64,000 bases of DNA from a virus. This document shows positions 1-64,000 of this stretch, piece after piece. Both the position numbers and the translations under genes were made by a program. The stretch spans positions 1-64,000 of the IMG/VR virus record IMGVR_UViG_3300010149_000002; one strand, written 5' to 3'. How positions within the stretch are numbered: the stretch's first letter is position 1; the number at the start of each line of letters is the position of its first letter. The notes below the pieces were generated by a model. It saw only the letters and a list, made by a program, of their open reading frames with translations. It ran no database searches and had not been told where the DNA came from.

Positions 1-1402
1 GATCACTTGCATCTGTATTATTAACTATTAAATTTATTACTTGACCATTTACATCATTAGTAAAAGTAAATGTTATATCAGTAGTTACATCTTTATAGAA
101 TACTGCATTTGTATTCCAATCAATATCATTGGTTGTGACTTCTTCATTTAAAGTTGTGCCAAAAGAGTTTTCCCATAATCCAGATCCTGAATTATAAACA
201 ATTGTCTGACCGTCTGTTGGAACGCCTGCTGATACGTCTGCTAAATTATCTAAATTAATATTATCACCAACTGGTGACGGTCTATATACTTTTATCTGTA
301 ATGTATTAGCATCTTCAACATAAAATAGAGGATTAGAAAATCCTGTAGATGGTTCGGTAGTAACTGGAGAGCCTGCAACTGTTTCAGACAGATAATAGTA
401 CTCGCCAATTGTAAATCCATGTGCATCAGATTCTACTCTTCCAAAATCGGTAACAGCAAAGTTATCGACATCAATAATACTAGTGACGGTATAGTAAGCT
501 AGAGTTGCTTCATTATCAGCTAATCCTTTTACAAAAATTGTACCATTATGATAAACCCCATCTCCGACAGCAAATCCATGTTCAACTTGGTTAATTTCTG
601 AAGTTGTACCTGCTCCGCCTCCAACTGCCTTAAGGGTATTGTCTATGACTTGAAACATCTCTTTTGAATCTGTAGCAAAAACTAATTGTCCATCTGATGC
701 AGTTGAAGCGTAAGTAATTAGGTTAGCTTCTGTATCTTGTTTAACATCTAATTGAGTAGGGGTGATAACACTACCACTTGTAAATGATCCCCCATCTATA
801 ACTCTTGTATCGATATCTGATTGTAGCTCATCTAAGGCACTCTGAACGTCTGTAGCAGCTAAGTTACCAGATGGTACATTACTAATTGCACTTGCATCGT
901 GAGCGTCTGTAGGGTTAGCTATGTGATCGTCAACAGTTGATTGTGATGTTACAATGTCTGCTTCTGCAGTATCTAATCTTTCTTCTACTTCATCAATTGC
1001 CGCTTGAACATTTGCACCAGTTAAACCACTTGTAGAATTGTCATAACTAATTTCATTTGCATCATTTTGATTATCTAATGCTACTTTTACAGCATCTAAT
1101 GCGGCTTGTACATTTGATCCAAGAGAGCTTACTGCTTCGTTTGCATCATCGTATACAATGTCTACTGAGTCAGCAGATAAAGTGTTGTTGCCAGTTGCTG
1201 CTGTAGCGTCAATTGTTTTGTTTTCTAGAGACTGTGCTTCATCAGTGTTAACAACTTCCCTAGCTGCAGAAGCATCTCTATATTTTAGTTTGTCATCAAC
1301 CGAGTCATACGCTAACTCGCCTTCTCTAGAGAGTGGTTCTAAGGTCAAGTCTTCTGGCTTAAGCTCTATCCCTTTTGTAAATCTCTTTCTTAAAATTGCC
1401 AT
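1..1402 (-). CDS. Fibre-like structural protein (3' end beyond window)
   Basis: Open minus-strand frame from ATG at 1402 to the window edge, at least 467 codons with no stop. It starts MAILRKRFTKG and carries spaced copies of a motif of the type NVQAALD/NVQAAIDEV/DVQSALDEL around residues 90-190, separated by T, S, D and N-rich linkers. This pattern is common in phage tail fibres and head appendages. The C-terminal part is beta-rich and acidic (GFAVGDGVYHNG, GFTIGEYYYLSE). It is the last visible gene of the left late block, just downstream of another structural gene. Role as fibre or appendage is inferred from composition; the receptor-binding end is outside the window. Confidence 0.75.
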   Translation of the reverse strand, partial: MAILRKRFTKGIELKPEDLTLEPLSREGELAYDSVDDKLKYRDASAAREVVNTDEAQSLENKTIDATAATGNNTLSADSVDIVYDDANEAVSSLGSNVQAALDAVKVALDNQNDANEISYDNSTSGLTGANVQAAIDEVEERLDTAEADIVTSQSTVDDHIANPTDAHDASAISNVPSGNLAATDVQSALDELQSDIDTRVIDGGSFTSGSVITPTQLDVKQDTEANLITYASTASDGQLVFATDSKEMFQVIDNTLKAVGGGAGTTSEINQVEHGFAVGDGVYHNGTIFVKGLADNEATLAYYTVTSIIDVDNFAVTDFGRVESDAHGFTIGEYYYLSETVAGSPVTTEPSTGFSNPLFYVEDANTLQIKVYRPSPVGDNINLDNLADVSAGVPTDGQTIVYNSGSGLWENSFGTTLNEEVTTNDIDWNTNAVFYKDVTTDITFTFTNDVNGQVINLIVNNTDASD

Positions 1403-1421
1403 TTTATATGCTCCTAATTAT

Positions 1422-1886
1422 TTATACGTCTATAATTGCTTGTCCACGAAATTTTATAGTTAATTGGTCTGTATCTACTACTGATTGTGATGTATATATA
1501 AACTGTCCTGCTGCGTTAATATCTATTGAAACGTCAGCATCAGTTCCTGTAAATTCTGAATCTATATAAAAGTCAGATCCATCAAAAACACCACTGCATT
1601 TGAAAGAATCTACTTTAGGAGTACCAGAAGTAAATGTTCTAGTAATTAATCCCTCTACTTGAATTTGTTGTACTATTGATGTATCGAATGATAGTCCGTT
1701 GATAGGCTGAGAGCTTGCTCCATCTGCTAGAGAAGCTTCAGTAAGTAAAATATCTTGTGGACCTTGTATTGTTGCAATTATTTCGGAGTTTTTTCTGAGG
1801 TATAGGGTAATTTGCTCGCCCCAATTAGAATTTCCCACTGTGGGGATATCGAAGACCTCATCTCCTAATCTAAGTCTGATTGACAT
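1422..1886 (-). CDS. Small virion structural protein, unassigned
   Basis: 154 aa, rich in T, S, D, I and V, with the look of a beta-sandwich decoration or appendage protein. It has no cysteine cluster or membrane segment. A late promoter lies 31 nt upstream of its ATG and a rho-independent terminator separates it from the capsid gene behind it, so with the fibre-like gene it forms its own transcription unit. I do not recognise a family. A head decoration, fibre-attachment or chaperone role would fit the position. Confidence 0.7.
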   Translation of the reverse strand: MSIRLRLGDEVFDIPTVGNSNWGEQITLYLRKNSEIIATIQGPQDILLTEASLADGASSQPINGLSFDTSIVQQIQVEGLITRTFTSGTPKVDSFKCSGVFDGSDFYIDSEFTGTDADVSIDINAAGQFIYTSQSVVDTDQLTIKFRGQAIIDV

Positions 1887-1916
1887 GTCATATCCTTGTT
1901 TTTATATAGCTATATA

Positions 1917-1932
1917 TACTATAGTTGTTAAA
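1917..1932 (-). promoter_or_regulatory. Phage late promoter, copy 1
   Basis: Exact 16-nt motif, minus strand TTTAACAACTATAGTA, directly upstream of the structural gene starting at 1886. The same 16 nt occur seven times, always in this orientation. The ACTATAG core resembles promoters of T7-type RNA polymerases; TATAGT could instead be a -10 hexamer. No -35-like hexamer is conserved upstream. Confidence 0.75.
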
Positions 1933-1966
1933 ATACAGTATTTTACCTGATTTCAATACTATATAT

Positions 1967-1993
1967 AAAAAAGCCCCGACATTGCATCGGGGC
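1967..1993 (-). terminator. Rho-independent terminator behind the capsid gene
   Basis: On the minus strand, GCCCCGA and TCGGGGC form a perfect 7-bp stem around a 7-nt loop, followed by a run of six T. It lies 28 nt after the capsid stop codon and just ahead of the next late promoter, so it ends the capsid transcript. Confidence 0.9.
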
Positions 1994-2020
1994 GATATTA
2001 CTAATTAAGAACTAATTAGA

Positions 2021-3322
2021 TTACGAGTGAGTATCATTTTTGATGTATCTTAAGATTGTGATACAGCTTGGTCTACTTGAGAATAGTGCTTGGTCAGAGT
2101 AAGCTCTGATTTCGTAACCACTATGGTTGTCAAGAAGTCTGAAAAATTCACCTTCGTATCCTTTTGGATCAAAAGTAATGTCAGAAGAACCGATTCTGAT
2201 AAGATCTTTCTCACAGAAAGCGTAAGCGTAACCTTCTTTAACGTAAGTAGAAGGGATGATTTTGATAGATCCTGCTTGACCTTCAAATTCGATCGCTCTA
2301 GCACCTTCTTTAACTTTAGCAGCACTATAAGAAGAGTCATATCTTCTCTTAGCAGTTTGCTCAGTTAAAAGGTCATTCCAAGAGTTAACATTAACCATAA
2401 CAGTCATTTGCTCTTCTCCAAGACCTTTTTCAACAGCTCTAGCAACAGCTTCTTCAACTTTAGCAAAGCTTAACTTAGCTGCAGTAGAAACAGTTCCAAC
2501 GTCAACCAAGTTACCTTGGAAAAGTGGCTCGTTAGAGTTATTGATTTCAAATAGGTTTCCTCTAGTTTCAGCAATAGAGTGAAGTCCTAGCATATCTTTA
2601 TGTACAGCACCTGCTTCACAAGCACCGGAAAAGAAGATAACGTCAGTAGCTGCAACACTAATTGCTGAAGCGTCTTCAAGAACAGTTACTTTTTTAGATT
2701 GGATGTCATATCCAGAAATCGTTAGTTCCCCTCTCTTAGTAGCAAGATCAGAAGAAAAGATTTCAATTTTATGTTTAGTAGTACCAACCCAGATACCTGC
2801 TGCCCATTCTTGATCTTCAACTTTAAGAACAGATGGTCCAGTTCCAGTTACTGATTCTACGATACCAATACCTTTTTGTCCGTAAAGCATTGATACTTCT
2901 AGTCTGTGGTACATAGATTTCATCATGTTACCAGTTAATAATTTAATACCTCTTTCAAAAGCACCATTAGAGTTTTGAGATCTAGAAGCAACAGCAGTAG
3001 AGATCGCAGATCTTAATACCATTTCTACAGATTTAACTCTAGCGTTCTTAAGAGTAAATGAACTTGGAGTTCTTAATGCAAAAGCCTCTCCGTCAGAACC
3101 ACCGTAAGTAATCCCACCTTCAAGTCCTAGAACTACAGGCTCGTTATAAGCAGCACCAAGTTCTTTATCTCCGGGTGCGAAAGGAACCATATCTGCCATT
3201 TTAGTGTTAGCAGGTACTAAGTCTTTAAGTTCGTTGTAAATTTCTTTAAATAATCCGTTTAGTGCGGATGCTCCATTCTGGCTATGTGCCGAATCTGGAA
3301 GTGTTGAGCCAATGTCAGCCAT
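2021..3322 (-). CDS. Major capsid protein
   Basis: 433 aa. The protein forms the icosahedral shell. It lies directly downstream of an acidic coiled-coil scaffold gene and is followed by a strong terminator, the classic head-gene order scaffold-capsid. The sequence is free of membrane segments and has a mixed alpha/beta composition typical of HK97-fold coats, with an N-terminal helical stretch (ALNGLFKEIYNELKDLVP) and a C-terminal beta-rich portion. AGGAG lies 6 nt before the ATG. It has its own late promoter and a 175-nt leader with a stable hairpin. The assignment rests on position, size and expression signals rather than on a family motif. Confidence 0.85.
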   Translation of the reverse strand: MADIGSTLPDSAHSQNGASALNGLFKEIYNELKDLVPANTKMADMVPFAPGDKELGAAYNEPVVLGLEGGITYGGSDGEAFALRTPSSFTLKNARVKSVEMVLRSAISTAVASRSQNSNGAFERGIKLLTGNMMKSMYHRLEVSMLYGQKGIGIVESVTGTGPSVLKVEDQEWAAGIWVGTTKHKIEIFSSDLATKRGELTISGYDIQSKKVTVLEDASAISVAATDVIFFSGACEAGAVHKDMLGLHSIAETRGNLFEINNSNEPLFQGNLVDVGTVSTAAKLSFAKVEEAVARAVEKGLGEEQMTVMVNVNSWNDLLTEQTAKRRYDSSYSAAKVKEGARAIEFEGQAGSIKIIPSTYVKEGYAYAFCEKDLIRIGSSDITFDPKGYEGEFFRLLDNHSGYEIRAYSDQALFSSRPSCITILRYIKNDTHS

Positions 3323-3472
3323 TTTAATCTCCTATGATTAGTTTTTAGTTAATTTGATAAATTTCCATCTTTTCACTTGACTGATTTGTTTTAATTTGAT
3401 ACTCTAAAATCCGGTTAAGGGTATTTAAAGGTCTTGTCAAAACTACCACAGATTTGATCTAAGATAGTTAAA

Positions 3473-3494
3473 CGTAGGGCAAAATAACCCTACG
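3473..3494 (-). promoter_or_regulatory. 5'-leader hairpin of the capsid transcript
   Basis: CGTAGGG and CCCTACG form a perfect 7-bp stem with an 8-nt loop, beginning within a few bases of the late promoter core at 3496-3511. It would be at the extreme 5' end of the capsid mRNA. A 5' stem can protect an mRNA from decay; only three T follow, so it is a poor terminator. Confidence 0.6.
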
Positions 3495-3495
3495 G

Positions 3496-3511
3496 TACTA
3501 TAGTTGTTAAA
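3496..3511 (-). promoter_or_regulatory. Phage late promoter, copy 2 (capsid)
   Basis: Exact copy of the 16-nt motif, between the scaffold stop codon and the capsid start. This gives the capsid gene its own transcript besides read-through from the portal and scaffold operon. Confidence 0.75.
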
Positions 3512-3523
3512 ATTACGTTATTT

Positions 3524-4525
3524 TTATCTATTTCTTACACTAAAGAAGTCTTCTAGTCTGCCTTTCTTTTTATCATCAGACTTTGCTTCTTTCTTAGGTG
3601 CAGAAGGTTTGTTTATAGATTTCGCAGACTTAGGTGCTTTTCTAACCTTACTTATAGCCTTTTTCTTGAGCCTATCGATGTTTTTATTACCGATATATTG
3701 CTCAATAATCTCATCAGGCATGTCCTCAAAAAGCTTAGAAATCTCATCTTTGATCTCTTTTTCTACAGTTGGTAAAACGTCTTTTACAGAAATCTCATCT
3801 GGGTCAAATCCACCGCCACCTTCGTTTTGTGGTGTGATTGCCCAAGCTAGAGTATCTGCAATTTGTCTTACAACTCTAGGTGAAGCAGTCAATGTAGTGT
3901 GTGCATCTAATGCCTCTGAAATTTCATTGTCAAGTTGCATAGCAGCTTCTTCCTGCATACGCTCATATTCCATCTGCTTTTCTCTTTCTTCCTTAGATTT
4001 TAATTGCTCTCTAAGTTGTTGAAGCTCTTTTTCTCTTTCTTCTCTTTCAAGTTCAGCAGGATCTTTTTTCATCTGCTCTAGTCTTTGTGCCATTCTCATT
4101 TCAGCTAGTTCATCAGCATCCATTCCCATTTGCTCAAAGAACTTCCAAGGATTGTTTTTCCAATCATTTACTTGATTTTTAAGAGCGTTCTCTAATTCAG
4201 CTTTTTGTTGCATAGCTTGTTGACCTGCATAAGCTCTTTGTAATTCTCTTTTTACAGCTTCTTCATCACTTAGATCTAATGTCTTGTTAAATGTTTTCCC
4301 ATTAACTTTTAATTGGAACTCTTTAACCATGCTCTTTAGCTCTTTTTCGCTTGCACCGTTCTTTGCTGCTTCTTCAAGCTCTTCTTCAAGTTCTTCAACG
4401 GAATCAGCTTGGACACCTTCATCAGATGACTCATCGCCTTCTGCTTCAATTTCCCCTGACTCTTCTACAACCTCATTATCAATAGGTTGCTCTTGTACTT
4501 CGTTTTCGATTACTTCTTCAGACAT
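3524..4525 (-). CDS. Capsid scaffolding protein
   Basis: 333 aa, highly charged. The first 70 residues are strongly acidic, followed by long E, K, Q and R-rich predicted coiled coil (about residues 115-210). The C-terminus is basic (KKKAISKVRKAPKSAK onward), the part that in known scaffolds contacts the coat protein. It lies directly upstream of the capsid gene. AAGGAG precedes the ATG. Scaffolds are poorly conserved, so assignment rests on charge pattern, helix content and gene order. Confidence 0.8.
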   Translation of the reverse strand: MSEEVIENEVQEQPIDNEVVEESGEIEAEGDESSDEGVQADSVEELEEELEEAAKNGASEKELKSMVKEFQLKVNGKTFNKTLDLSDEEAVKRELQRAYAGQQAMQQKAELENALKNQVNDWKNNPWKFFEQMGMDADELAEMRMAQRLEQMKKDPAELEREEREKELQQLREQLKSKEEREKQMEYERMQEEAAMQLDNEISEALDAHTTLTASPRVVRQIADTLAWAITPQNEGGGGFDPDEISVKDVLPTVEKEIKDEISKLFEDMPDEIIEQYIGNKNIDRLKKKAISKVRKAPKSAKSINKPSAPKKEAKSDDKKKGRLEDFFSVRNR

Positions 4526-4581
4526 AGTAACTCCTTAGTTATATATGTAAGTGTACTGCTCTTTATTGAGTAAGTACTAAA

Positions 4582-4851
4582 TTATTTTACTTTGTTCTTT
4601 ATTTTAGTGAACTTTTTACTTGTATATTGTTTGCCTTTACTTCTAGCATCTGCCTTTGCTTTCTTAGCGGATTCTTTTTCTTTATCAGACATTTCTCCCC
4701 ATGTTTTTGGAGTGTCTTTTGTAACTCTTTTAGAAGGTCTACAGTAGCTATCATCATCTCCATGACCACACTCTTTACCTTTAGAATCTTTCCACACTTC
4801 CTTGTGCCACCTTACTAATCCACCTTGAGAAGCAGAAGGTTTTTTACTCAT
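4582..4851 (-). CDS. Small basic DUF5872-like protein
   Basis: 89 aa, very Lys-rich. It carries the pattern LVRWHKEVWKD, then CGHG, then YCRPSKRVTKDTPKTW, which matches from memory the DUF5872 family found in phage and large-virus genomes, where the usual string is RWFKE...CGR...CRPS. The C-terminus is a basic tail (KKFTKIKNKVK). Its start overlaps the stop of the preceding small gene (ATGA). A nucleic-acid-binding virion component is plausible but not demonstrated. Confidence 0.65.
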   Translation of the reverse strand: MSKKPSASQGGLVRWHKEVWKDSKGKECGHGDDDSYCRPSKRVTKDTPKTWGEMSDKEKESAKKAKADARSKGKQYTSKKFTKIKNKVK

Positions 4852-5027
4852 TTCTTGTAGCCTCCACCTTTCTTCTTATATTCCTTTACTACAGCAGACG
4901 ATGCGTATGCACTTGGCCAATCTTCATTATACTTCTTTTTTATCTTAGCTTTAATCTTTTTATAAAGCTCCGGCTTAGTTGGACAAGCTCCATTAGCTGT
5001 CTTGCCATCACATGACTTTTTAGACAT
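4848..5027 (-). CDS. Small basic protein, partner of the DUF5872-like gene
   Basis: 59 aa, starting MSKKSCDGKTANGACPTKPELY and ending KEYKKKGGGYKK. The middle reads KKKYNEDWPSAYASSAVVKEYKK. This WPSAYAS...VxxYKxxGG pattern is a domain I have seen together with DUF5872-type sequences in other viruses. It starts inside the 3' end of the HNH gene and overlaps the next gene by 4 nt, so the two small genes are translationally coupled. Function unknown; the basic charge suggests DNA contact. Confidence 0.65.
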   Translation of the reverse strand: MSKKSCDGKTANGACPTKPELYKKIKAKIKKKYNEDWPSAYASSAVVKEYKKKGGGYKK

Positions 5028-5769
5028 TATAGCTCTCCTTTAGTTCATGTTTTTTCTGAGGAACTTGTATTTTATTTCTCCAACTATTATTACTATAAGT
5101 TCCATCAAAACTATTATTTTTTATTAAATTATGTTCTTCACTTAATACTTGTAAATTCCAAGAAACGTGTAGTCCACATACGTCTGGGTGATTAATAGGT
5201 ATTATGTGGTCTACGTTAAATCTATACCCTAATTGTTTTTCTAGATCTGCTGCTTTCTTGTAAAACTTCTTTAAAATCTTATAATCCTCTTTAAATGCTT
5301 TTTTACAAGCTTTTTTAATAAATCTTGTTTCGGCAATCCTCGCTCTACACCTATCGGGATGTCTTTTTTCATACCTTTTTCTTTTTTGTTTAATAAGATC
5401 TTTATTATTACTTGCCCATTTTTTATTTCTTATCTTTATTTTTTCTTTGTTTTCTATATAATATTTTGCATTTTTTTCTTTTATAATCTTTTTATTTTTT
5501 TCGCTATATTTCTTTTTATAGTCAGATGCATACTTTTTCTTACATTTATCTGAACAGTATTTTTTAGATTTTGTAAAACTTTTAAACTCACCGTCACATA
5601 TTTTACAACTTAAAGTAATAAGTTTTCTATTTTCTCTTTTTTTTGCAGCAACTTTAGACTTGTACTTTTTTCGATATTCCTTCTTTTTTATACTTCTACA
5701 ATCTTTACAATATTTAGAAAACCTTGAAGATTCATAATCTATGTTACATAATTTGCAATTATATTTCAT
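5020..5769 (-). CDS. HNH homing-type endonuclease in the head operon
   Basis: 249 aa. Two N-terminal zinc-finger-like Cys clusters (CKLC...YCKDC and CKIC...YCSDKC, residues about 5-80) are followed by a very Lys-rich linker (about 80-140) and a C-terminal HNH core: VDHIIP then GLHVSWNLQVLS then HNLIKNN. The first His, the Asn of WNLQ and the last His-Asn give the beta-beta-alpha metal fold that cuts DNA. It sits between genes for head proteins and overlaps both neighbours, typical of a free-standing mobile nuclease gene. It is markedly more A- and Lys-rich than its neighbours, a sign of separate origin. Confidence 0.85.
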   Translation of the reverse strand: MKYNCKLCNIDYESSRFSKYCKDCRSIKKKEYRKKYKSKVAAKKRENRKLITLSCKICDGEFKSFTKSKKYCSDKCKKKYASDYKKKYSEKNKKIIKEKNAKYYIENKEKIKIRNKKWASNNKDLIKQKRKRYEKRHPDRCRARIAETRFIKKACKKAFKEDYKILKKFYKKAADLEKQLGYRFNVDHIIPINHPDVCGLHVSWNLQVLSEEHNLIKNNSFDGTYSNNSWRNKIQVPQKKHELKESYNV

Positions 5770-6085
5770 ATTTATTTATATCCATCCATTTCTGTTGAGT
5801 CATGCCTTTTGGACATCTGCCAAAACTTCTAAACCGTTCTTCATCTTCAAATCTAACTCCCATTCCTTCTAGTCTGGTTTTTACAGACCTTTTTAGAACA
5901 TTTAGATTGTTAATGTTTTCCCCACCTCTATGTACATTCTCTGAGTTTATGTTTTTAATCTTATACGTTACATTTTCTAGATCTAAATATACCAAGTACT
6001 CTGCACCAGTTCTTTCTGATTTTAGAATCTTGTTAGAAACTACAACGCCTTCTTCTTTTGTGTTTTTATATCTAATTCTTTTCAT
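5759..6085 (-). CDS. Conserved-looking protein, unknown function
   Basis: 108 aa, basic, no membrane segment. It overlaps the portal stop codon at its start and the HNH gene at its end. The C-terminus reads FGRCPKGMTQQKWMDINKYEI. The N-terminal half (RYKNTKEEGVVVSNKILKS, then EYLVYLDLENVTYKI) looks like a small beta-barrel of the SH3 kind. I do not recognise the family. Its place between portal and scaffold suggests a head-maturation or minor virion role, which is inference. Confidence 0.6.
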   Translation of the reverse strand: MKRIRYKNTKEEGVVVSNKILKSERTGAEYLVYLDLENVTYKIKNINSENVHRGGENINNLNVLKRSVKTRLEGMGVRFEDEERFRSFGRCPKGMTQQKWMDINKYEI

Positions 6086-8175
6086 TAAACATTCCCCTGT
6101 CCTGTATTCATTGCCATTAATTCTTCTGGTGATTGTGGTTGTGCTTGTCCCTGTATATCAGGAGCTTGTGCAGGTTGCGGCATACCCGGAGCAGTTTGAT
6201 TCATAGGAGTACCTTGCATTGGTTGTGATGCTCCTTGTGCTCCCGGAACTCCACCTTGTTGTTGTGGATTAACCGGACTTCCCCCCGGAGGAGCAAGCGG
6301 TTGTTCACCTATAATCGATAATAAATTTGGATCACTTGTTTGAAGTAATGTAATGTGCTCTTGTATGTGTGCTAATGTTCTAGCTACTAAGTCTGCATCT
6401 TGTCTTAGAACAGGATCAGATAATACTGCTCTATGTTCTCTAATATGCATTGCGTGATGATCTGTTGCGATTGCAATAACATCTCCTGAACCTTTTAATA
6501 GTGATTCGTTTTCTGCATTTATAGTATCTAATTCGTTAGTTACACTTTGAGTAATACCTTTTAAGTTACCTGTATTTAGAATCTCTAGGTATTTCTCTGG
6601 AGTAGTAATAACACCCATCTGTAAAAGGTTTTCAGCAATCTGTGCTCTACCTGCAGGAGTCTGTGCAAGTGCGTTACCTACATCGACAACAACTCTGTTA
6701 ATAGATTCTAGATCTTCTGATTTAAACTCTACCATTTTAGTCGTACTTGATATACCTGCAATTGATGCAATTCTTGGTGCATCTGCAAAGTCTTTTAATA
6801 TATTTATCAAACCAGTTCCAACATCTTCTAATAATTGAATATAAGACTGTTGTAATCCTGACATAAATTGTAATGCTTGTGACTGTACTAGTGCTAGTGC
6901 CGTACCTGATCGTAAACTAGTTTCAGGATTACCCCTTGCAACCGAGTTAATACCCGATACGGTTTCCATAGTCTTTTCTAATATAGATAAAAAGTTATAG
7001 GTTTCTTGAGAAGTAGCAGTTAGTTGTAGTGGTTCTGGTTTCCCTACTTGATCATTGTATTCTAAGAAGTTTAGTCCACCTTCTAATTGATTTACTTTTA
7101 GATTGTTACCTTGTGGGTTTAGAATATTCTGGACACCAAAGGCATTATTGTTTGTCATAATTGTTGAGTATAAACTATTGATAGCATCTTGAAGTGGTAA
7201 AATATCCCACATAGATGTGTAACCATATGGAGTACCTAAAATATTTCTAGGAGCGATCCTAAGAATAGGTAAATCCCTATAAGGCATATCAGTATCTTCT
7301 AAAACTATATCAGAAGTGATATACATTAAATATCTACCTTCTGGTTTTGCTTCAGTTCTTTTGTGATATAATTCGTATACTGGAATATCTTCTGTCTTAT
7401 CGAATGATGACAATGAGATTCTATTATTAGCGTTACCCTGATCTTTAGTTGCGATTGTCATAATTTCATCTTCAAATTGAGGGTACTTTTCTTTAAGGTT
7501 ATGTCTGTTTACAAAAGTCCTAATAACAACCCACTCATGTAAATCAGGAGATTCTTTAGTAGAATCAAATGCAACATCAAATGGAGATAGAGTGTAGAAA
7601 TCTACATCACCATCATAAATTGGAATTGGCTTTAGAATATTACCATCTTCGTCTAATGGATTATCTTCATCGTCAAATGAAGCGATGGAACTAGGGTCTA
7701 TGTCGAGGTAGTCATTTATTTCTCCTCGGGTAGCGTTCCATTCCATTTTTACAAATCCAGACCCTAACACGATTGCATATTCTACGGCAGCTTTTATATT
7801 GCGTTCTAGCCGCTTTTCACGCATATAGTATTCTAAGAGTCCATTACCAAGCTCCGCTTGTATCTTAGATTTTCTATCTGTATTTATTGCTCTACATTGA
7901 AAACTTGGACGAGATCCAGTTACCATGTTAAGCATGTGTGTACATAAGTTAGAATAGTGATTTACAGCAAGATTTACTAATTCACCTTGTTCACCACCAA
8001 AGCTAATCTCATGACTACTTTGATAATAGTTACCATGATACGCTGACCATGACTTTTTTATCTTACTAATATAATTATTTACAGTAATGTTTTGAAACCA
8101 TTCCTGAGTCTTCTTTTCTAAATAACTGGCAGCCTTCTCAGCTTCGTCAGCAGCAAAATAAATGCTGTGTTCCAT
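6085..8175 (-). CDS. Portal protein (P22-like)
   Basis: About 697 aa. It forms the dodecameric portal ring at one capsid vertex through which DNA is packaged and ejected. Length and the succession of helical and beta segments fit P22-type podoviral portals. The C-terminus (last about 70 residues) is Gln, Pro and Gly-rich and low-complexity. Gene order TerL-portal-scaffold-capsid supports it. The ATG at 8175 is preferred because AAGGAG sits 6 nt upstream; an in-frame GTG two codons earlier overlaps that ribosome site. A late promoter lies 27 nt upstream of the start. Confidence 0.85.
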   Translation of the reverse strand: MEHSIYFAADEAEKAASYLEKKTQEWFQNITVNNYISKIKKSWSAYHGNYYQSSHEISFGGEQGELVNLAVNHYSNLCTHMLNMVTGSRPSFQCRAINTDRKSKIQAELGNGLLEYYMREKRLERNIKAAVEYAIVLGSGFVKMEWNATRGEINDYLDIDPSSIASFDDEDNPLDEDGNILKPIPIYDGDVDFYTLSPFDVAFDSTKESPDLHEWVVIRTFVNRHNLKEKYPQFEDEIMTIATKDQGNANNRISLSSFDKTEDIPVYELYHKRTEAKPEGRYLMYITSDIVLEDTDMPYRDLPILRIAPRNILGTPYGYTSMWDILPLQDAINSLYSTIMTNNNAFGVQNILNPQGNNLKVNQLEGGLNFLEYNDQVGKPEPLQLTATSQETYNFLSILEKTMETVSGINSVARGNPETSLRSGTALALVQSQALQFMSGLQQSYIQLLEDVGTGLINILKDFADAPRIASIAGISSTTKMVEFKSEDLESINRVVVDVGNALAQTPAGRAQIAENLLQMGVITTPEKYLEILNTGNLKGITQSVTNELDTINAENESLLKGSGDVIAIATDHHAMHIREHRAVLSDPVLRQDADLVARTLAHIQEHITLLQTSDPNLLSIIGEQPLAPPGGSPVNPQQQGGVPGAQGASQPMQGTPMNQTAPGMPQPAQAPDIQGQAQPQSPEELMAMNTGQGNV

Positions 8176-8201
8176 TATCACTCCTTAAAGTATCATTATA
8201 G

Positions 8202-8217
8202 TACTATAGTTGTTAAA
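8202..8217 (-). promoter_or_regulatory. Phage late promoter, copy 3 (portal)
   Basis: Exact 16-nt late motif in the 110-bp gap between the TerL stop and the portal start. It drives the portal-scaffold segment. Confidence 0.75.
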
Positions 8218-8292
8218 AAGGTGTATTTTTAAAACATGGGTATTATATTACTCAAATATTACAAATACTTAAATAAATGGGTACTATATTAC

Positions 8293-9777
8293 TCAATTCT
8301 TTTTACGATTCATTATCGTATCCATTAATTCCTGCAACTTACCTGCCTTTGGTTTATGTAAGCTCCTGAAAATACCCGGACCTTTCATTTCATTATAGTC
8401 ATCTGGGAATGGATTTCTACCCTCGTTTACATTTCTTACTAGGTATATAAGAGCATCAAGTCCATCACAGTGACCGCCTCTTATTTCACCATTAGGTGTA
8501 TCTTTCAATTGGATAAATGATTTTCTATGTTTGTCCCATTGAGCATTTTCAACATGGTATCTTAAGTGTTTACACCTTTCATGTATTTCGATCTTACCTT
8601 GATGTACCCATAATCTAACTTGGTTTATCTGGGCTTCTTTATTGTCTTTTTTAGTTGCAACAAAATGTAGATCATGTAATCTAACTAAATCGTTAATAAG
8701 TTTTAGATCATTATCCATAACACGAATATAAGGCTTCTGTGCCATGTTAGTATCTTCTCTATGGAATCTAAGTTCTTCTTTTTCTTTGATCCTCTTTGCT
8801 AGAGCATCTGTTGTCATTTCTGGACCATTCATAACTAGTTCATCTGTTATTACTAATTTAGCTTTCATAAAATCATAGTACGAAAATAGTATTACTGTTA
8901 GATCCCTAAATCCAACATCACCCGATACATAAGCATCAAAGTGATCGGGCATTTTTAGTTCGCTTACCACTATTTCATGTTTCATCTGTTCAAATTCAGG
9001 TACTACAGTGTTTTCAGTAACCCTTGGTATTTCACACATATACTCGCATCTAAATTTAGGATTATCGACTCCACCTGCATATCTAGCTATGATTTTATCT
9101 CTTTTCCGATCAGATACCATCGGAGATTCAAATAAGGTATACTTTACGAGCCTATCCTCTGCTTCTAATGGGAAAACATATTCTGTGTGAAACTCATGTT
9201 GGGGGTTTTTATAATTAGGTGTAGAAGTTAGAATCAATTTACCATCTGTAGTGTCGGTTGTAGGCAACAAAATACTATCAACAATATACTCCAAATCGTC
9301 CATAAACCCTGCCTCATCGCATATTAGAAGCTGTGCATAACCACCACGAAGGTTCTCAGCATTACCATTATCCGTACCTGCAATTTGTATTTCAGAACCG
9401 TTTGGGAATTGATAAACTTTATCATTTGCCTTCCACATATCTTGTAAATTATACTCTTCTGGTGCATCTTCAAATATAGTCCTCATTATGGGCTTAATAA
9501 TCGTTGTCACCATTCTTTGCTTTGGACATGCGTATTTTACAATAGCGTTAGGTATTCTTATACAAAGTTCTACTGCTGCAAGACAATTAGTAAAAGATTT
9601 CCCAAAACGTCTTGATACCAATATACAAGATACGTCATGTTGTGCGTCCATTATGTTTCTATAGATATCTTCTTGTTTTCCTTTAAGCTTCCAAGAAAGT
9701 TCTCCCATACGCCATAGTTTATGTTTTGCTGCACGTTTTTCTGGGCTATCCTGTTCTTTCTTCTTGGGGACTTTCAC
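8293..9777 (-). CDS. terL: Terminase large subunit (packaging ATPase/nuclease)
   Basis: 494 aa. It pumps DNA into the prohead and cuts concatemers. The N-terminal ATPase shows Walker A SRRFGKS at residues 55-61 and Walker B LLICDEAG at about 150-157, with a coupling motif LTSTP near 183-187. The C-terminal nuclease (RNase H fold) shows a first acidic strand VSGDVGF with Asp287 and a late DALIYL segment. Start and stop are coupled to the neighbours (ATG overlaps the preceding stop). The length is normal for the family. Confidence 0.95.
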   Translation of the reverse strand: MKVPKKKEQDSPEKRAAKHKLWRMGELSWKLKGKQEDIYRNIMDAQHDVSCILVSRRFGKSFTNCLAAVELCIRIPNAIVKYACPKQRMVTTIIKPIMRTIFEDAPEEYNLQDMWKANDKVYQFPNGSEIQIAGTDNGNAENLRGGYAQLLICDEAGFMDDLEYIVDSILLPTTDTTDGKLILTSTPNYKNPQHEFHTEYVFPLEAEDRLVKYTLFESPMVSDRKRDKIIARYAGGVDNPKFRCEYMCEIPRVTENTVVPEFEQMKHEIVVSELKMPDHFDAYVSGDVGFRDLTVILFSYYDFMKAKLVITDELVMNGPEMTTDALAKRIKEKEELRFHREDTNMAQKPYIRVMDNDLKLINDLVRLHDLHFVATKKDNKEAQINQVRLWVHQGKIEIHERCKHLRYHVENAQWDKHRKSFIQLKDTPNGEIRGGHCDGLDALIYLVRNVNEGRNPFPDDYNEMKGPGIFRSLHKPKAGKLQELMDTIMNRKKN

Positions 9778-10136
9778 TATTTACCTTTAACTATACTAAA
9801 AAGCTCACCTACATCTTCGGTTTTAAGCTTATTTCCTTTAGGTTTCTTAGTGCTTTGACCCCTAATAAGCCTTAAATTCTTTATAAGTATGTCTAATTGT
9901 TGGGTATCATCCTTACCAAAAGTACCATTTTCGTACAGTTTTTTAAGGTGTCCTATGCCTTTTACGCATATATACTCCTCTTCTGATATAGAATCTAGTC
10001 CTTCTATCTCATCTTCTAGGTCATTATCAACAATAACTTGCTTCATTTTCTGGTTTTCTGACTCTAATTCTAGTATTTTTTTGTTAAGTGATGCAATTTC
10101 AAACTCTACATCACTATAATCTGTCTTATCTGACAT
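9777..10136 (-). CDS. Candidate terminase small subunit
   Basis: About 119 aa, acidic N-terminal coiled coil (FEIASLNKKILELESENQKMK) followed by a helical segment and a basic tail. It sits immediately upstream of terL and overlaps its start, the usual place of the small terminase, the DNA-recognition subunit. There is no clear helix-turn-helix, so the assignment is by position. The start at 10136 is chosen because AGGAG lies 6 nt upstream; a longer frame begins five codons earlier. Confidence 0.5.
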   Translation of the reverse strand: MSDKTDYSDVEFEIASLNKKILELESENQKMKQVIVDNDLEDEIEGLDSISEEEYICVKGIGHLKKLYENGTFGKDDTQQLDILIKNLRLIRGQSTKKPKGNKLKTEDVGELFSIVKGK

Positions 10137-10144
10137 AAAAACTC

Positions 10145-10429
10145 CTACCAAACTGCGTTTTGAGACTTTTCTCTTTGTTTTTGTGCCATATTGTACATTC
10201 CTACAACAGTTTTGACATCTTCAAGCTCTTTTTTGTGCTTTTCAATCTCTTCTTTGAATAATTTTGAATAATCTGGTGTTTTTCTTGAATCTAGGTACAA
10301 TTTATACCCACATAATGCTGAAAGTGCGATAATAATGATTGAATCTGCGATTTGAGGCTGTTTATAGTGTGATAATCCTAAAAACGATACCAATAATAAG
10401 TACGGTAGTACTTCTTTTAACTTTTCCAT
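10145..10429 (-). CDS. Small membrane protein with coiled-coil tail
   Basis: About 94 aa. Two hydrophobic segments, LPYLLLVSFLGLS (about 8-20) and ADSIIIIALSALCGYKLYL (about 28-46), are followed by a charged helical tail (KEEIEKHKKELEDVK). This is the plan of a class II holin or a small membrane-anchored virion protein. It is expressed late from promoter copy 4, next to packaging genes. AGGAG precedes the ATG at 10429. Holin is a reasonable guess, but the coiled-coil membrane protein at 48799-49125 is an equal candidate. Confidence 0.6.
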   Translation of the reverse strand: MEKLKEVLPYLLLVSFLGLSHYKQPQIADSIIIIALSALCGYKLYLDSRKTPDYSKLFKEEIEKHKKELEDVKTVVGMYNMAQKQREKSQNAVW

Positions 10430-10462
10430 GTCTTTTCTCCTGTAAAAAATCAAGTCTAGTCC

Positions 10463-10636
10463 TTATTCGGGTGTAGATCTCTTCTTTTTTCTTCCTATTT
10501 TGTTTCTTATCTTTGAAAACTTGCGTTTTTCCTTGTAAGTTGGTTTTTTAAGCTTATCCGCATATATTTCTTTGAACATAGGATCAGCTTTTCCGAATGT
10601 TAATCCGCCATATGGCTTATTTTTATCGTTTTCCAT
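10463..10636 (-). CDS. Small basic late protein
   Basis: 57 aa, starting MENDKNKPYGGLTFGKADP and ending in a Lys/Arg-rich tail (KIRNKIGRKKRRSTPE). It overlaps the end of the gene before it by 14 nt. The high positive charge suggests binding to DNA or to an acidic virion partner. No family recognised. Confidence 0.6.
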   Translation of the reverse strand: MENDKNKPYGGLTFGKADPMFKEIYADKLKKPTYKEKRKFSKIRNKIGRKKKRSTPE

Positions 10637-11213
10637 ATTTTTTCATAAGCATTTCGCCTCTTTGAAGCTTTTCTTGCTTTAATCTCTCCATCATATCGTC
10701 TAATGCTTGTTTTCTCATCTGACTTTCCATCTCAGGTCTTGATTCTGCCATCATAGCTTCCATTGCAGCCTTTCTTTCCTCTGGAGATGCGTCTGGATTC
10801 TCTATAATACTATCAGGATCACCTGCTTCTTCTGGAAATGCTAACTCTCCTGCTAATCCTAGTGCTGCTCCTCCACCTAACTTACCTAATTTTCCTAGCT
10901 TACTTGCCATTTTAGGCATCTTCATACCTAATCTAGCTGTTTCATCTGCTATTGACTGAGGCTTTATACCTTCAGGAGCTTTCATTTTATCTGAATACTT
11001 CTTTAGGAAGTCCCTTGCGGCATCTGCTTCAGACTTATTAGCTGATTTTGCTGCAATTCTCTTTTCAATATCCCTAGCAAGTCTATCAGACTCGTCCAAC
11101 TTAGTTAAATTCTTTTGCATTTGCTCTGGTTGAATTAGATCAGTCATATCTGGATCAGTAGCTGCCATCAATGCTTTTCTATAGTTATACAAGGAATCGT
11201 CTTTTCCTGCCAT
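10623..11213 (-). CDS. Late protein with Gly-rich hydrophobic segment
   Basis: 196 aa, first gene of the left late operon, 26 nt after a late promoter. It is charged and helical, with a Gly/Ala/Leu-rich stretch near residues 103-126 (LGKLGKLGGGAALGLAGELAF) that could insert in a membrane or pack in a core, followed by a Met- and Glu-rich coiled-coil end. Such features occur in ejected internal virion proteins. No family recognised. Function as a virion or head-core protein is inferred from position. Confidence 0.65.
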   Translation of the reverse strand: MAGKDDSLYNYRKALMAATDPDMTDLIQPEQMQKNLTKLDESDRLARDIEKRIAAKSANKSEADAARDFLKKYSDKMKAPEGIKPQSIADETARLGMKMPKMASKLGKLGKLGGGAALGLAGELAFPEEAGDPDSIIENPDASPEERKAAMEAMMAESRPEMESQMRKQALDDMMERLKQEKLQRGEMLMKKYGKR

Positions 11214-11239
11214 TATATCTCCTAAATTAATACTTCAGT

Positions 11240-11255
11240 TACTATAGTTGTTAAA
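11240..11255 (-). promoter_or_regulatory. Phage late promoter, copy 4 (left late operon)
   Basis: Exact 16-nt late motif. It starts the leftward packaging operon and lies only 10 bp from the -35 box of a rightward sigma-70-like promoter, so early and late transcription diverge from one short region. Confidence 0.75.
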
Positions 11256-11265
11256 AATTAAACAT

Positions 11266-11294
11266 TTGACATATATAATAGTATTTAGTATTAT
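11266..11294 (+). promoter_or_regulatory. Sigma-70-like early promoter
   Basis: TTGACA (11266-11271), 17-bp spacer, TATTAT (11289-11294), then GGAGGT and ATG at 11311. It is the first promoter of the rightward early region. Confidence 0.75.
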
Positions 11295-11310
11295 TAATTA
11301 GGAGGTGTTT

Positions 11311-11466
11311 ATGCCAATTGGACATGTGAATACAGATTATATACTATTTCTTATAAATGATGAAGATGAAGCTGCTATTAAAGAGAAAGTAGAGGAGATT
11401 GCATTTGCTATAAAAATGGAATATAGGATGATACAAGATCTTGGGGAGGACATGTGGGAATTTTAA
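11311..11466 (+). CDS. Small acidic early protein
   Basis: 51 aa, MPIGHVNTDYILFLINDED... ending LGEDMWEF. It is the first gene after the early sigma-70-like promoter, with GGAGGT 4 nt before the ATG. Acidic and mostly helical, no cysteine, no membrane segment. Small acidic first-expressed phage proteins often bind host enzymes, but no family is recognised. Confidence 0.65.
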   Translation: MPIGHVNTDYILFLINDEDEAAIKEKVEEIAFAIKMEYRMIQDLGEDMWEF

Positions 11467-11750
11467 TAGGATACTTATTAGGTTTTGCTTTTGCATGTAC
11501 TTATAGGTTTAATAAAATGGAAGGTGTAAGTAGTACGAAGATAATACTATCTAGTTTATTCTATCCTTTAGAATATATTATAGCTTTGTTTAATTTAGTA
11601 ACAGTTTTCTTTGGAGTCTACCTTGAGTTCCAAATTATGATTTTATTATCGGATAAAGAAAAAGAAAACATGACAGATAACGCACTACAGGCATTGCGTG
11701 ACAGACTTAACGAATTAGATGAAACAGAGGACGAAGATGAAGAAAAGTGA
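11454..11750 (+). CDS. Membrane protein with acidic tail (GTG start)
   Basis: 98 aa. Two hydrophobic segments (GILIGYLLGFAFACTY, residues 2-17; and about 30-65, YPLEYIIALFNLVTVFFGVYLEFQIMILL) are followed by a very acidic cytoplasmic tail (RLNELDETEDEDEEK). It starts at GTG inside the end of the previous gene, after GGGGAGG. No family recognised. Confidence 0.65.
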   Translation: MGILIGYLLGFAFACTYRFNKMEGVSSTKIILSSLFYPLEYIIALFNLVTVFFGVYLEFQIMILLSDKEKENMTDNALQALRDRLNELDETEDEDEEK

Positions 11751-12036
11751 CAGATGGTTAAAAGAATTGATGTCTATAGCACATATTCAAGGACTTACAT
11801 GGGCTGATGGTACTAATGCCAGAGAACAAGCCTTAAAGCAATGGGTAGATGATTGGATTGTAGAGTATAACTTTAATCAAGATATTATAAAAAAAGGATT
11901 GGATGCAGAGGAGATGAGATTTATTCAACATCACTGTGCAACTCAAGTAGGTGAGATGCTCATGGAAGAGTCCTCCTACTATAATCTTAGTAAGGATAAT
12001 GTATCAGTTAATGTCTTTACTTTAAGAAAAGGATAA
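11737..12036 (+). CDS. Small early protein, unknown
   Basis: About 99 aa, starting MKKSDRWLKELMSIAHIQG. It is helical, with a His pair in RFIQHHCATQVGEML. The start at 11737 is chosen because GAGG lies 6 nt upstream and it overlaps the preceding stop; an in-frame ATG six codons earlier exists. No membrane segment, no recognised family. Confidence 0.6.
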   Translation: MKKSDRWLKELMSIAHIQGLTWADGTNAREQALKQWVDDWIVEYNFNQDIIKKGLDAEEMRFIQHHCATQVGEMLMEESSYYNLSKDNVSVNVFTLRKG

Positions 12037-12041
12037 TAGAT

Positions 12042-12078
12042 AGCCCTTTCGTTTTTCGTTTCACGAAAATACGAGGCT
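12042..12078 (+). promoter_or_regulatory. Long imperfect intergenic hairpin
   Basis: Between the stop at 12036 and the ATG at 12098 the sequence AGCC...CGT...TTCGT folds back on ACGAAAA...ACG...GGCT, giving an imperfect stem of about 14 bp with small bulges. No T run follows, so it may be an RNA processing or stability element rather than a terminator. Confidence 0.45.
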
Positions 12079-12097
12079 CCGACAAAGGTGTAATAAT

Positions 12098-12301
12098 ATG
12101 AAAACTTGGAAGGATTTTGAATTAGAAGTTGAAAAACTAGAACCACTTGACCCATTTCCACCAATGTACTATGTATGTTCTCATGGTGCAAGTGTTCGGT
12201 ATCCTGTATTGGTAAGTAAAGAAAATGCAGATTGGCTAAAGTCAGAGGGAGCAAAGGTTTACACAAGGGAAGAGTATCTAAACTTGAGGAAAAGATTATG
12301 A
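12098..12301 (+). CDS. Small acidic early protein
   Basis: 67 aa, MKTWKDFELEVEKLEPLDPFPPMYYVCSHG... with a C-terminal part (LVSKENADWLKSEGAKVYTREEYLNLRKRL) that looks like a small helical domain ending in a basic helix. It lies behind a long hairpin and couples by 4-nt overlap to the next gene. No family recognised. Confidence 0.6.
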   Translation: MKTWKDFELEVEKLEPLDPFPPMYYVCSHGASVRYPVLVSKENADWLKSEGAKVYTREEYLNLRKRL

Positions 12302-12528
12302 AAGAACAAGATTTAAAACTTTACATGAACAAAATAATGGAGTGTACCGTAGTAAAAACAACATTTTACACAGCTATAGGACAGTTTGAATTTACTGGAT
12401 CGCCAAAGGATTCTATGGTTAAGATGTCCGAATATATGATGTTATACGGTGATGTGATGTTCGATATTGAAAATATAAAGGTAAAAGAAATTGAAACTAC
12501 TAATAGTAATTCTGACAATAAGCACTAG
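12298..12528 (+). CDS. Small early protein, unknown
   Basis: 76 aa, MKEQDLKLYMNKIMECTVVKTTFYTAIGQFEFTG... mixed alpha/beta and soluble. The ATG at 12298 overlaps the previous stop (ATGA) and follows GAGG. Longer in-frame starts run back into the upstream gene and are less likely. No family recognised. Confidence 0.6.
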   Translation: MKEQDLKLYMNKIMECTVVKTTFYTAIGQFEFTGSPKDSMVKMSEYMMLYGDVMFDIENIKVKEIETTNSNSDNKH

Positions 12529-12844
12529 ATTACTCGCATTTGAGCCTTGTACTGCAGATTTTACTTTACTTACTATAAAAGGTCGTATAGAGTTAGGTAT
12601 AGCGTGTTCAACAGTATGGAAGCGTTATATAGTAATTTACCAAGAAGATAGACAGGAGATTTGGAAAAGATGGCTGATTTCAAACCAAAAGACGAAAAGT
12701 GTCCAGTATGCGATACCAAATGGACAAAGACAAACTTTGGAGCAAAAACATGGTACGACTGTAAACCATGTGGAAAGACTGCTGAAGACATTGTGGTTGT
12801 CAAATCCAAGGGTAAATCTGGTGGAACAAAAGAATACAAACTAG
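12491..12844 (+). CDS. Doubtful overlapping gene with signal-peptide-like start
   Basis: 117-codon frame from TTG at 12491. The first 17 residues (MKLLIVILTISTRLLAF) look like a signal peptide and residues 18-60 would cover the otherwise empty 12529-12669. But the frame then overlaps the zinc-ribbon gene by 175 nt in another register, where its protein is low-quality. Either a short secreted protein extended by chance, a decayed gene, or no gene. Confidence 0.3.
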   Translation: MKLLIVILTISTRLLAFEPCTADFTLLTIKGRIELGIACSTVWKRYIVIYQEDRQEIWKRWLISNQKTKSVQYAIPNGQRQTLEQKHGTTVNHVERLLKTLWLSNPRVNLVEQKNTN

Positions 12845-13095
12845 ATAGCCTAGATGATTGGGAATCATTTATTGACATAATGAATATGGATGATGACTAT
12901 GATGGGTTATTCCAAATGGAGTATTTTGCTGATATAGAACCTAGAAAGGGACATAGTAGTTACATATCTCCAAATAAGAGATATAAAGTTAAGTACATGA
13001 CTAAGGCAGAGAAGTTTGAAATATGTAATGAATTAATGAGACAAGGTGTAATAGAAACTAATGAAGAGTTTTGGGATTTCCTACAAGGGGTGTAA
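12670..13095 (+). CDS. Zinc-ribbon protein
   Basis: About 141 aa. Two Cys pairs, CPVC (about residue 10) and CKPC (about 31), with TKTNFGAKTWYD between them, form a zinc ribbon. A poly-Lys/Gly linker and an acidic helical C-terminus follow. GGAG lies 11 nt before the ATG at 12670; a TTG three codons earlier is a less likely start. Zinc ribbons of this type usually contact nucleic acid or a protein partner; no specific family recognised. Confidence 0.6.
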   Translation: MADFKPKDEKCPVCDTKWTKTNFGAKTWYDCKPCGKTAEDIVVVKSKGKSGGTKEYKLDSLDDWESFIDIMNMDDDYDGLFQMEYFADIEPRKGHSSYISPNKRYKVKYMTKAEKFEICNELMRQGVIETNEEFWDFLQGV

Positions 13096-13096
13096 T

Positions 13097-13270
13097 ATGA
13101 AAGAAAGAACTAAAGTAAAATTTGAAGACACAGACATAGCAACTGGTAATAGAAACGTCATTCATGGTACTATAGAGGCATTTAATGGCGACTATGTGTT
13201 TGTTGTAGGTTCTGATAACAAGTTCTATAAAGTATTTTATAATGAGCTAACTTATGTGGGGAGAGTATAA
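13097..13270 (+). CDS. Small SH3-like early protein
   Basis: 57 aa, MKERTKVKFEDTDIATGNRNVIHGTIEAFNGDYVFVVGSDN..., an all-beta pattern resembling a KOW/SH3-type barrel. It begins 2 nt after the preceding stop. Function unknown. Confidence 0.6.
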   Translation: MKERTKVKFEDTDIATGNRNVIHGTIEAFNGDYVFVVGSDNKFYKVFYNELTYVGRV

Positions 13271-13271
13271 T

Positions 13272-13619
13272 ATGTTTAATGTAGGTGATAAAGTTTATTT
13301 TACTGATCCAGAAGATGGCAACATTCCTGCAGGATCGATTGGCATTATACAATCTCCAGAGAGCTATGATTGTTTCAATGTTAAGTTTGATAATATCAGA
13401 CACAGAAACCCATATGTCGATAGTGAAACTTGGCTATGTTGTGGGACTAATTTAGAATTAGTCCCAAAAGACCCTCAGAAGCCTTCAGACGATCTAACCC
13501 TTACCATACCATTAGTTGAGGGTGCAGATTACCTTAGAGGGCGATTTACGGACTCTAGAGGGGATGTTTATAGTGTACATGTAGAGAAGATTCAGTGTTT
13601 AGCCCAAAAAGAAGTGTAA
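13272..13619 (+). CDS. SH3-like early protein
   Basis: About 115 aa, MFNVGDKVYFTDPEDGNIPAG..., with the beta-barrel opening (VGDKVYF, GSIGIIQS, FNVKFDN) of SH3/CarD-like domains. GGGGAGAG lies upstream of the ATG at 13272. The coding sequence contains a perfect 10-bp inverted repeat at 13443-13465. It follows another SH3-like gene, so the pair may be an old duplication. Function unknown. Confidence 0.6.
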   Translation: MFNVGDKVYFTDPEDGNIPAGSIGIIQSPESYDCFNVKFDNIRHRNPYVDSETWLCCGTNLELVPKDPQKPSDDLTLTIPLVEGADYLRGRFTDSRGDVYSVHVEKIQCLAQKEV

Positions 13620-13620
13620 T

Positions 13621-13902
13621 ATGAATACAACAATCAGTAATTTATATAAAGATATTAAAAATACATTAGTTATGCCACATAAGCTATATCGACACCTATA
13701 TGTTGAGTTTGAAAAGGACATATTAACTTGGACAGACCATAGTAAAGGGTATATATGTAATAAAAGGTCACTACATGGTATGGATTTAGAATCCAGTGCT
13801 TGGTGTGAAGAAAATTATGCGTATTATTGGGACAAACAAGGTAATGTACATAGTTTGATTATAGATTGGGACAAAGGAGTATTTAATGTTCCATCCGTTT
13901 GA
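13621..13902 (+). CDS. Early protein, unknown
   Basis: 93 aa, starting MNTTISNLYKDIKNTLVMPH; Trp and Tyr-rich, soluble, with WTDHSKGYICNKRSLHG and YYWDKQGNVHSLIIDWD. It starts 1 nt after the previous stop and overlaps the next gene by 17 nt. No family recognised. Confidence 0.6.
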   Translation: MNTTISNLYKDIKNTLVMPHKLYRHLYVEFEKDILTWTDHSKGYICNKRSLHGMDLESSAWCEENYAYYWDKQGNVHSLIIDWDKGVFNVPSV

Positions 13903-14065
13903 GGATAAAGAAGAAGTAGAGAAGATTAAAAAAGAAAGGGATGATCTATTGCGACAATTAGAATCCTATGATATGGTAGATAGTGAGAAACGATTTCTAA
14001 TCAGAAGAATAGAGGTTATAACAGAGAAGCTTTTAGAAAAAGCTAAGTACTCTAAGAAGGAGTAA
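13886..14065 (+). CDS. Short coiled-coil protein
   Basis: 59 aa, almost entirely charged helix (EDKEEVEKIKKERDDLLRQ...). The ATG lies inside the end of the previous gene, with GGAG about 8 nt upstream. The heptad pattern suggests a dimeric coiled coil. Unknown function. Confidence 0.6.
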   Translation: MFHPFEDKEEVEKIKKERDDLLRQLESYDMVDSEKRFLIRRIEVITEKLLEKAKYSKKE

Positions 14066-14066
14066 T

Positions 14067-14258
14067 ATGTTAGAAGTACTTAGAATAATTATATTAACAT
14101 GTCAGATATCTGGAAACAATCCATTTATTGTTAATAAAGAACAAAAAAAATGCCAAAGAGAGCTAATTGAATGTGTAGACAGTGTAAAAGTTAGTTCCGA
14201 CAAAGGGGGCAGTTGGGGATCTGAAAGACTAATAGAATGTATAAAGGATAGACAATGA
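14067..14258 (+). CDS. Small Cys-containing early protein
   Basis: 63 aa, with a hydrophobic start (MLEVLRIIILTCQISGN) that could be a signal peptide and three later or flanking Cys (C12, C29 and two near the end). The pattern of paired Cys after a hydrophobic start resembles small exported phage proteins. AAGGAG precedes the ATG. No family recognised. Confidence 0.55.
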   Translation: MLEVLRIIILTCQISGNNPFIVNKEQKKCQRELIECVDSVKVSSDKGGSWGSERLIECIKDRQ

Positions 14259-14569
14259 AAAAACTAATTAGAGACAAAATACCAGAGTTTATAGAAGATA
14301 AGTCCAGATTAAGCCAAGAGAGCGATCCTAAGCTTATCACACAGTATATTGCTGCCAAGGTATTAGAAGAAGCACAGGAGCTTTCTGAGGCTATTTTAAG
14401 TGGCAATAAAGAGCATATTACAGAAGAGGCAGCGGATCTATATGAAGTATTGTATAAGGTATTGTCATATGTTGATAAGAGGTTTTATACTGTAGCAAGT
14501 ACCATGTTGGATAAAAGAAAGCTAAAAGGCGGATTTGATGATAACTGGATATTGGAAATAGATGATTAA
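14255..14569 (+). CDS. MazG-like nucleotide pyrophosphohydrolase
   Basis: 104 aa. All-alpha NTP pyrophosphohydrolase that would cleave (d)NTPs to monophosphates. It shows the family opening KKLIRDKIPE, the metal-binding EEAQEL segment (about residues 38-43) and a second acidic helix EEAADLYEVLY (about 57-67), matching the ExxE...ExxD arrangement of MazG-like proteins. Size fits the single-domain phage type. It fits the nucleotide-pool theme (RNR, dUTPase and dATP/dGTP-hydrolase-like genes further right). Confidence 0.8.
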   Translation: MKKLIRDKIPEFIEDKSRLSQESDPKLITQYIAAKVLEEAQELSEAILSGNKEHITEEAADLYEVLYKVLSYVDKRFYTVASTMLDKRKLKGGFDDNWILEIDD

Positions 14570-14690
14570 AGATAGAATTAAGAATTTACCCTATAAAAAA
14601 GAAAATAACATTACCAAATTATTAAGTATTTTTGTTACTATATGTTGGTTAATTTTTTATTTGTTTATAATATATAGTGTAATAAAATAG
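14562..14690 (+). CDS. Tiny single-pass membrane protein
   Basis: 42 aa: a basic N-terminus (MIKDRIKNLPYKKENN) and one membrane segment (LLSIFVTICWLIFYLFIIYSVI). It overlaps the MazG gene end. Unknown function; small early membrane proteins of this kind may act on the host envelope. Confidence 0.55.
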   Translation: MIKDRIKNLPYKKENNITKLLSIFVTICWLIFYLFIIYSVIK

Positions 14691-14697
14691 GAGAGTT

Positions 14698-14928
14698 ATG
14701 TATAAAATTTCTACAAAAGATATTGCAAAGGCAGTATTTAACTTAGGAAGAAGAAGCCCTACTAGTAAATATTTAGATATAGCTATAGAAATTTCGACAC
14801 TTGCAGAGCATTTTAAAGAAGAACCACCTAAAGGACTGTTCCCAATGTCATACCACACATTAGATTATGAAAAAGAATTAAAATACCACAATAGACTAAA
14901 AGAGTTAGTTGATAGATATAAAGTGTAA
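14698..14928 (+). CDS. Small early protein, unknown
   Basis: 76 aa, MYKISTKDIAKAVFNLGRRSP..., helical, soluble, ending YHNRLKELVDRYKV. GGAGAG precedes the ATG. It is the last gene before a 570-bp non-coding region. No family recognised. Confidence 0.55.
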   Translation: MYKISTKDIAKAVFNLGRRSPTSKYLDIAIEISTLAEHFKEEPPKGLFPMSYHTLDYEKELKYHNRLKELVDRYKV

Positions 14929-15310
14929 TAAAATAATATTGTAGACACGCACTCTCACACCCTAGTGGACACATCACACACACTCAGAAACCCTCACCCC
15001 TCCCCTGCAAGAACCATGCCAAAAACTTGGCATCATAATTGCATAGCAAGATACATGCCAACTCTCCTTAAGAAAACTTTAGCTGACAAACATATATTGT
15101 TTACAAAGAATATACGCACATGCCTACTATGTTGGGCAATGGACAACATCGGACTAAACATATTCTATTGAACTGCCACATATAGTTGGCTTACAGAATA
15201 CCCTCTAGAATCCATTTAAAAGAATTATATGATACCAAGGTAGGGTAAAATCTAAATGGATTGTAGGGCTATTTATGGGACGATAAGACATTGTCAAGAA
15301 CTTTATTAAA

Positions 15311-15428
15311 ATGCGAGTAAAGTAAATGCGAGTTGACATTCAGGTTTTATGTCTTGTCAAGGGAATAATGCAATGTGAGTAATGAATCTAAATTGCTCGT
15401 ATTGATAAATGCGAGTTGTTGCTCACAT
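15311..15428 (+). promoter_or_regulatory. Iteron-like ATGYGAGT boxes, set 1
   Basis: Forward boxes ATGCGAGT at 15311, 15326 and 15409 and ATGTGAGT at 15373; inverted boxes at 15395 (GCTCGTAT) and 15421 (GCTCACAT). TTGACA (15333) and TGTCAA (15355) form a further dyad. This density suggests a binding array for a phage regulator or replication initiator. Confidence 0.6.
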
Positions 15429-15444
15429 TATAATTTGCTATATT
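15416..15444 (+). promoter_or_regulatory. Sigma-70-like promoter
   Basis: TTGTTG (15416-15421), 17-bp spacer, TATATT (15439-15444), in front of the gene at 15496. The -35 overlaps the last ATGCGAGT box, so a protein bound there would compete with RNA polymerase. Confidence 0.6.
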
Positions 15445-15495
15445 GAATGTATAACATAACGCAACACGTTATTAACTACTAAAGGAGATTTATTT

Positions 15496-15666
15496 ATGAA
15501 AAAATCATTTAGCGACTCGAGAATTAAAGAAGCTCAAAGACTACTAGAAAACGCTTTAAATGCTCAAAATGAGCAGGAAATTAAAGAAGAGCTTAATGAG
15601 GTTAGACTCAAGGTTAGTACTCTTTTGGCTCAATTAGGACATGACTTTAACAAGGTAGGTGCATAA
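15496..15666 (+). CDS. Short helical early protein
   Basis: 56 aa, MKKSFSDSRIKEAQRLLENALNAQN..., predicted almost wholly helical. GGAG lies 8 nt before the ATG. First gene behind iteron set 1. Size, charge and placement would suit a small regulator or a bound partner of the iteron-binding protein, but nothing shows this. Confidence 0.6.
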   Translation: MKKSFSDSRIKEAQRLLENALNAQNEQEIKEELNEVRLKVSTLLAQLGHDFNKVGA

Positions 15667-15667
15667 T

Positions 15668-15835
15668 ATGGGACAAACAACCAATAAATTATTAGAGTTA
15701 TTAGATGAGGGTATTTTAAATAAAGATACTGTAATTATGGCTTGCTTAAAGTATATGAGTGAGGATGATGTTAACGATATGGCATTGTTAAATGAATTTA
15801 TTGAAGATACTAATGAATATCCTGAGAATTTATAG
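15668..15835 (+). CDS. Small acidic early protein
   Basis: 55 aa, MGQTTNKLLELLDEGILNKD..., strongly acidic, with three short predicted helices (EGILNKDTVIMACLKYM; DVNDMALLNEFIED). It starts 1 nt after the previous stop. No family recognised. Confidence 0.6.
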   Translation: MGQTTNKLLELLDEGILNKDTVIMACLKYMSEDDVNDMALLNEFIEDTNEYPENL

Positions 15836-15844
15836 GGGGGGGTA

Positions 15845-15937
15845 ATGAAAAGCTTAGATTATATAATAATATTTTTACAGATAATTGCTATAATAATCGG
15901 TATCACTATAATAATTAATCATTTTATAATTGTATAA
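15845..15937 (+). CDS. 30-aa membrane peptide
   Basis: A short frame, MKSLDYIIIFLQIIAIIIG..., nearly all Ile/Leu/Phe, giving one membrane helix. GGGGGG lies just upstream of the ATG. Could be a toxin-like or accessory peptide; such short frames also arise by chance, so confidence is moderate. Confidence 0.45.
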   Translation: MKSLDYIIIFLQIIAIIIGITIIINHFIIV

Positions 15938-16343
15938 TACATAAACACATAAACGGAATTTATTTAGTTCAATATCCTACCTTATAAAGTGCCATTTTCT
16001 TGTGGCGATCTATTAGTACACTTCATTACACTGAGCATGGATGCTTAAAGTGCCTTATATTTTGGGCATTAAAAGACTTACTAGTAGCCGAAAAATTCTA
16101 CTAATTTGGTCATTTAATACCTAAACACTTATTGTTTACTTTCATGTTTGGCTTTAGCTATCGAGCTATTTATATAGTCATTTTATTTAGAGATTGCATA
16201 CTAAATAAAACTTATTGAGGCGTTCGGCAAGGTACTTAATCTCTCGACACCTTGTGATATACTAAACAGATTTTGTTTAGTGAGGCTATCCTAGTCGGCT
16301 CTCTCATGCAATTCTTATGCCATTTTTTAACCGTCCTCAATAT
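15938..16343 (-). ncRNA. Candidate structured non-coding RNA from a late promoter
   Basis: About 400 nt without a supported gene on either strand, starting at late promoter copy 5. On the minus strand the first transcribed bases contain ATTGAGG (16341-16335) that pair with CCTCAAT (16220-16214), closing a multibranch domain holding stems CTAAACA/TGTTTAG (16262-16280) and CAAGGT/ACCTTG (16228-16254). A 10-bp hairpin TTTTATTTAG/CTAAATAAAA (16181-16210) follows, then TAGTAG/CTACTA, AGCAT/ATGCT and GCCA/TGGC hairpins down to about 15975. AAAGTGCC occurs twice on the plus strand. No family recognised. Confidence 0.6.
16181..16210 (-). terminator. Perfect 10-bp AT-rich hairpin within the non-coding region
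   Basis: TTTTATTTAG and CTAAATAAAA separated by a 10-nt loop, immediately after the closed multibranch domain. It may end or stabilise the leftward RNA; the stem is AT-rich, with no following T run, so its role as terminator is uncertain. Confidence 0.35.
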
Positions 16344-16359
16344 TACTATAGTTGTTAAA
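16344..16359 (-). promoter_or_regulatory. Phage late promoter, copy 5 (no gene downstream)
   Basis: Exact 16-nt late motif, the only copy inside the early region and the only one not followed by a minus-strand gene. It faces the structured non-coding region and, beyond it, runs antisense to the genes at 15496-15937. Confidence 0.75.
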
Positions 16360-16582
16360 TAATCTTTATTTGTCAAGTTATTTATTAAACCATATAAATT
16401 TTATCACAGAATATACGAATATGCCAACTATTTTTGTAAGGCTAATTTGTTCTCTAAGAGCTTTAAAAGTTTTTTGAATACTAGGTTAAGGATAAAATCT
16501 AAATGGATTCTAGCCTATATTGTGTGCCTTATAGGGCTATATAGTAAGATTGTTTAGAGTGTTTTTAGTCCGATAAAATCAA

Positions 16583-16675
16583 ATGTGAGTTGACATTCAG
16601 TTTATACATAGTGTCAAGAAAAAAATGAAATGTGAGCTTTATATATCATTTTGCTCGCATTCTCTAAAAGTGAGT
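16583..16675 (+). promoter_or_regulatory. Iteron-like ATGYGAGT boxes, set 2
   Basis: ATGTGAGT at 16583, ATGTGAGC at 16630, inverted GCTCGCAT at 16653 and AGTGAGT near 16669, with TTGACA (16590) and TGTCAA (16612) kept as in set 1. Confidence 0.55.
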
Positions 16676-16684
16676 AAATATATA

Positions 16685-16713
16685 TTGAATAATCATATTT
16701 AATTTGCTATAAT
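16685..16713 (+). promoter_or_regulatory. Sigma-70-like promoter
   Basis: TTGAAT (16685-16690), 17-bp spacer, TATAAT (16708-16713), 37 nt upstream of the gene at 16750. It is the counterpart of the promoter at 15416. Confidence 0.7.
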
Positions 16714-16749
16714 GAATATAGAGATTAACGCAATAAATAAAGGAATTAC

Positions 16750-17109
16750 ATGAAAACATCATTTTTAAAAGAAAGCGAAGTAAGTCAAATTTTAAATGCA
16801 AACGATAGAAAGTGTGACTATAATGTACATAGTGGTGGGCGTGTGATAGTTAATCATGAAGCAGGTGCATACAATAGTGGAACTATCAGAAAAGTGAAAG
16901 GACTTGACAATATCTATATTGCTTCATGCTCACTTGATTTTGGTGGTCAGCAATGGGTTGAAGTTTACGATAAAAGAGACTTAAATGTAATAGCTTATTT
17001 AAAGTCTGTAAGGACTTTAACAGAATTAAAAAACAGTGAAAAAGCCCAAGAGGAGTTAAAAAATATTAACGATAATTTAATTTGCTTAGAAAATAAAGGA
17101 GTAGTATAA
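16750..17109 (+). CDS. Early protein, unknown
   Basis: 119 aa, MKTSFLKESEVSQILNAND..., with a middle beta-rich part (SGGRVIVNHEAGAYNSGTIRK, then YIASCSLDFGGQQWVEVYDK) and a C-terminal helix. The N-terminus (FLKESEVSQIL) parallels the start of the 15496 gene (KKSFSDSRIKEA) only loosely. First gene behind repeat copy 2. No family recognised. Confidence 0.6.
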   Translation: MKTSFLKESEVSQILNANDRKCDYNVHSGGRVIVNHEAGAYNSGTIRKVKGLDNIYIASCSLDFGGQQWVEVYDKRDLNVIAYLKSVRTLTELKNSEKAQEELKNINDNLICLENKGVV

Positions 17110-17304
17110 ATGACACCTAATGAAAAAATGAATTTAAGGCATGAAGTTTGGTTTTCACTATCTACAAACCAAAGAAGAAAGTTAACTTCAAATGGAATTT
17201 ATGCAAATAATTTATATGATTGTCCAGTGTGGTTAATTGTAAAAGTTACACGTTCTAAAAAAATAATGGATAAGATGCGTAAAATATGGAAATGGTGGAC
17301 TTAA
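17110..17304 (+). CDS. Small basic early protein
   Basis: 64 aa, basic, MTPNEKMNLRHEVWFSLSTNQRRKL..., ending KKIMDKMRKIWKWWT. It starts directly after the previous stop. The N-terminal helix-loop looks like a small DNA- or ribosome-binding protein, but no family is recognised. Confidence 0.6.
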   Translation: MTPNEKMNLRHEVWFSLSTNQRRKLTSNGIYANNLYDCPVWLIVKVTRSKKIMDKMRKIWKWWT

Positions 17305-17316
17305 GGCGGTGGCATA

Positions 17317-17838
17317 ATGAAATTACAGATTGATAATACATTTAACTTTGAACAAAGAAAAGTTATTGATAAATATTTTGAAATTGCAAAGGAAAAATTT
17401 AATATTCAAGACAAAATAATTTCTATTGAGATTAAAAATAGTGGTCGATTAAAAACAAGTGCAGGAAATGCAACAATTTATAGAATAAAGAATTGTGGGA
17501 TTATTAAAATGAATAAAAGACTGTTTAATAGTACAGTAGGAATAAAAGAATTTGAAAACACATTTTCGCATGAGCTTGCCCATGTTATAGCTAATATAAT
17601 TCATAATTGTAATTGTGGACATGATGCAAGATGGAAAAGGACTCATATAGCCCTTGGCGGTAATGCAAAAAGGACTCATAACTATGATGTGAGTCATTTA
17701 AGACCTACTAAAAATCGTTTTGACTATAAGTGTAATTGTCAAATTTTTAAATTAAGTGCAGTAAGGCACAATAAAATGCAAAATGGTAAAGCAAAGTATT
17801 ACTGTAAAAAATGTAAAGAGTATCTAAAAAGAGTGTAA
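17317..17838 (+). CDS. SprT-like zinc metalloprotease
   Basis: 173 aa. Zinc-dependent protease of the SprT/SPRTN kind, which in cells clear DNA-protein crosslinks. The active-site helix shows HELAH (His85, Glu86, His89) and a third ligand follows in GHDARW (His102), the H-ExxH-H layout of the family. A C-terminal zinc ribbon with Cys pairs (CNC near 150 and CKKC near 166) is also typical. The length is normal for the bacterial family. It sits in an early operon with unrelated small genes. Confidence 0.85.
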   Translation: MKLQIDNTFNFEQRKVIDKYFEIAKEKFNIQDKIISIEIKNSGRLKTSAGNATIYRIKNCGIIKMNKRLFNSTVGIKEFENTFSHELAHVIANIIHNCNCGHDARWKRTHIALGGNAKRTHNYDVSHLRPTKNRFDYKCNCQIFKLSAVRHNKMQNGKAKYYCKKCKEYLKRV

Positions 17839-17853
17839 TTTTTACATAGTATA

Positions 17854-17882
17854 TTGATGCAATGAATAAAAACTGATATAAT
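17854..17882 (+). promoter_or_regulatory. Repeated early promoter, copy A
   Basis: TTTTTACATAGT upstream, then TTGATG (17854), 17-bp spacer beginning CAAT, TATAAT (17877-17882). One of four near-copies of this promoter. Confidence 0.7.
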
Positions 17883-17915
17883 AATTATAGAGAATAACAC
17901 AAAGGAGATAAAAAA

Positions 17916-18089
17916 ATGAATAATTACAAAGAAAACGGATTCAAAGATAGAAACGATTATTTAGACTTTTTAGCAGATGATTATGGTGTAAGTGCTTATC
18001 AAGTTCATGTGATTGCTCAAATGCTAGGGGAGTCAGAAGATTTTGACGGATTAATAACAAGTATTCAAGACTTAAGCGAAGGATTATAA
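17916..18089 (+). CDS. Small acidic early protein
   Basis: 57 aa, MNNYKENGFKDRNDYLDFLADDYGVSAYQVHVIAQMLG..., acidic and helical with a possible helix-turn-helix-like middle (LADDYGVSAYQVHVIAQML). AAGGAG precedes the ATG. It is driven by promoter copy A. A regulator is conceivable but unproven. Confidence 0.6.
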   Translation: MNNYKENGFKDRNDYLDFLADDYGVSAYQVHVIAQMLGESEDFDGLITSIQDLSEGL

Positions 18090-18277
18090 TGGAAAATTTA
18101 AGATACATTAAAACTAAAGAGAATTTTAAAAAAGATCAGATTGTTCAATTAACTGAACCTGATAAAGATAATCAAATTGTTAGACGTTATAGAGTTATTA
18201 TGTCAAGTGATTTATTTACAGATGAGAGTGATTTATATTATACAATTTTAGAAGAGATAAAAGGAAAGGTGCAATAA
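18089..18277 (+). CDS. Small early protein, unknown
   Basis: 62 aa, MENLRYIKTKENFKKDQIVQLTEPDKDNQIVRRYRVIMSSD..., a beta-rich, SH3-like pattern (KKDQIVQLTE; RYRVIMS). ATG overlaps the previous stop. No family recognised. Confidence 0.6.
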   Translation: MENLRYIKTKENFKKDQIVQLTEPDKDNQIVRRYRVIMSSDLFTDESDLYYTILEEIKGKVQ

Positions 18278-18465
18278 TGAATAAAGAGCAATTAAAAATG
18301 ATGATAAAAAGCGTTAGGACTGATTTAGAGCTATTCAAGTCAAGCGGACAAGTCTATCTACTAGAAAGGATTGAAAGCAATATAAGAGCTTTAAAAGACT
18401 GGAGAAATAACCTAGCATTAAAAGGTAATGAAACAATAAAAGAGCGTATGTTATGGGCGATTTAA
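18277..18465 (+). CDS. Small basic helical protein
   Basis: 62 aa, MNKEQLKMMIKSVRTDLELFKSSGQ..., two helices, basic. It overlaps its neighbours at both ends. No family recognised. Confidence 0.55.
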   Translation: MNKEQLKMMIKSVRTDLELFKSSGQVYLLERIESNIRALKDWRNNLALKGNETIKERMLWAI

Positions 18466-18539
18466 TGCCAATTTTTGTGGGCATCTTTATGTGGTGGGTT
18501 ATTATGTCAATTGTAGAAGGTGATAAAAAAGGTAGGTAA
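18453..18539 (+). CDS. 28-aa membrane peptide
   Basis: MGDLMPIFVGIFMWWVIMSIVEGDKKGR: one membrane helix and a charged tail. The ATG lies inside the end of the previous gene. Too short to be sure of, but the stop is immediately followed by the next promoter, as for a last gene of an operon. Confidence 0.4.
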   Translation: MGDLMPIFVGIFMWWVIMSIVEGDKKGR

Positions 18540-18554
18540 TTTTTACATAGTTCA

Positions 18555-18583
18555 TTGACGCAATACAGATAATTTGATATAAT
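18555..18583 (+). promoter_or_regulatory. Repeated early promoter, copy B
   Basis: TTTTTACATAGT upstream, then TTGACG (18555), spacer CAATACAGATAATTTGA, TATAAT (18578-18583). Best match to consensus of the four copies. Confidence 0.75.
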
Positions 18584-18640
18584 ATTTATAAGGAAAGTTA
18601 CTCGGACTCATGGAAGAGTCATTTTAAAGGAGATTAAAAA

Positions 18641-18985
18641 ATGAATACAGAATTAAATAAAAATCAATTTACTAATAAAGTCGATAAAAGATTGAATGAA
18701 ATAATGGACGGTGTAAATTTTAGCACGTTATTAGATGAGGCGTGGGATTATGTTTGCGAAGTTCATAATGTATATGATGGGCAATTTAGTGAGTCTGATG
18801 AGCATGAAATTGAAAGGGAGCTGCATAAAAGGCATGGTTTTGATATGAGTTGGTATGATAAATTCAATCCAAGTCCACAGAAAAAAGCTGAAATTGCACA
18901 AAGAAAAATGAGTCAACTAGAAAAGTTTAGGCTTGAACAAGATCAAATAATGGATATGTATAAGGGTGGTGATTTTGATGAATAA
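18641..18985 (+). CDS. Acidic helical early protein
   Basis: 114 aa, MNTELNKNQFTNKVDKRLNEIMDGVNF..., acidic and helical, ending [20 protein letters not shown]. The middle reads DEHEIERELHKRHGFDMSWYD. GGAG lies 9 nt before the ATG. No family recognised. Confidence 0.6.
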   Translation: MNTELNKNQFTNKVDKRLNEIMDGVNFSTLLDEAWDYVCEVHNVYDGQFSESDEHEIERELHKRHGFDMSWYDKFNPSPQKKAEIAQRKMSQLEKFRLEQDQIMDMYKGGDFDE

Positions 18986-19202
18986 ATATGAGCAAATAAA
19001 ATTAGTTGAGGAGTCAGATTTTGTACTAAATGATATTTATTTAGGTTATTCAGAGTTTTGGGACAAGGTAAACGAAATTGATTTAGACCCTGAAAAACTT
19101 ACATTGTATGAAAAAGATATAGACATACTATATGATGCTCTAGTAGACTATATAAAGTTTAGAAGTAATTATAAAAATACATTAAAGGAGCTTATAAAAT
19201 GA
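18978..19202 (+). CDS. Small acidic early protein
   Basis: 74 aa, [23 protein letters not shown]..., acidic, helical. The ATG at 18978 overlaps the previous stop; an in-frame GTG four codons earlier is possible. It ends 4 nt into the pentapeptide-repeat gene. No family recognised. Confidence 0.6.
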
Positions 19203-19972
19203 TACAAATTAAAAATAGATTTACAGGTAATGTTATTAGAGAAGTTGAAAGTCTTAGTGAAGCTAATCTTAGGGGAGCTAATCTTAGGGGAGCTGATCTT
19301 AGTGAAGCTGATCTTAGGGGAGCTAATCTTAGGGGAGCTAATCTTAGGGGAGCTAATCTTAGTGAAGCTGATCTTAGTGAAGCTGATCTTAGTGAAGCTA
19401 ATCTTAGGGGAGCTGATCTTAGTGAAGCTAATCTTAGTGAAGCTAATCTTAGGGGAGCTAATCTTAGGGGAGCTGATCTTAGTGAAGCTGATCTTAGGGG
19501 AGCTAATCTTATGGTAGCTAATCTTAGTGAAGCTAATCTTAGTGAAGCTAATCTTAGTGAAGCTGATCTTATGGTAGCTAATCTTAGTGAAGCTAATCTT
19601 AGTGAAGCTAATCTTAGGGGAGCTAATCTTAGGGGAGCTGATCTTAGTGAAGCTGATCTTAGGGGAGCTAATCTTAGGGGAGCTAATCTTAGTGAAGCTG
19701 ATCTTAGTGAAGCTGATCTTAGTGAAGCTAATCTTAGGGGAGCTGATCTCGAAAAATGTAAAGGTATTCTATCATTTACTTGTGAAAAGCATTTAGGAAT
19801 ATATTTTAAATACGATAATGAATATTATTTTAAGATTGGTTGCATGACTAATACTGCTAAATGGTGGTTAGATAACTATAAAATAGTTGGTAAGATTGAA
19901 GAATATAGCGATAATGATATTAAAAAACATGGTATTATTTTAGAAGCTTATAGTAAAATAGAATTAGAATAA
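19199..19972 (+). CDS. Pentapeptide-repeat protein
   Basis: 257 aa. About 33 consecutive pentapeptides A(N/D)L(R/S)(G/E), roughly residues 20-184, build the right-handed quadrilateral beta-helix of this family. A globular tail of about 70 residues follows ([14 protein letters not shown]... ending [11 protein letters not shown]). In the best-studied members (MfpA, Qnr) the helix mimics DNA and binds gyrase; whether this one does is unknown. The DNA is nearly pure 15-bp repeats with only two variable codons, and larger blocks recur three times, so it has recently expanded by duplication. Confidence 0.9.
19259..19750 (+). repeat. 15-bp tandem repeats inside the pentapeptide gene
   Basis: About 33 copies of AGCT(A/G)ATCTTAG(GGG/TGA). 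A block coding for [20 protein letters not shown] occurs three times. All three forward frames are open through much of the tract because the unit is a multiple of three. Confidence 0.95.
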
Positions 19973-19990
19973 ACTAAAGGAGTTTATAAA

Positions 19991-20194
19991 ATGAAAATAG
20001 AGGACAAAGAATTTTTTGATTTTGAATTAGATGGCATCAATTTTGCAGACTATCCAGACTTCTGTGATGCGTTTATAATTAATGCCAGTGTAGTTGATGG
20101 GAGTGAACCAAGAAAAGCCACAGATAGCGAATTAGAGCTTCTCAATGATGATTCTAGTCTAGTCTATGAGCTTGTAATGGAGCAGATTTTTTAA
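19991..20194 (+). CDS. Small acidic early protein
   Basis: 67 aa, MKIEDKEFFDFELDGINFADYPD..., very acidic, ending DDSSLVYELVMEQIF. GGAG lies upstream. A short acidic protein next to a pentapeptide-repeat DNA mimic; function unknown. Confidence 0.6.
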   Translation: MKIEDKEFFDFELDGINFADYPDFCDAFIINASVVDGSEPRKATDSELELLNDDSSLVYELVMEQIF

Positions 20195-20222
20195 AATACC
20201 CTGTAATTTTTTCATACTGCTA

Positions 20223-20251
20223 TTGACGCAATACAGATAATATTAGATAAT
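20223..20251 (+). promoter_or_regulatory. Repeated early promoter, copy C
   Basis: TTGACG (20223), spacer CAATACAGATAATATTA, GATAAT (20246-20251), with a TTTTTTCATACT box upstream. It drives the GP88-like gene. Confidence 0.7.
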
Positions 20252-20278
20252 AAATACAGAAATAAAGGAGAAATAAAC

Positions 20279-20860
20279 ATGACACAATTATTCACAAGAA
20301 ATGGAAAGCTAAAAAAAGCAAGTGCATATACTGTAAATTTTGGAATACCTGCTTTAAAGACTTGCCCAATGAAGGATGTATGCGGTAAATATTGTTATGC
20401 TAATAAAGGTGCGTATAGTTGGCCAGTAGTTAAAAAAGCTTATGAGCATAGATTTCAGCAGACTAGACGAGCTGACTTTCCACAGATTGCAGTTAAAGCA
20501 TTATCTAAAAAACGTAAACTAGAAAAAGTTAGAATACATGATAGCGGTGATTTTTACAATAAAGAATACCTTTACAAGTGGTTTAAGATTGCAGAGTCTA
20601 TGCCAGATAAAGAGTTTTACGCATACACTAAGCAAGTAAAGCTTTTAAAAGACAATTGGACTAATAAGCCTAGCAATCTTACTATCATCTTTTCAATAGG
20701 CGGTAAACAAGATTCATTGATTGACCAAAATATTGACAGGCATAGTAAAATTTTCAAAACACTTGAAGAGCTTAACGCATCGGGTTATAATGATACAAGT
20801 GATGATGATACCCAAGCGGTCAATCCAGAAAATCACAAAGTAGGGCTAGTAATTCACTAA
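20279..20860 (+). CDS. GP88-like protein
   Basis: 193 aa. It matches the phage GP88 family as I remember it: a Cys cluster CPMKDVCGKYCYANKG (about residues 29-44), then R-I-H-D-S-G-DFY and KWFKIAESMPDKEFYAYTKQ. The family is widespread in phages but has no assigned function. The Cys spacing (C-x5-C-x3-C) suggests a metal or Fe-S site. It starts the operon of promoter copy C. Confidence 0.75.
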   Translation: MTQLFTRNGKLKKASAYTVNFGIPALKTCPMKDVCGKYCYANKGAYSWPVVKKAYEHRFQQTRRADFPQIAVKALSKKRKLEKVRIHDSGDFYNKEYLYKWFKIAESMPDKEFYAYTKQVKLLKDNWTNKPSNLTIIFSIGGKQDSLIDQNIDRHSKIFKTLEELNASGYNDTSDDDTQAVNPENHKVGLVIH

Positions 20861-20875
20861 AAAGGAGATATAAAA

Positions 20876-21124
20876 ATGAACAAAAAACTATTCAAAAACT
20901 TAGTAGGTAACAAATTTTTTACAGTAGTCTTTAGAAAAAAAGACGGTACACTTAGAACAATGAACGCAAGGCTAGGCGTTAAAAAGCATTTAAAGGGCGG
21001 TAAAAAGCTCTATGATAAGGCTAACCTTGTAACAGTGTATGATATCACTAAAAAAGGTTATAGGACTGTAAACCTTGACAGCGTTCAAGAGATCAAAGCT
21101 AGTGGGCTTAAGGTAACAGTTTAA
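20876..21124 (+). CDS. Small basic SH3-like protein (DUF2693-like)
   Basis: 82 aa, basic. FFTVVFRKKDGTLRTMNARLGVKKHL... followed by NLVTVYDITKKGYRTVNLDSV is the pattern I associate with DUF2693, a small phage beta-barrel family of unknown function. AAGGAG precedes the ATG. It follows the GP88-like gene, as often seen in phage accessory regions. Confidence 0.7.
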   Translation: MNKKLFKNLVGNKFFTVVFRKKDGTLRTMNARLGVKKHLKGGKKLYDKANLVTVYDITKKGYRTVNLDSVQEIKASGLKVTV

Positions 21125-21180
21125 TGGTTAAGGTTATACAAGGTTTATTTTTAACGTACTATTTAATTTATATTGTGTGA
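21124..21180 (+). CDS. Possible 18-aa hydrophobic peptide
   Basis: MVKVIQGLFLTYYLIYIV, starting at an ATG that overlaps the preceding stop (TAATG). It fills the gap before the next gene. Translational coupling is possible, but a frame this short is weak evidence. Confidence 0.25.
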   Translation: MVKVIQGLFLTYYLIYIV

Positions 21181-21187
21181 GGTAACA

Positions 21188-21412
21188 ATGACTAAACAAG
21201 ATTTATTGACATTATATAATTTATCTAAAAATATAGATGGACTTGAGAACGTCTATGACTTCATATCAGGCGTTTATGAAATTGCCTATGGTGATCATGC
21301 TATTAATAAAAATTACAGCTCAGAAGAAGTTTTACAGCGTATACAGGACTTTTCAGATGATGCCTTGACTTATGAAACGTATCATAAACTTAGTAAAAAG
21401 AATACTATGTAA
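21188..21412 (+). CDS. Small acidic early protein
   Basis: 74 aa, MTKQDLLTLYNLSKNIDGLENV..., acidic and helical. GAGG lies 6 nt before the ATG at 21188; a longer in-frame start 5 codons earlier lacks a ribosome site. The stop lies in a 7-bp inverted repeat (21404-21424) that also forms the upstream box of the next promoter. No family recognised. Confidence 0.6.
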   Translation: MTKQDLLTLYNLSKNIDGLENVYDFISGVYEIAYGDHAINKNYSSEEVLQRIQDFSDDALTYETYHKLSKKNTM

Positions 21413-21424
21413 AAATTACATAGT
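21404..21424 (+). promoter_or_regulatory. ACTATGT/ACATAGT inverted repeat
   Basis: Perfect 7-bp inverted repeat with a 7-nt spacer just ahead of promoter copy D. It contains the ACATAGT part of the box shared with copies A and B, so it may be an operator. As RNA it would be a weak hairpin at the end of the previous transcript. Confidence 0.45.
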
Positions 21425-21428
21425 TCGG

Positions 21429-21457
21429 TTGACGCAAAGCACAATACATGAGATAAT
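21429..21457 (+). promoter_or_regulatory. Repeated early promoter, copy D
   Basis: TTGACG (21429), 17-bp spacer beginning CAA, GATAAT (21452-21457). It drives the rIIA/rIIB-like operon. Confidence 0.7.
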
Positions 21458-21488
21458 AATTAAGAGTTAAACTAAAGGAGAATAACAC

Positions 21489-23576
21489 ATGATTAACATT
21501 CAAGAAAAAGTAGACGTAACAAAAAGTCAGGAATTTACAGGCAATCAAATGAGCATTGACCCTGAATTTTTTAATAAAATGATTTGGCTTGTTATTAAGC
21601 AATATAAGTATAAGGTTAGAACATCATTACAAGAGCTAATTTCTAATGCTCAAGATGCTCAAGTTGAAGCAGGTAATGGTGATAGAAAATTAAAAATAAC
21701 TTTACCGACAAAATTAGAACCGACTTTCAAGCTTCGTGATTTTGGCACAGGTATGACACCAGACGTTATCAATAAAATTTATTGTAACATGGGGGCATCT
21801 GGTAGCTCACACACTAATGCAAAAAAGGGTGGTTTTGGTATTGGTGGAAAATCTCCTTTAGGTTTTTGTGACCAGTATAATATCAAGACTTATGTTGACG
21901 GTACGTTTTGGTATTATGCTGTTTACAAAAATGAACTAAACGGAATTAATGTTGATTTAGTTCATACTGGAGATACCACAGAAGAAAACGGCACAGAAAT
22001 TATTATACCATCTAAAAGGGATCAACTAGAACAGTTTAAAAATGGTGCAGTAAGAGCGACATATTTTTGGGATAATCAGCCTATTTTTAATTTTGAAATG
22101 CCTAAACGTCCTAAAGGTATTAAAATTAGTGATAAATTTACAGTATACAATGGCAGAGAATTTGCAAGTAATTTAGGGCTATCCAGTTCTTATTATTCAG
22201 CACAGGGTATTGTTATTTTAGTTGATGGTATACCTTATCTAGTTGAAAGCGATATGTTAAGGCAATGTGATGAACTTAAAAAAGCTGATAATATTTTATC
22301 AAGTAATTCAGTTTTAGTTTATAAAATTGGTAATGGCGAATTAAAAGTGCTTCAAACTAGGGAATCATTAGAAGAGTGTGAATACACATTCAATAGACTA
22401 AATAAAATTGGTTTAGACATTCAAAAAGAGTTTAAAAGGTATTCTAACGAGCTTTTAAAACCTACTATAATTGACACCTATAAAGCATATAAAGAAGCTA
22501 TAGAGTTATTTACAGGGCTTCCAAGTATTGATTTTAATGCTCATGTAAAGATTAATAGAAACGGTATCATGTACTTAAATGATCTTACTAAACAAGATAA
22601 CTTTTTATTTGAAGCGGTAGAGTATCATTACAGATCACAAAGGTATAGACAAGTATTAACAAATTCTAAAAGAGAAAATAAAACCTTTCAACAATTACCA
22701 TTAGATAAACTAAACAGTTTTTATTTAGATGATATTGGTGATACAGAAAGTGAGCAAATGAAAGCTAGACGTTGTAAGCATTTTATTGAACCATCTAAAG
22801 GAGAGATCACATACATTAAAAAAACTGATATGCCCACAGAGCTTTATAATTTACTTCTAAACGAATTAGAATTAAACGTGATATCTAGCCTACCTTTGCC
22901 TCCTAAAAAGGCTAAGACAAAGAATACAAGCACTAAAAAAACGCTTGATAAAGGTAAGATTGATATTCACATTGTTGAAAGAAGTACAGCATGGGGAAGT
23001 AATGCTTATGTAAGAAATTGTAGAACAATTGACCTAAATAAAAACCTTGATAATAAAATACTATGGTGCGATTATTCGACTAGCACAATGTATGATGCAA
23101 GAGATTATGTTGATTTTTTCAAGTCCAAAGGTTTTTTATTTGGATTTGTTTCTAAGAAATACCAAACTAAGATTAAAAATGACGATAGGTTTATGCAAGT
23201 AGATGAGTTTATGAATAATCTAAGCTTTACAACAGAAGAAAAAGAATATATGATTCAAAAAGGAGCGTATGCATATGGCGGTTATAGAGATAATGATATC
23301 ATAAACCAAAAGCTTGCTATCATGGTAAAAAGAGTTAGTTCTAAAAAAATTAGAGCAATGATTAATGATGTAATGCGTCCTAAAAAAGAATTAGATATTC
23401 CACGTAATTTATATTGGGATATGCAAGATCAATTAAAAGACGAGATAAAAGAGAGAAATGACAAGGCTGATATGCTTGGCAAGTATTTAAAAAGGAGATA
23501 TCCTAAATTTAAAAACAATGACGATTTAGATTATATTAACAGAGTAAACAAAACTTATTTACAAGGGAGATTCTAA
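21489..23576 (+). CDS. rIIA-like GHKL ATPase
   Basis: 695 aa. The N-terminal GHKL (Bergerat) ATP-binding domain shows the N box ELISNAQDA (49-57), G1 box DFGTGM (84-89) and G2 box GGFGIGGKS (about 114-122). The rest is a large unassigned region. Size, ATPase type and the directly following rIIB-like gene match the rIIA-rIIB pair of T4-type phages, where the proteins affect lysis timing and protect against some prophage exclusion systems. It is the largest early accessory gene, driven by promoter copy D. A role against host defence is possible but not shown here. Confidence 0.8.
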   Translation: MINIQEKVDVTKSQEFTGNQMSIDPEFFNKMIWLVIKQYKYKVRTSLQELISNAQDAQVEAGNGDRKLKITLPTKLEPTFKLRDFGTGMTPDVINKIYCNMGASGSSHTNAKKGGFGIGGKSPLGFCDQYNIKTYVDGTFWYYAVYKNELNGINVDLVHTGDTTEENGTEIIIPSKRDQLEQFKNGAVRATYFWDNQPIFNFEMPKRPKGIKISDKFTVYNGREFASNLGLSSSYYSAQGIVILVDGIPYLVESDMLRQCDELKKADNILSSNSVLVYKIGNGELKVLQTRESLEECEYTFNRLNKIGLDIQKEFKRYSNELLKPTIIDTYKAYKEAIELFTGLPSIDFNAHVKINRNGIMYLNDLTKQDNFLFEAVEYHYRSQRYRQVLTNSKRENKTFQQLPLDKLNSFYLDDIGDTESEQMKARRCKHFIEPSKGEITYIKKTDMPTELYNLLLNELELNVISSLPLPPKKAKTKNTSTKKTLDKGKIDIHIVERSTAWGSNAYVRNCRTIDLNKNLDNKILWCDYSTSTMYDARDYVDFFKSKGFLFGFVSKKYQTKIKNDDRFMQVDEFMNNLSFTTEEKEYMIQKGAYAYGGYRDNDIINQKLAIMVKRVSSKKIRAMINDVMRPKKELDIPRNLYWDMQDQLKDEIKERNDKADMLGKYLKRRYPKFKNNDDLDYINRVNKTYLQGRF

Positions 23577-23577
23577 T

Positions 23578-24330
23578 ATGAATTACATTATGACACCACA
23601 GGGAGTTACACTAAGTTACGAAGGAAATTTTATCACAATAGCAGAGGGAGATCATCGCTACAATGCGATCTTAGAGGCTATCAAAGATGGTAGGCTAGAG
23701 GATGTACCAAGTCTTGTAGACGTTTCTAAGACGTTCTCAGAGGTTGAGGGAGTCGATCTAGTAGATGGTCACATCTATATTAATGACAAGAAAATTCCAG
23801 AGGTCTTAACTGATAGGGTATTGAACTTTAAAGACAAGGGGTTGCCCTTTGAACCATTAATGAAATTTGCTGAGAAGCTTATGGAGAACCCAAGTTATAA
23901 CTCAAGGCTTATGCTTTACAAGTTCTTAGAACATAACGGACACCCTATCACAAAAGATGGCAACTTTATTGCATACAAAAAAGTTAGAAGAGACTTTACA
24001 GATTGTCACACAGGTAAGATGGATAACAGTGTTGGCATGATTGTTGCAATGCCAAGAGAAGAAGTTGATGATAATCCAGACAATACTTGCTCTAGTGGGC
24101 TTCACGTTGCTGCATATAACTATGCTAATACGTTCTCACAAGGTCACTTGTTAGAAGTCGAGATTGACCCTAAAGACGTTGTAGCCGTTCCTAATGACTA
24201 TGATGGTGAGAAAATGAGAGTATGTAAGTATGTTGTAAAGAAAATTTGTGAGTCAAGACTTGATGATGTTGACTTATATGAACTATGTGACGAATATCTA
24301 GATGAACAGTTAAATGAATGGGGGTATTAA
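23578..24330 (+). CDS. rIIB-like protein
   Basis: 250 aa. The C-terminal two thirds show the rIIB pattern: LYKFLEHNGHPITKDGNF, AYKKVRRDF, DCHTGKMDNSVG, then CSSGLHVAAYNYA and LLEVEIDPKDVVAVPNDYDG. These are the segments shared by T4 rIIB and relatives in many phages. The N-terminal 80 residues carry the short beta-rich part. It starts 1 nt after the rIIA-like stop, so the two are co-translated and probably act together at the membrane. Confidence 0.8.
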   Translation: MNYIMTPQGVTLSYEGNFITIAEGDHRYNAILEAIKDGRLEDVPSLVDVSKTFSEVEGVDLVDGHIYINDKKIPEVLTDRVLNFKDKGLPFEPLMKFAEKLMENPSYNSRLMLYKFLEHNGHPITKDGNFIAYKKVRRDFTDCHTGKMDNSVGMIVAMPREEVDDNPDNTCSSGLHVAAYNYANTFSQGHLLEVEIDPKDVVAVPNDYDGEKMRVCKYVVKKICESRLDDVDLYELCDEYLDEQLNEWGY

Positions 24331-24331
24331 A

Positions 24332-24952
24332 ATGATTATTGGTGAAAGACTAAATAAATTTGATTTAGAGACAGATGGTACACTAAAAAGCTTCAATGAA
24401 ATATTTGCAGAGTGTCCTGTAAAGCTTGACGTTAGTCCTGAGAGCGTTTTAGAGATAGGGGATATAGTAGGTACAGGCAAAGAAAATGTAAGGTATCTAA
24501 ACTTAGATGGCGAGCAAATTACCCATGTATTTGAAAAGGAAAGGTATTTCAAACCAGATGCAGATTTTGGGATGAAAGGTAACACTGGAATAAGAGCACA
24601 TTATAAACTAGAAAATACAAAGACAGGTGAGGTATTTGAAGCTAATAAATTATCAGAATTAGCAGAAATATCAGGCGTACCTCATTATAGAGTAGGTAAA
24701 ATAAGCTCAGGATCGATAAAGTGCGATACTTTTAAGATCACAAAACGTAAAGCAAGTAAGAAACCTAAAAAGGACATTAAGCCTAAAAAAGAATGGATGT
24801 ATTTTGTGACAAAAGGTAATGAGGAACATAGATTCAAACTTGCAAAAGAAGTTGCAAAGTTTTTAAACGTATCTAAAATAACAGTATCTTTTTATACAAC
24901 AAAAAAATGGAATAACTCACAAGGTTGGTCGGTAGACAGGAGAAAAGTATAA
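24332..24952 (+). CDS. Protein with two NUMOD-like DNA-binding repeats
   Basis: About 206 aa. Two related segments, residues about 92-140 (YKLENTKTGEVFEANKLSEL..., ending VGKISSG) and about 158-205 (YFVTKGNEEHRFKLAKEVAKFL..., ending SFYTTKKW), each give a beta-hairpin then a helix-turn-helix of the NUMOD1/IENR1 kind found at the C-terminus of homing nucleases. No HNH or GIY-YIG core is present, so it may be a regulator derived from such a nuclease. The start at 24332 follows GGGGG; a longer start is less likely. Confidence 0.55.
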   Translation: MIIGERLNKFDLETDGTLKSFNEIFAECPVKLDVSPESVLEIGDIVGTGKENVRYLNLDGEQITHVFEKERYFKPDADFGMKGNTGIRAHYKLENTKTGEVFEANKLSELAEISGVPHYRVGKISSGSIKCDTFKITKRKASKKPKKDIKPKKEWMYFVTKGNEEHRFKLAKEVAKFLNVSKITVSFYTTKKWNNSQGWSVDRRKV

Positions 24953-25176
24953 TGGAAACAATTGTAAAATATAACAACAGAAAATTATACAGTAAAAAAT
25001 GTAAGCACTATGTAAACAATTCTTATTTAATTGATCTAATAAGACTTGGACATACTTTTGAGATCAAAGAACATAAAACCGACCAAGACGTAACTGGCAC
25101 AGTTCTTGCAAGTTGTATTAGTGACTTGAACCTTGATGGTGTCAAGTTGACAAATTTCATCAAGGAGAATTTATAA
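24952..25176 (+). CDS. PhaR-type N-terminal DNA-binding domain, stand-alone
   Basis: 74 aa. IVKYNNRKLYSKKCKHYV, LIDLIRLGHTFEIKEHKTDQDVT closely follow the polyhydroxyalkanoate-synthesis-repressor N-terminal domain (PHB_acc_N), whose usual signature is KYxNRKLYDTxxSxYVxLxDI. The C-terminal PHB-binding domain of the cellular protein is missing. In bacteria the domain binds DNA; here it may be a phage transcription regulator. It overlaps its neighbours by 1 nt on both sides. Confidence 0.7.
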   Translation: METIVKYNNRKLYSKKCKHYVNNSYLIDLIRLGHTFEIKEHKTDQDVTGTVLASCISDLNLDGVKLTNFIKENL

Positions 25177-25415
25177 TGAATATCTTAGACTTCCTTACAA
25201 TGATGCAGACAAGTTTATTTGCAAAAGGCTTAGATACAACAGTGTCAATTGGCAGCAAGGTGACACTGGAAATAGAGGACGTAGAGAGTTCTAAGACGGT
25301 TGCAGTAATAACAGGTGATACACTAGAAGAAGCCTATGCAAACCTATTAGGAGCTATGTCAGGAGCTGTGAGAGACACTAAAACAGGACGCTATCAAGGT
25401 CTATCGAGGTTATAA
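25176..25415 (+). CDS. Small early protein, unknown
   Basis: 79 aa, MNILDFLTMMQTSLFAKGLDTTVSIG..., beta strands in the middle (SKVTLEIEDVESSKTVAVITGD) followed by a helix. Co-translated with the PhaR-like gene. No family recognised. Confidence 0.6.
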   Translation: MNILDFLTMMQTSLFAKGLDTTVSIGSKVTLEIEDVESSKTVAVITGDTLEEAYANLLGAMSGAVRDTKTGRYQGLSRL

Positions 25416-25561
25416 TGATCAATAAAAAAGACTTAATAGAAGCAATAGAAGCAATTTCAAATACTTTAGAAGCTAATGGGTTAGACACTTTTGTATTAGA
25501 CCAGTACATTAATAATCAAAAAATTATAATATGGGAAGAAGAAACAGGAGAAGGTTTGTAA
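25415..25561 (+). CDS. Small acidic early protein
   Basis: 48 aa, MINKKDLIEAIEAISNTLEANG..., acidic. Its start shares an A with the previous stop and its stop with the next start. No family recognised. Confidence 0.55.
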   Translation: MINKKDLIEAIEAISNTLEANGLDTFVLDQYINNQKIIIWEEETGEGL

Positions 25562-25797
25562 TGATTATAGTAAAGCTTGTATTAATTGTCTCACTGTGTT
25601 ATCTTATAGGAAGAGGACTTTCTAGAGAGCTAGAAAGAGAAGCAGATGAGGCTAAAAAGCAGACAAAGGACATTAGGAATAAATCTAAAGAAGCTTATCA
25701 ACTTATGCAAGCTGAAAAGAGAGTCTTAGTGAATACAATTAATGAACTTAGAGAAGAGATTGACACTTTAAAGAAGCTTAATAGGAGACTAAAGTGA
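25561..25797 (+). CDS. Membrane-anchored coiled coil, inner-spanin-like
   Basis: 78 aa. One N-terminal membrane segment (MIIVKLVLIVSLCYLIGRGL) followed by a continuous charged coiled coil to the end (KKQTKDIRNKSKEAY...). This is the plan of an inner-membrane spanin (Rz type). The start at 25561 is chosen because it couples to the previous stop. A small lipoprotein gene lies 160 nt further on. The early-region position is unusual for lysis genes, so the assignment is tentative. Confidence 0.5.
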   Translation: MIIVKLVLIVSLCYLIGRGLSRELEREADEAKKQTKDIRNKSKEAYQLMQAEKRVLVNTINELREEIDTLKKLNRRLK

Positions 25798-25973
25798 CTA
25801 ATAAAGAGCTGCTTGATATGTTTAGGTCATCTAGTTACTTAAACTTTATGAAGTTCTTAGAAAATGAGATAGAATTTGTAGATGAATACCCATGTGCTTT
25901 TTGTAAAGATAAACCATGTGGAGAAGATCATTGTGATAGAAACAAGGAGTATGATAATGAATCCAACGATTAG
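25794..25973 (+). CDS. Small Cys-motif protein (GTG start)
   Basis: 59 aa, with CAFCKDKPCGEDHC near residues 36-49, a compact four-Cys/His cluster likely to hold zinc. Start GTG at 25794 follows AGGAG and overlaps the previous stop. It overlaps the lipoprotein gene by 17 nt. No family recognised. Confidence 0.6.
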   Translation: MTNKELLDMFRSSSYLNFMKFLENEIEFVDEYPCAFCKDKPCGEDHCDRNKEYDNESND

Positions 25974-26172
25974 ACAGTTTATGGTAGCTGTATTTTGCAC
26001 AGTGTTGCTTGCCAGTTGTGCAGTTAGATTGCCAGAGCGATCTAATGTTAAAAAGAAAAAGCCAAAGAATCATATAAGCAAGATGAAGGAATGTGTTGAT
26101 GCCTTTATGAATGATCATGGTGTAGGTATTGAAGAAGCTTTTAATACTTGTGAAAAGATTTATAGGAGGTAA
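25957..26172 (+). CDS. Small lipoprotein, possible outer spanin
   Basis: 71 aa. Signal peptide with lipobox LLASC (cleavage before Cys21), then a basic linker (KKKKPKNHISK) and a helix with two Cys (MKECVDAFMNDHGVG, NTCEKIYRR). Signal peptidase II processing would anchor it by lipid in the envelope. With the inner-spanin-like gene just upstream it could form a two-component spanin, though outer spanins are usually Pro-rich. RBS AAGGAG lies before the ATG. Confidence 0.65.
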   Translation: MNPTIRQFMVAVFCTVLLASCAVRLPERSNVKKKKPKNHISKMKECVDAFMNDHGVGIEEAFNTCEKIYRR

Positions 26173-26173
26173 T

Positions 26174-26380
26174 ATGACACCCATTGAAAGCTATCATAGA
26201 TATAAAAACACACAATGGTATAGAAGTTATCGTAAAAAGTTTGAAAAAGGCTATAGAGAAGAGAATAGAATCATGTGGAATTTAAAGTCATGGAAATCTA
26301 TGAGAAAGAAATATGGAAAGACAACTTCCCTAAAACAAGAGTTTGAATACTTAATGATAAGAACTTTAAGAGATTTATAG
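26174..26380 (+). CDS. Small very basic protein
   Basis: 68 aa, rich in Arg, Lys, Tyr and Trp (YHRYKNTQWYRSYRKKFEKGYREENR). AGGAGG precedes the ATG at 26174. The composition suggests nucleic-acid binding. No family recognised. Confidence 0.6.
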   Translation: MTPIESYHRYKNTQWYRSYRKKFEKGYREENRIMWNLKSWKSMRKKYGKTTSLKQEFEYLMIRTLRDL

Positions 26381-26388
26381 GAGATAGT

Positions 26389-26544
26389 ATGCTTCATCTA
26401 ATATACAAAGATACAAATTGTATTCTTTACACAGGTACTAAAAAAGAACTTGCAAAGATTATGGAAAACTTATATAATAATTGTAGGAGTCATTATAAAG
26501 TGGTTTCTAAGCAGTATATAAAAGAATTAGATTGGGAGTTTTAA
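26389..26544 (+). CDS. Small early protein, unknown
   Basis: 51 aa, MLHLIYKDTNCILYTGTKKEL..., mixed. AGGAGA lies upstream of the ATG; the stop shares a base with the next start. No family recognised. Confidence 0.55.
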   Translation: MLHLIYKDTNCILYTGTKKELAKIMENLYNNCRSHYKVVSKQYIKELDWEF

Positions 26545-27527
26545 TGAAAAACATAAGACTGTCACACTCCGCAGCAGAAAAGTTTAAAACCTGCGGAGCA
26601 CTTTATCGCCATCATTACGTTGATCGTATAAGACCAGTTGCAATGGGAAGTGCTCTTTTTTTTGGATCGGCAGTTGATGAGGCATTGAATGTTTTATTAG
26701 GATCTAAGAAACAGATTGTCACCTATAAATTTGACGAGAGTGTTAGTGTTTTGCAACATGCTTATGACGAATTTGATACGTTGTGGTGTGAGCAATTAGA
26801 AAATAAAAATGTAGAATACTTCAAGTCAGATATTGATCTAAGTGTTTTACTTGATATTGATTTAGAAGATATTTCAGAGTTTGATAAAGAAGTAGAAAAC
26901 ATTGAAGAGTTTTTAAAAGAATGTTTCACTATTCTAAAAAATAAAGAAAAATTGTGTGAAGAGGATCAAGCATTGTATAATAGAATAGCTTGGCATAGTT
27001 TATATAGAAAAGGCATGATGCTCATTGAAGCATATAATAATGACATTATGCCACAAATCCATACAGTATTTGATATCCAAAGGAAAGTAGAACTACCGGA
27101 TGAGCATGGCAACCTTTTAATAGGCTATATAGATGCCGTAGTTAGCTTTATAGACGCTCCAGATAGAAAGGTGATACTTGATAACAAGACAAGTTCAAAG
27201 CCGTACAAGGACGATTCTGTATCGACTTCTCCACAGCTTGCAACTTATTGTGAAAGTGAGGGTATAGAGTACGGTGCGTTTGGTGTTGTAGAGAAAGCCA
27301 TAAGAAAAAGAGAGCCAAGAACTAGGACTCAATTAATTATTGATAAAATTCCTGAGAAATTACTTGACGAAACATTTGAAATGTATGATAATGTTTTAGA
27401 GGGCATTGAGAATGAAGAGTTTGATAAGAACTATGACTCTGGATGTTTTTTCTATGGTAAACCTTGTAGTTACTATGCGTACTGTAGAAGTAATGGTAAG
27501 AATAAAGATGGATTGGAGGAAGTATAA
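26544..27527 (+). CDS. RecB/Cas4-like PD-(D/E)XK nuclease
   Basis: 327 aa. Nuclease fold with catalytic pattern GYIDAV (Asp197) and ILDNKTS (Asp213, Lys215). Cys17 in KTCGALYRHHY plus Cys301, Cys308 and Cys314 near the C-terminus form the split four-Cys Fe-S cluster seen in AddB, Cas4 and RecB-like phage exonucleases. It would degrade or resect DNA ends during recombination-dependent replication. The ERF annealing protein is encoded 0.8 kb downstream, a common exonuclease plus annealing pair. Confidence 0.85.
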   Translation: MKNIRLSHSAAEKFKTCGALYRHHYVDRIRPVAMGSALFFGSAVDEALNVLLGSKKQIVTYKFDESVSVLQHAYDEFDTLWCEQLENKNVEYFKSDIDLSVLLDIDLEDISEFDKEVENIEEFLKECFTILKNKEKLCEEDQALYNRIAWHSLYRKGMMLIEAYNNDIMPQIHTVFDIQRKVELPDEHGNLLIGYIDAVVSFIDAPDRKVILDNKTSSKPYKDDSVSTSPQLATYCESEGIEYGAFGVVEKAIRKREPRTRTQLIIDKIPEKLLDETFEMYDNVLEGIENEEFDKNYDSGCFFYGKPCSYYAYCRSNGKNKDGLEEV

Positions 27528-27853
27528 TGGCACAATTAGAGAAACTAAAAAAAGCAGACCTTGTAAAGCTTGCTAGAGAACTTAAGCAAGATAACAAGCT
27601 TTTAAAAAAAGAACTAGAGAATGTTCAGTCAGGCGAGCTAGATGATTCTAAGCTACCGTTATATGCTCATACCTACTACAAAGACGGTGACAAGCATGTT
27701 GTAGACGTTATGAAGTACTCTCCAGAATCAAACAATGTAAAAGTCATTGAGAAGATTGTAGAGAATACTAAAGAGCTTGCATTGTTCAAATTAGAAATGG
27801 TAATTGTAGATAAATTTCATCAACAAGTATATGAAAGGAGTAATAATGAGTAA
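27527..27853 (+). CDS. Coiled-coil early protein
   Basis: 108 aa. N-terminal coiled coil (LEKLKKADLVKLARELKQDN) and a C-terminal mixed domain (LYAHTYYKDGDKHVVDV, then ELALFKLEMVIVDK). It lies between the RecB-like nuclease and the ERF region. Unknown; a recombination accessory protein is possible. Confidence 0.6.
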   Translation: MAQLEKLKKADLVKLARELKQDNKLLKKELENVQSGELDDSKLPLYAHTYYKDGDKHVVDVMKYSPESNNVKVIEKIVENTKELALFKLEMVIVDKFHQQVYERSNNE

Positions 27854-28295
27854 ACTAACAGAACTACTAAACTCTAGGCACCAAGACCTAGACTTTGAAC
27901 TAGGAACATTACACAGTCTATATCAATTAGCTAACAATGTTGCAAAAAAACTAGATGTAGAGGCAGAAGCCAATACAGTACTAACTGCAATGCAAAATAG
28001 ACTAATGGATAAACTAAATGTTGACATTGAGGACATTGCAGAAGATGAAGAAATTGACGTAGAGGACTTAGACTTTGCAGTTATTTATGACCATTTAGGT
28101 ACAGCATTTTTTCATGCAAAGACTGAAATGGCATCATACTTGCAGTTTGACAGTACACTAAATAATCTAAAAAGACTTGGTGCTACAGATGACGAAGTGG
28201 AAAAATTACAGGGTTTCAAAAAAAGACTTGAAAGAACAATATTTGACAGGTATGATGTAACTGAGGATGATCTTAAGGAGGATGGAGATGAATAA
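27846..28295 (+). CDS. Acidic helical protein
   Basis: 149 aa, MSKLTELLNSRHQDLDFELG..., acidic, all-helical. The start at 27846 follows AGGAGT. It overlaps the ERF gene by 8 nt. No family recognised; adjacency suggests a recombination role. Confidence 0.6.
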   Translation: MSKLTELLNSRHQDLDFELGTLHSLYQLANNVAKKLDVEAEANTVLTAMQNRLMDKLNVDIEDIAEDEEIDVEDLDFAVIYDHLGTAFFHAKTEMASYLQFDSTLNNLKRLGATDDEVEKLQGFKKRLERTIFDRYDVTEDDLKEDGDE

Positions 28296-28866
28296 GTTTT
28301 TAAAAAAAGTTGCAGAAATTCAACAAACGCTAAAAGCACCAAAGAATCAATTTAATAAATTTGGAGGATATGCTTATAGAAATTGTGAGGATATACTAGA
28401 AGCAGTAAAACCTTTACTTGGCGACCTAGTTTTAACTGTTAGCGATAAGATTATCACAGTTGGAGAAGGCGAGGACATGAGAGTATATGTTGAGGCTACT
28501 GCTAAAGTAACTAACGGAGAAGAAGTATTAGAAAATACAGCGTCAGCCAGAGAACCATTAGACCAAAAAGGGATGAACGAGGCACAGATAACAGGTAGTG
28601 CAAGTTCATATGCTAGAAAGTATGCACTAAATGGATTGTTTCTAATTGATGATACCAAAGATGCTGATGCAACTAATGATCATGGTAAGGGAGAAGCTAA
28701 AAAAACTTCTACAAGAAAGAAAAAAGAAGATACTAAAGAAAAGCCAAAAAGAACTAGAACAAAAAAAGAAGAGCCAAAGGAAGAACCAGAGGCTAAGGAA
28801 GAGTCTAAAGAAGAACCAGAAGAAAAACCAAAGAAACGTGGAAGAGGTTTTAGGAGAAAAGGATAA
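28288..28866 (+). CDS. ERF-family single-strand annealing protein
   Basis: 192 aa. ERF recombinases anneal complementary single strands. The family pattern is present: FNKFGGYAYRNCEDILEAVKPLL (about 19-41), VYVEATAKVTNGEEVLENTASA, and SASSYARKYALNGLFLIDDTKD ahead of the end of the domain. A Lys/Glu-rich low-complexity tail (about 130-192) ends KKRGRGFRRKG, probably for DNA or partner binding. AAGGAGG precedes ATG 28288 at good spacing. Confidence 0.9.
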   Translation: MNKFLKKVAEIQQTLKAPKNQFNKFGGYAYRNCEDILEAVKPLLGDLVLTVSDKIITVGEGEDMRVYVEATAKVTNGEEVLENTASAREPLDQKGMNEAQITGSASSYARKYALNGLFLIDDTKDADATNDHGKGEAKKTSTRKKKEDTKEKPKRTRTKKEEPKEEPEAKEESKEEPEEKPKKRGRGFRRKG

Positions 28867-29066
28867 TGAGAGAAGAAAAAAAAGGAATTAGAGAGGGGAT
28901 GTTTTTAGCTAGACTTGCTACTGTAGTTGAAATATTTTTAGATGAACAAGATAAAGATAAACAATGGTTAAATTCCAAATATAACGAAATTATTAGTTAC
29001 TATGAAACAGGGGTACACCCTAAAGATAAGAAAATTAAAGGTATTTTTGGGAGCGATAATGAGTAA
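28866..29066 (+). CDS. Small basic early protein
   Basis: 66 aa, MREEKKGIREGMFLARLATVVEIFLDEQDK..., helical. ATG shares a base with the ERF stop. No family recognised. Confidence 0.55.
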   Translation: MREEKKGIREGMFLARLATVVEIFLDEQDKDKQWLNSKYNEIISYYETGVHPKDKKIKGIFGSDNE

Positions 29067-29337
29067 ACTAAAAGAAGAGTTCAATAGAGTAGCAGAAATA
29101 TCTTCACAAATAACACTTGATCTTCAAGAAGAAGTGAGAGATTTGAAGAAGAATGAAGTAGCAAGAGTTTTTATGGCGGTAATGGAATACCCTGTGCCTC
29201 CTACAAGACAGCTTACTAGCCAGAAAGAAGTTGACACATATCAAATGGCAGTTGGGCTAAAAGAAATGCAAATGAAAATGGGAGTCATAAACCTAGCAAT
29301 GAAAGAACAGGAGGCTAATAATGGCGAAGACAGTTAG
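29059..29337 (+). CDS. Helical early protein
   Basis: About 92 aa, MSKLKEEFNRVAEISSQITLD..., helical. The start at 29059 overlaps the previous stop; an ORF beginning 19 codons earlier has no ribosome site. No family recognised. Confidence 0.55.
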   Translation: MSKLKEEFNRVAEISSQITLDLQEEVRDLKKNEVARVFMAVMEYPVPPTRQLTSQKEVDTYQMAVGLKEMQMKMGVINLAMKEQEANNGEDS

Positions 29338-29734
29338 AGCATATAGAATGACAGAAGCTCTTTTAAAAAGAAATTCTATACCAAATTATAATGATCTTGC
29401 AGATAATGTTGCACAGATATCACCAATTAAGATTAGAAACATTGGAAGTTGGCACTACCATGTTGCAGAGGATGCTAAAGGACAGGTATATCTTATTGAG
29501 GATGATGTTGTAATGCAAAATAAACTCTATGAGAGAAACATGGGAGTTAGTGAATCTAAGTTCATGCTAGATGGTGTTGGTATTAATCAAATTAAAGAGT
29601 TTAAGAAATTACAGGAAGAAGAAAGTACTTTACAAGTTGAAGAAGAGCCTGTAGAATTAGAAGAAGAAGAAGTTGAAGAGCAAGTTGAAGAAGCTCCAGA
29701 AGAACAAGAAAATAAACAAGACCAAGGAGAATAA
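29321..29734 (+). CDS. Protein with acidic tail
   Basis: 137 aa. The first 85 residues are a mixed basic domain (VRAYRMTEALLKRNSIPNYND, then IGSWHYHVAEDAKG). The last 40 residues are almost all Glu, Gln and Val (EEEEVEEQVEEAPEEQEN), like the acidic tails by which single-strand-binding proteins contact partners. Unknown family; an SSB-like or accessory replication role is possible. Confidence 0.55.
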   Translation: MAKTVRAYRMTEALLKRNSIPNYNDLADNVAQISPIKIRNIGSWHYHVAEDAKGQVYLIEDDVVMQNKLYERNMGVSESKFMLDGVGINQIKEFKKLQEEESTLQVEEEPVELEEEEVEEQVEEAPEEQENKQDQGE

Positions 29735-29736
29735 AA

Positions 29737-30069
29737 ATGGCAAGAGAAAGAAGAACATCATCAAGATCAAGTAAGAGTAGTGGATCAAGTAGTAACAAAG
29801 GTTCAAAGACAACAGGTTATGTGACTTTGTTTGAGATCAAAGAGAACGATGAAGGTAAAGAGTATGTTCAGTTTGTAAAAAATGCTGAATATGTAAACAT
29901 AGAAGTGAATGGAGTTAATGTAAATGGTAAGTCTATTTATATCAATGACCCTGCAGAAAAGTTCGAGATCATGCTCGAAAAGGAAATGATTACTGAGGAG
30001 GAAGCCGAAGAAAAGATTGGCAGAATCCCTGAGTACATTTTAGAAGAAGGTACTGTAAAGCTTGACTAG
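29737..30069 (+). CDS. Protein with Ser/Arg-rich N-terminus
   Basis: 110 aa. Residues 1-27 are Ser, Arg, Lys and Gly only (RERRTSSRSSKSSGSSSNKG). The remainder is a soluble beta-rich then helical domain (VTLFEIKENDEGKEYVQFVK; then EEEAEEKIGRIPEY). It ends an operon in front of a strong terminator. Possible single-strand-DNA-binding protein by position with ERF and the acidic-tail protein; not shown. Confidence 0.55.
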   Translation: MARERRTSSRSSKSSGSSSNKGSKTTGYVTLFEIKENDEGKEYVQFVKNAEYVNIEVNGVNVNGKSIYINDPAEKFEIMLEKEMITEEEAEEKIGRIPEYILEEGTVKLD

Positions 30070-30108
30070 TTTTTCCTCCTTTATAGCTAGTGAGTTTTTG
30101 TCTGAATT

Positions 30109-30130
30109 GCCCCCTAAATGGGGGCTTTTT
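30109..30130 (+). terminator. Rho-independent terminator
   Basis: GCCCCC-TAAAT-GGGGGC followed by TTTTT. It ends the recombination operon; the next gene starts 13 nt later. Confidence 0.9.
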
Positions 30131-30142
30131 AAAAGGGATTAA

Positions 30143-30352
30143 ATGTATAACAAAGAAGATTATAGATCAAATAAAGAATCAATTGTAAAACACTATGAAA
30201 AGCGTGGTCTAAAAGATATGGCATCTTATTCGGCAATGACAGGAATCCCTGTGGTAGTTGTATATGAGTTGCTTCAAGAAGAGTATCCAGAGCTAGAAAA
30301 AGAGTTATCAGATAGAATTAAAGCCATTAATGATTTTTTTGGTATTAAATAG
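30143..30352 (+). CDS. Small helical early protein
   Basis: 69 aa, MYNKEDYRSNKESIVKHYEKRG..., helical with a helix-turn-helix-like middle (DMASYSAMTGIPVVVVYELLQ). It directly precedes the helicase gene, so a regulator or helicase accessory is possible. Confidence 0.55.
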   Translation: MYNKEDYRSNKESIVKHYEKRGLKDMASYSAMTGIPVVVVYELLQEEYPELEKELSDRIKAINDFFGIK

Positions 30353-30376
30353 AGAATTGAGTTTAGGAGGAAATAA

Positions 30377-31378
30377 ATGCAATTTAGCAGTAAAAGAAGA
30401 GAACAAGCAGGTATTCGATCTCTTGGTGAGCTAAGAAGAAAGGGTAGGGTAAAGCGTGGAAGCGATCCTGATCTATTCGTTCATGGTACACCAGAGTTTG
30501 ATTGCTTGGTACATAAATGGAGTCGTAAAGAGGTCTTAGGAGTCATTGGAGACAGTGGTGTTGGTAAGTCAGAGGTTGTGTTACAAATGATAAAAGACAT
30601 CCTTGTATCGAATCCTGAGAGCTGTGGAGTATATGTATCACTAGAAATGACTGACCAAGAAATAGCAAAGCGTTGGTTTGAAATGACAGGTGACGATGAG
30701 GATTTAGCAGACAGGTTATTTATATTATCTAGGTATGACGATGAGGGTAAGTCTAGAGAAGGTATTAGTATGCGTTGGATTAAAGAGCAACTAAATATCT
30801 ATAAAGATGCAATTGGTGATATTAGTTGTTTTGCACTAGACCATTTGCATGTATTGGGAGAGAATGACCCAAGTACTTTAAATTCAATTATGGTTGCTGT
30901 AAAAGAAATGGCGGTTAACTTAAATTGTTTAGGAATACCAATGGCACAGGTCAATAAGAGTTCTGGAGGAAAGGGTGAGATACCTTTAGATGCCGACTCT
31001 GTACTTGCTTGTAGTCAATTTAAGTATATCTCTAATAACATCATACAAATACATAGACCTATATTGAGATTAGAGGAGGATGCAGGTATAAGTATACTAG
31101 GATGGGGATATGCTAAAATTAGAGAGGCTAATAAAGAGGACAAGGTAAAAAGAGGTCAGAATAAATTACTAGCTTATGATAGGGACTTAAGATGTATTCG
31201 TAAAATGACTACAGAAGAGTACACTATTTTTAAACTATATTATAATACTTTATTAGAAATGAAGTCTGCGGAAGAAAGAAGTAAGTCTTTTTCTTATGAT
31301 TTAACTAAAGAAGTAAAGGGCAAAGACGGTAAAGTTGTCCAGATTAAAGAGATATTTAGTGGAGATTCAGGTGAGTAA
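30377..31378 (+). CDS. DnaB-like replicative helicase ATPase domain
   Basis: 333 aa. RecA-fold ATPase: Walker A GDSGVGKS (58-65), the DnaB-family SLEM motif (about 88-91), Walker B ALDHLHVL (Asp155) and a MAQVNKSSG sensor segment near 194. It lacks the N-terminal DnaB collar domain, so it is short, as in phage RecA-fold helicases. It would unwind DNA ahead of the PolA-type polymerase. AGGAGG precedes the ATG. The end overlaps the HNH gene. Confidence 0.8.
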   Translation: MQFSSKRREQAGIRSLGELRRKGRVKRGSDPDLFVHGTPEFDCLVHKWSRKEVLGVIGDSGVGKSEVVLQMIKDILVSNPESCGVYVSLEMTDQEIAKRWFEMTGDDEDLADRLFILSRYDDEGKSREGISMRWIKEQLNIYKDAIGDISCFALDHLHVLGENDPSTLNSIMVAVKEMAVNLNCLGIPMAQVNKSSGGKGEIPLDADSVLACSQFKYISNNIIQIHRPILRLEEDAGISILGWGYAKIREANKEDKVKRGQNKLLAYDRDLRCIRKMTTEEYTIFKLYYNTLLEMKSAEERSKSFSYDLTKEVKGKDGKVVQIKEIFSGDSGE

Positions 31379-31883
31379 TGAGGTTTGGAAGGATATTATA
31401 GGGTATGAAGGTTTATACAAAGTATCGAACAAAGGTAAAGTGTATAGCCTTTTATCCAATAAAGAACTTTCTCAAAACAAAACAAATGGGAATGGTTATA
31501 TAATTTGTACATTGTGTAAGAATAAACAAAAGAAAAATAAATATGTACATAGATTAGTAGCCTACCATTTTGTTGAAAACAAAAATAACGATAATATAGT
31601 AAACCATATTGACGGTAATCTAAAAAATAATAATGCCGACAATTTAGAATGGTGTGACCAAAAAAGAAATGTTAGACATTATATTGAAAATGGTTTAAAA
31701 TCAGATTACGGAGTAAACTCTCCAAATACAAAATTAAATAAAAGAGATATATTAGAAATAAGACATTACTTAAAAGAAGGTAGTATCACACAAAAAGAAA
31801 TAGCTTTAATTTACGATGTTTCTCAGACTACAATTAGTCATATAAACCTTAACAAGAGACATGCTAATCGTGCGGAGGATTAA
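31371..31883 (+). CDS. NUMOD4-HNH homing endonuclease (GTG start)
   Basis: 171 aa. N-terminal NUMOD4 segment (EVWKDIIGYEGLYKVSNKGKV), central HNH core (VHRLVAYHFV, then VNHIDGNLKNNNADNLEW) and a C-terminal helix-turn-helix of the NUMOD1 kind (ITQKEIALIYDVSQTTISHI). This order matches free-standing phage homing nucleases. GTG at 31371 follows GGAG and overlaps the helicase stop, so it sits exactly at the helicase 3' end. Confidence 0.85.
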   Translation: MSNEVWKDIIGYEGLYKVSNKGKVYSLLSNKELSQNKTNGNGYIICTLCKNKQKKNKYVHRLVAYHFVENKNNDNIVNHIDGNLKNNNADNLEWCDQKRNVRHYIENGLKSDYGVNSPNTKLNKRDILEIRHYLKEGSITQKEIALIYDVSQTTISHINLNKRHANRAED

Positions 31884-32095
31884 TGAAGTATTTATTATGT
31901 TTTTATTTAGGAGCTTGTATTACTACGGTAGCTTTCTATTATAAATTTCCTGTTAACCAAACTAAAAAAGAATATATATCAAGTTGCAGGACAACTTTTA
32001 GTGCAGGTCTTTTAACATCTGTTATGAAGAATACTGAAGATGAGATTAAACAGGTGCAAAATAAATGGTGTAACATGAGGTTTAGATATGAGTAG
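31883..32095 (+). CDS. Small membrane or secreted protein
   Basis: 70 aa. N-terminal membrane segment (MKYLLCFYLGACITTVAFYY) and a soluble tail with two Cys (SSCRTTFSAG, NKWCNMR). Either a signal anchor or a signal peptide. No family recognised. Confidence 0.55.
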   Translation: MKYLLCFYLGACITTVAFYYKFPVNQTKKEYISSCRTTFSAGLLTSVMKNTEDEIKQVQNKWCNMRFRYE

Positions 32096-32399
32096 TTTTT
32101 TAAGTCATTTAGAAGATTTTTTACATGCAGTAGAATGTGATACAGCTAGGGCTGATAACATAATTGAAATTAAAGTAAAATCTGATTTGTTTTTTATAAT
32201 AGCACATGAACTTCTAAAGACGGATAGTCGAGGACTTTTTACTGACCAGTTAACTAATTTAAAAGAGTGTAAAAGTTATATATTGACTACTAGCTTTTCT
32301 AATGTAAAAATAGTAAGAGACGTTGAAGAAGAGATCCAAGAAAAAAGACAAAAGATAGAGCAATTGAAAAGAGAAATAGAGGAACTAAAAAATGAATAA
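32088..32399 (+). CDS. Early protein with C-terminal coiled coil
   Basis: 103 aa, MSSFLSHLEDFLHAVECDTARAD..., with a C-terminal coiled coil (EEEIQEKRQKIEQLKREIEEL). Overlaps both neighbours by 8 nt. No family recognised. Confidence 0.55.
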   Translation: MSSFLSHLEDFLHAVECDTARADNIIEIKVKSDLFFIIAHELLKTDSRGLFTDQLTNLKECKSYILTTSFSNVKIVRDVEEEIQEKRQKIEQLKREIEELKNE

Positions 32400-32694
32400 T
32401 AAAATATTATCATACGAAGAATTAAAATATATGTTAAAATCTCTTGAAGTTTTACAAAAGTTACATAAAGATATATATAATGACGGTGCTTATAGTATTA
32501 AGCGTAGAGCAAGACATCAGCAAAGAGCTATGGAACTAAAAAAAGAGATTAACTTACTTCTAACTGCAATCCACCATGCAAAGCAAGCTAGAAAATTATA
32601 TGACTATAAAAGATTACACGATCAAGAGGTAATAAGAGGAAGTTGTACTGCTAATTATATAAGCGGAGTAGGTACTTTAGTTGAGGAGGAGTAA
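32392..32694 (+). CDS. Basic helical early protein
   Basis: 100 aa, MNNKILSYEELKYMLKSLEVLQ..., basic, all-helical (KRRARHQQRAMELKKEIN). No family recognised. Confidence 0.55.
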   Translation: MNNKILSYEELKYMLKSLEVLQKLHKDIYNDGAYSIKRRARHQQRAMELKKEINLLLTAIHHAKQARKLYDYKRLHDQEVIRGSCTANYISGVGTLVEEE

Positions 32695-32858
32695 TGTTTA
32701 AGTTTATAAAAATAAAAGATCCTGATAATAAATTTGACCTAGTAGACATAGAGTTCGCTATAGAACAATCTGATCTAACAAAAGCAGAATTGAAAGAGAT
32801 CTTTAACGAGTTTTTAAGAGCTTGTGGTTACATGGTGAGTTATGATGGGGAGGAATAG
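32694..32858 (+). CDS. Small acidic early protein
   Basis: 54 aa, MFKFIKIKDPDNKFDLVDIEF... ending VSYDGEE. GAGGAG lies just upstream of the ATG; the stop shares a base with the primase start. No family recognised. Confidence 0.6.
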   Translation: MFKFIKIKDPDNKFDLVDIEFAIEQSDLTKAELKEIFNEFLRACGYMVSYDGEE

Positions 32859-33772
32859 TGCAAGTAAGTATTTTCAAAAAGGCTAAAGCACATCCAAAGA
32901 GTAAGGAAGAGAAGATAAAGAACTCTAAATATGCTTCTAGTCCTTATATGCCGGAGATTGTGGAATTTGACAATGAAGATGGTCTTATAGAACTTATAAC
33001 TCATTACTCTTGGTCGCCAATGGTATTTGAAACATACCGTAGAGAGTCCGACTTTGTAAAGACTGATCTAATTGCATTTGACATTGACGATGGCATGACA
33101 ATTGATGAGGCAGAAAAGGTTGTTGAGGAACTTGAACTAGCAGCATTGTGTATGCCAAGTACAAGTCATACAGAAGAGCACCATAAGTTTCGACTAATAT
33201 TCCCATTGTCAAGATCAATCCAATCTATTGATGAATATAAAGAGACATATGCTAAATTAGCAGAGTACTTTCCAGTTGACCCACAATGTAAAGATGCCTG
33301 TCGTTTCTACTTTGGATCTACTGACGATGATGGCTTTTGGATAGAGGGTAAACTATATACTCCTGTAAAGCCTAAACCTAAGCTCTCAGAGAGTTTTGAT
33401 AGGTCACGCTATACTGACACCATAGAAGTTGGTGAAGAGGTAGAGGACGTTGTGAAGGCTTTATATGGAGAGGATAGAGACAAGATACCAGAGCAAGTAG
33501 ATTACTTTATAAGAAATGCTCATACTGGTTTATCTGGATATTGGCATAATAGTGCTAATAGTTTTGTGTTTACATTGGCTTTACAAGACGTACCATTTGA
33601 AAGGGTAGCTGCTGTATTTGAAGAACTAGCACCAGAGCCATTAGATGACCATGATGAGTATCTACTTGAAAGGTCGTATGCTGATGGTCAGTCTAAAAGA
33701 GAAGATATAGAAAAGGTTGACAGAAAAGAAAAAAGGAGTAATAATAGAAGAAGTCGCAGGAGGACTAGATGA
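32858..33772 (+). CDS. AEP-superfamily primase (PrimPol-like), GTG start
   Basis: 304 aa. DLIAFDIDDG carries the DxD metal pair (Asp75, Asp77), followed by the PSTSHTEEHHKFRLIFPL segment (about 100-117) with the SxH-type and basic residues of archaeo-eukaryotic primases. The C-terminal half is helical, with a Lys/Arg-rich end (KEKRSNNRRSRRRTR). It would prime replication for the PolA-type polymerase. The start is GTG, sharing a base with the previous stop; AGGAG lies upstream. No helicase domain is fused. Confidence 0.75.
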   Translation: MQVSIFKKAKAHPKSKEEKIKNSKYASSPYMPEIVEFDNEDGLIELITHYSWSPMVFETYRRESDFVKTDLIAFDIDDGMTIDEAEKVVEELELAALCMPSTSHTEEHHKFRLIFPLSRSIQSIDEYKETYAKLAEYFPVDPQCKDACRFYFGSTDDDGFWIEGKLYTPVKPKPKLSESFDRSRYTDTIEVGEEVEDVVKALYGEDRDKIPEQVDYFIRNAHTGLSGYWHNSANSFVFTLALQDVPFERVAAVFEELAPEPLDDHDEYLLERSYADGQSKREDIEKVDRKEKRSNNRRSRRRTR

Positions 33773-34068
33773 GTAAAAACTATAAATTAGAAGATGAACT
33801 AAGAAAAGCAGTACAAAATGCTTTGGACTATGTTAATGAAGATAATGTTGTAGAGATCTTAACAAAAGAGTTAACAAGCAGGATAGATGATATGTATATG
33901 TATCGTCAAGACGCTTTTGGGACGGATCTTAGGAGACGGATACAAGATGAACTTACTAAAAGGTATGTTGAAGACAACTATGAAAAAATACTAAAACACA
34001 TTGATATGGATACTATAAATAGAGCTATTAACCTGAATGTTGCTAAGAAATTCTCAAAGGATTTATAA
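33769..34068 (+). CDS. Helical early protein
   Basis: 99 aa, MSKNYKLEDELRKAVQNALDYVN..., helical, mixed charge. Overlaps the primase stop by 4 nt (ATGA). No family recognised; the operon suggests a replication accessory. Confidence 0.55.
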   Translation: MSKNYKLEDELRKAVQNALDYVNEDNVVEILTKELTSRIDDMYMYRQDAFGTDLRRRIQDELTKRYVEDNYEKILKHIDMDTINRAINLNVAKKFSKDL

Positions 34069-34427
34069 TGAAGTTTTTAGAGTTTTTAAACGATAAAGAA
34101 AAAATAATAGACGTACCTGTAGAAAAAGAACTTGATGTTCCTAGATTAAAATTTGAGTTAACTTTTGTTGGAAAAAGGGATGAGGTGGAAATTTATACTG
34201 AAATTTCGGACGCACCTGTATCATATAGGGGCATCGTTTGTAGACAGGAAGAGCTTCTGATAAAAGAGTATGCTATGCTTATGGACTCATTAAAAAGATA
34301 TGAACTAGATAGCAATAAAAAAGTACTTATGAAAGATTATTTTACATTAGCAAAAATTGAACTAAAAGATGTAAGTGTTATCAGAAAAACAGTTACTATA
34401 TATGAGCAACGTGTTGTTAGGACTTAG
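34068..34427 (+). CDS. Early protein, unknown
   Basis: 119 aa, MKFLEFLNDKEKIIDVPVEKELD..., mixed alpha/beta (RLKFELTFVGKRDEVEIYTEI). Its last 26 nt overlap the metalloprotease-like gene. No family recognised. Confidence 0.55.
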   Translation: MKFLEFLNDKEKIIDVPVEKELDVPRLKFELTFVGKRDEVEIYTEISDAPVSYRGIVCRQEELLIKEYAMLMDSLKRYELDSNKKVLMKDYFTLAKIELKDVSVIRKTVTIYEQRVVRT

Positions 34428-34845
34428 GACTGTGTTATATTTAGTAATGACATCTATGATGTATTTGTTCTACACTCCTTTAGAATATGGTAGACATAAA
34501 GATTTTAAACCATACATAAAAGAAGTTAGAAGGTTGTCTAAAGGAAATCTATCTGGCAAGAAAATTAGTATGAACTATACTGAGTATCGTCCAAATGCTC
34601 TAGGAACGTGTTTACCTTGGAGAAATGAGATAATAATTAATAAAAAACATTGGCAAACCATGAGTCATTATGATAGGATATTATTGATAGCACATGAGAT
34701 AGCTCATTGTGAAAAAGGTATCAAGCATATTAACGGATTAGAATTTTGGGGATGTGCAAAGCATTTTATGCACCATCAAGATACAGGCAAGTGGTGTAAC
34801 AGAACAAGATTTAGAGAGTATGTAAAACAGATGCAGGAGATTTAG
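34402..34845 (+). CDS. Membrane-anchored HExxH metalloprotease-like protein
   Basis: About 147 aa. A hydrophobic N-terminus (VLLGLRTVLYLVMTSMMYLFY) is followed by a domain with AHEIAH (about residues 99-104, HExxH) and further His in GIKHINGLEFWG and KHFMHHQDTG, enough for a zinc peptidase site. It differs from the SprT-like gene at 17317. The start is uncertain: ATG at 34402 has no clear ribosome site. Confidence 0.6.
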   Translation: MSNVLLGLRTVLYLVMTSMMYLFYTPLEYGRHKDFKPYIKEVRRLSKGNLSGKKISMNYTEYRPNALGTCLPWRNEIIINKKHWQTMSHYDRILLIAHEIAHCEKGIKHINGLEFWGCAKHFMHHQDTGKWCNRTRFREYVKQMQEI

Positions 34846-35081
34846 TGGATAGCAATTCTGGACTTTGTAATGTAAGAATGTGGAAGTTGTTTATGGAAAT
34901 ATTTGACATGGACGATGATTACCTTATGGAAGAGGTCTTAGCATTAGATTATTATGATCAGCCTCATGTGGAGAGAATTGTAAATAACTATATGCTAAAT
35001 GGAGGTATTACTCCAGAAGAAAGACAAAGGTTAATTGGATTCTATATACTTGTATGGGATGACGGAGAATTGGAGGATTAA
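34845..35081 (+). CDS. Small acidic early protein (GTG start)
   Basis: 78 aa, MDSNSGLCNVRMWKLFMEIFDMDDDYL..., acidic, helical. GCAGGAG lies before the GTG; the stop shares a base with the polymerase start. No family recognised. Confidence 0.55.
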   Translation: MDSNSGLCNVRMWKLFMEIFDMDDDYLMEEVLALDYYDQPHVERIVNNYMLNGGITPEERQRLIGFYILVWDDGELED

Positions 35082-37357
35082 TGGTCAAAAAAGATTATAC
35101 AATAATAAACGATAAGAGATCATTCCAAAAAGCACTACAACACGCTAAACAATCAGAATACCTAGCATTTGATACAGAGACTACAGGACTAAATGTAAGA
35201 AAAGATAAAGTAATTGGATATTCGTTCTCTGGTGATATTGGTGTTGGTTTTTACATGCCTTTATATTACTATGACCCATTACAAGAAAAGCTACTAAGAC
35301 ATCCTGTAAACGATCAAGTAGATCATCAAGAATTATTATTTGCCTTAGCTAACCAAGACCTATTAATGTGGAATGCAAGTTTTGATGTTAGGATGGTTAA
35401 AAACAACTTTGGGATTGATTTAGGTGTACCTTTACTTGCAGATGTTATGCTTATGAAACACACTGTAGAAGAAGAGGGTAGCTTTAGGTTAAAAGATGTT
35501 GCTATCCAATACCAAGAAGAGATTGGGTTAGATATTGAGAGAGCTGCTAACGAAGAGCAGATTGAACTTAAGGCTAGTATTGAGAAAAATGGTGGAAGCG
35601 TTACTAAGACTAATTATGAGCTTTACAAAGGCGATTTAGATATCATTGGTAAATATGCTTGTGCAGATACAGATTTAACTCTTAGACTTGGGGAACTATT
35701 TGCAGATAAGTTGGCAGATGAGGACTTAGAAGAATTATATTATGACAGCGAGGTAATGCCCCTTTATAAAGAAGTTACAATTAAAATGGAAGAAAAGGGT
35801 ATAGAACTTGACCTTGATCTAATTAATGAAACTAGGGAATCTTTACTAAAGGACATTGATAGGTTAGAGTCCGAAGTTATTGAAGATCTCATGGCAACAG
35901 AAGCTGCTCAAGATTGGTTTGAGGACTTTCTTTATGAAAAATACCCTGTGTCTACTAAAGGTAAATTTGGTCAATATGTTTGCGAATATTTTAATTTAGA
36001 TCTACCAAAGACTAAATCCGGTAAGTTTAGCTTAACAGAAAAGTCAATAAAGACAATTAAAACTCCTAATGATGGTAGTGATTTTTTATTAGGTCTTAGT
36101 GATTTAGACCAAGAAGATATCTATGAAATTCAATATAAAATGCACATGGACAAACAAGGTTCTATTTTAAATATTAGCTCTAAAAAACAACTTGGAGAGG
36201 TTGTATTTGATTATATGAATATTGAACCTATATCAAAAACTGATAAGGGATCACCACAGTTTAATGATACTATGATACAGAAACTAGAAGAAATGGGATT
36301 TGAATGGGCTAGAAAACTTGGCAACTATAATAAGCTTATAAAGATCAAAGGTGCATATATTGATAGGTTTTTAGATGCAGAAGAAGATGGTATGTTTTAC
36401 CCTAGTTTCTTTCAACATAGAACCATAAGTGGACGCTATGGAAGCGATATGCAGCAATTGCCTCGTCCAAAAGAAGAGGGAGAACAAGATCCTATAGTAC
36501 TTAAGTATACTAATATAATTAGAAAATTCTTTATATCTGGAGAGGGTAGAACCTTTATAGATAACGACTATGAATCACTTGAGCCACATGTTTTTGCACA
36601 TGTTTCCGGTGATGAAGGATTAAGGGATATTTTTAGAAAAGGACATGATTTTTACTCAACAATTGCTATTGCAACAGAAGGATTAGAAGGAGTAAGTGCT
36701 GACAAAAAAGCTGAAAACTATCTTGGAAAAGTTAACAAACCATTGCGTCAAAAGGCTAAAGCGTACTCTCTCGGAGTTCCTTATGGAATGAAGGGGTTTG
36801 CACTAGGTATGACTCTTGGAATCCCTACAGAGGAAGCTGACAAGCTTATAGAGAACTATCTAAATGGTTTTCCAGAGTTAAAGAAGTGGATGAAAGAGTC
36901 CGAAGAAAAGGCACAACATTTGGGATATGTTGATTCAGAAGTTGGACGTAAAAGACACTTGCCAGAAGTTAAAAGGTTACATAGAATATACGGCAGTAAG
37001 TTGCTAGATTATAAATATAGACCAAAGTTAAATAAGAAGTTTGGAAAGGATGTGGTATTAAATATGTATAGAGATTATAAAAATGGTCTTAATAACGCAA
37101 AGAACTTTCAAATCCAAAGTCTTTCAGCTAGTATAGTGAATATGGCTGCTATAGAGATTAATAGAGAACTTGATAAAAGAGGAATTGATGGATGGGTTGC
37201 ATTACAGATTCACGATCAATTAGTTGTAAATGTTCCAGAAGAAAGGGCAGAAGAGTGTAGAGAATTAGTGCAAGATATTATGGAAAATAATTATAAACTA
37301 TCATTAGATTTGAAAGCTCCTGCGGAACTGAGTACGAATCTAGCAGATGGTCACTAG
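35081..37357 (+). CDS. Family A DNA polymerase with 3'-5' exonuclease
   Basis: 758 aa. The exonuclease shows ExoI DTETTGL (Asp31, Glu33), ExoII WNASFDVRM and ExoIII YACADTDL. The polymerase shows motif A DNDYESLEPHVFAH (Asp496), motif B RQKAKAYSLGVPYG (Arg556) and motif C QIHDQLVV (His711-Asp-Gln). The residue matching E. coli Pol I Phe762 is Leu564. Motif C has Gln where most relatives have Glu. There is no 5'-3' exonuclease domain. It is the replicase of the phage; helicase and primase are encoded upstream in the same operon. Confidence 0.95.
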   Translation: MVKKDYTIINDKRSFQKALQHAKQSEYLAFDTETTGLNVRKDKVIGYSFSGDIGVGFYMPLYYYDPLQEKLLRHPVNDQVDHQELLFALANQDLLMWNASFDVRMVKNNFGIDLGVPLLADVMLMKHTVEEEGSFRLKDVAIQYQEEIGLDIERAANEEQIELKASIEKNGGSVTKTNYELYKGDLDIIGKYACADTDLTLRLGELFADKLADEDLEELYYDSEVMPLYKEVTIKMEEKGIELDLDLINETRESLLKDIDRLESEVIEDLMATEAAQDWFEDFLYEKYPVSTKGKFGQYVCEYFNLDLPKTKSGKFSLTEKSIKTIKTPNDGSDFLLGLSDLDQEDIYEIQYKMHMDKQGSILNISSKKQLGEVVFDYMNIEPISKTDKGSPQFNDTMIQKLEEMGFEWARKLGNYNKLIKIKGAYIDRFLDAEEDGMFYPSFFQHRTISGRYGSDMQQLPRPKEEGEQDPIVLKYTNIIRKFFISGEGRTFIDNDYESLEPHVFAHVSGDEGLRDIFRKGHDFYSTIAIATEGLEGVSADKKAENYLGKVNKPLRQKAKAYSLGVPYGMKGFALGMTLGIPTEEADKLIENYLNGFPELKKWMKESEEKAQHLGYVDSEVGRKRHLPEVKRLHRIYGSKLLDYKYRPKLNKKFGKDVVLNMYRDYKNGLNNAKNFQIQSLSASIVNMAAIEINRELDKRGIDGWVALQIHDQLVVNVPEERAEECRELVQDIMENNYKLSLDLKAPAELSTNLADGH

Positions 37358-37365
37358 GGGGTAAT

Positions 37366-37482
37366 ATGCCAGAAGATGGTAACAGAGTTGAATTTAAAGA
37401 AGGATTTAACATTCCCTTTTTAATAGGATATTGTATGTTTTTATTTTACCTATCCACATTTTTCTTTATTGACATATTTTAA
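37366..37482 (+). CDS. Tiny membrane protein
   Basis: 38 aa: acidic start (MPEDGNRVEFKEGFN) and one membrane segment (IPFLIGYCMFLFYLSTFFFIDIF). GGGGG lies just upstream. Its 3' end overlaps the -35 box of a possible promoter for the tRNA-like gene. Confidence 0.5.
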   Translation: MPEDGNRVEFKEGFNIPFLIGYCMFLFYLSTFFFIDIF

Positions 37483-37497
37483 AAATAATAGTAACAT
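37469..37497 (+). promoter_or_regulatory. Possible sigma-70-like promoter for the tRNA-like gene
   Basis: TTGACA (37469-37474), 17-bp spacer, TAACAT (37492-37497; four of six match). It precedes 140 nt of leader without a gene, then the tRNA-like gene. The leader contains short hairpins, including GGTC-GCT-GACC near 37624-37633. Confidence 0.45.
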
Positions 37498-37640
37498 TTA
37501 ATTGTAACAGACCAATTCAAGGGTTATGCTAAGAAGCGGTACATAATAAGTTACAGGTGTCACATACCTCCTCGATTCAGTAATACTAGTTATATTTTGA
37601 ACGGGTTTAAAAATTGTGAGTTGGTCGCTGACCATTTTAT

Positions 37641-37748
37641 CGAAATGTAGCTCAGTTGGTTAGAGCACCTGACTATGAAGCAAGCGACTAGGTAACGAAA
37701 TCGTGAGGCGGAGGGAGGTCGGTGGTTCGATTCCACCCATTTCGACCA
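37641..37748 (+). tRNA. tRNA-like gene with disrupted anticodon arm
   Basis: 108 nt. Acceptor stem CGAAATG/CATTTCG is perfect (7 bp), discriminator A and CCA are encoded. The D arm GCTC/GAGC and T arm GGTGG/CCACC with loop TTCGATT are perfect. But the anticodon region is about 31 nt too long: after CCTGA and a CTATGAA loop, the pairing strand TCAGG is missing; instead come about 36 nt including an ACGA/TCGT hairpin. It may be a decayed tRNA, a tRNA with an insertion, or a tRNA-like RNA. The anticodon cannot be assigned. Confidence 0.7.
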
Positions 37749-37760
37749 TTAAGGAGTATT

Positions 37761-38315
37761 ATGAATATTAGTTTACCGCCAATGGGCGTTTACATTAGAA
37801 ACAAATTTACACATCATAAAGATGATCCAAACTACAATGGTAAGACATGGGGTAGACTTATTGGTATAAGATCTTTACAGAATCAAGCTATGCAGTTTCA
37901 AGTGTTATTAGAAACAGGGGCATTGTTTACAGGACTTCCTGCCCATGCAATATGTTTTGAAGAAGATGCACCTGATAGAAATCTTATAGATTGTCAGATG
38001 TGGGACAGTATTAGCTCCAAGATTGATTATGTTCAGTATAAAACTTTACTTTATATGCCATGTAACTTAAAGCTTCATTCAGGAGAACTTATAAAAGGTG
38101 AGTATCTATTTACAATTGACCATGTTGGAGAAGATGACCTAAGTCGTGATCCTACCGAGTGGAAAATGTTTCATGTTATAAAGTCAGATGAAGGTAATAT
38201 ACATTTATATCCACAATATAGAATACAGTTTTTAGATGATGCATTATCGTCTAAAGCAGAAGGTGGACTACCAAGATATCAATTTAATGAAACAATATGG
38301 AGATTGGGATCGTGA
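37761..38315 (+). CDS. Conserved-looking phage protein, unknown
   Basis: 185 aa, MNISLPPMGVYIRNKFTHHKDDPN..., soluble, mixed alpha/beta. AAGGAG lies 6 nt before the ATG at 37761, 12 nt after the CCA of the tRNA-like gene; longer starts inside the tRNA are unlikely. It overlaps the dUTPase start. Function unknown. Confidence 0.65.
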   Translation: MNISLPPMGVYIRNKFTHHKDDPNYNGKTWGRLIGIRSLQNQAMQFQVLLETGALFTGLPAHAICFEEDAPDRNLIDCQMWDSISSKIDYVQYKTLLYMPCNLKLHSGELIKGEYLFTIDHVGEDDLSRDPTEWKMFHVIKSDEGNIHLYPQYRIQFLDDALSSKAEGGLPRYQFNETIWRLGS

Positions 38316-38743
38316 AAGTTAAAATTAAAAAGTTACACCCAGAAGCAGTAATACCAAAGTACGCAAAAGATGGTGATGCAGGGATGGATTTAGTTGCTGT
38401 TTCTAAAGAATATGATACAAACTTTATGGGCGGAGATGACTTAATAACATACGGAACAGGATTAGCATTTGAAATACCAGAAGGTTATGTTGGTCTAGTT
38501 TTTCCTAGAAGTAGTATATACAAAAAAGACTTAACTTTATCTAATTCCGTTGGTGTAATCGATAGTGGATATCGTGGAGAAGTTAGTTTTAAGTTTAGAA
38601 AAAATGAATATAGAGCTTACGATATTGGAGACAGGATAGGACAGATTATTATAATGCCTTATCCTTATATAGAATTTGAAGAGGTAGAAGAGCTGAGTAA
38701 TACTGTAAGAGGTACTGGTGGCTTTGGGAGTAGTGGTGTTTAA
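38312..38743 (+). CDS. dut: dUTPase
   Basis: 143 aa. It hydrolyses dUTP to dUMP and pyrophosphate, keeping uracil out of DNA and feeding dTMP synthesis. All five trimeric-dUTPase motifs are visible: DGDAGMDL (about 21-28), FPRSSIY (about 64-70), GVIDSGYRGE (about 80-89), DRIGQIII (about 103-110) and the Gly-rich C-terminal arm GTGGFGSSG. Start GTG at 38312, overlapping the previous stop, with GGAG about 8 nt upstream. Confidence 0.95.
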   Translation: MKVKIKKLHPEAVIPKYAKDGDAGMDLVAVSKEYDTNFMGGDDLITYGTGLAFEIPEGYVGLVFPRSSIYKKDLTLSNSVGVIDSGYRGEVSFKFRKNEYRAYDIGDRIGQIIIMPYPYIEFEEVEELSNTVRGTGGFGSSGV

Positions 38744-38876
38744 TCTAGATTATATAATTCAAAAATATATAAAATGTAAACTAGGACTTCATATTGTAAG
38801 AGTAAGACAGACTCCTCTAAGAGATAGATACGCTGAACCTACTTTTTACTGCTTGTGTTGTTATAAAAAACTATGA
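38736..38876 (+). CDS. Small Cys-containing protein (GTG start)
   Basis: 46 aa, MVFNLDYIIQKYIKCKLGLH..., basic, ending FYCLCCYKKL with clustered Cys. It starts at GTG within the dUTPase stop region and overlaps the next gene by 4 nt. No family recognised. Confidence 0.5.
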   Translation: MFNLDYIIQKYIKCKLGLHIVRVRQTPLRDRYAEPTFYCLCCYKKL

Positions 38877-39013
38877 AACCTTACATTTACCTTACTTTAG
38901 TATCACTAAGTTTACTGCGTGGACTTTACTTAGACGATGAAGAAATTATAATTTGTAGCTTGCTAGTTTTACCATTGTGTTGTATATTTATATTAGGAAA
39001 CCAAAACAAATAA
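38873..39013 (+). CDS. Small two-segment membrane protein
   Basis: 46 aa, hydrophobic segments IYLTLVSLSLLRGLYL and IIICSLLVLPLCCIFIL separated by DDEE. ATG overlaps the previous stop. Unknown; it lies between dUTPase and ribonucleotide reductase genes. Confidence 0.5.
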   Translation: MKPYIYLTLVSLSLLRGLYLDDEEIIICSLLVLPLCCIFILGNQNK

Positions 39014-39024
39014 AGGAGATTAGA

Positions 39025-40893
39025 TTGGATAAAAAAACTGTTAATTCTGTAAAAATTGCATCAGATGCTGTAGTTAACACGAAATACGCAAAATATGTAC
39101 CATCTTTAATGAGAAGAGAGACTTGGGAAGAGATATGTTATAGAAATAGAGACATGCACTTAAAGAAGTTCCCACAATTACATTCTGAAATTTTAAATGT
39201 ATATAATAATTTTGTAATACCTAAAAAAGTATTACCTAGTATGAGATCGGCACAGTTTGCAGGAAAACCTGTTGAACTATCTCCTAATAGAGTTTATAAC
39301 TGTTGTTACCTTCCTATTGACGATTATAGAGCCTTTTCTGAGACAATGTTTCTTTTGCTTGGTGGAACTGGTGTAGGGTACTCTGTTCAAAACAACCATG
39401 TCTCTAACTTACCTAGTATAACTAAGCCTACAAAGAAAAGAAGATACGTTGTCGGAGATTCGATAGAAGGTTGGGCAGATGCTATAAAAGCCCTAATGAA
39501 AGCATATATGAGGGGAAGGAGTTTACCTTTATTTGACTTTTCTGATATTAGAGAAAAAGGTGCTCCTTTAATTACTAGTGGTGGTAAGGCTCCCGGTCCT
39601 GCAGGTTTAAAGGAATGTCTTTTTAAGATGCAACAACTACTTGACACAAAAGATCATGGGGATCAGTTAACTTCTTTAGAGGTTCATGATTTAATATGTT
39701 ATATTGCCGATGCCGTTCTAACAGGGGGTATTCGTAGAGCTGCTCTAATTTGTTTATTTGATCTAAACGATGACTCTATGTTGACTTGCAAATTTGGTAA
39801 TTGGTGGGAGCTTAATCCTCAACGTGGTAGAGCTAATAATAGTGCTGTTATTAAAAGAGGTAAAATCACAAAAGAAAAGTTTATGGAATTATGGGAAAAG
39901 ATAGAAGCAAGTGGAAGTGGGGAACCCGGATTTTACTTTACAAATAACACAGATTGGGGTACTAATCCATGTTGTGAAATAGCATTAAGACCTTTTCAGT
40001 TTTGTAACTTAACTGAGATAAATGCTAATGATGTTAAGGACCAAAAAGATCTAGAAGATAGAGCTAAAGCTGCTGCATTTTTAGGAACACTACAAGCAGG
40101 TTATACAGATTTTCATTACATCAGAGACATTTGGAAAAGGACAACGGAAAAAGATGCACTATTAGGAGTTAGTATGACAGGTATTGCATCTGGTGCTGTT
40201 TTAAATTTAGATCTAGAAGAAGCCTCTAATGTTGTTAAACTAGAAAACAAAAGAGTTTCAGAACTTATTGGAATTAAACCTGCTAGTAGAACTACATGTG
40301 TTAAACCTGCAGGAACTACAAGTCTTGTAATTGGCTCTAGCTCAGGTATACATGCTTGGCACGATCCTTACTTTATTAGGAGAATGAGAGTTGGTAAAAA
40401 CGAAGCCATTTACTCATACTTAGCAGAAAATCATCCAGAACTTATTGAAGATGAGTATTTTAAACCAAAAGAACAGGCGGTTATATCTATCCCTATGAAA
40501 GCCCCAAGCGGCTCTATATTTAGAAATGAATCTCCTATAGAGTTATTAGAAAGAGTTAAAAAGTTTTCTACTCAGTGGGTTAAAACAGGTCACATAGATG
40601 GGGACAATACTCACAATGTATCTGCTACTGTTAGTATTAAAAAAGGCGAATGGAAAGAAGTGGGAGATTGGATGTGGAACAACAGACAATATTATAACGG
40701 ACTAAGCGTACTTCCATTTCATGGTGGGTCGTATAAACAAGCTCCTTTTGAAACCATAAGTAAAGAAACTTACGAAGAAATGGTAGAGCATCTAAAAGAG
40801 GTTGATTTTACCAAAGTTGTTGAAAAAGAGGATAATACCGACTTGTCTGGAGAAATTGCTTGCGGAGGCGGTGGAGGAACTTGCGATATTTAG
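39025..40893 (+). CDS. nrdJ: Class II (B12-dependent) ribonucleotide reductase
   Basis: 622 aa, TTG start at 39025 after AAGGAG. It reduces ribonucleotides with adenosylcobalamin. Seen: Cys93 in NCCYLPI, GGTGVGYSVQ, GGIRRAALI, active-site NPCCEI (Cys316/317, Glu318) with FQFCNLTEIN, GVSMTGIASG, and KPAGTTSLVIGSSSGIHAW. The last residues carry the redox pair Cys613 and Cys620 in CGGGGGTC. This layout fits the monomeric RTPR type. It is shorter than the Lactobacillus enzyme (739 aa) and lacks about 100 residues, probably the insertion near the allosteric site. Confidence 0.9.
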   Translation: MDKKTVNSVKIASDAVVNTKYAKYVPSLMRRETWEEICYRNRDMHLKKFPQLHSEILNVYNNFVIPKKVLPSMRSAQFAGKPVELSPNRVYNCCYLPIDDYRAFSETMFLLLGGTGVGYSVQNNHVSNLPSITKPTKKRRYVVGDSIEGWADAIKALMKAYMRGRSLPLFDFSDIREKGAPLITSGGKAPGPAGLKECLFKMQQLLDTKDHGDQLTSLEVHDLICYIADAVLTGGIRRAALICLFDLNDDSMLTCKFGNWWELNPQRGRANNSAVIKRGKITKEKFMELWEKIEASGSGEPGFYFTNNTDWGTNPCCEIALRPFQFCNLTEINANDVKDQKDLEDRAKAAAFLGTLQAGYTDFHYIRDIWKRTTEKDALLGVSMTGIASGAVLNLDLEEASNVVKLENKRVSELIGIKPASRTTCVKPAGTTSLVIGSSSGIHAWHDPYFIRRMRVGKNEAIYSYLAENHPELIEDEYFKPKEQAVISIPMKAPSGSIFRNESPIELLERVKKFSTQWVKTGHIDGDNTHNVSATVSIKKGEWKEVGDWMWNNRQYYNGLSVLPFHGGSYKQAPFETISKETYEEMVEHLKEVDFTKVVEKEDNTDLSGEIACGGGGGTCDI

Positions 40894-40894
40894 G

Positions 40895-40923
40895 TTGACA
40901 TAATTAAGCTCTTTTATTATAAT
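40895..40923 (+). promoter_or_regulatory. Perfect sigma-70 promoter
   Basis: TTGACA (40895-40900), 17-bp spacer, TATAAT (40918-40923), both hexamers at full consensus. It overlaps the RNR stop and drives the free-standing HNH gene and the following membrane genes. Confidence 0.85.
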
Positions 40924-40940
40924 ATAAAATAGGAGGGCTT

Positions 40941-41384
40941 ATGTCATTTAAGATTATAGAAAAAGATCCTTACAATTCAAAAAAAAGATTTAAGTTACTG
41001 ATTAAGTCAGCTAAAAAAAGAAATATATCAGTAAACTTTAGTTTAGATCATTACAGAGATCTTTTAAAATTAGGATGTATATACTGTGGTGTCAATGTGA
41101 AAAAAGAACAAGGCTATTGTATAGATAGACACGATAACTCTAAAGGTTATTTATTAGACAATGTTGCAACTTGTTGTAAAATATGTAACAGAGCAAAAGG
41201 AACTATGGATAATAATGATTTTTTAGATTGGGTAAAAAGAGCATATAAGTTTCAAGAGGGTATGTTTGAAAAGGCAAAAAAACATAGTTATACTGAGTTA
41301 CAGTTTAAGAAGGATTTAAAAAGATTAGAAAACGGATCTTACTATAGAAACTCTAATGTAGAAAAAATAGAAGGTAATAGATGA
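40941..41384 (+). CDS. HNH endonuclease with its own promoter
   Basis: 147 aa. CIYCGV (about 44-49) and CCKICNRAKG (about 76-85) give four Cys of the structural zinc site; YCIDRHDNSKGYLLDNVATCC carries the His-Asp and Asn of the HNH core. N- and C-terminal parts are basic and helical. AGGAGG precedes the ATG, and a consensus promoter lies immediately upstream, so the gene is expressed independently, as expected of a mobile nuclease inserted behind RNR. Confidence 0.85.
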   Translation: MSFKIIEKDPYNSKKRFKLLIKSAKKRNISVNFSLDHYRDLLKLGCIYCGVNVKKEQGYCIDRHDNSKGYLLDNVATCCKICNRAKGTMDNNDFLDWVKRAYKFQEGMFEKAKKHSYTELQFKKDLKRLENGSYYRNSNVEKIEGNR

Positions 41385-41542
41385 TATGTAAATTTATAAA
41401 AAAACTATTTGGACTTGACAAAAAACCCAATCCTGATTTACAATGGTTAGAGGACAAGGTAAAAGAGTCTGAGGACAAATTGGAGAATATTGAAAATGAA
41501 GAAGTTACTATTGATGATGTTAACGACCATTTTAATAAGTAG
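41381..41542 (+). CDS. Small acidic protein
   Basis: 53 aa: basic start (MICKFIKKLFGLDKK) then acidic helix (EDKVKESEDKLENIENEE). It overlaps the HNH stop by 4 nt and the next gene by 47 nt in another frame. No family recognised. Confidence 0.5.
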   Translation: MICKFIKKLFGLDKKPNPDLQWLEDKVKESEDKLENIENEEVTIDDVNDHFNK

Positions 41543-41726
41543 TTGCATGGATGTAGACAACACTTTACTTATGATAAATAATGGTGTTAAAAAATGCGGA
41601 TGCGTTGCATATACTTTAAAAAAAGATAAAACCATTTTAGGAAGTTTTGTAACATGTAGCACAAATGAATATAACAAAAAGGATAGAGATGTTAAAAGTA
41701 TTGGTAATTGTCTCCTTTCTCCTTAA
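41496..41726 (+). CDS. Small lipoprotein
   Basis: 76 aa. Signal peptide with lipobox LISSC, then a short domain with four more Cys (KKCGCVAYTL, VTCSTNEY, GNCLLSP). The mature protein would be lipid-anchored, in the envelope. GGAG lies 10 nt before the ATG at 41496. Next to two membrane-anchored proteins, it could be the outer partner of a spanin-type pair. Confidence 0.65.
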   Translation: MKKLLLMMLTTILISSCMDVDNTLLMINNGVKKCGCVAYTLKKDKTILGSFVTCSTNEYNKKDRDVKSIGNCLLSP

Positions 41727-42027
41727 TAACTCTTTTGCACAGTCTACAATACTCAATAAAGGCGATACAGCACCTTATACTGGTGTCCTATTGACCAAGG
41801 AACGTGCAGAAAAGGCTATGAAGGCAGAGAAGGCTAAGATAGTCCTAGAAGACCTCAGATTCACTCAGGAGCGTTTAATAAAGTATCACAAGGATGATGC
41901 ATCACTACAGCGTAAAAAGCTCTCACAAGAGAAATTTAAGAGTAATATATACAACATTGGGTACTTTGTGCTTGGCGTTGTTTTAGCAAGCTATGCATTT
42001 AAAATTCAACAGGAGATAAACAGATGA
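41689..42027 (+). CDS. Exported protein with coiled coil and C-terminal membrane anchor
   Basis: About 112 aa. Signal peptide (MLKVLVIVSFLLNNSFAQS), then KGDTAPYTGVLLTKERAEKAMK, a charged helix, and a membrane segment (NIGYFVLGVVLASYAF) followed by a short basic tail. KGDxAPxxGVLxxxExA is a pattern I have seen in small phage envelope proteins. The periplasmic coiled coil plus anchor would suit a spanin. The start at 41689 follows a weak GGATAG site. Confidence 0.65.
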   Translation: MLKVLVIVSFLLNNSFAQSTILNKGDTAPYTGVLLTKERAEKAMKAEKAKIVLEDLRFTQERLIKYHKDDASLQRKKLSQEKFKSNIYNIGYFVLGVVLASYAFKIQQEINR

Positions 42028-42356
42028 TAACATTTTTAGCAATTTCAACATTAACATTAGGCATTTTATCTATATATCTAATAAAATGCATTATAGTGGA
42101 AAGAGAGTTTTCATCAGACTCTTTATATGAAGCTGATAACTTAAAAGAAAAAATAGACGCTATTGAAATGGCTAATAATGCTTTTAGAAAAGAGTTTGAT
42201 AATATAAAAGAAACCGTAGTAAAAGAAAAGGCAGTTAGAAAACAAGCACAATCTCTACTTAGATCACAAAATGAGTTTTTTAGAGGTGTTATGTATGATA
42301 CTCAAAACAATACTATTGTATTAGCTGAAAATTTAGAAAGAATTGGAGAACTTTAA
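42024..42356 (+). CDS. Membrane-anchored coiled-coil protein
   Basis: 110 aa. N-terminal membrane segment (ITFLAISTLTLGILSIYLIKCIIV) and a long coiled coil (YEADNLKEKIDAIEMANN... to the end). Overlaps the previous gene by 4 nt. Third member of an envelope cluster with the lipoprotein and the exported anchor protein. Confidence 0.6.
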   Translation: MITFLAISTLTLGILSIYLIKCIIVEREFSSDSLYEADNLKEKIDAIEMANNAFRKEFDNIKETVVKEKAVRKQAQSLLRSQNEFFRGVMYDTQNNTIVLAENLERIGEL

Positions 42357-42595
42357 TGAGTGAAGATATTAGAATGGAGAGATTATTAGAATTACTAGAA
42401 GAGCTTAATGAGCTATTTCCGGGGATGGATAAGATGATTATCAATGACTCATCTGACCCTGATTACATTATACTAGCAACAACAGAGTATCTAAATACAA
42501 TGGCAGATGCCTTTGGTATTTCAGATGAATTTGAAGAGGTTGCTGACTTTCCAGAAGAATACCCAGACCTTCCTAAAAAGAAGAAGCTTCAATGA
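42356..42595 (+). CDS. Small acidic early protein
   Basis: 79 aa, MSEDIRMERLLELLEELNELFPGMD..., acidic, helical. No family recognised. Confidence 0.55.
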   Translation: MSEDIRMERLLELLEELNELFPGMDKMIINDSSDPDYIILATTEYLNTMADAFGISDEFEEVADFPEEYPDLPKKKKLQ

Positions 42596-42780
42596 AAAAG
42601 AGTGAATTTATACAACAAATTGCTGAATACCTTCGAGATAGAGAAAACGAGTACTCTCCAGAAGATCAAGCTAAAGAATTGTTTGATTTTATAGATAAAC
42701 ATATGATGCCAAGGAATATGATAAAAGTTGATCTATTTGATAGATATGATAACGGTTGGAAGCCGGAGAGTGACAATTGA
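42592..42780 (+). CDS. Small acidic early protein
   Basis: 62 aa, MKKSEFIQQIAEYLRDRENEYSPEDQAKELFDFIDKH..., helical. Overlaps neighbours by 4 nt at both ends. No family recognised. Confidence 0.55.
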   Translation: MKKSEFIQQIAEYLRDRENEYSPEDQAKELFDFIDKHMMPRNMIKVDLFDRYDNGWKPESDN

Positions 42781-43001
42781 TTATATATAGCAAAAAGTAT
42801 AATGAAACATCACATTGCAGGATATCCATGTTATTACCCGAAATTACGTTCTGTAAAGAGTTAAGCAATATATATGGCGATAGTGTATCAATAAAAAAAG
42901 TTTCATTCCCTACATTTTTCTCTTTGACAACAAATAGTATTTATATTAACATAGGTATAAGTGTTCTAGGTTTCGGTCTTAGAGTGCAAATGGTAGAATA
43001 G
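42777..43001 (+). CDS. Small protein, unknown (TTG start)
   Basis: 74 aa, MIIYSKKYNETSHCRISMLLPE..., beta-rich and hydrophobic toward the end (IYINIGISVLGFGLRVQM). TTG at 42777 overlaps the previous stop, with GGAG 7 nt upstream. No family recognised. Confidence 0.45.
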   Translation: MIIYSKKYNETSHCRISMLLPEITFCKELSNIYGDSVSIKKVSFPTFFSLTTNSIYINIGISVLGFGLRVQMVE

Positions 43002-43009
43002 GAGTTACG

Positions 43010-43966
43010 ATGAGTAAACGAATTAAATGGACTGACAAGATGGTAAATATGTTGTTGGATATGTATGATGGTCATACTTACGATGAAATTGCCAAAAAGA
43101 TCAGTAAGAAGTTTAAGGTAAAGGTTACGTCTAACGGAGCTAGAAAAGCACATGAAAGGTACAGACTAGACATTTTAGATAAGCAGAAAAAAAGCGATGG
43201 ACCAAGGATGTTAGTGATTGACATTGAGACTAGCCCTATCTTAGCTAGAATCTGGAGTCTATGGAGTACGTTTACAGCACTTAACCAAATAGATGTAGAT
43301 TGGCATTTAATGAGTTTTGCTGCCAAGTGGTATGACAGTGATGAAATCATTTACATGGATCAAAGTAAAGAAAAAGACATTACTAACGATAAAAAGATGC
43401 TTAAAGTAATTTGGAAGCTTTTAGATGAAGCAGACATTGTTATTACCCAAAATGGTAAGAAGTTTGACACAAAAAAAATCAATGCAAGATTTGTAATGAA
43501 TGGTATGCAGCCTCCAAGTTCTTATAGAAACATTGATACATTTTTGATTGCAAAGAGACACTTTGGATTTACTTCAAATAAATTAGAGTATATGACAGAC
43601 AAACTATGTACCAAGTATAAAAAGCTTAGTCATGGTAAATATCCCGGAAATAAGCTTTGGGAAGAATGTCTTAAAGGTAACATGGATGCTTGGGCAGAAA
43701 TGGAAGAATATAATAAATACGATGTTTTATCCCTTCAAGAGCTTTATGATGTTCTAGTACCTTGGGACGATAGAATTAATTTTACAGTTTACTTTGAAGA
43801 TGATAGATGCTCATGTGGTTCTACTGATCTTAGGAAAAATGGAATATACTATACAAATGCAAATAAGTATCAAAAGTATAAATGTAAAGACTGTGGAAAA
43901 GAGTATAGAGATCGTAAAGCAATAAAGTCTGATAAAAGACTAAGGACTACCAACAAGAGAGGTTAG
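43010..43966 (+). CDS. DEDD 3'-5' exonuclease with HTH and zinc ribbon
   Basis: 318 aa. Three parts: an N-terminal helix-turn-helix of the SANT/HTH kind (WTDKMVNMLLDMYDGHTYDEI), an RNase H-like exonuclease with VIDIETS (Asp71, Glu73), NGKKFDTKKINARF and YNKYDVLSLQELY, and a C-terminal zinc ribbon (CSCGSTDLRKNG... CKDCGKEY). The domain set suits a DNA-repair or recombination nuclease acting on specific ends. GGAG lies before the ATG. Confidence 0.8.
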   Translation: MSKRIKWTDKMVNMLLDMYDGHTYDEIAKKISKKFKVKVTSNGARKAHERYRLDILDKQKKSDGPRMLVIDIETSPILARIWSLWSTFTALNQIDVDWHLMSFAAKWYDSDEIIYMDQSKEKDITNDKKMLKVIWKLLDEADIVITQNGKKFDTKKINARFVMNGMQPPSSYRNIDTFLIAKRHFGFTSNKLEYMTDKLCTKYKKLSHGKYPGNKLWEECLKGNMDAWAEMEEYNKYDVLSLQELYDVLVPWDDRINFTVYFEDDRCSCGSTDLRKNGIYYTNANKYQKYKCKDCGKEYRDRKAIKSDKRLRTTNKRG

Positions 43967-43968
43967 TT

Positions 43969-44493
43969 TTGACTGAAAAGAACAAAAACATAATAAACCT
44001 CATTGGTGATATTGATGATGATTTTTTTAGAAAACTTGCAGTTGGTATTAGTGAAGCAAACCAAAAAAAAGATTTAGAGATAGTTTTAATGAGTGATGGT
44101 GGAAGTGTAAGTGTGGCAAGAGGTGCATACGACCTCATCAGGACATTTGAAAGTAATGTTTACATAAAATGTTTTGGTGAGGTTTCATCCTCTGCAACAT
44201 TGGTCCTACAAGCCGCAGATTTCCGTATAATGTATCCTAATGCAAAACTAATGATACATGTCGGGGAAAATGGCGGAGGAGGCTCAGGGCATCCTCGTAA
44301 CGATGAGAGGCTTCAAGAACAGAACAAGATAGATGAGACTTGGATGGAAGATATATACCTTAAAAAAATAAGAGAAAAAAAGCCAAGATTCACTAGGAAA
44401 AAGATAAAAGATATGTTAGAGTATGATACATACCTAAATCCAAAGGAGTCTTTGGAGTTTGGTTTAATTGACGAAATAGGAGTTGTTAAATGA
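43969..44493 (+). CDS. ClpP-like serine protease (cytoplasmic, TTG start)
   Basis: 174 aa. Aligns with ClpP through GEVSSSATLVLQAA (Ser74 at the nucleophile position), LMIHVGENG (His97) and EYDTYLNPKESLEFGLIDEI (Asp154), so the full Ser-His-Asp triad is present. Length is close to mature ClpP. No ATPase partner is encoded nearby, so it would need host ClpX/ClpA or act alone. It is not in the head-gene block, unlike capsid maturation proteases. TTG at 43969 follows a weak ribosome site. Confidence 0.8.
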   Translation: MTEKNKNIINLIGDIDDDFFRKLAVGISEANQKKDLEIVLMSDGGSVSVARGAYDLIRTFESNVYIKCFGEVSSSATLVLQAADFRIMYPNAKLMIHVGENGGGGSGHPRNDERLQEQNKIDETWMEDIYLKKIREKKPRFTRKKIKDMLEYDTYLNPKESLEFGLIDEIGVVK

Positions 44494-44864
44494 TGAAGTG
44501 TGTAATTACAAGCGAAGAGACAAAGAATAAGACAAATAACTTTCCTTTATCTAGAAAAGGTAGGCTAATGTTGATTGACATTACAAATAGATATAATGAT
44601 AAACTAAAAGACAAGTTTATAGAGAGTTTTATTGAAAAGTCTGGTAATGAATCAGAAGAAACTATAAAAGCAGTATCTAAGTTAGCACCCAAGATGAGTA
44701 AACACGACATGTTAAAGATGCTTGATAAAGAGTCTGAGGAAGATTTGTTTGCAAAGTTTGATAATGTTGAAGAAGATAAACCCGCATTTGAAAAAGCAGT
44801 TGATGCTAAGTTAGAACAAAATAAAAAAGAAGCAGATTTAATTGAGGAATCTAATGACCAATAA
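44490..44864 (+). CDS. Acidic helical protein
   Basis: 124 aa, MMKCVITSEETKNKTNNFPLSR... then acidic helices. The N-terminal CVITSEETKNK...LSRKGR reads like a short metal- or nucleotide-site segment seen in other phage proteins, but I cannot name a family. Overlaps ClpP-like stop and next start. Confidence 0.55.
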   Translation: MMKCVITSEETKNKTNNFPLSRKGRLMLIDITNRYNDKLKDKFIESFIEKSGNESEETIKAVSKLAPKMSKHDMLKMLDKESEEDLFAKFDNVEEDKPAFEKAVDAKLEQNKKEADLIEESNDQ

Positions 44865-45675
44865 AATAGATCAAGCAGAACTTCTTGCAGATCAAGAGGA
44901 CATGGGATTAGGGTTACATGAGGCTCCTGATAAACCACAACACTCTGGTAATGTAGCATTTTCTAAAGCTATGCTTGAATGTATACCTGATGAAGAAGTT
45001 CTACAGGAAGTTAAAGATAAGAATCCATTTCAATACAAATATGAGGTTAAGGTAAAGAAAGTGCCTAAGAAGCTCAAGAATGTTGCAGGATTGAAAGAAG
45101 GTCTTATAGGTAGGGTTGTAGAGGTTCTAAGTGATAAAGCTGTTATGGTGGATTTCTGGACTAAGACAAGTCCTGCTAAGTTTCCTATGAGGAGTTTATA
45201 TTTAGAGCTACATAAAACTAAAGAACAGGTTGAGATTGATGCAGGGATAATACCTGAAAAAGAGGTTATACAACCTATTAAAGAGGTTGAACCTGTTAAG
45301 GTTGCTCCTGTAAAGTTTGACCAAGGCAAACCTAGAATGGATCTAATTAGACCTGAGTTTACATTAGCTATTGGAGAGGCTTTGGCATACGGTGCTGAGA
45401 AGTACTCTGAAAAGCAAGGTGAAATGCCTAACTATTTAAAAGGTAATGGCTTCAATTATAGTAAGATTGTAGGAAGCCTTGAAAGGCATCTTGCACAGTG
45501 GAAAATGGGAGTAGATATTGATGATGAAAGTGGATTACATCATTTACAGTTAGCAGCAGCTAATTTACATTTTCTTTTAACTTATGAGTTGACCGATAAA
45601 GGGATAGATGATAGAGTTAAATTAGGATCTAAAAAAAGGAAGGCTAGTGAAGAAGGAGCCGAGAAAGGACTATAA
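44854..45675 (+). CDS. dATP/dGTP-diphosphohydrolase-like (DUF5664) protein
   Basis: About 273 aa. C-terminal domain (about 150-255): KFDQGKPRMDLIRPEFTL, EALAYGAEKYS, NYSKIVGSLERHLAQWKMG and DDESGLHHLQLAAANLHFLL match the phage dATP/dGTP diphosphohydrolase N-terminal (DUF5664) family. N-terminal half contains an SH3-like segment (GLIGRVVEVLSDKAVMVDFW). It may adjust purine deoxynucleotide pools with RNR and MazG. The start at 44854 follows GAGG. Confidence 0.75.
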   Translation: MTNKIDQAELLADQEDMGLGLHEAPDKPQHSGNVAFSKAMLECIPDEEVLQEVKDKNPFQYKYEVKVKKVPKKLKNVAGLKEGLIGRVVEVLSDKAVMVDFWTKTSPAKFPMRSLYLELHKTKEQVEIDAGIIPEKEVIQPIKEVEPVKVAPVKFDQGKPRMDLIRPEFTLAIGEALAYGAEKYSEKQGEMPNYLKGNGFNYSKIVGSLERHLAQWKMGVDIDDESGLHHLQLAAANLHFLLTYELTDKGIDDRVKLGSKKRKASEEGAEKGL

Positions 45676-45997
45676 AGACGGTGAGTTAAATAAACTTAAG
45701 CGTAGAGTAAAGCGTCTTGAAAAAGAAAACCAAAGACTAAAAAGTGAGAATAATGCATTTGAGCAAGCCTTTAAAAAGACGACTAAGTTTTTAGAAGACC
45801 ATACAGAGGATATTAGTTTAGAGGACCTTATACAAGCTTCTAAGCAGGATAAAAATCTTAGAAAGGTTGAAAAGGAACATGTTGAGTCATTGTGTCCAAA
45901 GTGTTTAAATAAGCTTACACAGTTGCCTAAGTCTAGGGTGGGTGTTATTACCGTTTGTAAGAATTGTGAATATAGAAAAGTGGAAAAGAATGACTAA
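45647..45997 (+). CDS. Coiled-coil zinc-ribbon protein (GTG start)
   Basis: 116 aa. Coiled coil (LKRRVKRLEKENQRLKSENN, about 16-36) and a C-terminal zinc ribbon with CPKC (about 87) and CKNC (about 107). GTG at 45647 after AGGAAGG. Overlaps both neighbours. No specific family. Confidence 0.6.
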   Translation: MKKEPRKDYKDGELNKLKRRVKRLEKENQRLKSENNAFEQAFKKTTKFLEDHTEDISLEDLIQASKQDKNLRKVEKEHVESLCPKCLNKLTQLPKSRVGVITVCKNCEYRKVEKND

Positions 45998-46397
45998 AAA
46001 GAAATCATATGTACCCATTGGTAAAATTAAAAAGCATCTTAGAAGATTGAGTTTCCAACGTAAAGAGTATACTCAAGCTAAAAATAGAGCTAAGGTAGAT
46101 AAAGCTGTTTTTAAGTGCGAGTCATGTGGTCAGCTAATGTATGATGGTAAGAGTCAAAATTCATTTGACAAACTAAAAGAAAAGTACGATAGTATTATAT
46201 GGGAGACACCTGATCTGGATCACAATAACGCTGTAGTCGAACCTAAGCGTGGTTTCGTTACATGGGATGAATATCTCGATAGATTGTTTTGTGGACCTGA
46301 TGATATGACTGTAATGTGTAAAGCTTGTCATAAAGGTGTTTCTAGAGAAGAAATGAACGAACGTAAAGAGGCAGGTAGCCTTAAGAGGAAGAAATGA
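45990..46397 (+). CDS. HNH endonuclease-like protein
   Basis: About 135 aa. CESCGQ (about 40-45), DLDHNNAV (about 76-83) and CKACHKGVSREE (about 114-125) form an HNH core with its zinc Cys; HNNAV carries the general-base His and Asn. The start at 45990 is chosen because it overlaps the preceding stop. Unlike the mobile HNH genes it has no own promoter and sits flush in the operon, so it may be a phage-function nuclease. Confidence 0.75.
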   Translation: MTKKKSYVPIGKIKKHLRRLSFQRKEYTQAKNRAKVDKAVFKCESCGQLMYDGKSQNSFDKLKEKYDSIIWETPDLDHNNAVVEPKRGFVTWDEYLDRLFCGPDDMTVMCKACHKGVSREEMNERKEAGSLKRKK

Positions 46398-47107
46398 ACA
46401 ACTATCAAGATAGATTTACTAGATTCCATGACAAGCCAACTGATGGTAGAAATCCTAGCTCTAATAATGGGTTTATATATACTGCGTATGCAAAACACAT
46501 TGTACCTGATATGGTCGATCAGATGAAGATTACAGAATGTGTTCATAAATGTCTAGTAGATAAAAATAAGTTTCAAATTAATAGAAACCCTAATGATCCT
46601 ACTCCTCCTCTCAGTAGGGATGAGGTAATGGGAATATTATCTATATATAAAAACACTGGTTATGGAGACTTGTTGTACAAGTGTCTAAAGTCTAATCATT
46701 GGAACTTTTGTAATCTACCTGAATACGAGAAAAAGCCATTAAACCTTAACAGAATCCTAACAGCAGCAGATATACTATATGACATTAAAGATGAACATAG
46801 AAATACGGTTTGGAAAGAGAATATGATAGATGCTTATCCATTAGCATTTAGATTACCTCCAAGTGATATATACTACCTTAAAAGACTCTATGGTGATAAG
46901 CCAAATATGCTTGAGAGGCTTCATTTTTACGCTGAGACACTTCAAAGTGTTTATAAGGGTGATAAGTCAGGTAGAGTTATCACATGGCTTAAAATCAAGG
47001 ATTTAGGCTTAGAGGACACATTTCTTGGAAAGAAGGTCATTGCAAGGGAAAAACAGTCATTTGAAGAATATCTTGGTAAAGAACATATATTGACAAAAAA
47101 CATTTGA
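46394..47107 (+). CDS. Conserved-looking phage protein, unknown
   Basis: 237 aa, soluble, Tyr, Asn and Lys-rich, MNNYQDRFTRFHDKPTDGRNP... Contains four Cys spread over the first 120 residues. Overlaps the HNH stop by 4 nt. Its end contains part of the next promoter. No family recognised. Confidence 0.6.
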   Translation: MNNYQDRFTRFHDKPTDGRNPSSNNGFIYTAYAKHIVPDMVDQMKITECVHKCLVDKNKFQINRNPNDPTPPLSRDEVMGILSIYKNTGYGDLLYKCLKSNHWNFCNLPEYEKKPLNLNRILTAADILYDIKDEHRNTVWKENMIDAYPLAFRLPPSDIYYLKRLYGDKPNMLERLHFYAETLQSVYKGDKSGRVITWLKIKDLGLEDTFLGKKVIAREKQSFEEYLGKEHILTKNI

Positions 47108-47132
47108 CAACTAAATAAATTATGTGTAATAT
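47104..47132 (+). promoter_or_regulatory. Sigma-70 promoter for the exported protease
   Basis: TTGACA (47104-47109), 17-bp spacer, TAATAT (47127-47132), followed by ATAGGAGA and ATG at 47163. Confidence 0.75.
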
Positions 47133-47162
47133 CTACATATGATTTAACACATAGGAGATTTT

Positions 47163-47918
47163 ATGAAATTAATTTTATCGCTACTAATGGTTTGTAGCTT
47201 CTGTTTTGGAAAGGTAATCAATCTTACTGAAGAAAACAGCATTAACTTTAACAATAAATTTGATGGTCAGTTTGTTGCTAAAAAACAAATTGAAGCAGCT
47301 AACAAATGTTATACAAACGAAGGTAGTGATATCTATGTTGTATTATATACACCGGGGGGATCAGTACAAGCAGGTCAATTATTCTTTGATACTCTAAATG
47401 CTTTACCCTGTAACTTTCACACAATTACGATTTTCGCTGCCTCAATGGGATATCAAACAGTTCAAAATCTCAAGAATAGGTATATCCTACCGTCTGGAGT
47501 TTTAATGAGCCATAGAGCTAGTCTTAGCGGTGTAAGAGGTGAATTAGGAGGAGAGCTAGATAGTATCTTAGACTTCTTTAAACAAAGTATAAAAGAACTA
47601 GAAGTTACAGCATCTACTAGAGTTGGCATTAGTTTAGAAGATTACCAAAAAGCAATTTCAGATGAACTATGGATGACAGGAAACCAAGCTGTAAACACAA
47701 AGCATGCAGATGAGGTTGTATTAGTTAAATGTGATAAAAACTTTAAAGGTAGTTATGTACAGAAGTTTATGTCATTTTTTGGACCAGTAAACGTAGAGTT
47801 TGCTAATTGTCCTTTAATCGTATCTCCACTAAGTATTAAAAGCGGTAATCTTAAGATTATCAACCATGTAAATGATTTTTACACAAACATTCACAATTAC
47901 ATAACATTGGAGTTATAA
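47163..47918 (+). CDS. Exported ClpP-like serine protease
   Basis: 251 aa. Signal peptide (MKLILSLLMVCSFCFG) then a ClpP/SppA-like fold: YTPGGSVQAGQLFFD, FAASMGYQTV (Ser94), LMSHRASLSG (His117) and SDELWMTGNQAV (Asp167), giving the Ser-His-Asp triad. It is a paralogue in design of the cytoplasmic ClpP-like gene at 43969 but sent through the inner membrane. It has its own promoter. Possible jobs: degrade periplasmic or membrane proteins, or aid lysis or exclusion; none is shown. Confidence 0.8.
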   Translation: MKLILSLLMVCSFCFGKVINLTEENSINFNNKFDGQFVAKKQIEAANKCYTNEGSDIYVVLYTPGGSVQAGQLFFDTLNALPCNFHTITIFAASMGYQTVQNLKNRYILPSGVLMSHRASLSGVRGELGGELDSILDFFKQSIKELEVTASTRVGISLEDYQKAISDELWMTGNQAVNTKHADEVVLVKCDKNFKGSYVQKFMSFFGPVNVEFANCPLIVSPLSIKSGNLKIINHVNDFYTNIHNYITLEL

Positions 47919-48311
47919 TTGGCTGAACCAAGCTTAGAAGAACTTTTATCTAAGATTGATGAAGCTGAACAAAAGCAGCAAAGGTCGGTCAAGAACGTAG
48001 ACGAAAATAGCGTCAATAGGTTCATTTCAGATCTAGAAATAAAGACAGGGTTGGAACGGATTCCAACCTTTGTCATTTACTTTGCATACAAAAAGATATG
48101 GTTTAATAAGGTAAAGGACAAGAAGGTCAACAAAATAGTATTCTTTAGAGCATTTAATAAATTATTTACACAGTTTAGAAGCAATAAACAAAGGTATTAT
48201 TTACTTGACCCTACTCCTTTTGATCTTTCTAGAGAGGGGTTATTAGAAGCAGAACATTTTGACAAAAGGTTAAAGAGTGGCAAGAAAGAAAAAGAAAAAA
48301 GTAAGAGGTAG
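47919..48311 (+). CDS. Early protein, unknown (TTG start)
   Basis: 130 aa, MAEPSLEELLSKIDEAEQKQQ..., mixed charge, with a Lys-rich tail. It begins right after the protease stop at TTG with GGAG 7 nt upstream. Co-transcribed with the exported protease. No family recognised. Confidence 0.55.
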   Translation: MAEPSLEELLSKIDEAEQKQQRSVKNVDENSVNRFISDLEIKTGLERIPTFVIYFAYKKIWFNKVKDKKVNKIVFFRAFNKLFTQFRSNKQRYYLLDPTPFDLSREGLLEAEHFDKRLKSGKKEKEKSKR

Positions 48312-48828
48312 GTGGGATAATCTTAAGAAGAATAAGAATCTTAAGCTTAGACAAGACTATATAGATACTCATTACATTGACGGTATGAGATCAATTACTG
48401 GTAAAGGTAAAGGTATTAGAGCGTTAACTGAGGAAGAAAAAGATTGGTTAAATAAGTTCTATGGGGAGTATACAAATGCATCAGTTAATCATGAATCTTA
48501 TGATGATCAGTTACATGACAACGAAGACTTGGTTAGGGATTGTTATGATAGAAATAATTCTAGGAATAGATGTGTTCTAAATAAAGGCAAGGCTATTAAT
48601 ACTGTTGATTTTAGGAGTTGGGGAGAGTTAGATCAGGACACTATAGAAGATAGTAATTTGATTCAAGAGAGTTTAAATAATAGATTAGATAATTATGAGG
48701 ATAAGTTAAAGGCTTTTAAAAGAGTTAGTAAGGTTTATCCAGATTTGTTTACAGAAGATGAGTTTATGAGTTACGACATAGAGCTTATATTTAACAAACT
48801 AAATAACTACGACTCCAAGTTTGACTAG
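48277..48828 (+). CDS. Early protein, unknown (GTG start)
   Basis: 183 aa, basic start (MARKKKKKVRGRWDNLKKNK) and acidic C-terminal two thirds. It is the last rightward gene; its 3' end overlaps by 30 bp the 3' end of the first leftward gene of the right block. The N-terminal basic patch suggests nucleic-acid binding. No family recognised. Confidence 0.55.
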   Translation: MARKKKKKVRGRWDNLKKNKNLKLRQDYIDTHYIDGMRSITGKGKGIRALTEEEKDWLNKFYGEYTNASVNHESYDDQLHDNEDLVRDCYDRNNSRNRCVLNKGKAINTVDFRSWGELDQDTIEDSNLIQESLNNRLDNYEDKLKAFKRVSKVYPDLFTEDEFMSYDIELIFNKLNNYDSKFD

Positions 48829-49125
48829 ACCTCCAACTACTCCTACTACTGTAGCAAATATACCAAAATACTTTAATAATCTTTTTTGCATTTGTTTACC
48901 AATATGATATTCTTCTGCCATCTCTACAATATGTGGTAGTTTATTTAGAATAGGTTGTATCTCGTTTATAATCTTATTGTCACCTGCAACGTGTTGTTCT
49001 ACCTTAGACATATGATGTCTTATATCAGTCTTAATTTCATTAACTTCCATTTTAACTTCCGTTACATCTTCTTTAACACTGTCAATTTTATCTTCCATTC
49101 TTTGGAATCTAACTTCGTTGCTCAC
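48799..49125 (-). CDS. Coiled-coil protein with C-terminal membrane segment
   Basis: 108 aa. Coiled coil (MEDKIDSVKEDVTEVKMEVNEIK) then a C-terminal membrane helix (LLKYFGIFATVVGVVGGLVKLGVVVI). The plan resembles XhlA-type hemolysin or holin-associated proteins. As the last gene of the right late operon it is a candidate lysis gene, though no clear endolysin is adjacent except the M23-like virion protein. Confidence 0.65.
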   Translation of the reverse strand: MSNEVRFQRMEDKIDSVKEDVTEVKMEVNEIKTDIRHHMSKVEQHVAGDNKIINEIQPILNKLPHIVEMAEEYHIGKQMQKRLLKYFGIFATVVGVVGGLVKLGVVVI

Positions 49126-49135
49126 CTTTATTCTC

Positions 49136-51970
49136 CTACTTTTTTCTTAAAAAATATTCTAATTCTTTTGGGTTTACATATAGTTTTTTACGATTATTTA
49201 GTATTTGCTTTTCAGTATCTATATTTTTATCTAAGATATCGTCTTTTTTTTCTTTTTCTATTAAAAAAGTCCTAATGTCTACATGATCAGGGTATTTATT
49301 TTGTTCTATTTTACCATCTTTAAAAGTTGTACCTCCCATAGTGGCTATTGTATCACTACCGTCAACAGGTTCCCCTTCTTTTATTATATTATTAGAATTG
49401 TGACCGTATGCAGCATATGTATAATATTCTTTGTCTCCTATCTTTATAGTATCTGGATTTTTTATTACAATAGAGTTACCATGTCCTTTAGAGTTTTGAT
49501 CTACGCCAGATAATACCACATTACCTCCAAACATTGGGTTGTATTGTATACCTTCTTTATCAGAGTCTAAATCTTTACTAGGAACATAATCATACCCTAG
49601 ATTAAATTTACCCTTATGGTTTGTGATTTCTCCAGTTTGAGTATCTATGTAATCTATATCTTTTGATCCATGTCCTAATCCTTTTTCTTTGTCTGCAGCA
49701 GTTAACCTTGCGTCTATATTTCCTAATCTAAAAGTCGGAGAATAATTTGCAGACTTAACCGTTCCTTCTAGATTTTTATTAATTTTTGTTCCTTTTCTAT
49801 TTATATCAAAGTTTACATCTTTGTTTAATATATCATCTACACTTTCATTATTAGTCTGGGTATATTCATTTAATTTCTTTTCCGTTTCATCCCCATATAT
49901 ACCGTCAACATTAGCACCTATTATATTTTGTATTTTGGCTATTTGCTCATTGTTTAGAGATTTTATTTTTAAAGAAGATTGTTCTGTTATTCCTTGAGGA
50001 CTTCTCTCTATGTCGTTTTGTTCTTTTTTTAAATCTATTCCATCTTCTTGTTGTAACATAGGGTCTACAGACATAAATTCACTTGATACGTTTTTTAGTT
50101 TTTTTTCTAAAAATTTTTCTAACTCCTTATACCCTTGGCTATTTTGTAGTATATGGGAATTTGCTTTAAGTAACCTTTTATCTTTTTTATTATCTAAAGA
50201 TCTTACCTGATTTGCAACTGGCTTAAACCTACCATTATCTAATTTTTCTATTTCATCTGCTGCTTTATTAAAGTTGGTATTAGGATCTTCCATCATTTTT
50301 TTATTTTGTTTTAATGCTCTATCCCTAAGTATTTTGTACTCTTCTTCAGTTAAAGGATCTCCTGATTCTTGTTTTTTTGCTATAGTCTCCATTGGTCCTG
50401 TTCTCTCTGCTGATAGAAATCCTAAAACCTCATCAGAGGCTGTTTGGTCTACTGCAATTTCCATTGCTTCTTCTTCAGTAGCACCTGCAGCAATGGCTTG
50501 ATCGTATGTTATCATAATACCAGCTCCTGCACCAATAAGAGGTAAAGCTTTTACAAAACCTTTTGCTAAGGTTCTAGCTGCATTGTAGCTTTTTCCAAGT
50601 ACGTCACCTGCTCTTACTCCTAAGTTTCTTAGAGAAGTAGAGTCTATTCCTATTTTCCTAGTAAGGTCAGACAAGTTATACCTATCAGCTAACTCTCTTG
50701 TCTTTTTTTCTAATATTTTTAATTTTTCAGGATCTTGGGTTGATTCTTCAATAAAAGCTTTAAATTTTTGATTTTTTACATCAGAAGATTTACTATCGTC
50801 TTCTAAAGATCTTAAAAAATTAGAAACGTCTATTTCTTTAGATTTAGAGTCTTTTGTTATGTTTGGGATAAGATCTTCCATGTCTATCGTACTTCTATAT
50901 GATTTATTGGCATTGTCGTACATTTCCGATTTTGCTTCACCTAATCCTTGTTTTATTCTATCAGAAATTATACTTTTTATATCTTGTTCTGCTTGTATAA
51001 TTTTATTATAAATTGGAGTTCTCTGTACCGCTATTGGCGATTGGTCTTTTACAGCCCTAATATTTTTTTGAAGGTTCTTTAATCCTTGTGTATCTAAATT
51101 GTCAAAATATTTTTTATCCAATTTCTCTATATCTATGGGTGTAAATTCTCCAGTTTTTATAGGAGTGCTTATTACTTTTCCAGAATCTATATCCAAAGAA
51201 GAGACTCTATTTGCTGCCTTTTTTTCTTTTATAGGACCAAATGATTTTATTTGACCTAACTCTTCGGCTTCCATTTTTATTTTATTTTGGATGGTTTTTA
51301 ACCTTTCCTTTGCTTCTTCTAACCCTGATTTTACTTGTTTTTTACTAACGATGTTATAATCACTTTCTGTTATCTTTTTGCTTTCTAGTAAATTTTGTAA
51401 CTCTGTTACAGATTTTTTAGACTCTTCAGTTGGTGCTTCTATTTCTAAAAGACCTTTTTGGATTTTGTTTAGAGTTTCATTGTAATTCTTTGGTCCAATT
51501 TTTTTATCCGTTAAGTTTATCAAAGATCCTATTTTTTTTGAAGACTCTTTCTTTTGTTTGTCTACTACATTTTTCCAATCTTTTGCGACATCTAATGATT
51601 CATCTAATATAGTTTCTCTAGTTTTTGAGGCATCTCCAAATAAACCTTTTCCTACTACGCTTTTTCCTTCTGCAGCGTATTTTGCTGATCCTGTTACATC
51701 TCCTACAAATGGTACTTGTCTACTGCCTTCCACAATAGTCGATCCTGTGTCTTCTAATCCTGCTCCTAATAGTTCTAGTATTTTTTGGCTTCCTTTACCT
51801 GCAGCATATCCTGTTGTACCTCCGAAAATAGGTCTTACTTCTGTAGGTAGCTGTTCTAATAAATTATCACTATTTCCATCTAATGGTAAATCTTCCCAAT
51901 CATCCTCTTGAGATTGGCTTTCAGATAATAGCGGAATATCTTCCCAATCATCTTTTTTATTGTCTTCCAT
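49136..51970 (-). CDS. Large virion protein with peptidoglycan-binding and M23-like ends
   Basis: 944 aa. N-terminal Gly/Ala-rich hydrophobic segments (FGGTTGYAAGKGSQKIL) and long helical middle are typical of ejected internal proteins. Near residues 680-720 a PG_binding_1-like segment is seen (IAKIQNIIGANVDGIYGDETEKKL). The last 180 residues read like an M23 (LytM) peptidase: NLGYDY, GHGNSIVIKN, TYAAYGHN, ATMGG, PDHVDIR; but the usual first His is Asn and the HxH pair is HVD, so catalysis is doubtful. Probably helps the phage cross the cell wall on entry. Confidence 0.75.
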   Translation of the reverse strand: MEDNKKDDWEDIPLLSESQSQEDDWEDLPLDGNSDNLLEQLPTEVRPIFGGTTGYAAGKGSQKILELLGAGLEDTGSTIVEGSRQVPFVGDVTGSAKYAAEGKSVVGKGLFGDASKTRETILDESLDVAKDWKNVVDKQKKESSKKIGSLINLTDKKIGPKNYNETLNKIQKGLLEIEAPTEESKKSVTELQNLLESKKITESDYNIVSKKQVKSGLEEAKERLKTIQNKIKMEAEELGQIKSFGPIKEKKAANRVSSLDIDSGKVISTPIKTGEFTPIDIEKLDKKYFDNLDTQGLKNLQKNIRAVKDQSPIAVQRTPIYNKIIQAEQDIKSIISDRIKQGLGEAKSEMYDNANKSYRSTIDMEDLIPNITKDSKSKEIDVSNFLRSLEDDSKSSDVKNQKFKAFIEESTQDPEKLKILEKKTRELADRYNLSDLTRKIGIDSTSLRNLGVRAGDVLGKSYNAARTLAKGFVKALPLIGAGAGIMITYDQAIAAGATEEEAMEIAVDQTASDEVLGFLSAERTGPMETIAKKQESGDPLTEEEYKILRDRALKQNKKMMEDPNTNFNKAADEIEKLDNGRFKPVANQVRSLDNKKDKRLLKANSHILQNSQGYKELEKFLEKKLKNVSSEFMSVDPMLQQEDGIDLKKEQNDIERSPQGITEQSSLKIKSLNNEQIAKIQNIIGANVDGIYGDETEKKLNEYTQTNNESVDDILNKDVNFDINRKGTKINKNLEGTVKSANYSPTFRLGNIDARLTAADKEKGLGHGSKDIDYIDTQTGEITNHKGKFNLGYDYVPSKDLDSDKEGIQYNPMFGGNVVLSGVDQNSKGHGNSIVIKNPDTIKIGDKEYYTYAAYGHNSNNIIKEGEPVDGSDTIATMGGTTFKDGKIEQNKYPDHVDIRTFLIEKEKKDDILDKNIDTEKQILNNRKKLYVNPKELEYFLRKK

Positions 51971-53306
51971 CTACTACTTCCTCTGTACCGTCACTATATG
52001 TTATTTTAGTTTTATCTCTTGAAGGCGAGTATTGTTTTTTAATAATACTATTTTTTTGTTTATCTTGGTACTCTTTTAGAGTAGGCTCTAATATAAAATC
52101 TTCAAGACCTTCTCCTCTTTTTAATTTTGTTTTCATTTGATTGTATTCGTTTAAAGATGCTTCTTGTTTTCTTATAAAATCTTTTAATTTATCTACATTA
52201 GTCTCTTCTGTGTTACCTAGATTAAACAAAGCTTTTTTCATACCCTCAACATCAGCATCAGTAGGCCTAACCTCTCCCATAGCTTTTAGCTCTGCTCTTG
52301 CTGCTCTTGTTGATAATGAGTCTAGTTTTTGTTTTAAAGAGCTTTCATCGGTATCAAAGAAAGATCCTATATCTCCCATTGTTTCTTCAAATGGTCCTGT
52401 TGACAGTTGTTTATTTTCGATTTCTCTTACTAAATCTCTTGCTATTTTTACGTTAGCTTCAATTTCAGGTTTTTGCACTTCAAGTTTACTATACCTATCT
52501 GCTATATTCTTTTCCATTTCCTCTTGTAGTTTTGTTTTTGTTTTATTAGAATTAATATTTGGTTTATTTTTTAACTGCTTTAGCTTTTCTTGTTTTATTT
52601 GTAGATCTAATTTATCACTATCGCTTGTTTTTTCTTTTTTCATACTAGAGTACATATTTTGCAATTTGGTTAATTGTTTTATTTTATTAGCTTTTTGTTC
52701 TTCAAATTGTTTTTTTCTTTGGCTTCCCCAATAATTAACTTTACCAGTTGATGGTAGAGTCGGTCTTTTAAGTGGAGTAGCAGCAGCTCCTATTGCAGTT
52801 AACCAGTTTAGTGCAGTGTCTGAGCCAGTATCTTCATACTCTTTATCTATCTCATCTTCCAATTGTCTAATTGCTTTTTTTCTTCTATCCTCGTATGATC
52901 CTCTTTTTTTTTCTTCTAAATTGTCCTCATACTGACCTTGTGCCAATCTTAGATCATCTAAAGACTCTTCTTTGCCCTGTACCATACCTCCATCTTGTAA
53001 TTGTTGAGGTTGTTGTTTTAACTTTACATACTCTCTTACCATATCTTCTATATTACTTTCTTTTGGTGCGTTTTCTGCTTCTACAATATCATTAACTTCT
53101 CTTTGTACCATTTGATTTTCCATTTGAGGATCTAATGGTATTTGTGGGGAATCCGGCATCATACCTTGCATCTCTCCTGCAAGTGCAGTATACATAGCAG
53201 ACTGTCTATCATCAGGACTAGCAAAATCTGTACCAAATTCATTGGTTTCATTCTCTGCTAAAATCTTTTCAAAATAACTTTTCATTTTATCGTCCATATT
53301 ATTCAC
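51957..53306 (-). CDS. Helical virion protein, ejection-type
   Basis: 449 aa, charged and mostly helical (long E/K/Q-rich stretches) with a Met- and Pro-rich N-terminal part (PDSPQIPLDPQMENQM). Overlaps neighbours at both ends in the late operon. No family recognised; location among large tail-region proteins suggests an internal or ejection protein. Confidence 0.6.
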   Translation of the reverse strand: MNNMDDKMKSYFEKILAENETNEFGTDFASPDDRQSAMYTALAGEMQGMMPDSPQIPLDPQMENQMVQREVNDIVEAENAPKESNIEDMVREYVKLKQQPQQLQDGGMVQGKEESLDDLRLAQGQYEDNLEEKKRGSYEDRRKKAIRQLEDEIDKEYEDTGSDTALNWLTAIGAAATPLKRPTLPSTGKVNYWGSQRKKQFEEQKANKIKQLTKLQNMYSSMKKEKTSDSDKLDLQIKQEKLKQLKNKPNINSNKTKTKLQEEMEKNIADRYSKLEVQKPEIEANVKIARDLVREIENKQLSTGPFEETMGDIGSFFDTDESSLKQKLDSLSTRAARAELKAMGEVRPTDADVEGMKKALFNLGNTEETNVDKLKDFIRKQEASLNEYNQMKTKLKRGEGLEDFILEPTLKEYQDKQKNSIIKKQYSPSRDKTKITYSDGTEEVVDGRQ

Positions 53307-54930
53307 CTAAAGCTTCTATTAATCTTTTTAAACCCTTTGACATTTTATCAGTATTATCTACCTTATCTTTTAAATCTTCTTGGTAATCACTAGGAACACC
53401 TTCTACAATGTCTTCATTTCCAAGTGCATCGGTATCTTCTTTACCTCTTAGAATGTCCATAAGTCTTTGTTGTTGTGCTACATTTAAAACGGCTTCACCA
53501 GAATTTAATCTAGCATCTACTCTATCTCTTTCAAAAGAATCCCCACCTACTACAGCACCATCTCCTGTAGAATTAAACATAATGCTTCCATCTTTTGCAA
53601 ATTGAGTACCTTCATAGATGCCGCCATCTTCTGCCATAAATGCATTACCAAACTCTACACCACCCATTGGTTGCATTATGTTCTGTGCATTCATTTGAGG
53701 TGCGTCTTGTAACTCTAAAGGAGATCTTTCTTGTTCTTGTGGTCCTAACATTTTTGCTAGTTCCCCTGCTGCTTGTATATCCTTAACTTGTTCATCTTTT
53801 TTTTCTTGCTCTTTTTCTTGTCTATTTTTCATAAACTCTTTTTCTGTCATCTTTCCAGAAGAAACTTGACCTGCTCCATATTTAGCATCCATTTCAGCTT
53901 CTGTCATTTTCTTTGGTGCCGCCTCATTTGCATAGTTTGTATTGTAACTATTTCCTTGCCAATCGAATTGTCCACCTGCACCTTGTTCTTTTCTTGCTTG
54001 TGCAAAAGCATCATTAAGTGCTAGTCCTCCATCTTCAAACCCAAGTGCACCACCTATAGCACCACCTGCTGAAGCACCTGCCATTGCACCTGCAGGACCT
54101 GCTGAAGCACCTAAAATACCACCTGCTACTGTACCAAGCATTTGTCCTGTACTTGGACCTTGTGGAGTATTAGCAGCAATTTGACTCATATTATTAGCAA
54201 TGCCACCTTGACCAGTAGCTTTAGACAATTCATTTTGAAAATTTTGTTGAGCAATTTGATTACCAACTTGTGACTGTTGGTTTGCAATAGCTGCTCTTTG
54301 GTTTTCTATATTTTGCTGTGCTCCTAAATTCATTCTAGCTGTTCCTGCTCTTTGTGCAGCATTAAACTGAGATATCCTATCTCTAGCACTTGCTAAATTA
54401 GTTTGTCTTGCCATATCCTGTTGACTCATCTGTCCTGCCATCCCAGAAGCTCTATTAATAGCATCTCTTCTTCTTGAGGATACATCTGCTGCCATTTGTT
54501 CTGACTGTCTTCTAGCGTCTGAGCTTTGTTGTGCATTTGCTTGTAACTGAGCAAGCAAAGATGATCCAGAGTCTAGATTACCACGTTGAGCCATAGATTG
54601 CAATATTTGTTTTTGAGCAGCTTGACCTTGTGCCGCACTTTCTCTAAGCATTTCAGCTCTCTGTGCTCTTTCTTCAGGAGTAAGTCCTACTTCTCCAGTT
54701 TCCTGCATCTGTCTTAGTGCATCCATTTGAGCTTGTTTTAGAGATTGGTCCTCTTGTATTTCATCAAATGATGTCCCTTCCATTTCTTCAGCATCAAGTA
54801 AACCAACAAGTTCAGGAGATTGTAGTAAATACTCCTCTAACTCAGGCAAGTCAATGGCATCTAATCTTGCCATTTGTCTTTTTTGTTGTTTCATTGCCGC
54901 TTTATTAGGGTCTTTTGATTTACCGCCCAT
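53299..54930 (-). CDS. Internal virion (DNA-ejection-type) protein
   Basis: 543 aa. Gln, Ala and Met-rich helices (residues 60-240) are followed by an Ala/Gly-rich hydrophobic stretch (MLGTVAGGILGASAGPAGAMAG, about 262-283) able to cross a membrane, then DGG-type motifs and RVDARLNSGEAVLNVAQQQRL, a phage virion signature. This plan matches podoviral ejection proteins that form a channel through the envelope. Name assigned by pattern, not by close homology. Confidence 0.65.
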   Translation of the reverse strand: MGGKSKDPNKAAMKQQKRQMARLDAIDLPELEEYLLQSPELVGLLDAEEMEGTSFDEIQEDQSLKQAQMDALRQMQETGEVGLTPEERAQRAEMLRESAAQGQAAQKQILQSMAQRGNLDSGSSLLAQLQANAQQSSDARRQSEQMAADVSSRRRDAINRASGMAGQMSQQDMARQTNLASARDRISQFNAAQRAGTARMNLGAQQNIENQRAAIANQQSQVGNQIAQQNFQNELSKATGQGGIANNMSQIAANTPQGPSTGQMLGTVAGGILGASAGPAGAMAGASAGGAIGGALGFEDGGLALNDAFAQARKEQGAGGQFDWQGNSYNTNYANEAAPKKMTEAEMDAKYGAGQVSSGKMTEKEFMKNRQEKEQEKKDEQVKDIQAAGELAKMLGPQEQERSPLELQDAPQMNAQNIMQPMGGVEFGNAFMAEDGGIYEGTQFAKDGSIMFNSTGDGAVVGGDSFERDRVDARLNSGEAVLNVAQQQRLMDILRGKEDTDALGNEDIVEGVPSDYQEDLKDKVDNTDKMSKGLKRLIEALGE

Positions 54931-55268
54931 TATAAAATCTCCTCAATATTAAGTACATAATTATTATAATTTTCATTCTTTCCTATTTTTTTAAATCCAA
55001 ATTTTAACATAAGTCTTTCGCTGTTTTCCCATCCATTAGTATCTTCATCAGTATATCCATATGCCGTTTTAATACCTCTTTCATACATGTTAGTATAAAA
55101 ATCTTTAACAAATTCTAACATTTCACCTGTACCTCTTGCTTCTGAACTTGAGTATATGTCTAATACAGATACTTCATTTCCGTATATTTTGTATGTTATA
55201 AAGCAATTATCATTCCAGATACACTCTTTATCTTCTCTTTCTTTTATGTAATCAGCATATAATTTCAT
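54930..55268 (-). CDS. GNAT-like acetyltransferase in the late operon
   Basis: 112 aa. SVLDIYSSSEARGTGEMLEFV carries the acetyl-CoA loop (R-G-x-G type) and KLGF-like FGFKKIGKN near the end fits the last GNAT strand. Short for the family (usually about 150 aa). Found between two virion genes; similar tiny acetyltransferases lie in tail-gene clusters of podoviruses, where they may modify a virion or host protein. Target unknown. Confidence 0.7.
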   Translation of the reverse strand: MKLYADYIKEREDKECIWNDNCFITYKIYGNEVSVLDIYSSSEARGTGEMLEFVKDFYTNMYERGIKTAYGYTDEDTNGWENSERLMLKFGFKKIGKNENYNNYVLNIEEIL

Positions 55269-55269
55269 A

Positions 55270-57282
55270 TTATTTCTTATATCTATTTATAATTCTATCA
55301 AATGCATCAAAACCTGATACTTCGTCTTTGTCTAAATAGTCTCTTGTTTGTATAAGATCTTGTTCATTTTGTAGTTCTTTTAATTTATTGATTCTATCAA
55401 TTTGACTTTGTTCAAATCCATAACTTTGATCTTCTTGTAAATCTTTACCTGCTAAAATATCATCTATATTTCCGCCATATTTCTTTTCCATTTTAGATCT
55501 TATCATATCTTCGGAGTTTATACCAGATAATCTTTCATTTATCATATCTAAAGCGGCTTGTGCTGAACTTTGTCTAATTCTTCTTGAGTTCCTATTAGTA
55601 CCTGCTCTTCTTGCACCTTCCCAAAATTTATTTCTAATGTCATCAGTATTAATTCCAAGATCGCTTAACTTATATTGATTAGCTAATTGATCAAAAGCAT
55701 CTGCATCTAGTTTTACCCTAGCACTTAGGTGATCGGTAGGTTTACCATATATTTTTTTTCTCCTAGATCCCCCTGCTCCTTGAGAAACCCATTTAGTTCC
55801 AGTAACAGGTCTAATATCAGTTTGATCAAATGCTCCTCTAAATACATATCCTCTATTCGTATATTGATTTAAGGCATTTGCAAATGAGTTTAAATCTTTA
55901 AATGCTCCACCTGCCTGAGAACCTTGCATTGCCTCTATTGCTGCCCTAGCTTCATCTTGCTCTCTTTGTATTTCAGCAGCTCTATCAGCGATAAACTGTT
56001 CTCTTTGACTAGCAGCATCAGCCTGTAGTCCTTCTATTGCTGATTGTCTATAGTTTTCTAAGTTAGACCCTAGATTAGAAGCACCATATTGTAATTTTCT
56101 AAAAGCATCTTGTGCTTGGCGTTTACCTTGGTCTACCTCATTAAATGCAGACATACCTGCTTGTCTTACATCTTGTGACAATCTTTCCGATGCTTCAGGA
56201 CTACCTGATATAAGTAAGTTATCTAATGATTGAGCACCTTGTGTATATTGTTTATTTGCACCAAATACATCCCTTAGTATTTGTCTCCTTCCTTGCTCTG
56301 TGTCAACAGCTTGTGCTTGGTTTCTAAGTCTTTCTGCTGCAGTTAATTGAGGGTTCACGTTTATAAGTTGTGTTCCCTCTCCAATTTCTTTAGCCATAGA
56401 TCCTAATTGATCAAATGAAGGTTGTGTATTTTGTTCTTCTGGTACAGGACTTGGTCTAGGAGCAGTCTTATCAGCATCTCCTATACGATATTGTCTATAT
56501 GTACTTGGATCAATGTCCTTGTATTGGTCAAACCAATTTCCTGTTAACCCATATGATTCCTCTATTTTTGATAAATTTTCTAGTGATTTATCATCTCCGG
56601 CTGTAAAATTAGATAAAGCATTATCCATATCTGCTCTATACTGATCATACTTATCTCCTAAAAAATCTTTTTGTGCATAATCTCTATGTTCACTTGAAAA
56701 TAAAGTAGGTCGATATGGTGCATGAAATACAAAATTACCATTTTTATCTTGAACTTGTCCTGATTTTGCAGTTTGACCGTATGTACTGGCTGTCCTTATT
56801 CCACGTCCAACTTGATCTTGAGTTGGAGCAATTAGTTGCTGTGGTTCACCAGTAGGTGGTGGTGTAGTGGGATTGACTATTTGGTCTACCTGAGTTTGTC
56901 CAATACCTCTTAATTTTTCTATTTCTTTTTGTTTATTTTGTATATTACCACTATATCTTTGTAAGGCACTTCCCATTTGTTTTTTGATAATGTCTGAAGT
57001 GTTGGTAAATTTCTTGGAAGCTGCACCTGCCATTTGTTGGGTAGCAGGTTTATTTTTTTCAATGTAATTTTGCACGTTAGTGAACATGCCTGAACTTGCT
57101 TTAGGCTTCTTTGTCGCTAGATTGGATTGTGAAGCCTCTTGTGGTGCAGGAGCACCTTGGTTATTGGCGACAGGTTGCGGTTGCTCAGATGGAGCCTGAG
57201 CGTCTTGTGAGCCTTCTTGCCCTGATAGAATGTCAGTCTTATTCTGCTTACCTTGCAGTCTCGGATCGTATTGAATCGACAT
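55270..57282 (-). CDS. Large helical virion protein, ejection-type
   Basis: 670 aa, MSIQYDPRLQGKQNKTDILSG..., Gln, Pro and Asn-rich for the first 100 residues, then Gln, Arg and Ala-rich helices. First gene behind late promoter copy 6. With the two following large genes it forms the ejection-protein set. No enzymatic motif seen. Confidence 0.65.
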   Translation of the reverse strand: MSIQYDPRLQGKQNKTDILSGQEGSQDAQAPSEQPQPVANNQGAPAPQEASQSNLATKKPKASSGMFTNVQNYIEKNKPATQQMAGAASKKFTNTSDIIKKQMGSALQRYSGNIQNKQKEIEKLRGIGQTQVDQIVNPTTPPPTGEPQQLIAPTQDQVGRGIRTASTYGQTAKSGQVQDKNGNFVFHAPYRPTLFSSEHRDYAQKDFLGDKYDQYRADMDNALSNFTAGDDKSLENLSKIEESYGLTGNWFDQYKDIDPSTYRQYRIGDADKTAPRPSPVPEEQNTQPSFDQLGSMAKEIGEGTQLINVNPQLTAAERLRNQAQAVDTEQGRRQILRDVFGANKQYTQGAQSLDNLLISGSPEASERLSQDVRQAGMSAFNEVDQGKRQAQDAFRKLQYGASNLGSNLENYRQSAIEGLQADAASQREQFIADRAAEIQREQDEARAAIEAMQGSQAGGAFKDLNSFANALNQYTNRGYVFRGAFDQTDIRPVTGTKWVSQGAGGSRRKKIYGKPTDHLSARVKLDADAFDQLANQYKLSDLGINTDDIRNKFWEGARRAGTNRNSRRIRQSSAQAALDMINERLSGINSEDMIRSKMEKKYGGNIDDILAGKDLQEDQSYGFEQSQIDRINKLKELQNEQDLIQTRDYLDKDEVSGFDAFDRIINRYKK

Positions 57283-57313
57283 TAATTTATTCCCATTAGC
57301 TAATTGGTTATAT

Positions 57314-57329
57314 TACTATAGTTGTTAAA
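57314..57329 (-). promoter_or_regulatory. Phage late promoter, copy 6 (ejection-protein operon)
   Basis: Exact 16-nt late motif, 32 nt upstream of the ATG at 57282, just behind the stop of the small structural gene at 57339. Confidence 0.75.
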
Positions 57330-57338
57330 ATAGTACGA

Positions 57339-57743
57339 TTAGTATACTATTGCTTTTATTAGAAACTTCTCATTTGCAGGTAAGTTACTGATATTATTAA
57401 CATTTATAACAGTACTACCTGTTGGTGTAAACGATATAAAGGGTTGTCCAGTAGGAAAACTACTTGGATTTGTTGTACTTCTTGCAGATATTACGCTAAA
57501 CCCTTGAATATTGGCTTTACCTACATTGATTTGTTTAGTTTGTGGAACTCCACTTGCATCAACTGATATCTCAAATTCTATAATAGATTGTTCAAGATTT
57601 TCAAAATCAAGTCCACCATTTAGTGCATCTGTAACTTCCCTCATAAAAGGATTTATACTAGAGGCTAATGTCTCAATCATTTGAGCATTTTCTCCTGCAT
57701 ATTCAGATGTTGAAATTCTTCTAAAACTATTTATCTTTGCCAT
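57339..57743 (-). CDS. Small virion protein
   Basis: 134 aa, MAKINSFRRISTSEYAGENAQMIETLAS..., beta-rich and Asn/Ser-rich in its second half. The opening RISxxEY is common to small podoviral tail-region proteins. Overlaps the tail-propeller gene start by a base. No enzymatic motif; function unknown. Confidence 0.6.
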   Translation of the reverse strand: MAKINSFRRISTSEYAGENAQMIETLASSINPFMREVTDALNGGLDFENLEQSIIEFEISVDASGVPQTKQINVGKANIQGFSVISARSTTNPSSFPTGQPFISFTPTGSTVINVNNISNLPANEKFLIKAIVY

Positions 57744-60700
57744 TATCTATATGCCCTATCTGATACTGCTCTAATGACTGTAGTTACACCAAGTATTCTA
57801 AATCCCTCTCTGGCTACTCCATGTTGGAACTTAACATTTAGATATCTTCCACGTTGCTTTTCTCTTGGTATAATATTCATTAGAGGTACATCGTTTCCAT
57901 TTCCACCCCAATATAAATCAGGATCACCGTAGAAGCCGGAAGAGTAATATCCGACTCCCTTCCCATTTTTCTCTATATCCACAAATCCTTGCGAGACATC
58001 AGAAGAGTATGATACGGTGGCTTTTGTAAAGTTATTTTGATCTAGAATTATAGTTCCCTTGCTAAATTGCTTTTGAGCAGATGGATCTCCAAAATGTAAT
58101 GGATTCCATTGAATTACTTTTTTAATTGCCTTATATACTTCGATATCCCCTTCAAAGAATCTAGGATCTACTAATACAAATATCTCATTAAGATCAGGTC
58201 TTATTTCGTTTTTACCATCTACAATAGATTCGTATTTTGTAAGTTGGTTTGTTTCTGTGTATGTTTTAAAGTCAGTACCACTTGATGCTCCGTTTAGTTC
58301 ACCAACTAATGCATTGTAGTTTGTTTGAATTGATTCTAAATTACTTAACCATGTATATGATGTTACTGAAATAGAATCTGCAATAAGTTTTAGATTTAAC
58401 TCTTCTAGCTTATCTGCAATGCTATCTCCGGCTTTAGTTTTTAGTGTATCTTCATAGTCGATGCTACTAACTCCACCATCTAAATCAAGCTTTGCTAATA
58501 AATTATTAAATATATCTATTGTTACATATTGACTTTGTACTAAAACATCTCCAATTTCAACATCAATAAAACTAGTCAGTCTTATTCTTTTATCTAATAT
58601 AGAATTATCTGGTATTTGTTTTGTAAAGTTTCTATCGGCATAGTCAGTTCTTGATCTATCTTTTCTTTCTTTTAAAAGATTAGGTCTAGTACCATCTCCT
58701 ATATATAAAACATTTTGTTTTCTAGAAACTCTTGCACTTGTTGCAGGTACAGTCCATCTAGTCCATGTTCTTTCATAGTAATTGTATCTATAACATTGTG
58801 TTGCATTATCATCTTCAGAAGTAGTAGGAAGCCATAGTATATATGCCTTATCGTTTTCATAAGCTAAACCAAATGTCTTTAATCTAAAGTCAACATCCGT
58901 TCCGGTTACTTCTAGTATTTTATTTTCTAGCGATCTTGATATAACACTAGATCCGCTTTCAGTAATAACAGATACGCCATCGTCCATTAGTGCGAATATT
59001 TGGTTATTTAAAACTACGGCACTATCTGGTGCTAATATATTGTTTGTGTTGTCTAATAACCTTACATTGAATGGTGCATTAAAACCAGTTAAAGTGTAAA
59101 CACCATCTGTTTTTAGAATGAATAAAGTATCTCTAAGAGCTAGGATTCTTTCTATTGGTTCATCTTTTCCACCAACATCTATAAAGTTTACAATAGGTAC
59201 TGCTTCAGGTTGTTGTAATTTAGAGTAATATATTCTATTAGGTCTTTCTTCGTTGTCTGAGTTTTGAGTTGCAGCAAAAAAGAAAGCGTCTAAAAAGTCT
59301 ATTGAACTACTATTGGTTATTGTAAAAGGGATATCAAAATAAAACGTACCAGATCCAACATCTTCTACCTTATTTACTACTTGAAATTTATTGTTTATAA
59401 TAGGATCGTTACTAGGATTGTTATCAGGAGCGTATATAAATATTTCATCTCCTATACTTAAACCATGTTCCGTACCTGTACTAATCCTAGTTACAGATGA
59501 ATCTAGAGGAGCCGAGGCAATGCCAGTTACGTCCTCGTTAATTACAGGAAGCTCAGGATTGAACTCAGCCCCTATGTCAGAACCAATTGATCCAACATTC
59601 TTAATGCCTATATAAAACGGTTTATCTTCTAAATCTTTATTTTCTAATAATACCAATCCCGGTAGATCATTTTCACCTGATAAGTAAGTTGCTCTCACTG
59701 GACTAGATACGTCCTTATTTATAATCCTTACAAATGATCTTGCTGTTTCTTCAATAGCTTGTCCTACTGATGGTAGAATTGACCATAGTACTCTATTTGT
59801 TGATGAATCTTCTCCTCTACCTTGTTGATTTACAGTTATTGTCCAAGTTGATCCTCCTCCTCCTGTTCCAGATGTGTCTTCTAAATCAGTTGAAGAGTTA
59901 TCAGTTTGTAAAACTCCGTTAGAATCAAGAACTGAATTAGGCGTACTTGTGTCAATTGTGTCTCCATTATTTACGTTTGTTATTGTTACTGTGTCTACGT
60001 TATCATATGTTATGTTAAAGTCGCCAAACTCTAATAGTGCTAGTTCTAGATACTGACCTACATTGTCTCCTGCAACAATACCATCCGCACTAAGATCTAC
60101 TCTGATAGAAGTAGCAGCATCGATAAAAGGGTTAACACCTGTTCCCTTATCAAACCAAATATAATACTTTCTTTCGTTGTTTGCAGAGTTAATTATAATA
60201 TATGAATCGTTTGCATTTGTTTCAAGAGTATTTGCAACAGTGTCACAGACTATTTCAGTTACTTCTTGTTCACCTTGGAACACATATTCTCTAGCAACAT
60301 CCTCATTACCGACAACAATACTTGTTTCTTCATCCCCAAAGTCATCTACAGATACAAATGTAAATTGGTTTCTGTGAAATGTTTTTGTGTTAGAATAGAA
60401 TGTATAGTTATTAAATGTTTCAATGTCTTTTGCAATAGGCGGCACATTATTTGCTTGTAAAATACCTTGTCCTGATATTGGATTATTGTATAGTGGAGTA
60501 CCTGTGTCTCTAAAAGAATTAGGAGTTTGGTCTGTTATTGTAATTGTTGATCGTGCTGATTGCGTAACAGGTTGTTCAAATACTAAGTTACAATCTTCAC
60601 CCGGATCAATATCGTTTATGTCAAGTCCTTGTGATACTGTAATGACACTTGTTCTATATACTTGTACAAAATAATCTGTTGTTACTCCATCTGGTATAAT

Positions 60701-61726
60701 AGTAGATATTTCACAATTAGCACTAGTACCTTCTGATACATCACCTTCTTGTATAGTGTCTGTTATTATGTCGGCAGGTTCTGTAATGCTTCCTGCTGTT
60801 ATGTTGTTTAAGTTACCCTCTTCCTTACTAACAAATCTTACTGTATCTGTATTTGTTATTGATACACTAAATTGATCTACTAGTTCATTAAAAAGTACAT
60901 TTGCTGTATTCTCTGCAACAGTTTGAGCATCGTCTGTTCCTCCAATTTTAACTTCAATTCCTACTTTACCTAATGTTCCTTCATCTTGAGGCTCTTCTGT
61001 AGTAGTTCCTGATTCAGAGTACCAAACATAAAATGATTGGTCTAAACTATCTATTGTAAAATATTTTCCGATATAAATTGAACCTGTTTCTGTTTTTAAA
61101 AATTGTATTGTAGATTGTTCTGGAATTGTTACATTACTTGAATTATTAGATACTACAAATCTAGATGTAGGAGCACCTAGTACAAGTACATTATTGTTGT
61201 CTTTATATCCAAATAAAACTTTATATGCTACCTTTGACTGTGGTGGTAGGAAACCTGAACTTAAAGGTAATGTTTTAGCTGATAGATCAATTGCTTTTGG
61301 AGCACCTGCATCAATTGGATCTACATTTGCAAGTTGCGACTCACTAGATGCTGATATTTTTTTAATACCATCAGAGCTTGTAAAATATAGATTACCATTT
61401 ACTTCTTCTGCCTTTATTCTAAACCCATCTTCAACTTCATTAAACTGTCCAGAAAAAGCACTAAAGTTTCCTGATCCATCGTCATATTCTAGCGTGTCAT
61501 TGTAGTATCTTATAATTCTATTCTTATAGTCTAGTACTTGCTTTACTCTGTAAGGAGTTTCAGGTAATTCAGATCCGTAGTCATTAAAACCTCTTCTAGA
61601 GCTTAGAACTCCTAGTTCATCTATGTTTACATTGTCAGCGATTACATGGCTTCCTTCTGGAGCTTGTAGTTCTGATAAAAATGTATATAGCCCTGCAGCT
61701 TTAATTGTATTGGATCTTTGAGACAC
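57743..61726 (-). CDS. Beta-propeller tail protein (P22 gp10 / T7 nozzle-like)
   Basis: 1327 aa. The N-terminus (EGSHVIADNVNIDELGVLSSRRGF) is the opening found in podoviral tail/DNA-stabilisation proteins. Repeated beta strands with IYIGD, VYTLTG and LYFTSSDGIKK motifs suggest the six-bladed propeller of P22 gp10/T7 gp12-type tail nozzles. Long T, N and D-rich insertions (about 200-700) make it larger than those (472-794 aa). It would form the tail tube tip to which fibres attach. Confidence 0.7.
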   Translation of the reverse strand: MSQRSNTIKAAGLYTFLSELQAPEGSHVIADNVNIDELGVLSSRRGFNDYGSELPETPYRVKQVLDYKNRIIRYYNDTLEYDDGSGNFSAFSGQFNEVEDGFRIKAEEVNGNLYFTSSDGIKKISASSESQLANVDPIDAGAPKAIDLSAKTLPLSSGFLPPQSKVAYKVLFGYKDNNNVLVLGAPTSRFVVSNNSSNVTIPEQSTIQFLKTETGSIYIGKYFTIDSLDQSFYVWYSESGTTTEEPQDEGTLGKVGIEVKIGGTDDAQTVAENTANVLFNELVDQFSVSITNTDTVRFVSKEEGNLNNITAGSITEPADIITDTIQEGDVSEGTSANCEISTIIPDGVTTDYFVQVYRTSVITVSQGLDINDIDPGEDCNLVFEQPVTQSARSTITITDQTPNSFRDTGTPLYNNPISGQGILQANNVPPIAKDIETFNNYTFYSNTKTFHRNQFTFVSVDDFGDEETSIVVGNEDVAREYVFQGEQEVTEIVCDTVANTLETNANDSYIIINSANNERKYYIWFDKGTGVNPFIDAATSIRVDLSADGIVAGDNVGQYLELALLEFGDFNITYDNVDTVTITNVNNGDTIDTSTPNSVLDSNGVLQTDNSSTDLEDTSGTGGGGSTWTITVNQQGRGEDSSTNRVLWSILPSVGQAIEETARSFVRIINKDVSSPVRATYLSGENDLPGLVLLENKDLEDKPFYIGIKNVGSIGSDIGAEFNPELPVINEDVTGIASAPLDSSVTRISTGTEHGLSIGDEIFIYAPDNNPSNDPIINNKFQVVNKVEDVGSGTFYFDIPFTITNSSSIDFLDAFFFAATQNSDNEERPNRIYYSKLQQPEAVPIVNFIDVGGKDEPIERILALRDTLFILKTDGVYTLTGFNAPFNVRLLDNTNNILAPDSAVVLNNQIFALMDDGVSVITESGSSVISRSLENKILEVTGTDVDFRLKTFGLAYENDKAYILWLPTTSEDDNATQCYRYNYYERTWTRWTVPATSARVSRKQNVLYIGDGTRPNLLKERKDRSRTDYADRNFTKQIPDNSILDKRIRLTSFIDVEIGDVLVQSQYVTIDIFNNLLAKLDLDGGVSSIDYEDTLKTKAGDSIADKLEELNLKLIADSISVTSYTWLSNLESIQTNYNALVGELNGASSGTDFKTYTETNQLTKYESIVDGKNEIRPDLNEIFVLVDPRFFEGDIEVYKAIKKVIQWNPLHFGDPSAQKQFSKGTIILDQNNFTKATVSYSSDVSQGFVDIEKNGKGVGYYSSGFYGDPDLYWGGNGNDVPLMNIIPREKQRGRYLNVKFQHGVAREGFRILGVTTVIRAVSDRAYR

Positions 61727-62697
61727 TATCTTCTCCCTTTACCTCTTGTACCAACCCAAAATGTTTGACTAAGTGTGCTGTGTCTTGGGTTTATTTTCTG
61801 TGGAGCACCTTCTACTCTATCCTCTAAAATAGTTTGAATAGAATTTTCCATACCTTGTAGTCTCATCATTGCGTTTCTAAGACCTTCTGTATCTCCTAGT
61901 GCTTCTAGAATATAGATTGACGCTCTTTGTGCTAGTAGTGCATGCATTTCTGTGGGCATATTCAAATAAGGGGAAGTATATTGCTCACATATATACGCAC
62001 CAGTTTCAAGAGAATCTGGTAAATCTTCGGTATTAAATGTTACTGTTTTTTGTGTTCTATTTACGCTAATAGGTTCTATATCATATCCTATAATCTTATT
62101 AGGAACTTTATTAGATACAATATCCATAGTTGGTAAATTAGAAAAATCATCAGGTATAGATACTAATGTTAATGTTGTGGTGTCATTTCCATTATCTGTG
62201 ATAGAGAATGTCTTACCACATTTATCTTCTGTAATAATATCATTTGGCATCATATAGAAATAAACTCTTACAAAGTCTGCTGCAACTTTATTAGATACAA
62301 ACTTTACTCTATCGCCTTCTACATAAAATAGATCTAAGTTATAGCTATATTTGTCAAAATCATTTCTGTAGTCTGATAGTTCCTCTAGAGTAATTCTAGA
62401 TAGCTCGTATACATTATTTTCTCTAATGTAAGATACATCTCTAAGTTTGTTACCTACAGCTCTTTCTGGTATCTTAATTCCTCCTGAGAGGTCGTCAGAA
62501 GAGTCTACAGGTATGTCTATATGATCTACCATATGCTCTTCATTTAGAGACATTATAGTAGCTAATAAGCCTTGTGTGACTTCTTCATTTAAAATTTCTA
62601 GTATGTCCTCATCGGTGAATACAGAAGTATCCGTAGGAATTAATGCTCTATTCCTTACAGATTTTATCAGCTTAGAGGCAATTATAGGTCTTGCCAT
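61726..62697 (-). CDS. Head-tail adaptor / tail tubular A-like protein
   Basis: 323 aa. Directly upstream of the tail-propeller gene, as in P22 (gp4) and T7 (gp11). N-terminal helices (TDEDILEILNEEVTQGLLATI) and C-terminal helical region (MPTEMHALLAQRASIYILEALG) flank a beta-rich middle, in line with adaptors. Function inferred from order and shape. Confidence 0.65.
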   Translation of the reverse strand: MARPIIASKLIKSVRNRALIPTDTSVFTDEDILEILNEEVTQGLLATIMSLNEEHMVDHIDIPVDSSDDLSGGIKIPERAVGNKLRDVSYIRENNVYELSRITLEELSDYRNDFDKYSYNLDLFYVEGDRVKFVSNKVAADFVRVYFYMMPNDIITEDKCGKTFSITDNGNDTTTLTLVSIPDDFSNLPTMDIVSNKVPNKIIGYDIEPISVNRTQKTVTFNTEDLPDSLETGAYICEQYTSPYLNMPTEMHALLAQRASIYILEALGDTEGLRNAMMRLQGMENSIQTILEDRVEGAPQKINPRHSTLSQTFWVGTRGKGRR

Positions 62698-62700
62698 CTA

Positions 62701-63102
62701 TTACTCCATATCAGCTAATTTAGCTTCTAATTCCTTGATTTTAATTTTCATATCTTCTGGTGACATCATATCTACGTCATCAGCTATTTCTTCAAGATCA
62801 CCTTCTAACTCTTCTTCTTCAGAATCATCAATGTCCTCTTCGTATTCTTTTTCTTCATCTGACATAGGCTCGTCTTCCATAAGACCTTTTTTCTTCATAA
62901 GCTCTTGTGCCTTTGTAAGACCTTTTTCAAGACCTTCCTCAGAATCGGCCGCTACAGTTACTTTCTTCATAGAATCTCCGTAGCTATCACCCATCATTTT
63001 GCTCATTTCTTTACTAAGCTCTTTTAATTGGCTTAGTTTAGCATCTTTCTTATCCATTTTGTTCTCCTTGCATAAATCACATTTATTACATCCGCAATAC
63101 AT
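62701..63102 (-). CDS. Acidic virion-associated protein
   Basis: 133 aa. The first 11 residues hold four Cys (MYCGCNKCDLC); the remainder is an acidic coiled coil (EKEYEEDIDDSEEEELEGDLEEIADD). The start at 63102 is supported by the usual 31-nt distance to the late promoter; an internal ATG at 63057 has a better ribosome site (AAGGAG), and both may be used. No family recognised; perhaps an assembly chaperone. Confidence 0.55.
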   Translation of the reverse strand: MYCGCNKCDLCKENKMDKKDAKLSQLKELSKEMSKMMGDSYGDSMKKVTVAADSEEGLEKGLTKAQELMKKKGLMEDEPMSDEEKEYEEDIDDSEEEELEGDLEEIADDVDMMSPEDMKIKIKELEAKLADME

Positions 63103-63132
63103 ATTTTGTCCTAATTTAATACTATTATATAA

Positions 63133-63148
63133 TACTATAGTTGTTAAA
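63133..63148 (-). promoter_or_regulatory. Phage late promoter, copy 7
   Basis: Exact 16-nt late motif, 31 nt upstream of the ATG at 63102. It starts the tail operon. Confidence 0.75.
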
Positions 63149-63186
63149 TACTTGTAAGTTTATATACCTGTATTCTTTGGTTTAAT

Positions 63187-63202
63187 GCCCTCCGAAGAGG
63201 GC
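63187..63202 (-). terminator. Terminator hairpin with UUCG-type loop
   Basis: On the minus strand GCCCTC-TTCG-GAGGGC, a 6-bp stem with the very stable C(UUCG)G loop, right behind the small gene at 63210 and ahead of late promoter copy 7. Only a short AT-rich run follows. Confidence 0.75.
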
Positions 63203-63209
63203 TAGATTT

Positions 63210-63320
63210 TTATGAGCCTAATAATTTATATCCAGCAGGGATATCAGAAGGATCAGATACTAAAGTTATTACGTTATCTTGACCTTTAGTTGGACTTACT
63301 GGTTTTGTATAAAATGCCAT
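63210..63320 (-). CDS. 36-aa late protein
   Basis: MAFYTKPVSPTKGQDNVITLVS... ending GYKLLGS. AGGAG lies upstream of the ATG at 63320. Too short for family assignment, but a good ribosome site, position at the operon end and the terminator behind it make it credible. May be a small fibre- or head-associated peptide. Confidence 0.55.
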   Translation of the reverse strand: MAFYTKPVSPTKGQDNVITLVSDPSDIPAGYKLLGS

Positions 63321-63331
63321 TATTTATCTCC

Positions 63332-64000
63332 TTATGTATTAGATACTGCTATCAAAAATGTATAGGTGCCATCTATTTCACCATCAAAATTCAAAAAGAA
63401 AGTATTAGAATTGTAATACCCATTTATTGCTCCGTTATTATTATAAGTATAAGTATTTAGAGAATCAAGATTATTAACTGTAAAGTCACTATCTAGCGTT
63501 CCGTCTGAGTTTAAAGCCATAAAAAAATCTCTATCATCGTTTCCACCAACATTTTGAAAAGCCCCAAGAACAATAATTCTTCCATTATCAGCAAAAACAA
63601 AATCTTTTATCTGACCACCATAGGGTGATATAGCTGGTACATTATTTTGAAAGTCAGTATCTATATTACCATCGGACAATATAACCCCAAAACTTTTTCC
63701 ACTAATACTTTGATAATCTCCAATAACATATAAATCATCATTCACAATTCTTAATTTAGGTGTACTTGAACCTACTTCATAAGTGCCATTATTTGTATAT
63801 AAATTTGTCTTATCAAGATTAAGAGTACCATCATCATTCAAAACAACTAAATGTTTATCAAAAGAATTAACACCGTCATCATAAGTCATTCCACCAACAA
63901 GAACTATCGAATTATCGCTTAATAATCCTCCACAAGTAACACCATTAGAACCAAAACTTCCACTAATATTAGAGTTAAAAGAGTTTCCAGTAAAATCAGT
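63332..64000 (-). CDS. Delta-60-repeat beta-propeller protein (5' end beyond window)
   Basis: At least 223 codons, open to the window edge. Repeats of the type SDNSIVLVGG...LNDDGTLN and NGRIIVLGAFQNVGGNDDRDF...LNSDGTLDSDF match the delta-60 repeat (TIGR02608 type), which builds beta-propellers. Three to four repeats are visible. Likely a tail fibre or receptor-binding protein, given the neighbouring tail genes. The N-terminus is outside the window. An internal ATG at 63889 is not the start. Confidence 0.8.
   Translation of the reverse strand, partial: TDFTGNSFNSNISGSFGSNGVTCGGLLSDNSIVLVGGMTYDDGVNSFDKHLVVLNDDGTLNLDKTNLYTNNGTYEVGSSTPKLRIVNDDLYVIGDYQSISGKSFGVILSDGNIDTDFQNNVPAISPYGGQIKDFVFADNGRIIVLGAFQNVGGNDDRDFFMALNSDGTLDSDFTVNNLDSLNTYTYNNNGAINGYYNSNTFFLNFDGEIDGTYTFLIAVSNT

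Follow-up and report, generated by a model that had tools for sequence, protein, structure and literature searches.

A non-coding RNA gene of ~400 nt (15938..16345, minus strand) is carried by an AT-rich tailed phage, within the 64,000-nucleotide stretch of its 78,841-bp IMG/VR viral record that was analysed here (the window). The gene contains no ORF and has syntenic homologues in two related records, L072 and L078, its ends being inferred. Its 5' domain recurs in ~33 distinct IMG/VR phage records, including at least 30 uncultured viruses besides the window's, where its helices are maintained by compensatory base changes. That the locus encodes a structured RNA under selection is shown by covariation and, to the extent that comparison of sequences can establish it, is close to certain. 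The RNA class is new, in that no family in the RNA libraries searched corresponds to it.

The phage genes recognised in the window encode a portal, a T5-like large terminase, a family-A DNA polymerase, RNR and rIIA, together with an ERF annealing protein. Genes run rightward between ~11.3 and 48.8 kb, the remainder of the window consisting of leftward structural genes, and GC skew switches near 11 and 49 kb, at the turns in gene direction and not at the RNA. The large terminase (TerL, 8293-9777) gave a weak Terminase_6N match, slightly under the cutoff, and aligns with T5-like large terminases. Other features of the window were recorded alongside. An early intergenic block occurs in two diverged copies (77-82%; 15314-15464 and 16571-16733) with TTGACATTCAG and TTTGCTATAATGAATATA, one ahead of each early gene cluster, and these are likely early promoters. 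A hairpin, ATGCCAAAAACnTGGCAT, followed by TTGCAT is conserved between the window (15014-15046) and L072 (4106-4140), and overlaps a sigma-54-like TGGCAT-N5-TTGCAT element. A repetitive gene (19199-19972) shares 67% DNA identity with pentapeptide-repeat genes of Microcystis phage and represents the sole DNA match between the region of the RNA and isolate phages. The early block includes two genes resembling Clp proteases (43969-44493 and 47163-47918), possible maturation proteases, and 44842-45675 encodes a dATP/dGTP diphosphohydrolase domain (PF18909), a family tied to altered DNA bases in some phages. The only tRNA-like match in the window, 21 kb from the RNA, is a 105-nt hit to RF00005 (37641-37745, 50.9 bits), which was not reported by ARAGORN and may be a tRNA that has an insert or a long variable arm.

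The RNA is preceded by a late-promoter motif, TTTAACAACTATAGTAATAT (16340..16359, minus strand), directed leftward. Exact matches to the 16-mer TTTAACAACTATAGTA number seven across the window, every one on the minus strand; dinucleotide shuffles gave none. Six of them (63133-63148, 57314-57329, 11240-11255, 8202-8217, 3496-3511 and 1917-1932) lie mostly directly ahead of leftward structural genes, and the seventh, at 16359-16344, falls within the rightward early block and faces ~400 nt devoid of genes. This arrangement, which the initial annotation had pointed out, was confirmed, no ORF of at least 50 aa being present in 15938-16359. A late motif at fixed spacing before helix P1 was taken as the criterion for a late-transcribed RNA and was met in eight distal copies, including the window's, where it stands 15-21 nt ahead of the 5' domain. 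It is therefore likely that the RNA is made late in this phage, an inference drawn from a promoter motif common to structural genes, with no transcript data. The factor reading the motif was not found; a search for a single-subunit RNA polymerase gave no PF00940 match, and neither did its positive control.

A protein-coding reading was rejected, as the longest ORF within the RNA on either strand spans 34 aa; moreover, no ORF position is common to the relatives. The predicted fold of the RNA surpassed that of every one of 100 dinucleotide shuffles (z -2.74). Its 5' domain starts a few nt past the motif and ends near 16211, and its 3' part runs on to ~15940, the exact 3' end not being fixed; no terminator-like site was found after the RNA.

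The 5' domain, D1 (16209..16343; all coordinates of the RNA refer to the minus strand), is common to the whole family and comprises helices P1-P5 around a conserved junction. P1 (8 bp) pairs UAUUGAGG (16335..16342) with CCUCAAUA (16213..16220) and, in pair counts from a 39-sequence alignment, shows two-sided changes in seven of its eight pairs. P2 (3 bp, CCG/CGG) joins 16331..16333, which reads CGG in the window and CCG in most relatives, to 16225..16227 through C-G to G-C swaps, with 99% of cells paired. The conserved single-stranded A-rich strand that follows, UUAAAAAAU (16322..16330), contains a U, an AAA and a following A that do not vary in a 26-sequence alignment and reach at least 95% conservation across 39 sequences. 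The P3 hairpin (16297..16321) is GGC...GCC here and GCC...GGC in relatives, with two-sided changes in all three pairs; P4 (GAUA/UAUC, with an inner CUAAAC/GUUUAG hairpin; 16256..16290) shows them in 4/4 pairs and is 94% paired, and P5 (CAAGGU/ACCUUG; 16228..16254) in 5/6 pairs, being 95% paired. The P5 loop, GUCGAGAGAUUAAGU, is well conserved in both the 26- and the 39-sequence alignments, and single strands are invariant or near-invariant at the A before P2, at UNAAANA after P2 and at the AA after P2' in AGCGGAANGC. Such conservation in the junction and the P5 loop hints, as judged from the alignments, at a tertiary core or a binding site. The window satisfies the family criterion, namely P1-P5, the GA-CCG-UNAAANA strand and the AGCGGAANGC strand kept by covariation across 36 distinct sequences, and matches covariance model R3 at E ~4e-28.

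The final D1 alignment comprised 39 sequences, 36 of them distinct, with a median identity of 50% and a minimum of 30%. Standard pairs occupied 93.4% of D1 pair cells in the distinct sequences, compared with 30-42% when partners were slid, two-sided changes affected 21 of the 24 D1 pairs, and the covariation score was 0.77 vs 0.17 in shuffles. These statistics are somewhat biased towards the model, since the alignments were fitted to it; compensatory changes were already visible in the first counts, which came from sequence-only MAFFT alignments. Between the window and L072 alone, GGC/GCC is exchanged for GCC/GGC and AAGGU/ACCUU for UACGA/UCGUA, and RNAalifold predicted 55 pairs, 16 of them changed on both sides. 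The initial annotation had proposed that the phage makes a structured RNA from a dedicated late promoter and that AUUGAGG and CCUCAAU in this RNA close a multibranch domain containing further stems; P1 and the inner stems proved real, their pairs being kept by compensatory change, and the proposal as a whole is supported by such changes in relatives, with no transcript seen. Its analogies with pRNA and with RNAs that act on polymerase or ribosome are neither demonstrated nor ruled out. Homologues lacking compensatory changes would have refuted it, and the opposite outcome was obtained for P1-P5. The covariance model that it had suggested building from homologous phage regions was built and recovered the 5' domain in the records counted above.

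The 3' domain is more variable across the family than the 5' domain. It opens with a 10-bp hairpin (16181..16210), which had been described as perfect and is so in the window, where 16181-16190 pairs with 16201-16210; the hairpin is shorter in L072 and L078 and absent in distant relatives. Comparison with L072 supports three further helices (16065..16167), P6 (AGCU/AGCU), P7 (AAACA/UGUUU) and P8 (GGUAUUAA.../...UUAAUGCC), in which every pair is kept, six with two-sided changes; an A-U to U-A swap in P6 occurs in two further relatives. The motif AUUCCUGUGC is common to four other members, 85-97 nt past the 5' domain. RNAalifold on seven 3' domains, and on the 3'-terminal part, gave a weak consensus owing to poor alignment.

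Homologues were gathered by several routes. L072 was reached by scanning IMG/VR for the bare promoter motif, and its RNA shares 70% identity with the window's over 308 nt (blastn, E 6e-22), with the same synteny, orientation and promoter; L078 holds a third close copy in the syntenic position. Further members were obtained by a scan with a terminase alignment and by nhmmer with these three RNAs (L090/L091, E 7e-16; L139, 4e-10; L136, 1e-8; L116, 0.001). Covariance model R1 was built on the 5' domain, and its successors R2 and R3 recognised members outside their training alignments: G007 (E 8e-11) and G005 (E 7e-8) with R2, and G051 (E 3e-14) with R3. In phage records, R3 left a wide gap in E values, from 1e-13 to 1.6e-3. 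Two DNA patterns over the invariant strands yielded 12 new records, all matching R3 at E <=1e-11; a pattern extended across the promoter had no matches, and a search via the SprT-like neighbour gene found no relatives. A pattern scan of genome contigs gave 11 matches that were mostly apparently coding, without P1 and weakly scored by the model, and these were judged to be chance (L185 was not inspected). R3 detected no D1 in the related 67-90 kb phages G009, G014, G016 and G030, so that either some of them can do without the RNA or it has diverged. Many records are fragments, so absences carry little weight.

No Rfam 15 family matched the RNA at gathering score, either in the window or in relatives, the families covered including pRNA, ROOL, GOLLD, OLE, group I/II introns, RNase P, tmRNA, 6S and HEARO, and permissive Rfam searches returned only sub-threshold chance matches; the earlier impression, formed by eye, that no known family fits is thereby upheld. 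A group I/II intron, considered for the GACUAG and GAAAG motifs, was rejected for want of an Rfam match. BLASTN of six RNA variants against 50,697 isolate-phage records found nothing credible, and a short GC-rich match in isolate phages (H41) was unrecognised by the model. R3 had no hits at E 1e-4 in 299 Pseudomonadota genomes under stricter filters, and the DNA pattern had none in 398 genomes from the phylum of a Neobacillus MAG. These negatives are limited, blastn having little power on RNAs of this kind and few genomes having been sampled. A literature search on large phage RNAs returned matches concerning ROOL, GOLLD and OLE.

Most members of the window's clade carry the RNA on the terminase strand, 5.4-10.6 kb upstream of that gene and usually behind the same late motif. 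A paralogous RNA, whose promoters are sigma-70-like and which has a covarying 3' domain of its own, was also observed ~2 kb upstream of the terminase (L091 7928-8032, L136 8026-8130, L115 3642-3746, L180 2945-2841, L116 6035-6171, L102 560-696). A copy stands 2.0-2.6 kb upstream of TerL in five records and directly downstream of it in one; in G012, G013, G367, G368 and G370 a second copy, tens of kb distant, is encoded on the other strand, and up to two copies per genome were seen. Sigma-70-like promoters were found at the TerL-proximal and some other copies. In the tree of the domain, the TerL-proximal copies group as a separate clade, which implies an old duplication, and they have a 3' structure of their own; of the 43 pairs predicted in their full-length fold, 22 carry two-sided changes. 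Four other lineages have a gene for an ssDNA-annealing protein at a distance of 0.3-1.6 kb from the RNA and on the same strand, the proteins belonging to different families (L251 6218, Erf; L245 2580, Erf; L258 3453, RecT; L174 6606, Sak4-like); L243 and L244 have no annealing protein among the neighbours scanned. Another, near-identical RNA type was noted in L164, L165, L166, L167, L242 and L250, phages whose TerL is related; inspection of L238 and L242 placed it between large, apparently late structural genes of the opposite strand. The occurrence of one fold at different loci, in different orientations and behind different promoters argues for a trans-acting RNA, and it is very likely, by inference from these copies, that the RNA is a gene of its own acting in trans.

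The mechanism that we propose starts from a phage-type late promoter, from which an independent non-coding RNA gene would yield a leftward transcript of ~400 nt. Its 5' part would fold into a multibranch domain in which P1 closes P2, and P2 in turn encloses P3, P4 and P5 around the invariant A-rich junction, the more variable 3' domain following. Acting in trans, the RNA may be built into a phage ribonucleoprotein as its scaffold or as one of its subunits. The binding platform would most likely be the conserved 5' domain, with the 3' domain tailoring the RNA to each phage or copy; in the window phage it would work late, during virion production. Taken as a whole, a trans-acting RNA scaffold of a phage ribonucleoprotein, late in this phage, is the best explanation and one that we hold with some confidence, in the absence of transcript data; the ribonucleoprotein step in itself is an inference and remains tentative. 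The partner and the step served (assembly or packaging, recombination, host takeover) are inferred, not shown, and no single partner or process rises above unlikely. A phyletic profile over 11 genomes placed two small late proteins of the window (9777-10151 and 5759-6085) in 7/7 RNA-bearing and 1/4 RNA-lacking genomes, and no protein partner could be named from it, candidates being confounded with relatedness.

Several more specific roles can be weighed against the same observations. The late promoter, and the position of the RNA on the TerL strand 5-11 kb upstream across TerLs ~40-80% identical, would suit a packaging or assembly RNA joining the terminase-portal motor or the prohead as phi29 pRNA does, as would the second copies, which sometimes stand either 2.0-2.6 kb ahead of TerL or right after it, and the four TerL-proximal copies checked, each directly preceding a gene with its own late motif. 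However, the RNA also occurs on contigs (mostly fragments) in which no relative of the window TerL was found, some copies have sigma-70-like promoters, and pRNA gave no Rfam match; TerL relatives of the T5 type package DNA with no RNA known to take part, and we consider this role distinctly unlikely. An RNA taking part in recombination-dependent replication, for example with an ssDNA-annealing protein, is suggested by the neighbouring annealing-protein genes of different families in the four lineages and by the ERF gene of the window phage, but that gene is 12 kb from the RNA, whose copy there has a late promoter, L243 and L244 lack such a neighbour within the range scanned, and the association was spotted post hoc, leaving this role rather improbable. 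Promoter classes varying among copies, as expected of early and late functions, and conserved unpaired nucleotides suggestive of a protein target would instead fit an RNA that binds host RNA polymerase, ribosome or RNase to favour phage expression; this is unlikely as well, given that the RNA has no likeness to 6S or other Rfam RNAs and that no specific target motif was found.

The RNA may also need no protein, either building an RNA-only assembly such as a ROOL/GOLLD-like cage or acting as a ribozyme. Its size, multiple domains, phage origin, invariant junction nucleotides and lack of an obvious partner are compatible with this, yet it is shorter than ROOL and GOLLD, has neither a tRNA island nearby nor an Rfam match, and no covarying intermolecular element was identified, so that we give the idea little credence. 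Least tenable is a cis element or antisense read-through, whether the promoter mainly yields RNA antisense to the early operon on its left or the region acts at the DNA level, for example in replication origin or packaging: the transcript would indeed be directed into opposite-strand early genes with no terminator-like site after it, but RNA-level covariation spans the entire 5' domain, the same RNA occurs at other loci and orientations, and the GC-skew turns lie elsewhere, which makes this reading highly improbable. The scaffold reading remains the preferred one. A fold retained through such deep divergence (down to 30% identity with >90% of model pairs kept) in dozens of uncultured phages points to an unknown RNA-based function in infection, and the alignment, covariance model and promoter make the function of the RNA directly testable.

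Among known systems, 6S and other RNAs acting on host polymerase share with the RNA only the conceivable property of being structured and trans-acting; the window RNA lacks a long open-promoter-like hairpin and has no Rfam match to them. The combination of a conserved scaffold and a variable part recalls HEARO and omega RNAs, the guide scaffolds of nucleases, although there is again no Rfam match and no IscB/TnpB gene was recognised beside the window RNA. ROOL and GOLLD had already shown that large RNAs without an assigned function exist in phages; like them, the present RNA is phage-encoded and large, with an elaborate covarying structure, its own gene and no known function, and GOLLD has been reported to increase during phage lysis (PMC12286853). 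It differs from both in length (~400 nt vs ~600-800), in having no Rfam match to either and in lacking the adjacent tRNA island near which they reside, and its conserved part is the 5' domain, as opposed to the 3' region in GOLLD. With phi29 pRNA (Rfam Phage_pRNA) it has in common a short phage RNA, paired ends, a junction and a suggested role in virion assembly, but there is no sequence or covariance match, it is larger, its junction is different and it reaches up to two copies per genome; the window phage has a T4/T5-like terminase where phi29 has gp16, and the criterion of a phi29-like packaging ATPase was unmet, TerL aligning as described. That this undescribed class functions within a phage nucleoprotein machine as one of its working subunits, in virion assembly or in recombination-replication, is a slim prospect; if true, it would be the second such case beside phi29 pRNA, extending across several unrelated uncultured lineages, and identification of a partner would show whether phi29 is alone among phages in using RNA as a component of a machine.

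Follow-up and report, generated by a model that had tools for sequence, protein, structure and literature searches.

A phage tRNA-like gene with a conserved block in its anticodon arm, a possible relative in kind of the bacterial Y RNAs

Background

A combination of a tRNA-like domain with a protein-binding stem is known from YrlA and the other bacterial Y RNAs, which bind Ro60 (Rsr, TROVE) and are encoded beside RNA-repair genes in cells (PMC7790460, PMC7824862). Competitive inhibition of anticodon nucleases has been suggested as a role for the tRNA-like domain of YrlA (PMC7790460), and a review describes ROT/TROVE proteins in some jumbo phages and mentions that cellular organisms have a tRNA-like partner for them (PMC7824862). 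In the literature searched, largely without subscription papers and preprints, we found no description of phage tRNA introns or tRNA-embedded Y RNAs, nor of complete tRNAs with anticodon-stem modules or of RNA partners of DUF2828.

Here we analyze a tRNA-like gene in a stretch of 64,000 nucleotides (the window), positions 1 to 64,000 of IMG/VR record IMGVR_UViG_3300010149_000002. Like the Y RNAs it has a tRNA-like body and a (predicted) protein-binding module. Unlike YrlA it is a complete tRNA that includes the acceptor stem and CCA, its module lying in the anticodon stem; moreover, the record holds no TROVE gene, and the YrlA model RF02553 scores the gene at 25.3 bits, through the D arm and an upstream hairpin, against a gathering score of 69. 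By these comparisons the gene is not YrlA itself; it may be a variant of the Y RNA-like kind for which we found no earlier description. It shares with archaeal and eukaryotic tRNA introns a short block that interrupts the anticodon arm, but it belongs to a bacterial phage in which no ligase was found, its position and core differ, and block and tRNA are equally conserved. With tmRNA it shares a tRNA-like body in which the anticodon arm is replaced, but a D stem is present and a tag-peptide domain absent, and there was no tmRNA call by ARAGORN and none above the Rfam cut-off. The weak matches of the gene to YrlA, plastid ycf2 and permuted tmRNA were rejected, as they involve tRNA arms only.

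Results

Architecture of the gene

The gene occupies 37641-37748 on the plus strand and is the only tRNA-like gene of the 78,841-base record. Its full layout, with the extra block in brackets, is CGAAATG TA GCTC AGTTGGTTA GAGC A CCTGA CTATGAA GCA [AGCGACTAGGTAACGAAATCGTGAGGCGGAG] GG AGGTC GGTGG TTCGATT CCACC CATTTCG A CCA. A sequence-only reading had described perfect acceptor, D and T arms, an encoded CCA, C1-G72 with A73 and an anticodon region about 31 nt too long, all of which we recover. The 5' strand of the acceptor stem (CGAAATG, 37641-37647) forms 7/7 Watson-Crick pairs with 37738-37744, where the 3' strand CATTTCG is followed by A73 and CCA (to 37748). The D arm GCTC-AGTTGGTTA-GAGC (37650-37666) has 4/4 pairs and the T arm GGTGG-TTCGATT-CCACC (37721-37737) 5/5. 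Just 5' of the gene lies a terminator-like hairpin with a T run, TGGTCGCTGACCA TTTT (37622-37634, plus strand).

The Rfam tRNA model RF00005 matches the gene with 50.9 bits (E 5.6e-8 over 64 kb), and Infernal places 44 nt in the anticodon region where 13 are expected. In bacterial mode ARAGORN does not call the gene; with introns allowed it reports a tRNA-His(atg) with a 24-nt intron. The sequence-only reading also held that the 3' strand of the anticodon stem was missing, which stands in so far as no contiguous 5-bp stem with a 7-nt loop is encoded. On the other hand, removal of 31 nt after tRNA position 40/41 yields CCTGA.CTATGAA.GCAGG, in which 4/5 pairs form and A31.G39 is mismatched. On this excision the stem-loop up to position 41 (CCTGA CTATGAA GCA) would span 37668-37682, the block AGCGACTAGGTAACGAAATCGTGAGGCGGAG 37683-37713 (edges uncertain by 1-2 nt), and positions 42-43 (GG) with the variable loop AGGTC 37714-37720. 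The proline identity suggested by C1-G72 and A73 is not supported: the 5' half, D loop included, resembles (partly by inspection) tRNAs of the Lys/Arg type more than proline tRNAs, though C1-G72/A73 occurs in this gene and in its homologue.

The excision layout raises the main rival to the explanation that we prefer below, namely a decoding tRNA with a tiny intron, from which the 31-nt block would be cut at about 40-41/42 and the halves joined by a ribozyme or by host enzymes. We regard it as unlikely. The mismatch A31.G39 speaks against it, as do the resulting anticodon ATG, which is unexpected for a bacterial tRNA, and the length of the block, which is below the size of any known self-splicing intron. 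A group I intron was rejected, since Rfam gave no match and the block has 31 nt against a catalytic core of about 200 nt. No bulge-helix-bulge was seen at the splice sites by eye or in folds. A search of the record found neither RtcB nor a PF09414 RNA ligase, and splicing is therefore mildly disfavoured, although a host enzyme could act.

A conserved homologue in an unrelated phage

A homologue is present on the phage contig L087, with 80% identity over 106 nt (E 5e-20). The DNA similarity ends at the gene edges, and no protein similarity between the two phages could be detected. The homologue sits 5 nt after a normal tRNA-Asp, and 5' of this pair there is a stretch of about 400 nt (L087:6690-7100) that is non-coding and looks structured; Rfam gave nothing over L087 6400-7130 beyond the two tRNAs and weak matches to tRNA arms.

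The way in which the two genes differ is informative. In the acceptor stem only 5/14 bases are identical and 5/7 pairs have changed, while 7/7 pairs form in both; in the T stem one pair is altered on both sides, and the D arm is identical. These compensatory changes support the claim of selection on the tRNA arms. In the odd middle, 41/55 columns are identical (binomial 5e-9 against the acceptor rate); it is only at the paired positions 28 and 42, at a few isolated sites and at the insert tip that the two vary. The insert is conserved as AGC..TAGGTAAC..GTGANGCGGAR. A decaying tRNA pseudogene is therefore barely credible. The anticodon arm as encoded is unusable, which would fit decay, but the changes relative to the homologue are compensatory instead of unconstrained in all arms, and the insert is conserved. 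On this comparison the gene is not in decay, because an unrelated phage keeps the same gene with compensatory acceptor changes. The only relative has the abnormal arm as well, not a normal one beside random damage in all arms, and its conservation fits the earlier suggestion of a tRNA mimic or a tRNA with an inserted element.

Excision of 31 or 32 nt after 40/41 produces CYTGA.CTAYGAA.GCARG in both genes, with pair 28-42 covarying (C28-G42 in the window, T28-A42 in L087) and A31.G39 mismatched in both. That one boundary restores 4/5 stem pairs in the two genes, with a covarying pair, argues for an intron. The product loops would be CTATGAA in the window and CTACGAA (Arg) in L087, and the latter, which equals the loop of a real tRNA-Arg(ACG), favours a decoding product. 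A continuous extended arm with internal loops would fit both sequences too. Both middles fold independently into a small nested element, GC-AA-GC ... GTAA ... GU-GAN-GC, a fold drawn from two sequences; the predicted folding energy of the insert region is no better than that of shuffles, and thermodynamics supports neither side. A functional tRNA in which the insert stays as an additional arm, of the long variable-region type, and which still decodes would agree with the Infernal alignment of L087, which has a contiguous CTTGA.CTACGAA.GCAAG arm and the excess placed after it. The window arm, however, would then carry a second mismatch, C28.A42, mended only by bases past the insert, and we consider this very improbable.

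That the scaffold is intact and the altered part is the anticodon arm would also suit a decoy or inhibitor of host anticodon nucleases or of other tRNA-acting defences, the body being bound and the altered arm not productively cut; the sequence-only reading had likewise named bait for host tRNA nucleases as one option. The competitive-inhibitor role already proposed for YrlA (PMC7790460) points the same way. Nevertheless, no defence gene or nuclease was linked to the gene in this analysis, and a decoy leaves the conservation of the insert sequence itself unexplained. We judge it improbable.

The phage and its relatives

The carrier is a bacterial tailed dsDNA phage with portal, terminase, DNA polymerase A, ribonucleotide reductase and dUTPase. 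On one side of the gene lie the polymerase gene and a small ORF, on the other a gene for an uncharacterised protein. Another metagenome contig, L005, has an identical stretch of 440 bases that holds the gene, which excludes an error of a single assembly. In the closely related phages L003 and L004 there is no counterpart of the gene at the corresponding place. The host is probably a member of the Bacteroidota, considering that among cultured phages the nearest polymerases are those of Flavobacterium phages (47%). Other genes of the window include two differing Clp-protease-like genes (43969-44493 and 47163-47918), a NUMOD4/HNH homing-type endonuclease (31335-31883) that adjoins the replicative helicase gene, and a pentapeptide-repeat protein of 257 aa (19199-19972). 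The phage L009, related via its polymerase (59%), carries a tRNA-like gene at L009:418-565 in which about 70 nt are inserted around the D arm and a loop of just 4 nt closes the 5-bp anticodon stem; a probable nucleotidyltransferase gene lies directly 3' of it.

Collection scans with class-specific exact patterns, which could miss relatives, returned two lineages of what we call class A: the window gene (with its identical copy on L005) and L087. A scan of 85k bacterial and archaeal species gave no tRNA-like match; the insert was not found in plasmids, and in cultured phages only as a 19-nt coding match. A covariance model of the two members scored them at 130+ bits and ordinary tRNAs at 62.5 at most, and applied to 84 loci and to 395 Bacteroidota genomes (the latter without a positive control) it detected no further member. 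There are no stand-alone copies of the class A module in the window phage or in L087.

Viral tRNA genes with long anticodon regions

We scanned for tRNA arms that enclose at least 30 extra bases and obtained matches in at least 120 viral stretches; such genes are common and group into families by sequence. Among 124 distinct genes taken from fetched loci, 45 gain, on removal of one block, an anticodon stem of five perfect pairs together with T33 and a purine at 37, against 1.06 for shuffled inserts that preserved base composition only. That excision of one block elsewhere gives perfect arms with many anticodons is a further point for the intron. The commonest block site, 28/29, lies on the other strand of the stem, directly opposite the boundary of the window gene as we place it. 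The families have inserts with a GGTTACTT or GGTTAT ending, with a short hairpin followed by ACAGCAA, or of the GGTAAAGGACCAAAAC type; several genomes have more than one insert copy, each in different tRNAs. The GGTAAAGGACCAAAAC-type loop family (L055, L076, L115, L196, L204) has a conserved loop in the anticodon arm and no usable anticodon loop. Two further viral tRNA-like genes, on L179 and L193, have an apparent D-loop insert (CCGGGAATGAATACYGG...).

The window gene resembles the 28/29-insert tRNAs in its intact acceptor, D and T arms and in a single conserved, structured block that interrupts the anticodon stem at the same base-pair step. In contrast to theirs, its block comes in on the 3' strand (40-41/42), with a different core sequence. 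Membership of the 28/29 family was rejected on its best boundary, 40-41/42 with one mismatch; a GGTTACTT/GGTTAT or ACAGCAA core is absent as well, the core being GAAGCAAGC..TAGGTAAC..GTGANGCGGA.

Insert families and RNA-binding proteins

Insert families were assigned by eye from sequence, ahead of the protein searches. TROVE/Ro60 is encoded in 7/9 phages of the GGTTACTT/GGTTAT family and in 0/19 others (Fisher p=3e-5), and additional TROVE homologues are found on the loci L084 and L102, both of which hold such tRNA-like genes. The loci in which such inserts go with TROVE, these two included, are L035, L044, L047, L059, L073, L078, L084, L102 and L116. These inserts look as if Y RNAs had been built into tRNAs. 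The hairpin and ACAGCAA 28/29-insert family is associated with DUF2828: the domain is present in 13/18 phages (L024, L028, L040, L045, L074, L082, L091, L094, L096, L107, L113, L117, L129; one below the family cut-off) against 1/32 others (Fisher p=3e-7). Both tests count phages as independent, and gene content suggests that the ACAGCAA-family phages are mostly unrelated; many of the phage records are fragments, in which the absence of a protein means little. In seven otherwise dissimilar records of the ACAGCAA family, DUF2828 is the most widely shared protein family (5/7, the next reaching 3/7); two more clusters span five records, both made up of antisense frames of the DUF2828 gene. The insert RNA is thus a possible ligand for DUF2828.

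Modules in Bacteroidota chromosomes

The arm pattern matched 17/395 Bacteroidota genomes. In nine of these, the body of a tRNA-Lys(TTT) has a 28/29 insert that holds GGTCAA-n-TTACTTC (L228-L236, about 1400-2100 in match orientation), and the module is present in four to six copies per locus in total. All nine loci adjoin one conserved gene, distant kin (below cut-off) of the NCBI RING-domain family NF041916. In the two genomes checked the interrupted Lys(TTT) gene is an extra one, since they also have ordinary Lys(TTT) genes (three and two). In three more genomes (L237, L238, L240) there are tRNA-like genes with a AGTTCCTAT module repeated three to six times, which adjoins a second conserved gene for a protein of about 450 aa; upstream lie RtcB in L238 and PrfH (release factor) in L237. 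Free module copies beside a protein gene would be expected of a protein-binding module, not of an intron. An early idea took every insert for an intron; it ceased to be the main reading once the protein associations and the free module copies had emerged. That sister inserts follow RNA-binding proteins, and are found as separate copies too, counts against an intron in the window gene as well.

Discussion

The explanation that we prefer, and to which we give even weight for and against, is that the window gene encodes a functional, probably non-decoding tRNA scaffold with a retained protein-docking module, an adaptor like a bacterial Y RNA. Processing, stability and recognition by proteins that handle tRNAs would be the reasons why the tRNA body with its acceptor, D and T arms and CCA is kept, and the conserved, structured module of about 31 nt in the anticodon stem would be the docking site for an RNA-binding protein. 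During infection the RNA would then take a part in RNA handling or repair like that of YrlA, be it as adaptor, as decoy or as regulator. Retention of the insert in the mature RNA, the binding of a protein and a role for the phage are what we infer from the comparisons. A Y RNA-like adaptor is supported because scaffold and module are conserved together in two unrelated phages, because sister insert families track particular Ro60-like proteins, and because the Bacteroidota modules occur both inside tRNAs and as free copies.

Several points count against it. No TROVE (PF05731), DUF2828 or vWA metal-site motif protein was found in the 78.8-kb record of the window phage, which is possibly incomplete. 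The sequence of the module and its site (40-41/42, not 28/29) are unlike those of the TROVE and DUF2828 families. Finally, the class has only two known members, the fold rests on two sequences, and its stability is at the level of shuffles.

A more general proposal, which we put forward tentatively and with slightly more doubt than confidence, is that complete tRNAs serve phages and some Bacteroidota as carriers of interchangeable protein-binding modules in the anticodon stem, each with its own Ro60-like partner (TROVE, DUF2828 and others), and that the window gene is a separate member of this set. If true, phage tRNA genes that are missed or oddly called by the standard finders would form a set of RNA-protein adaptors, and DUF2828, a domain of unknown function, would gain a concrete candidate RNA ligand. 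The principle of the Y RNAs, tRNA mimicry combined with protein docking, would then reach from cells into many phages.
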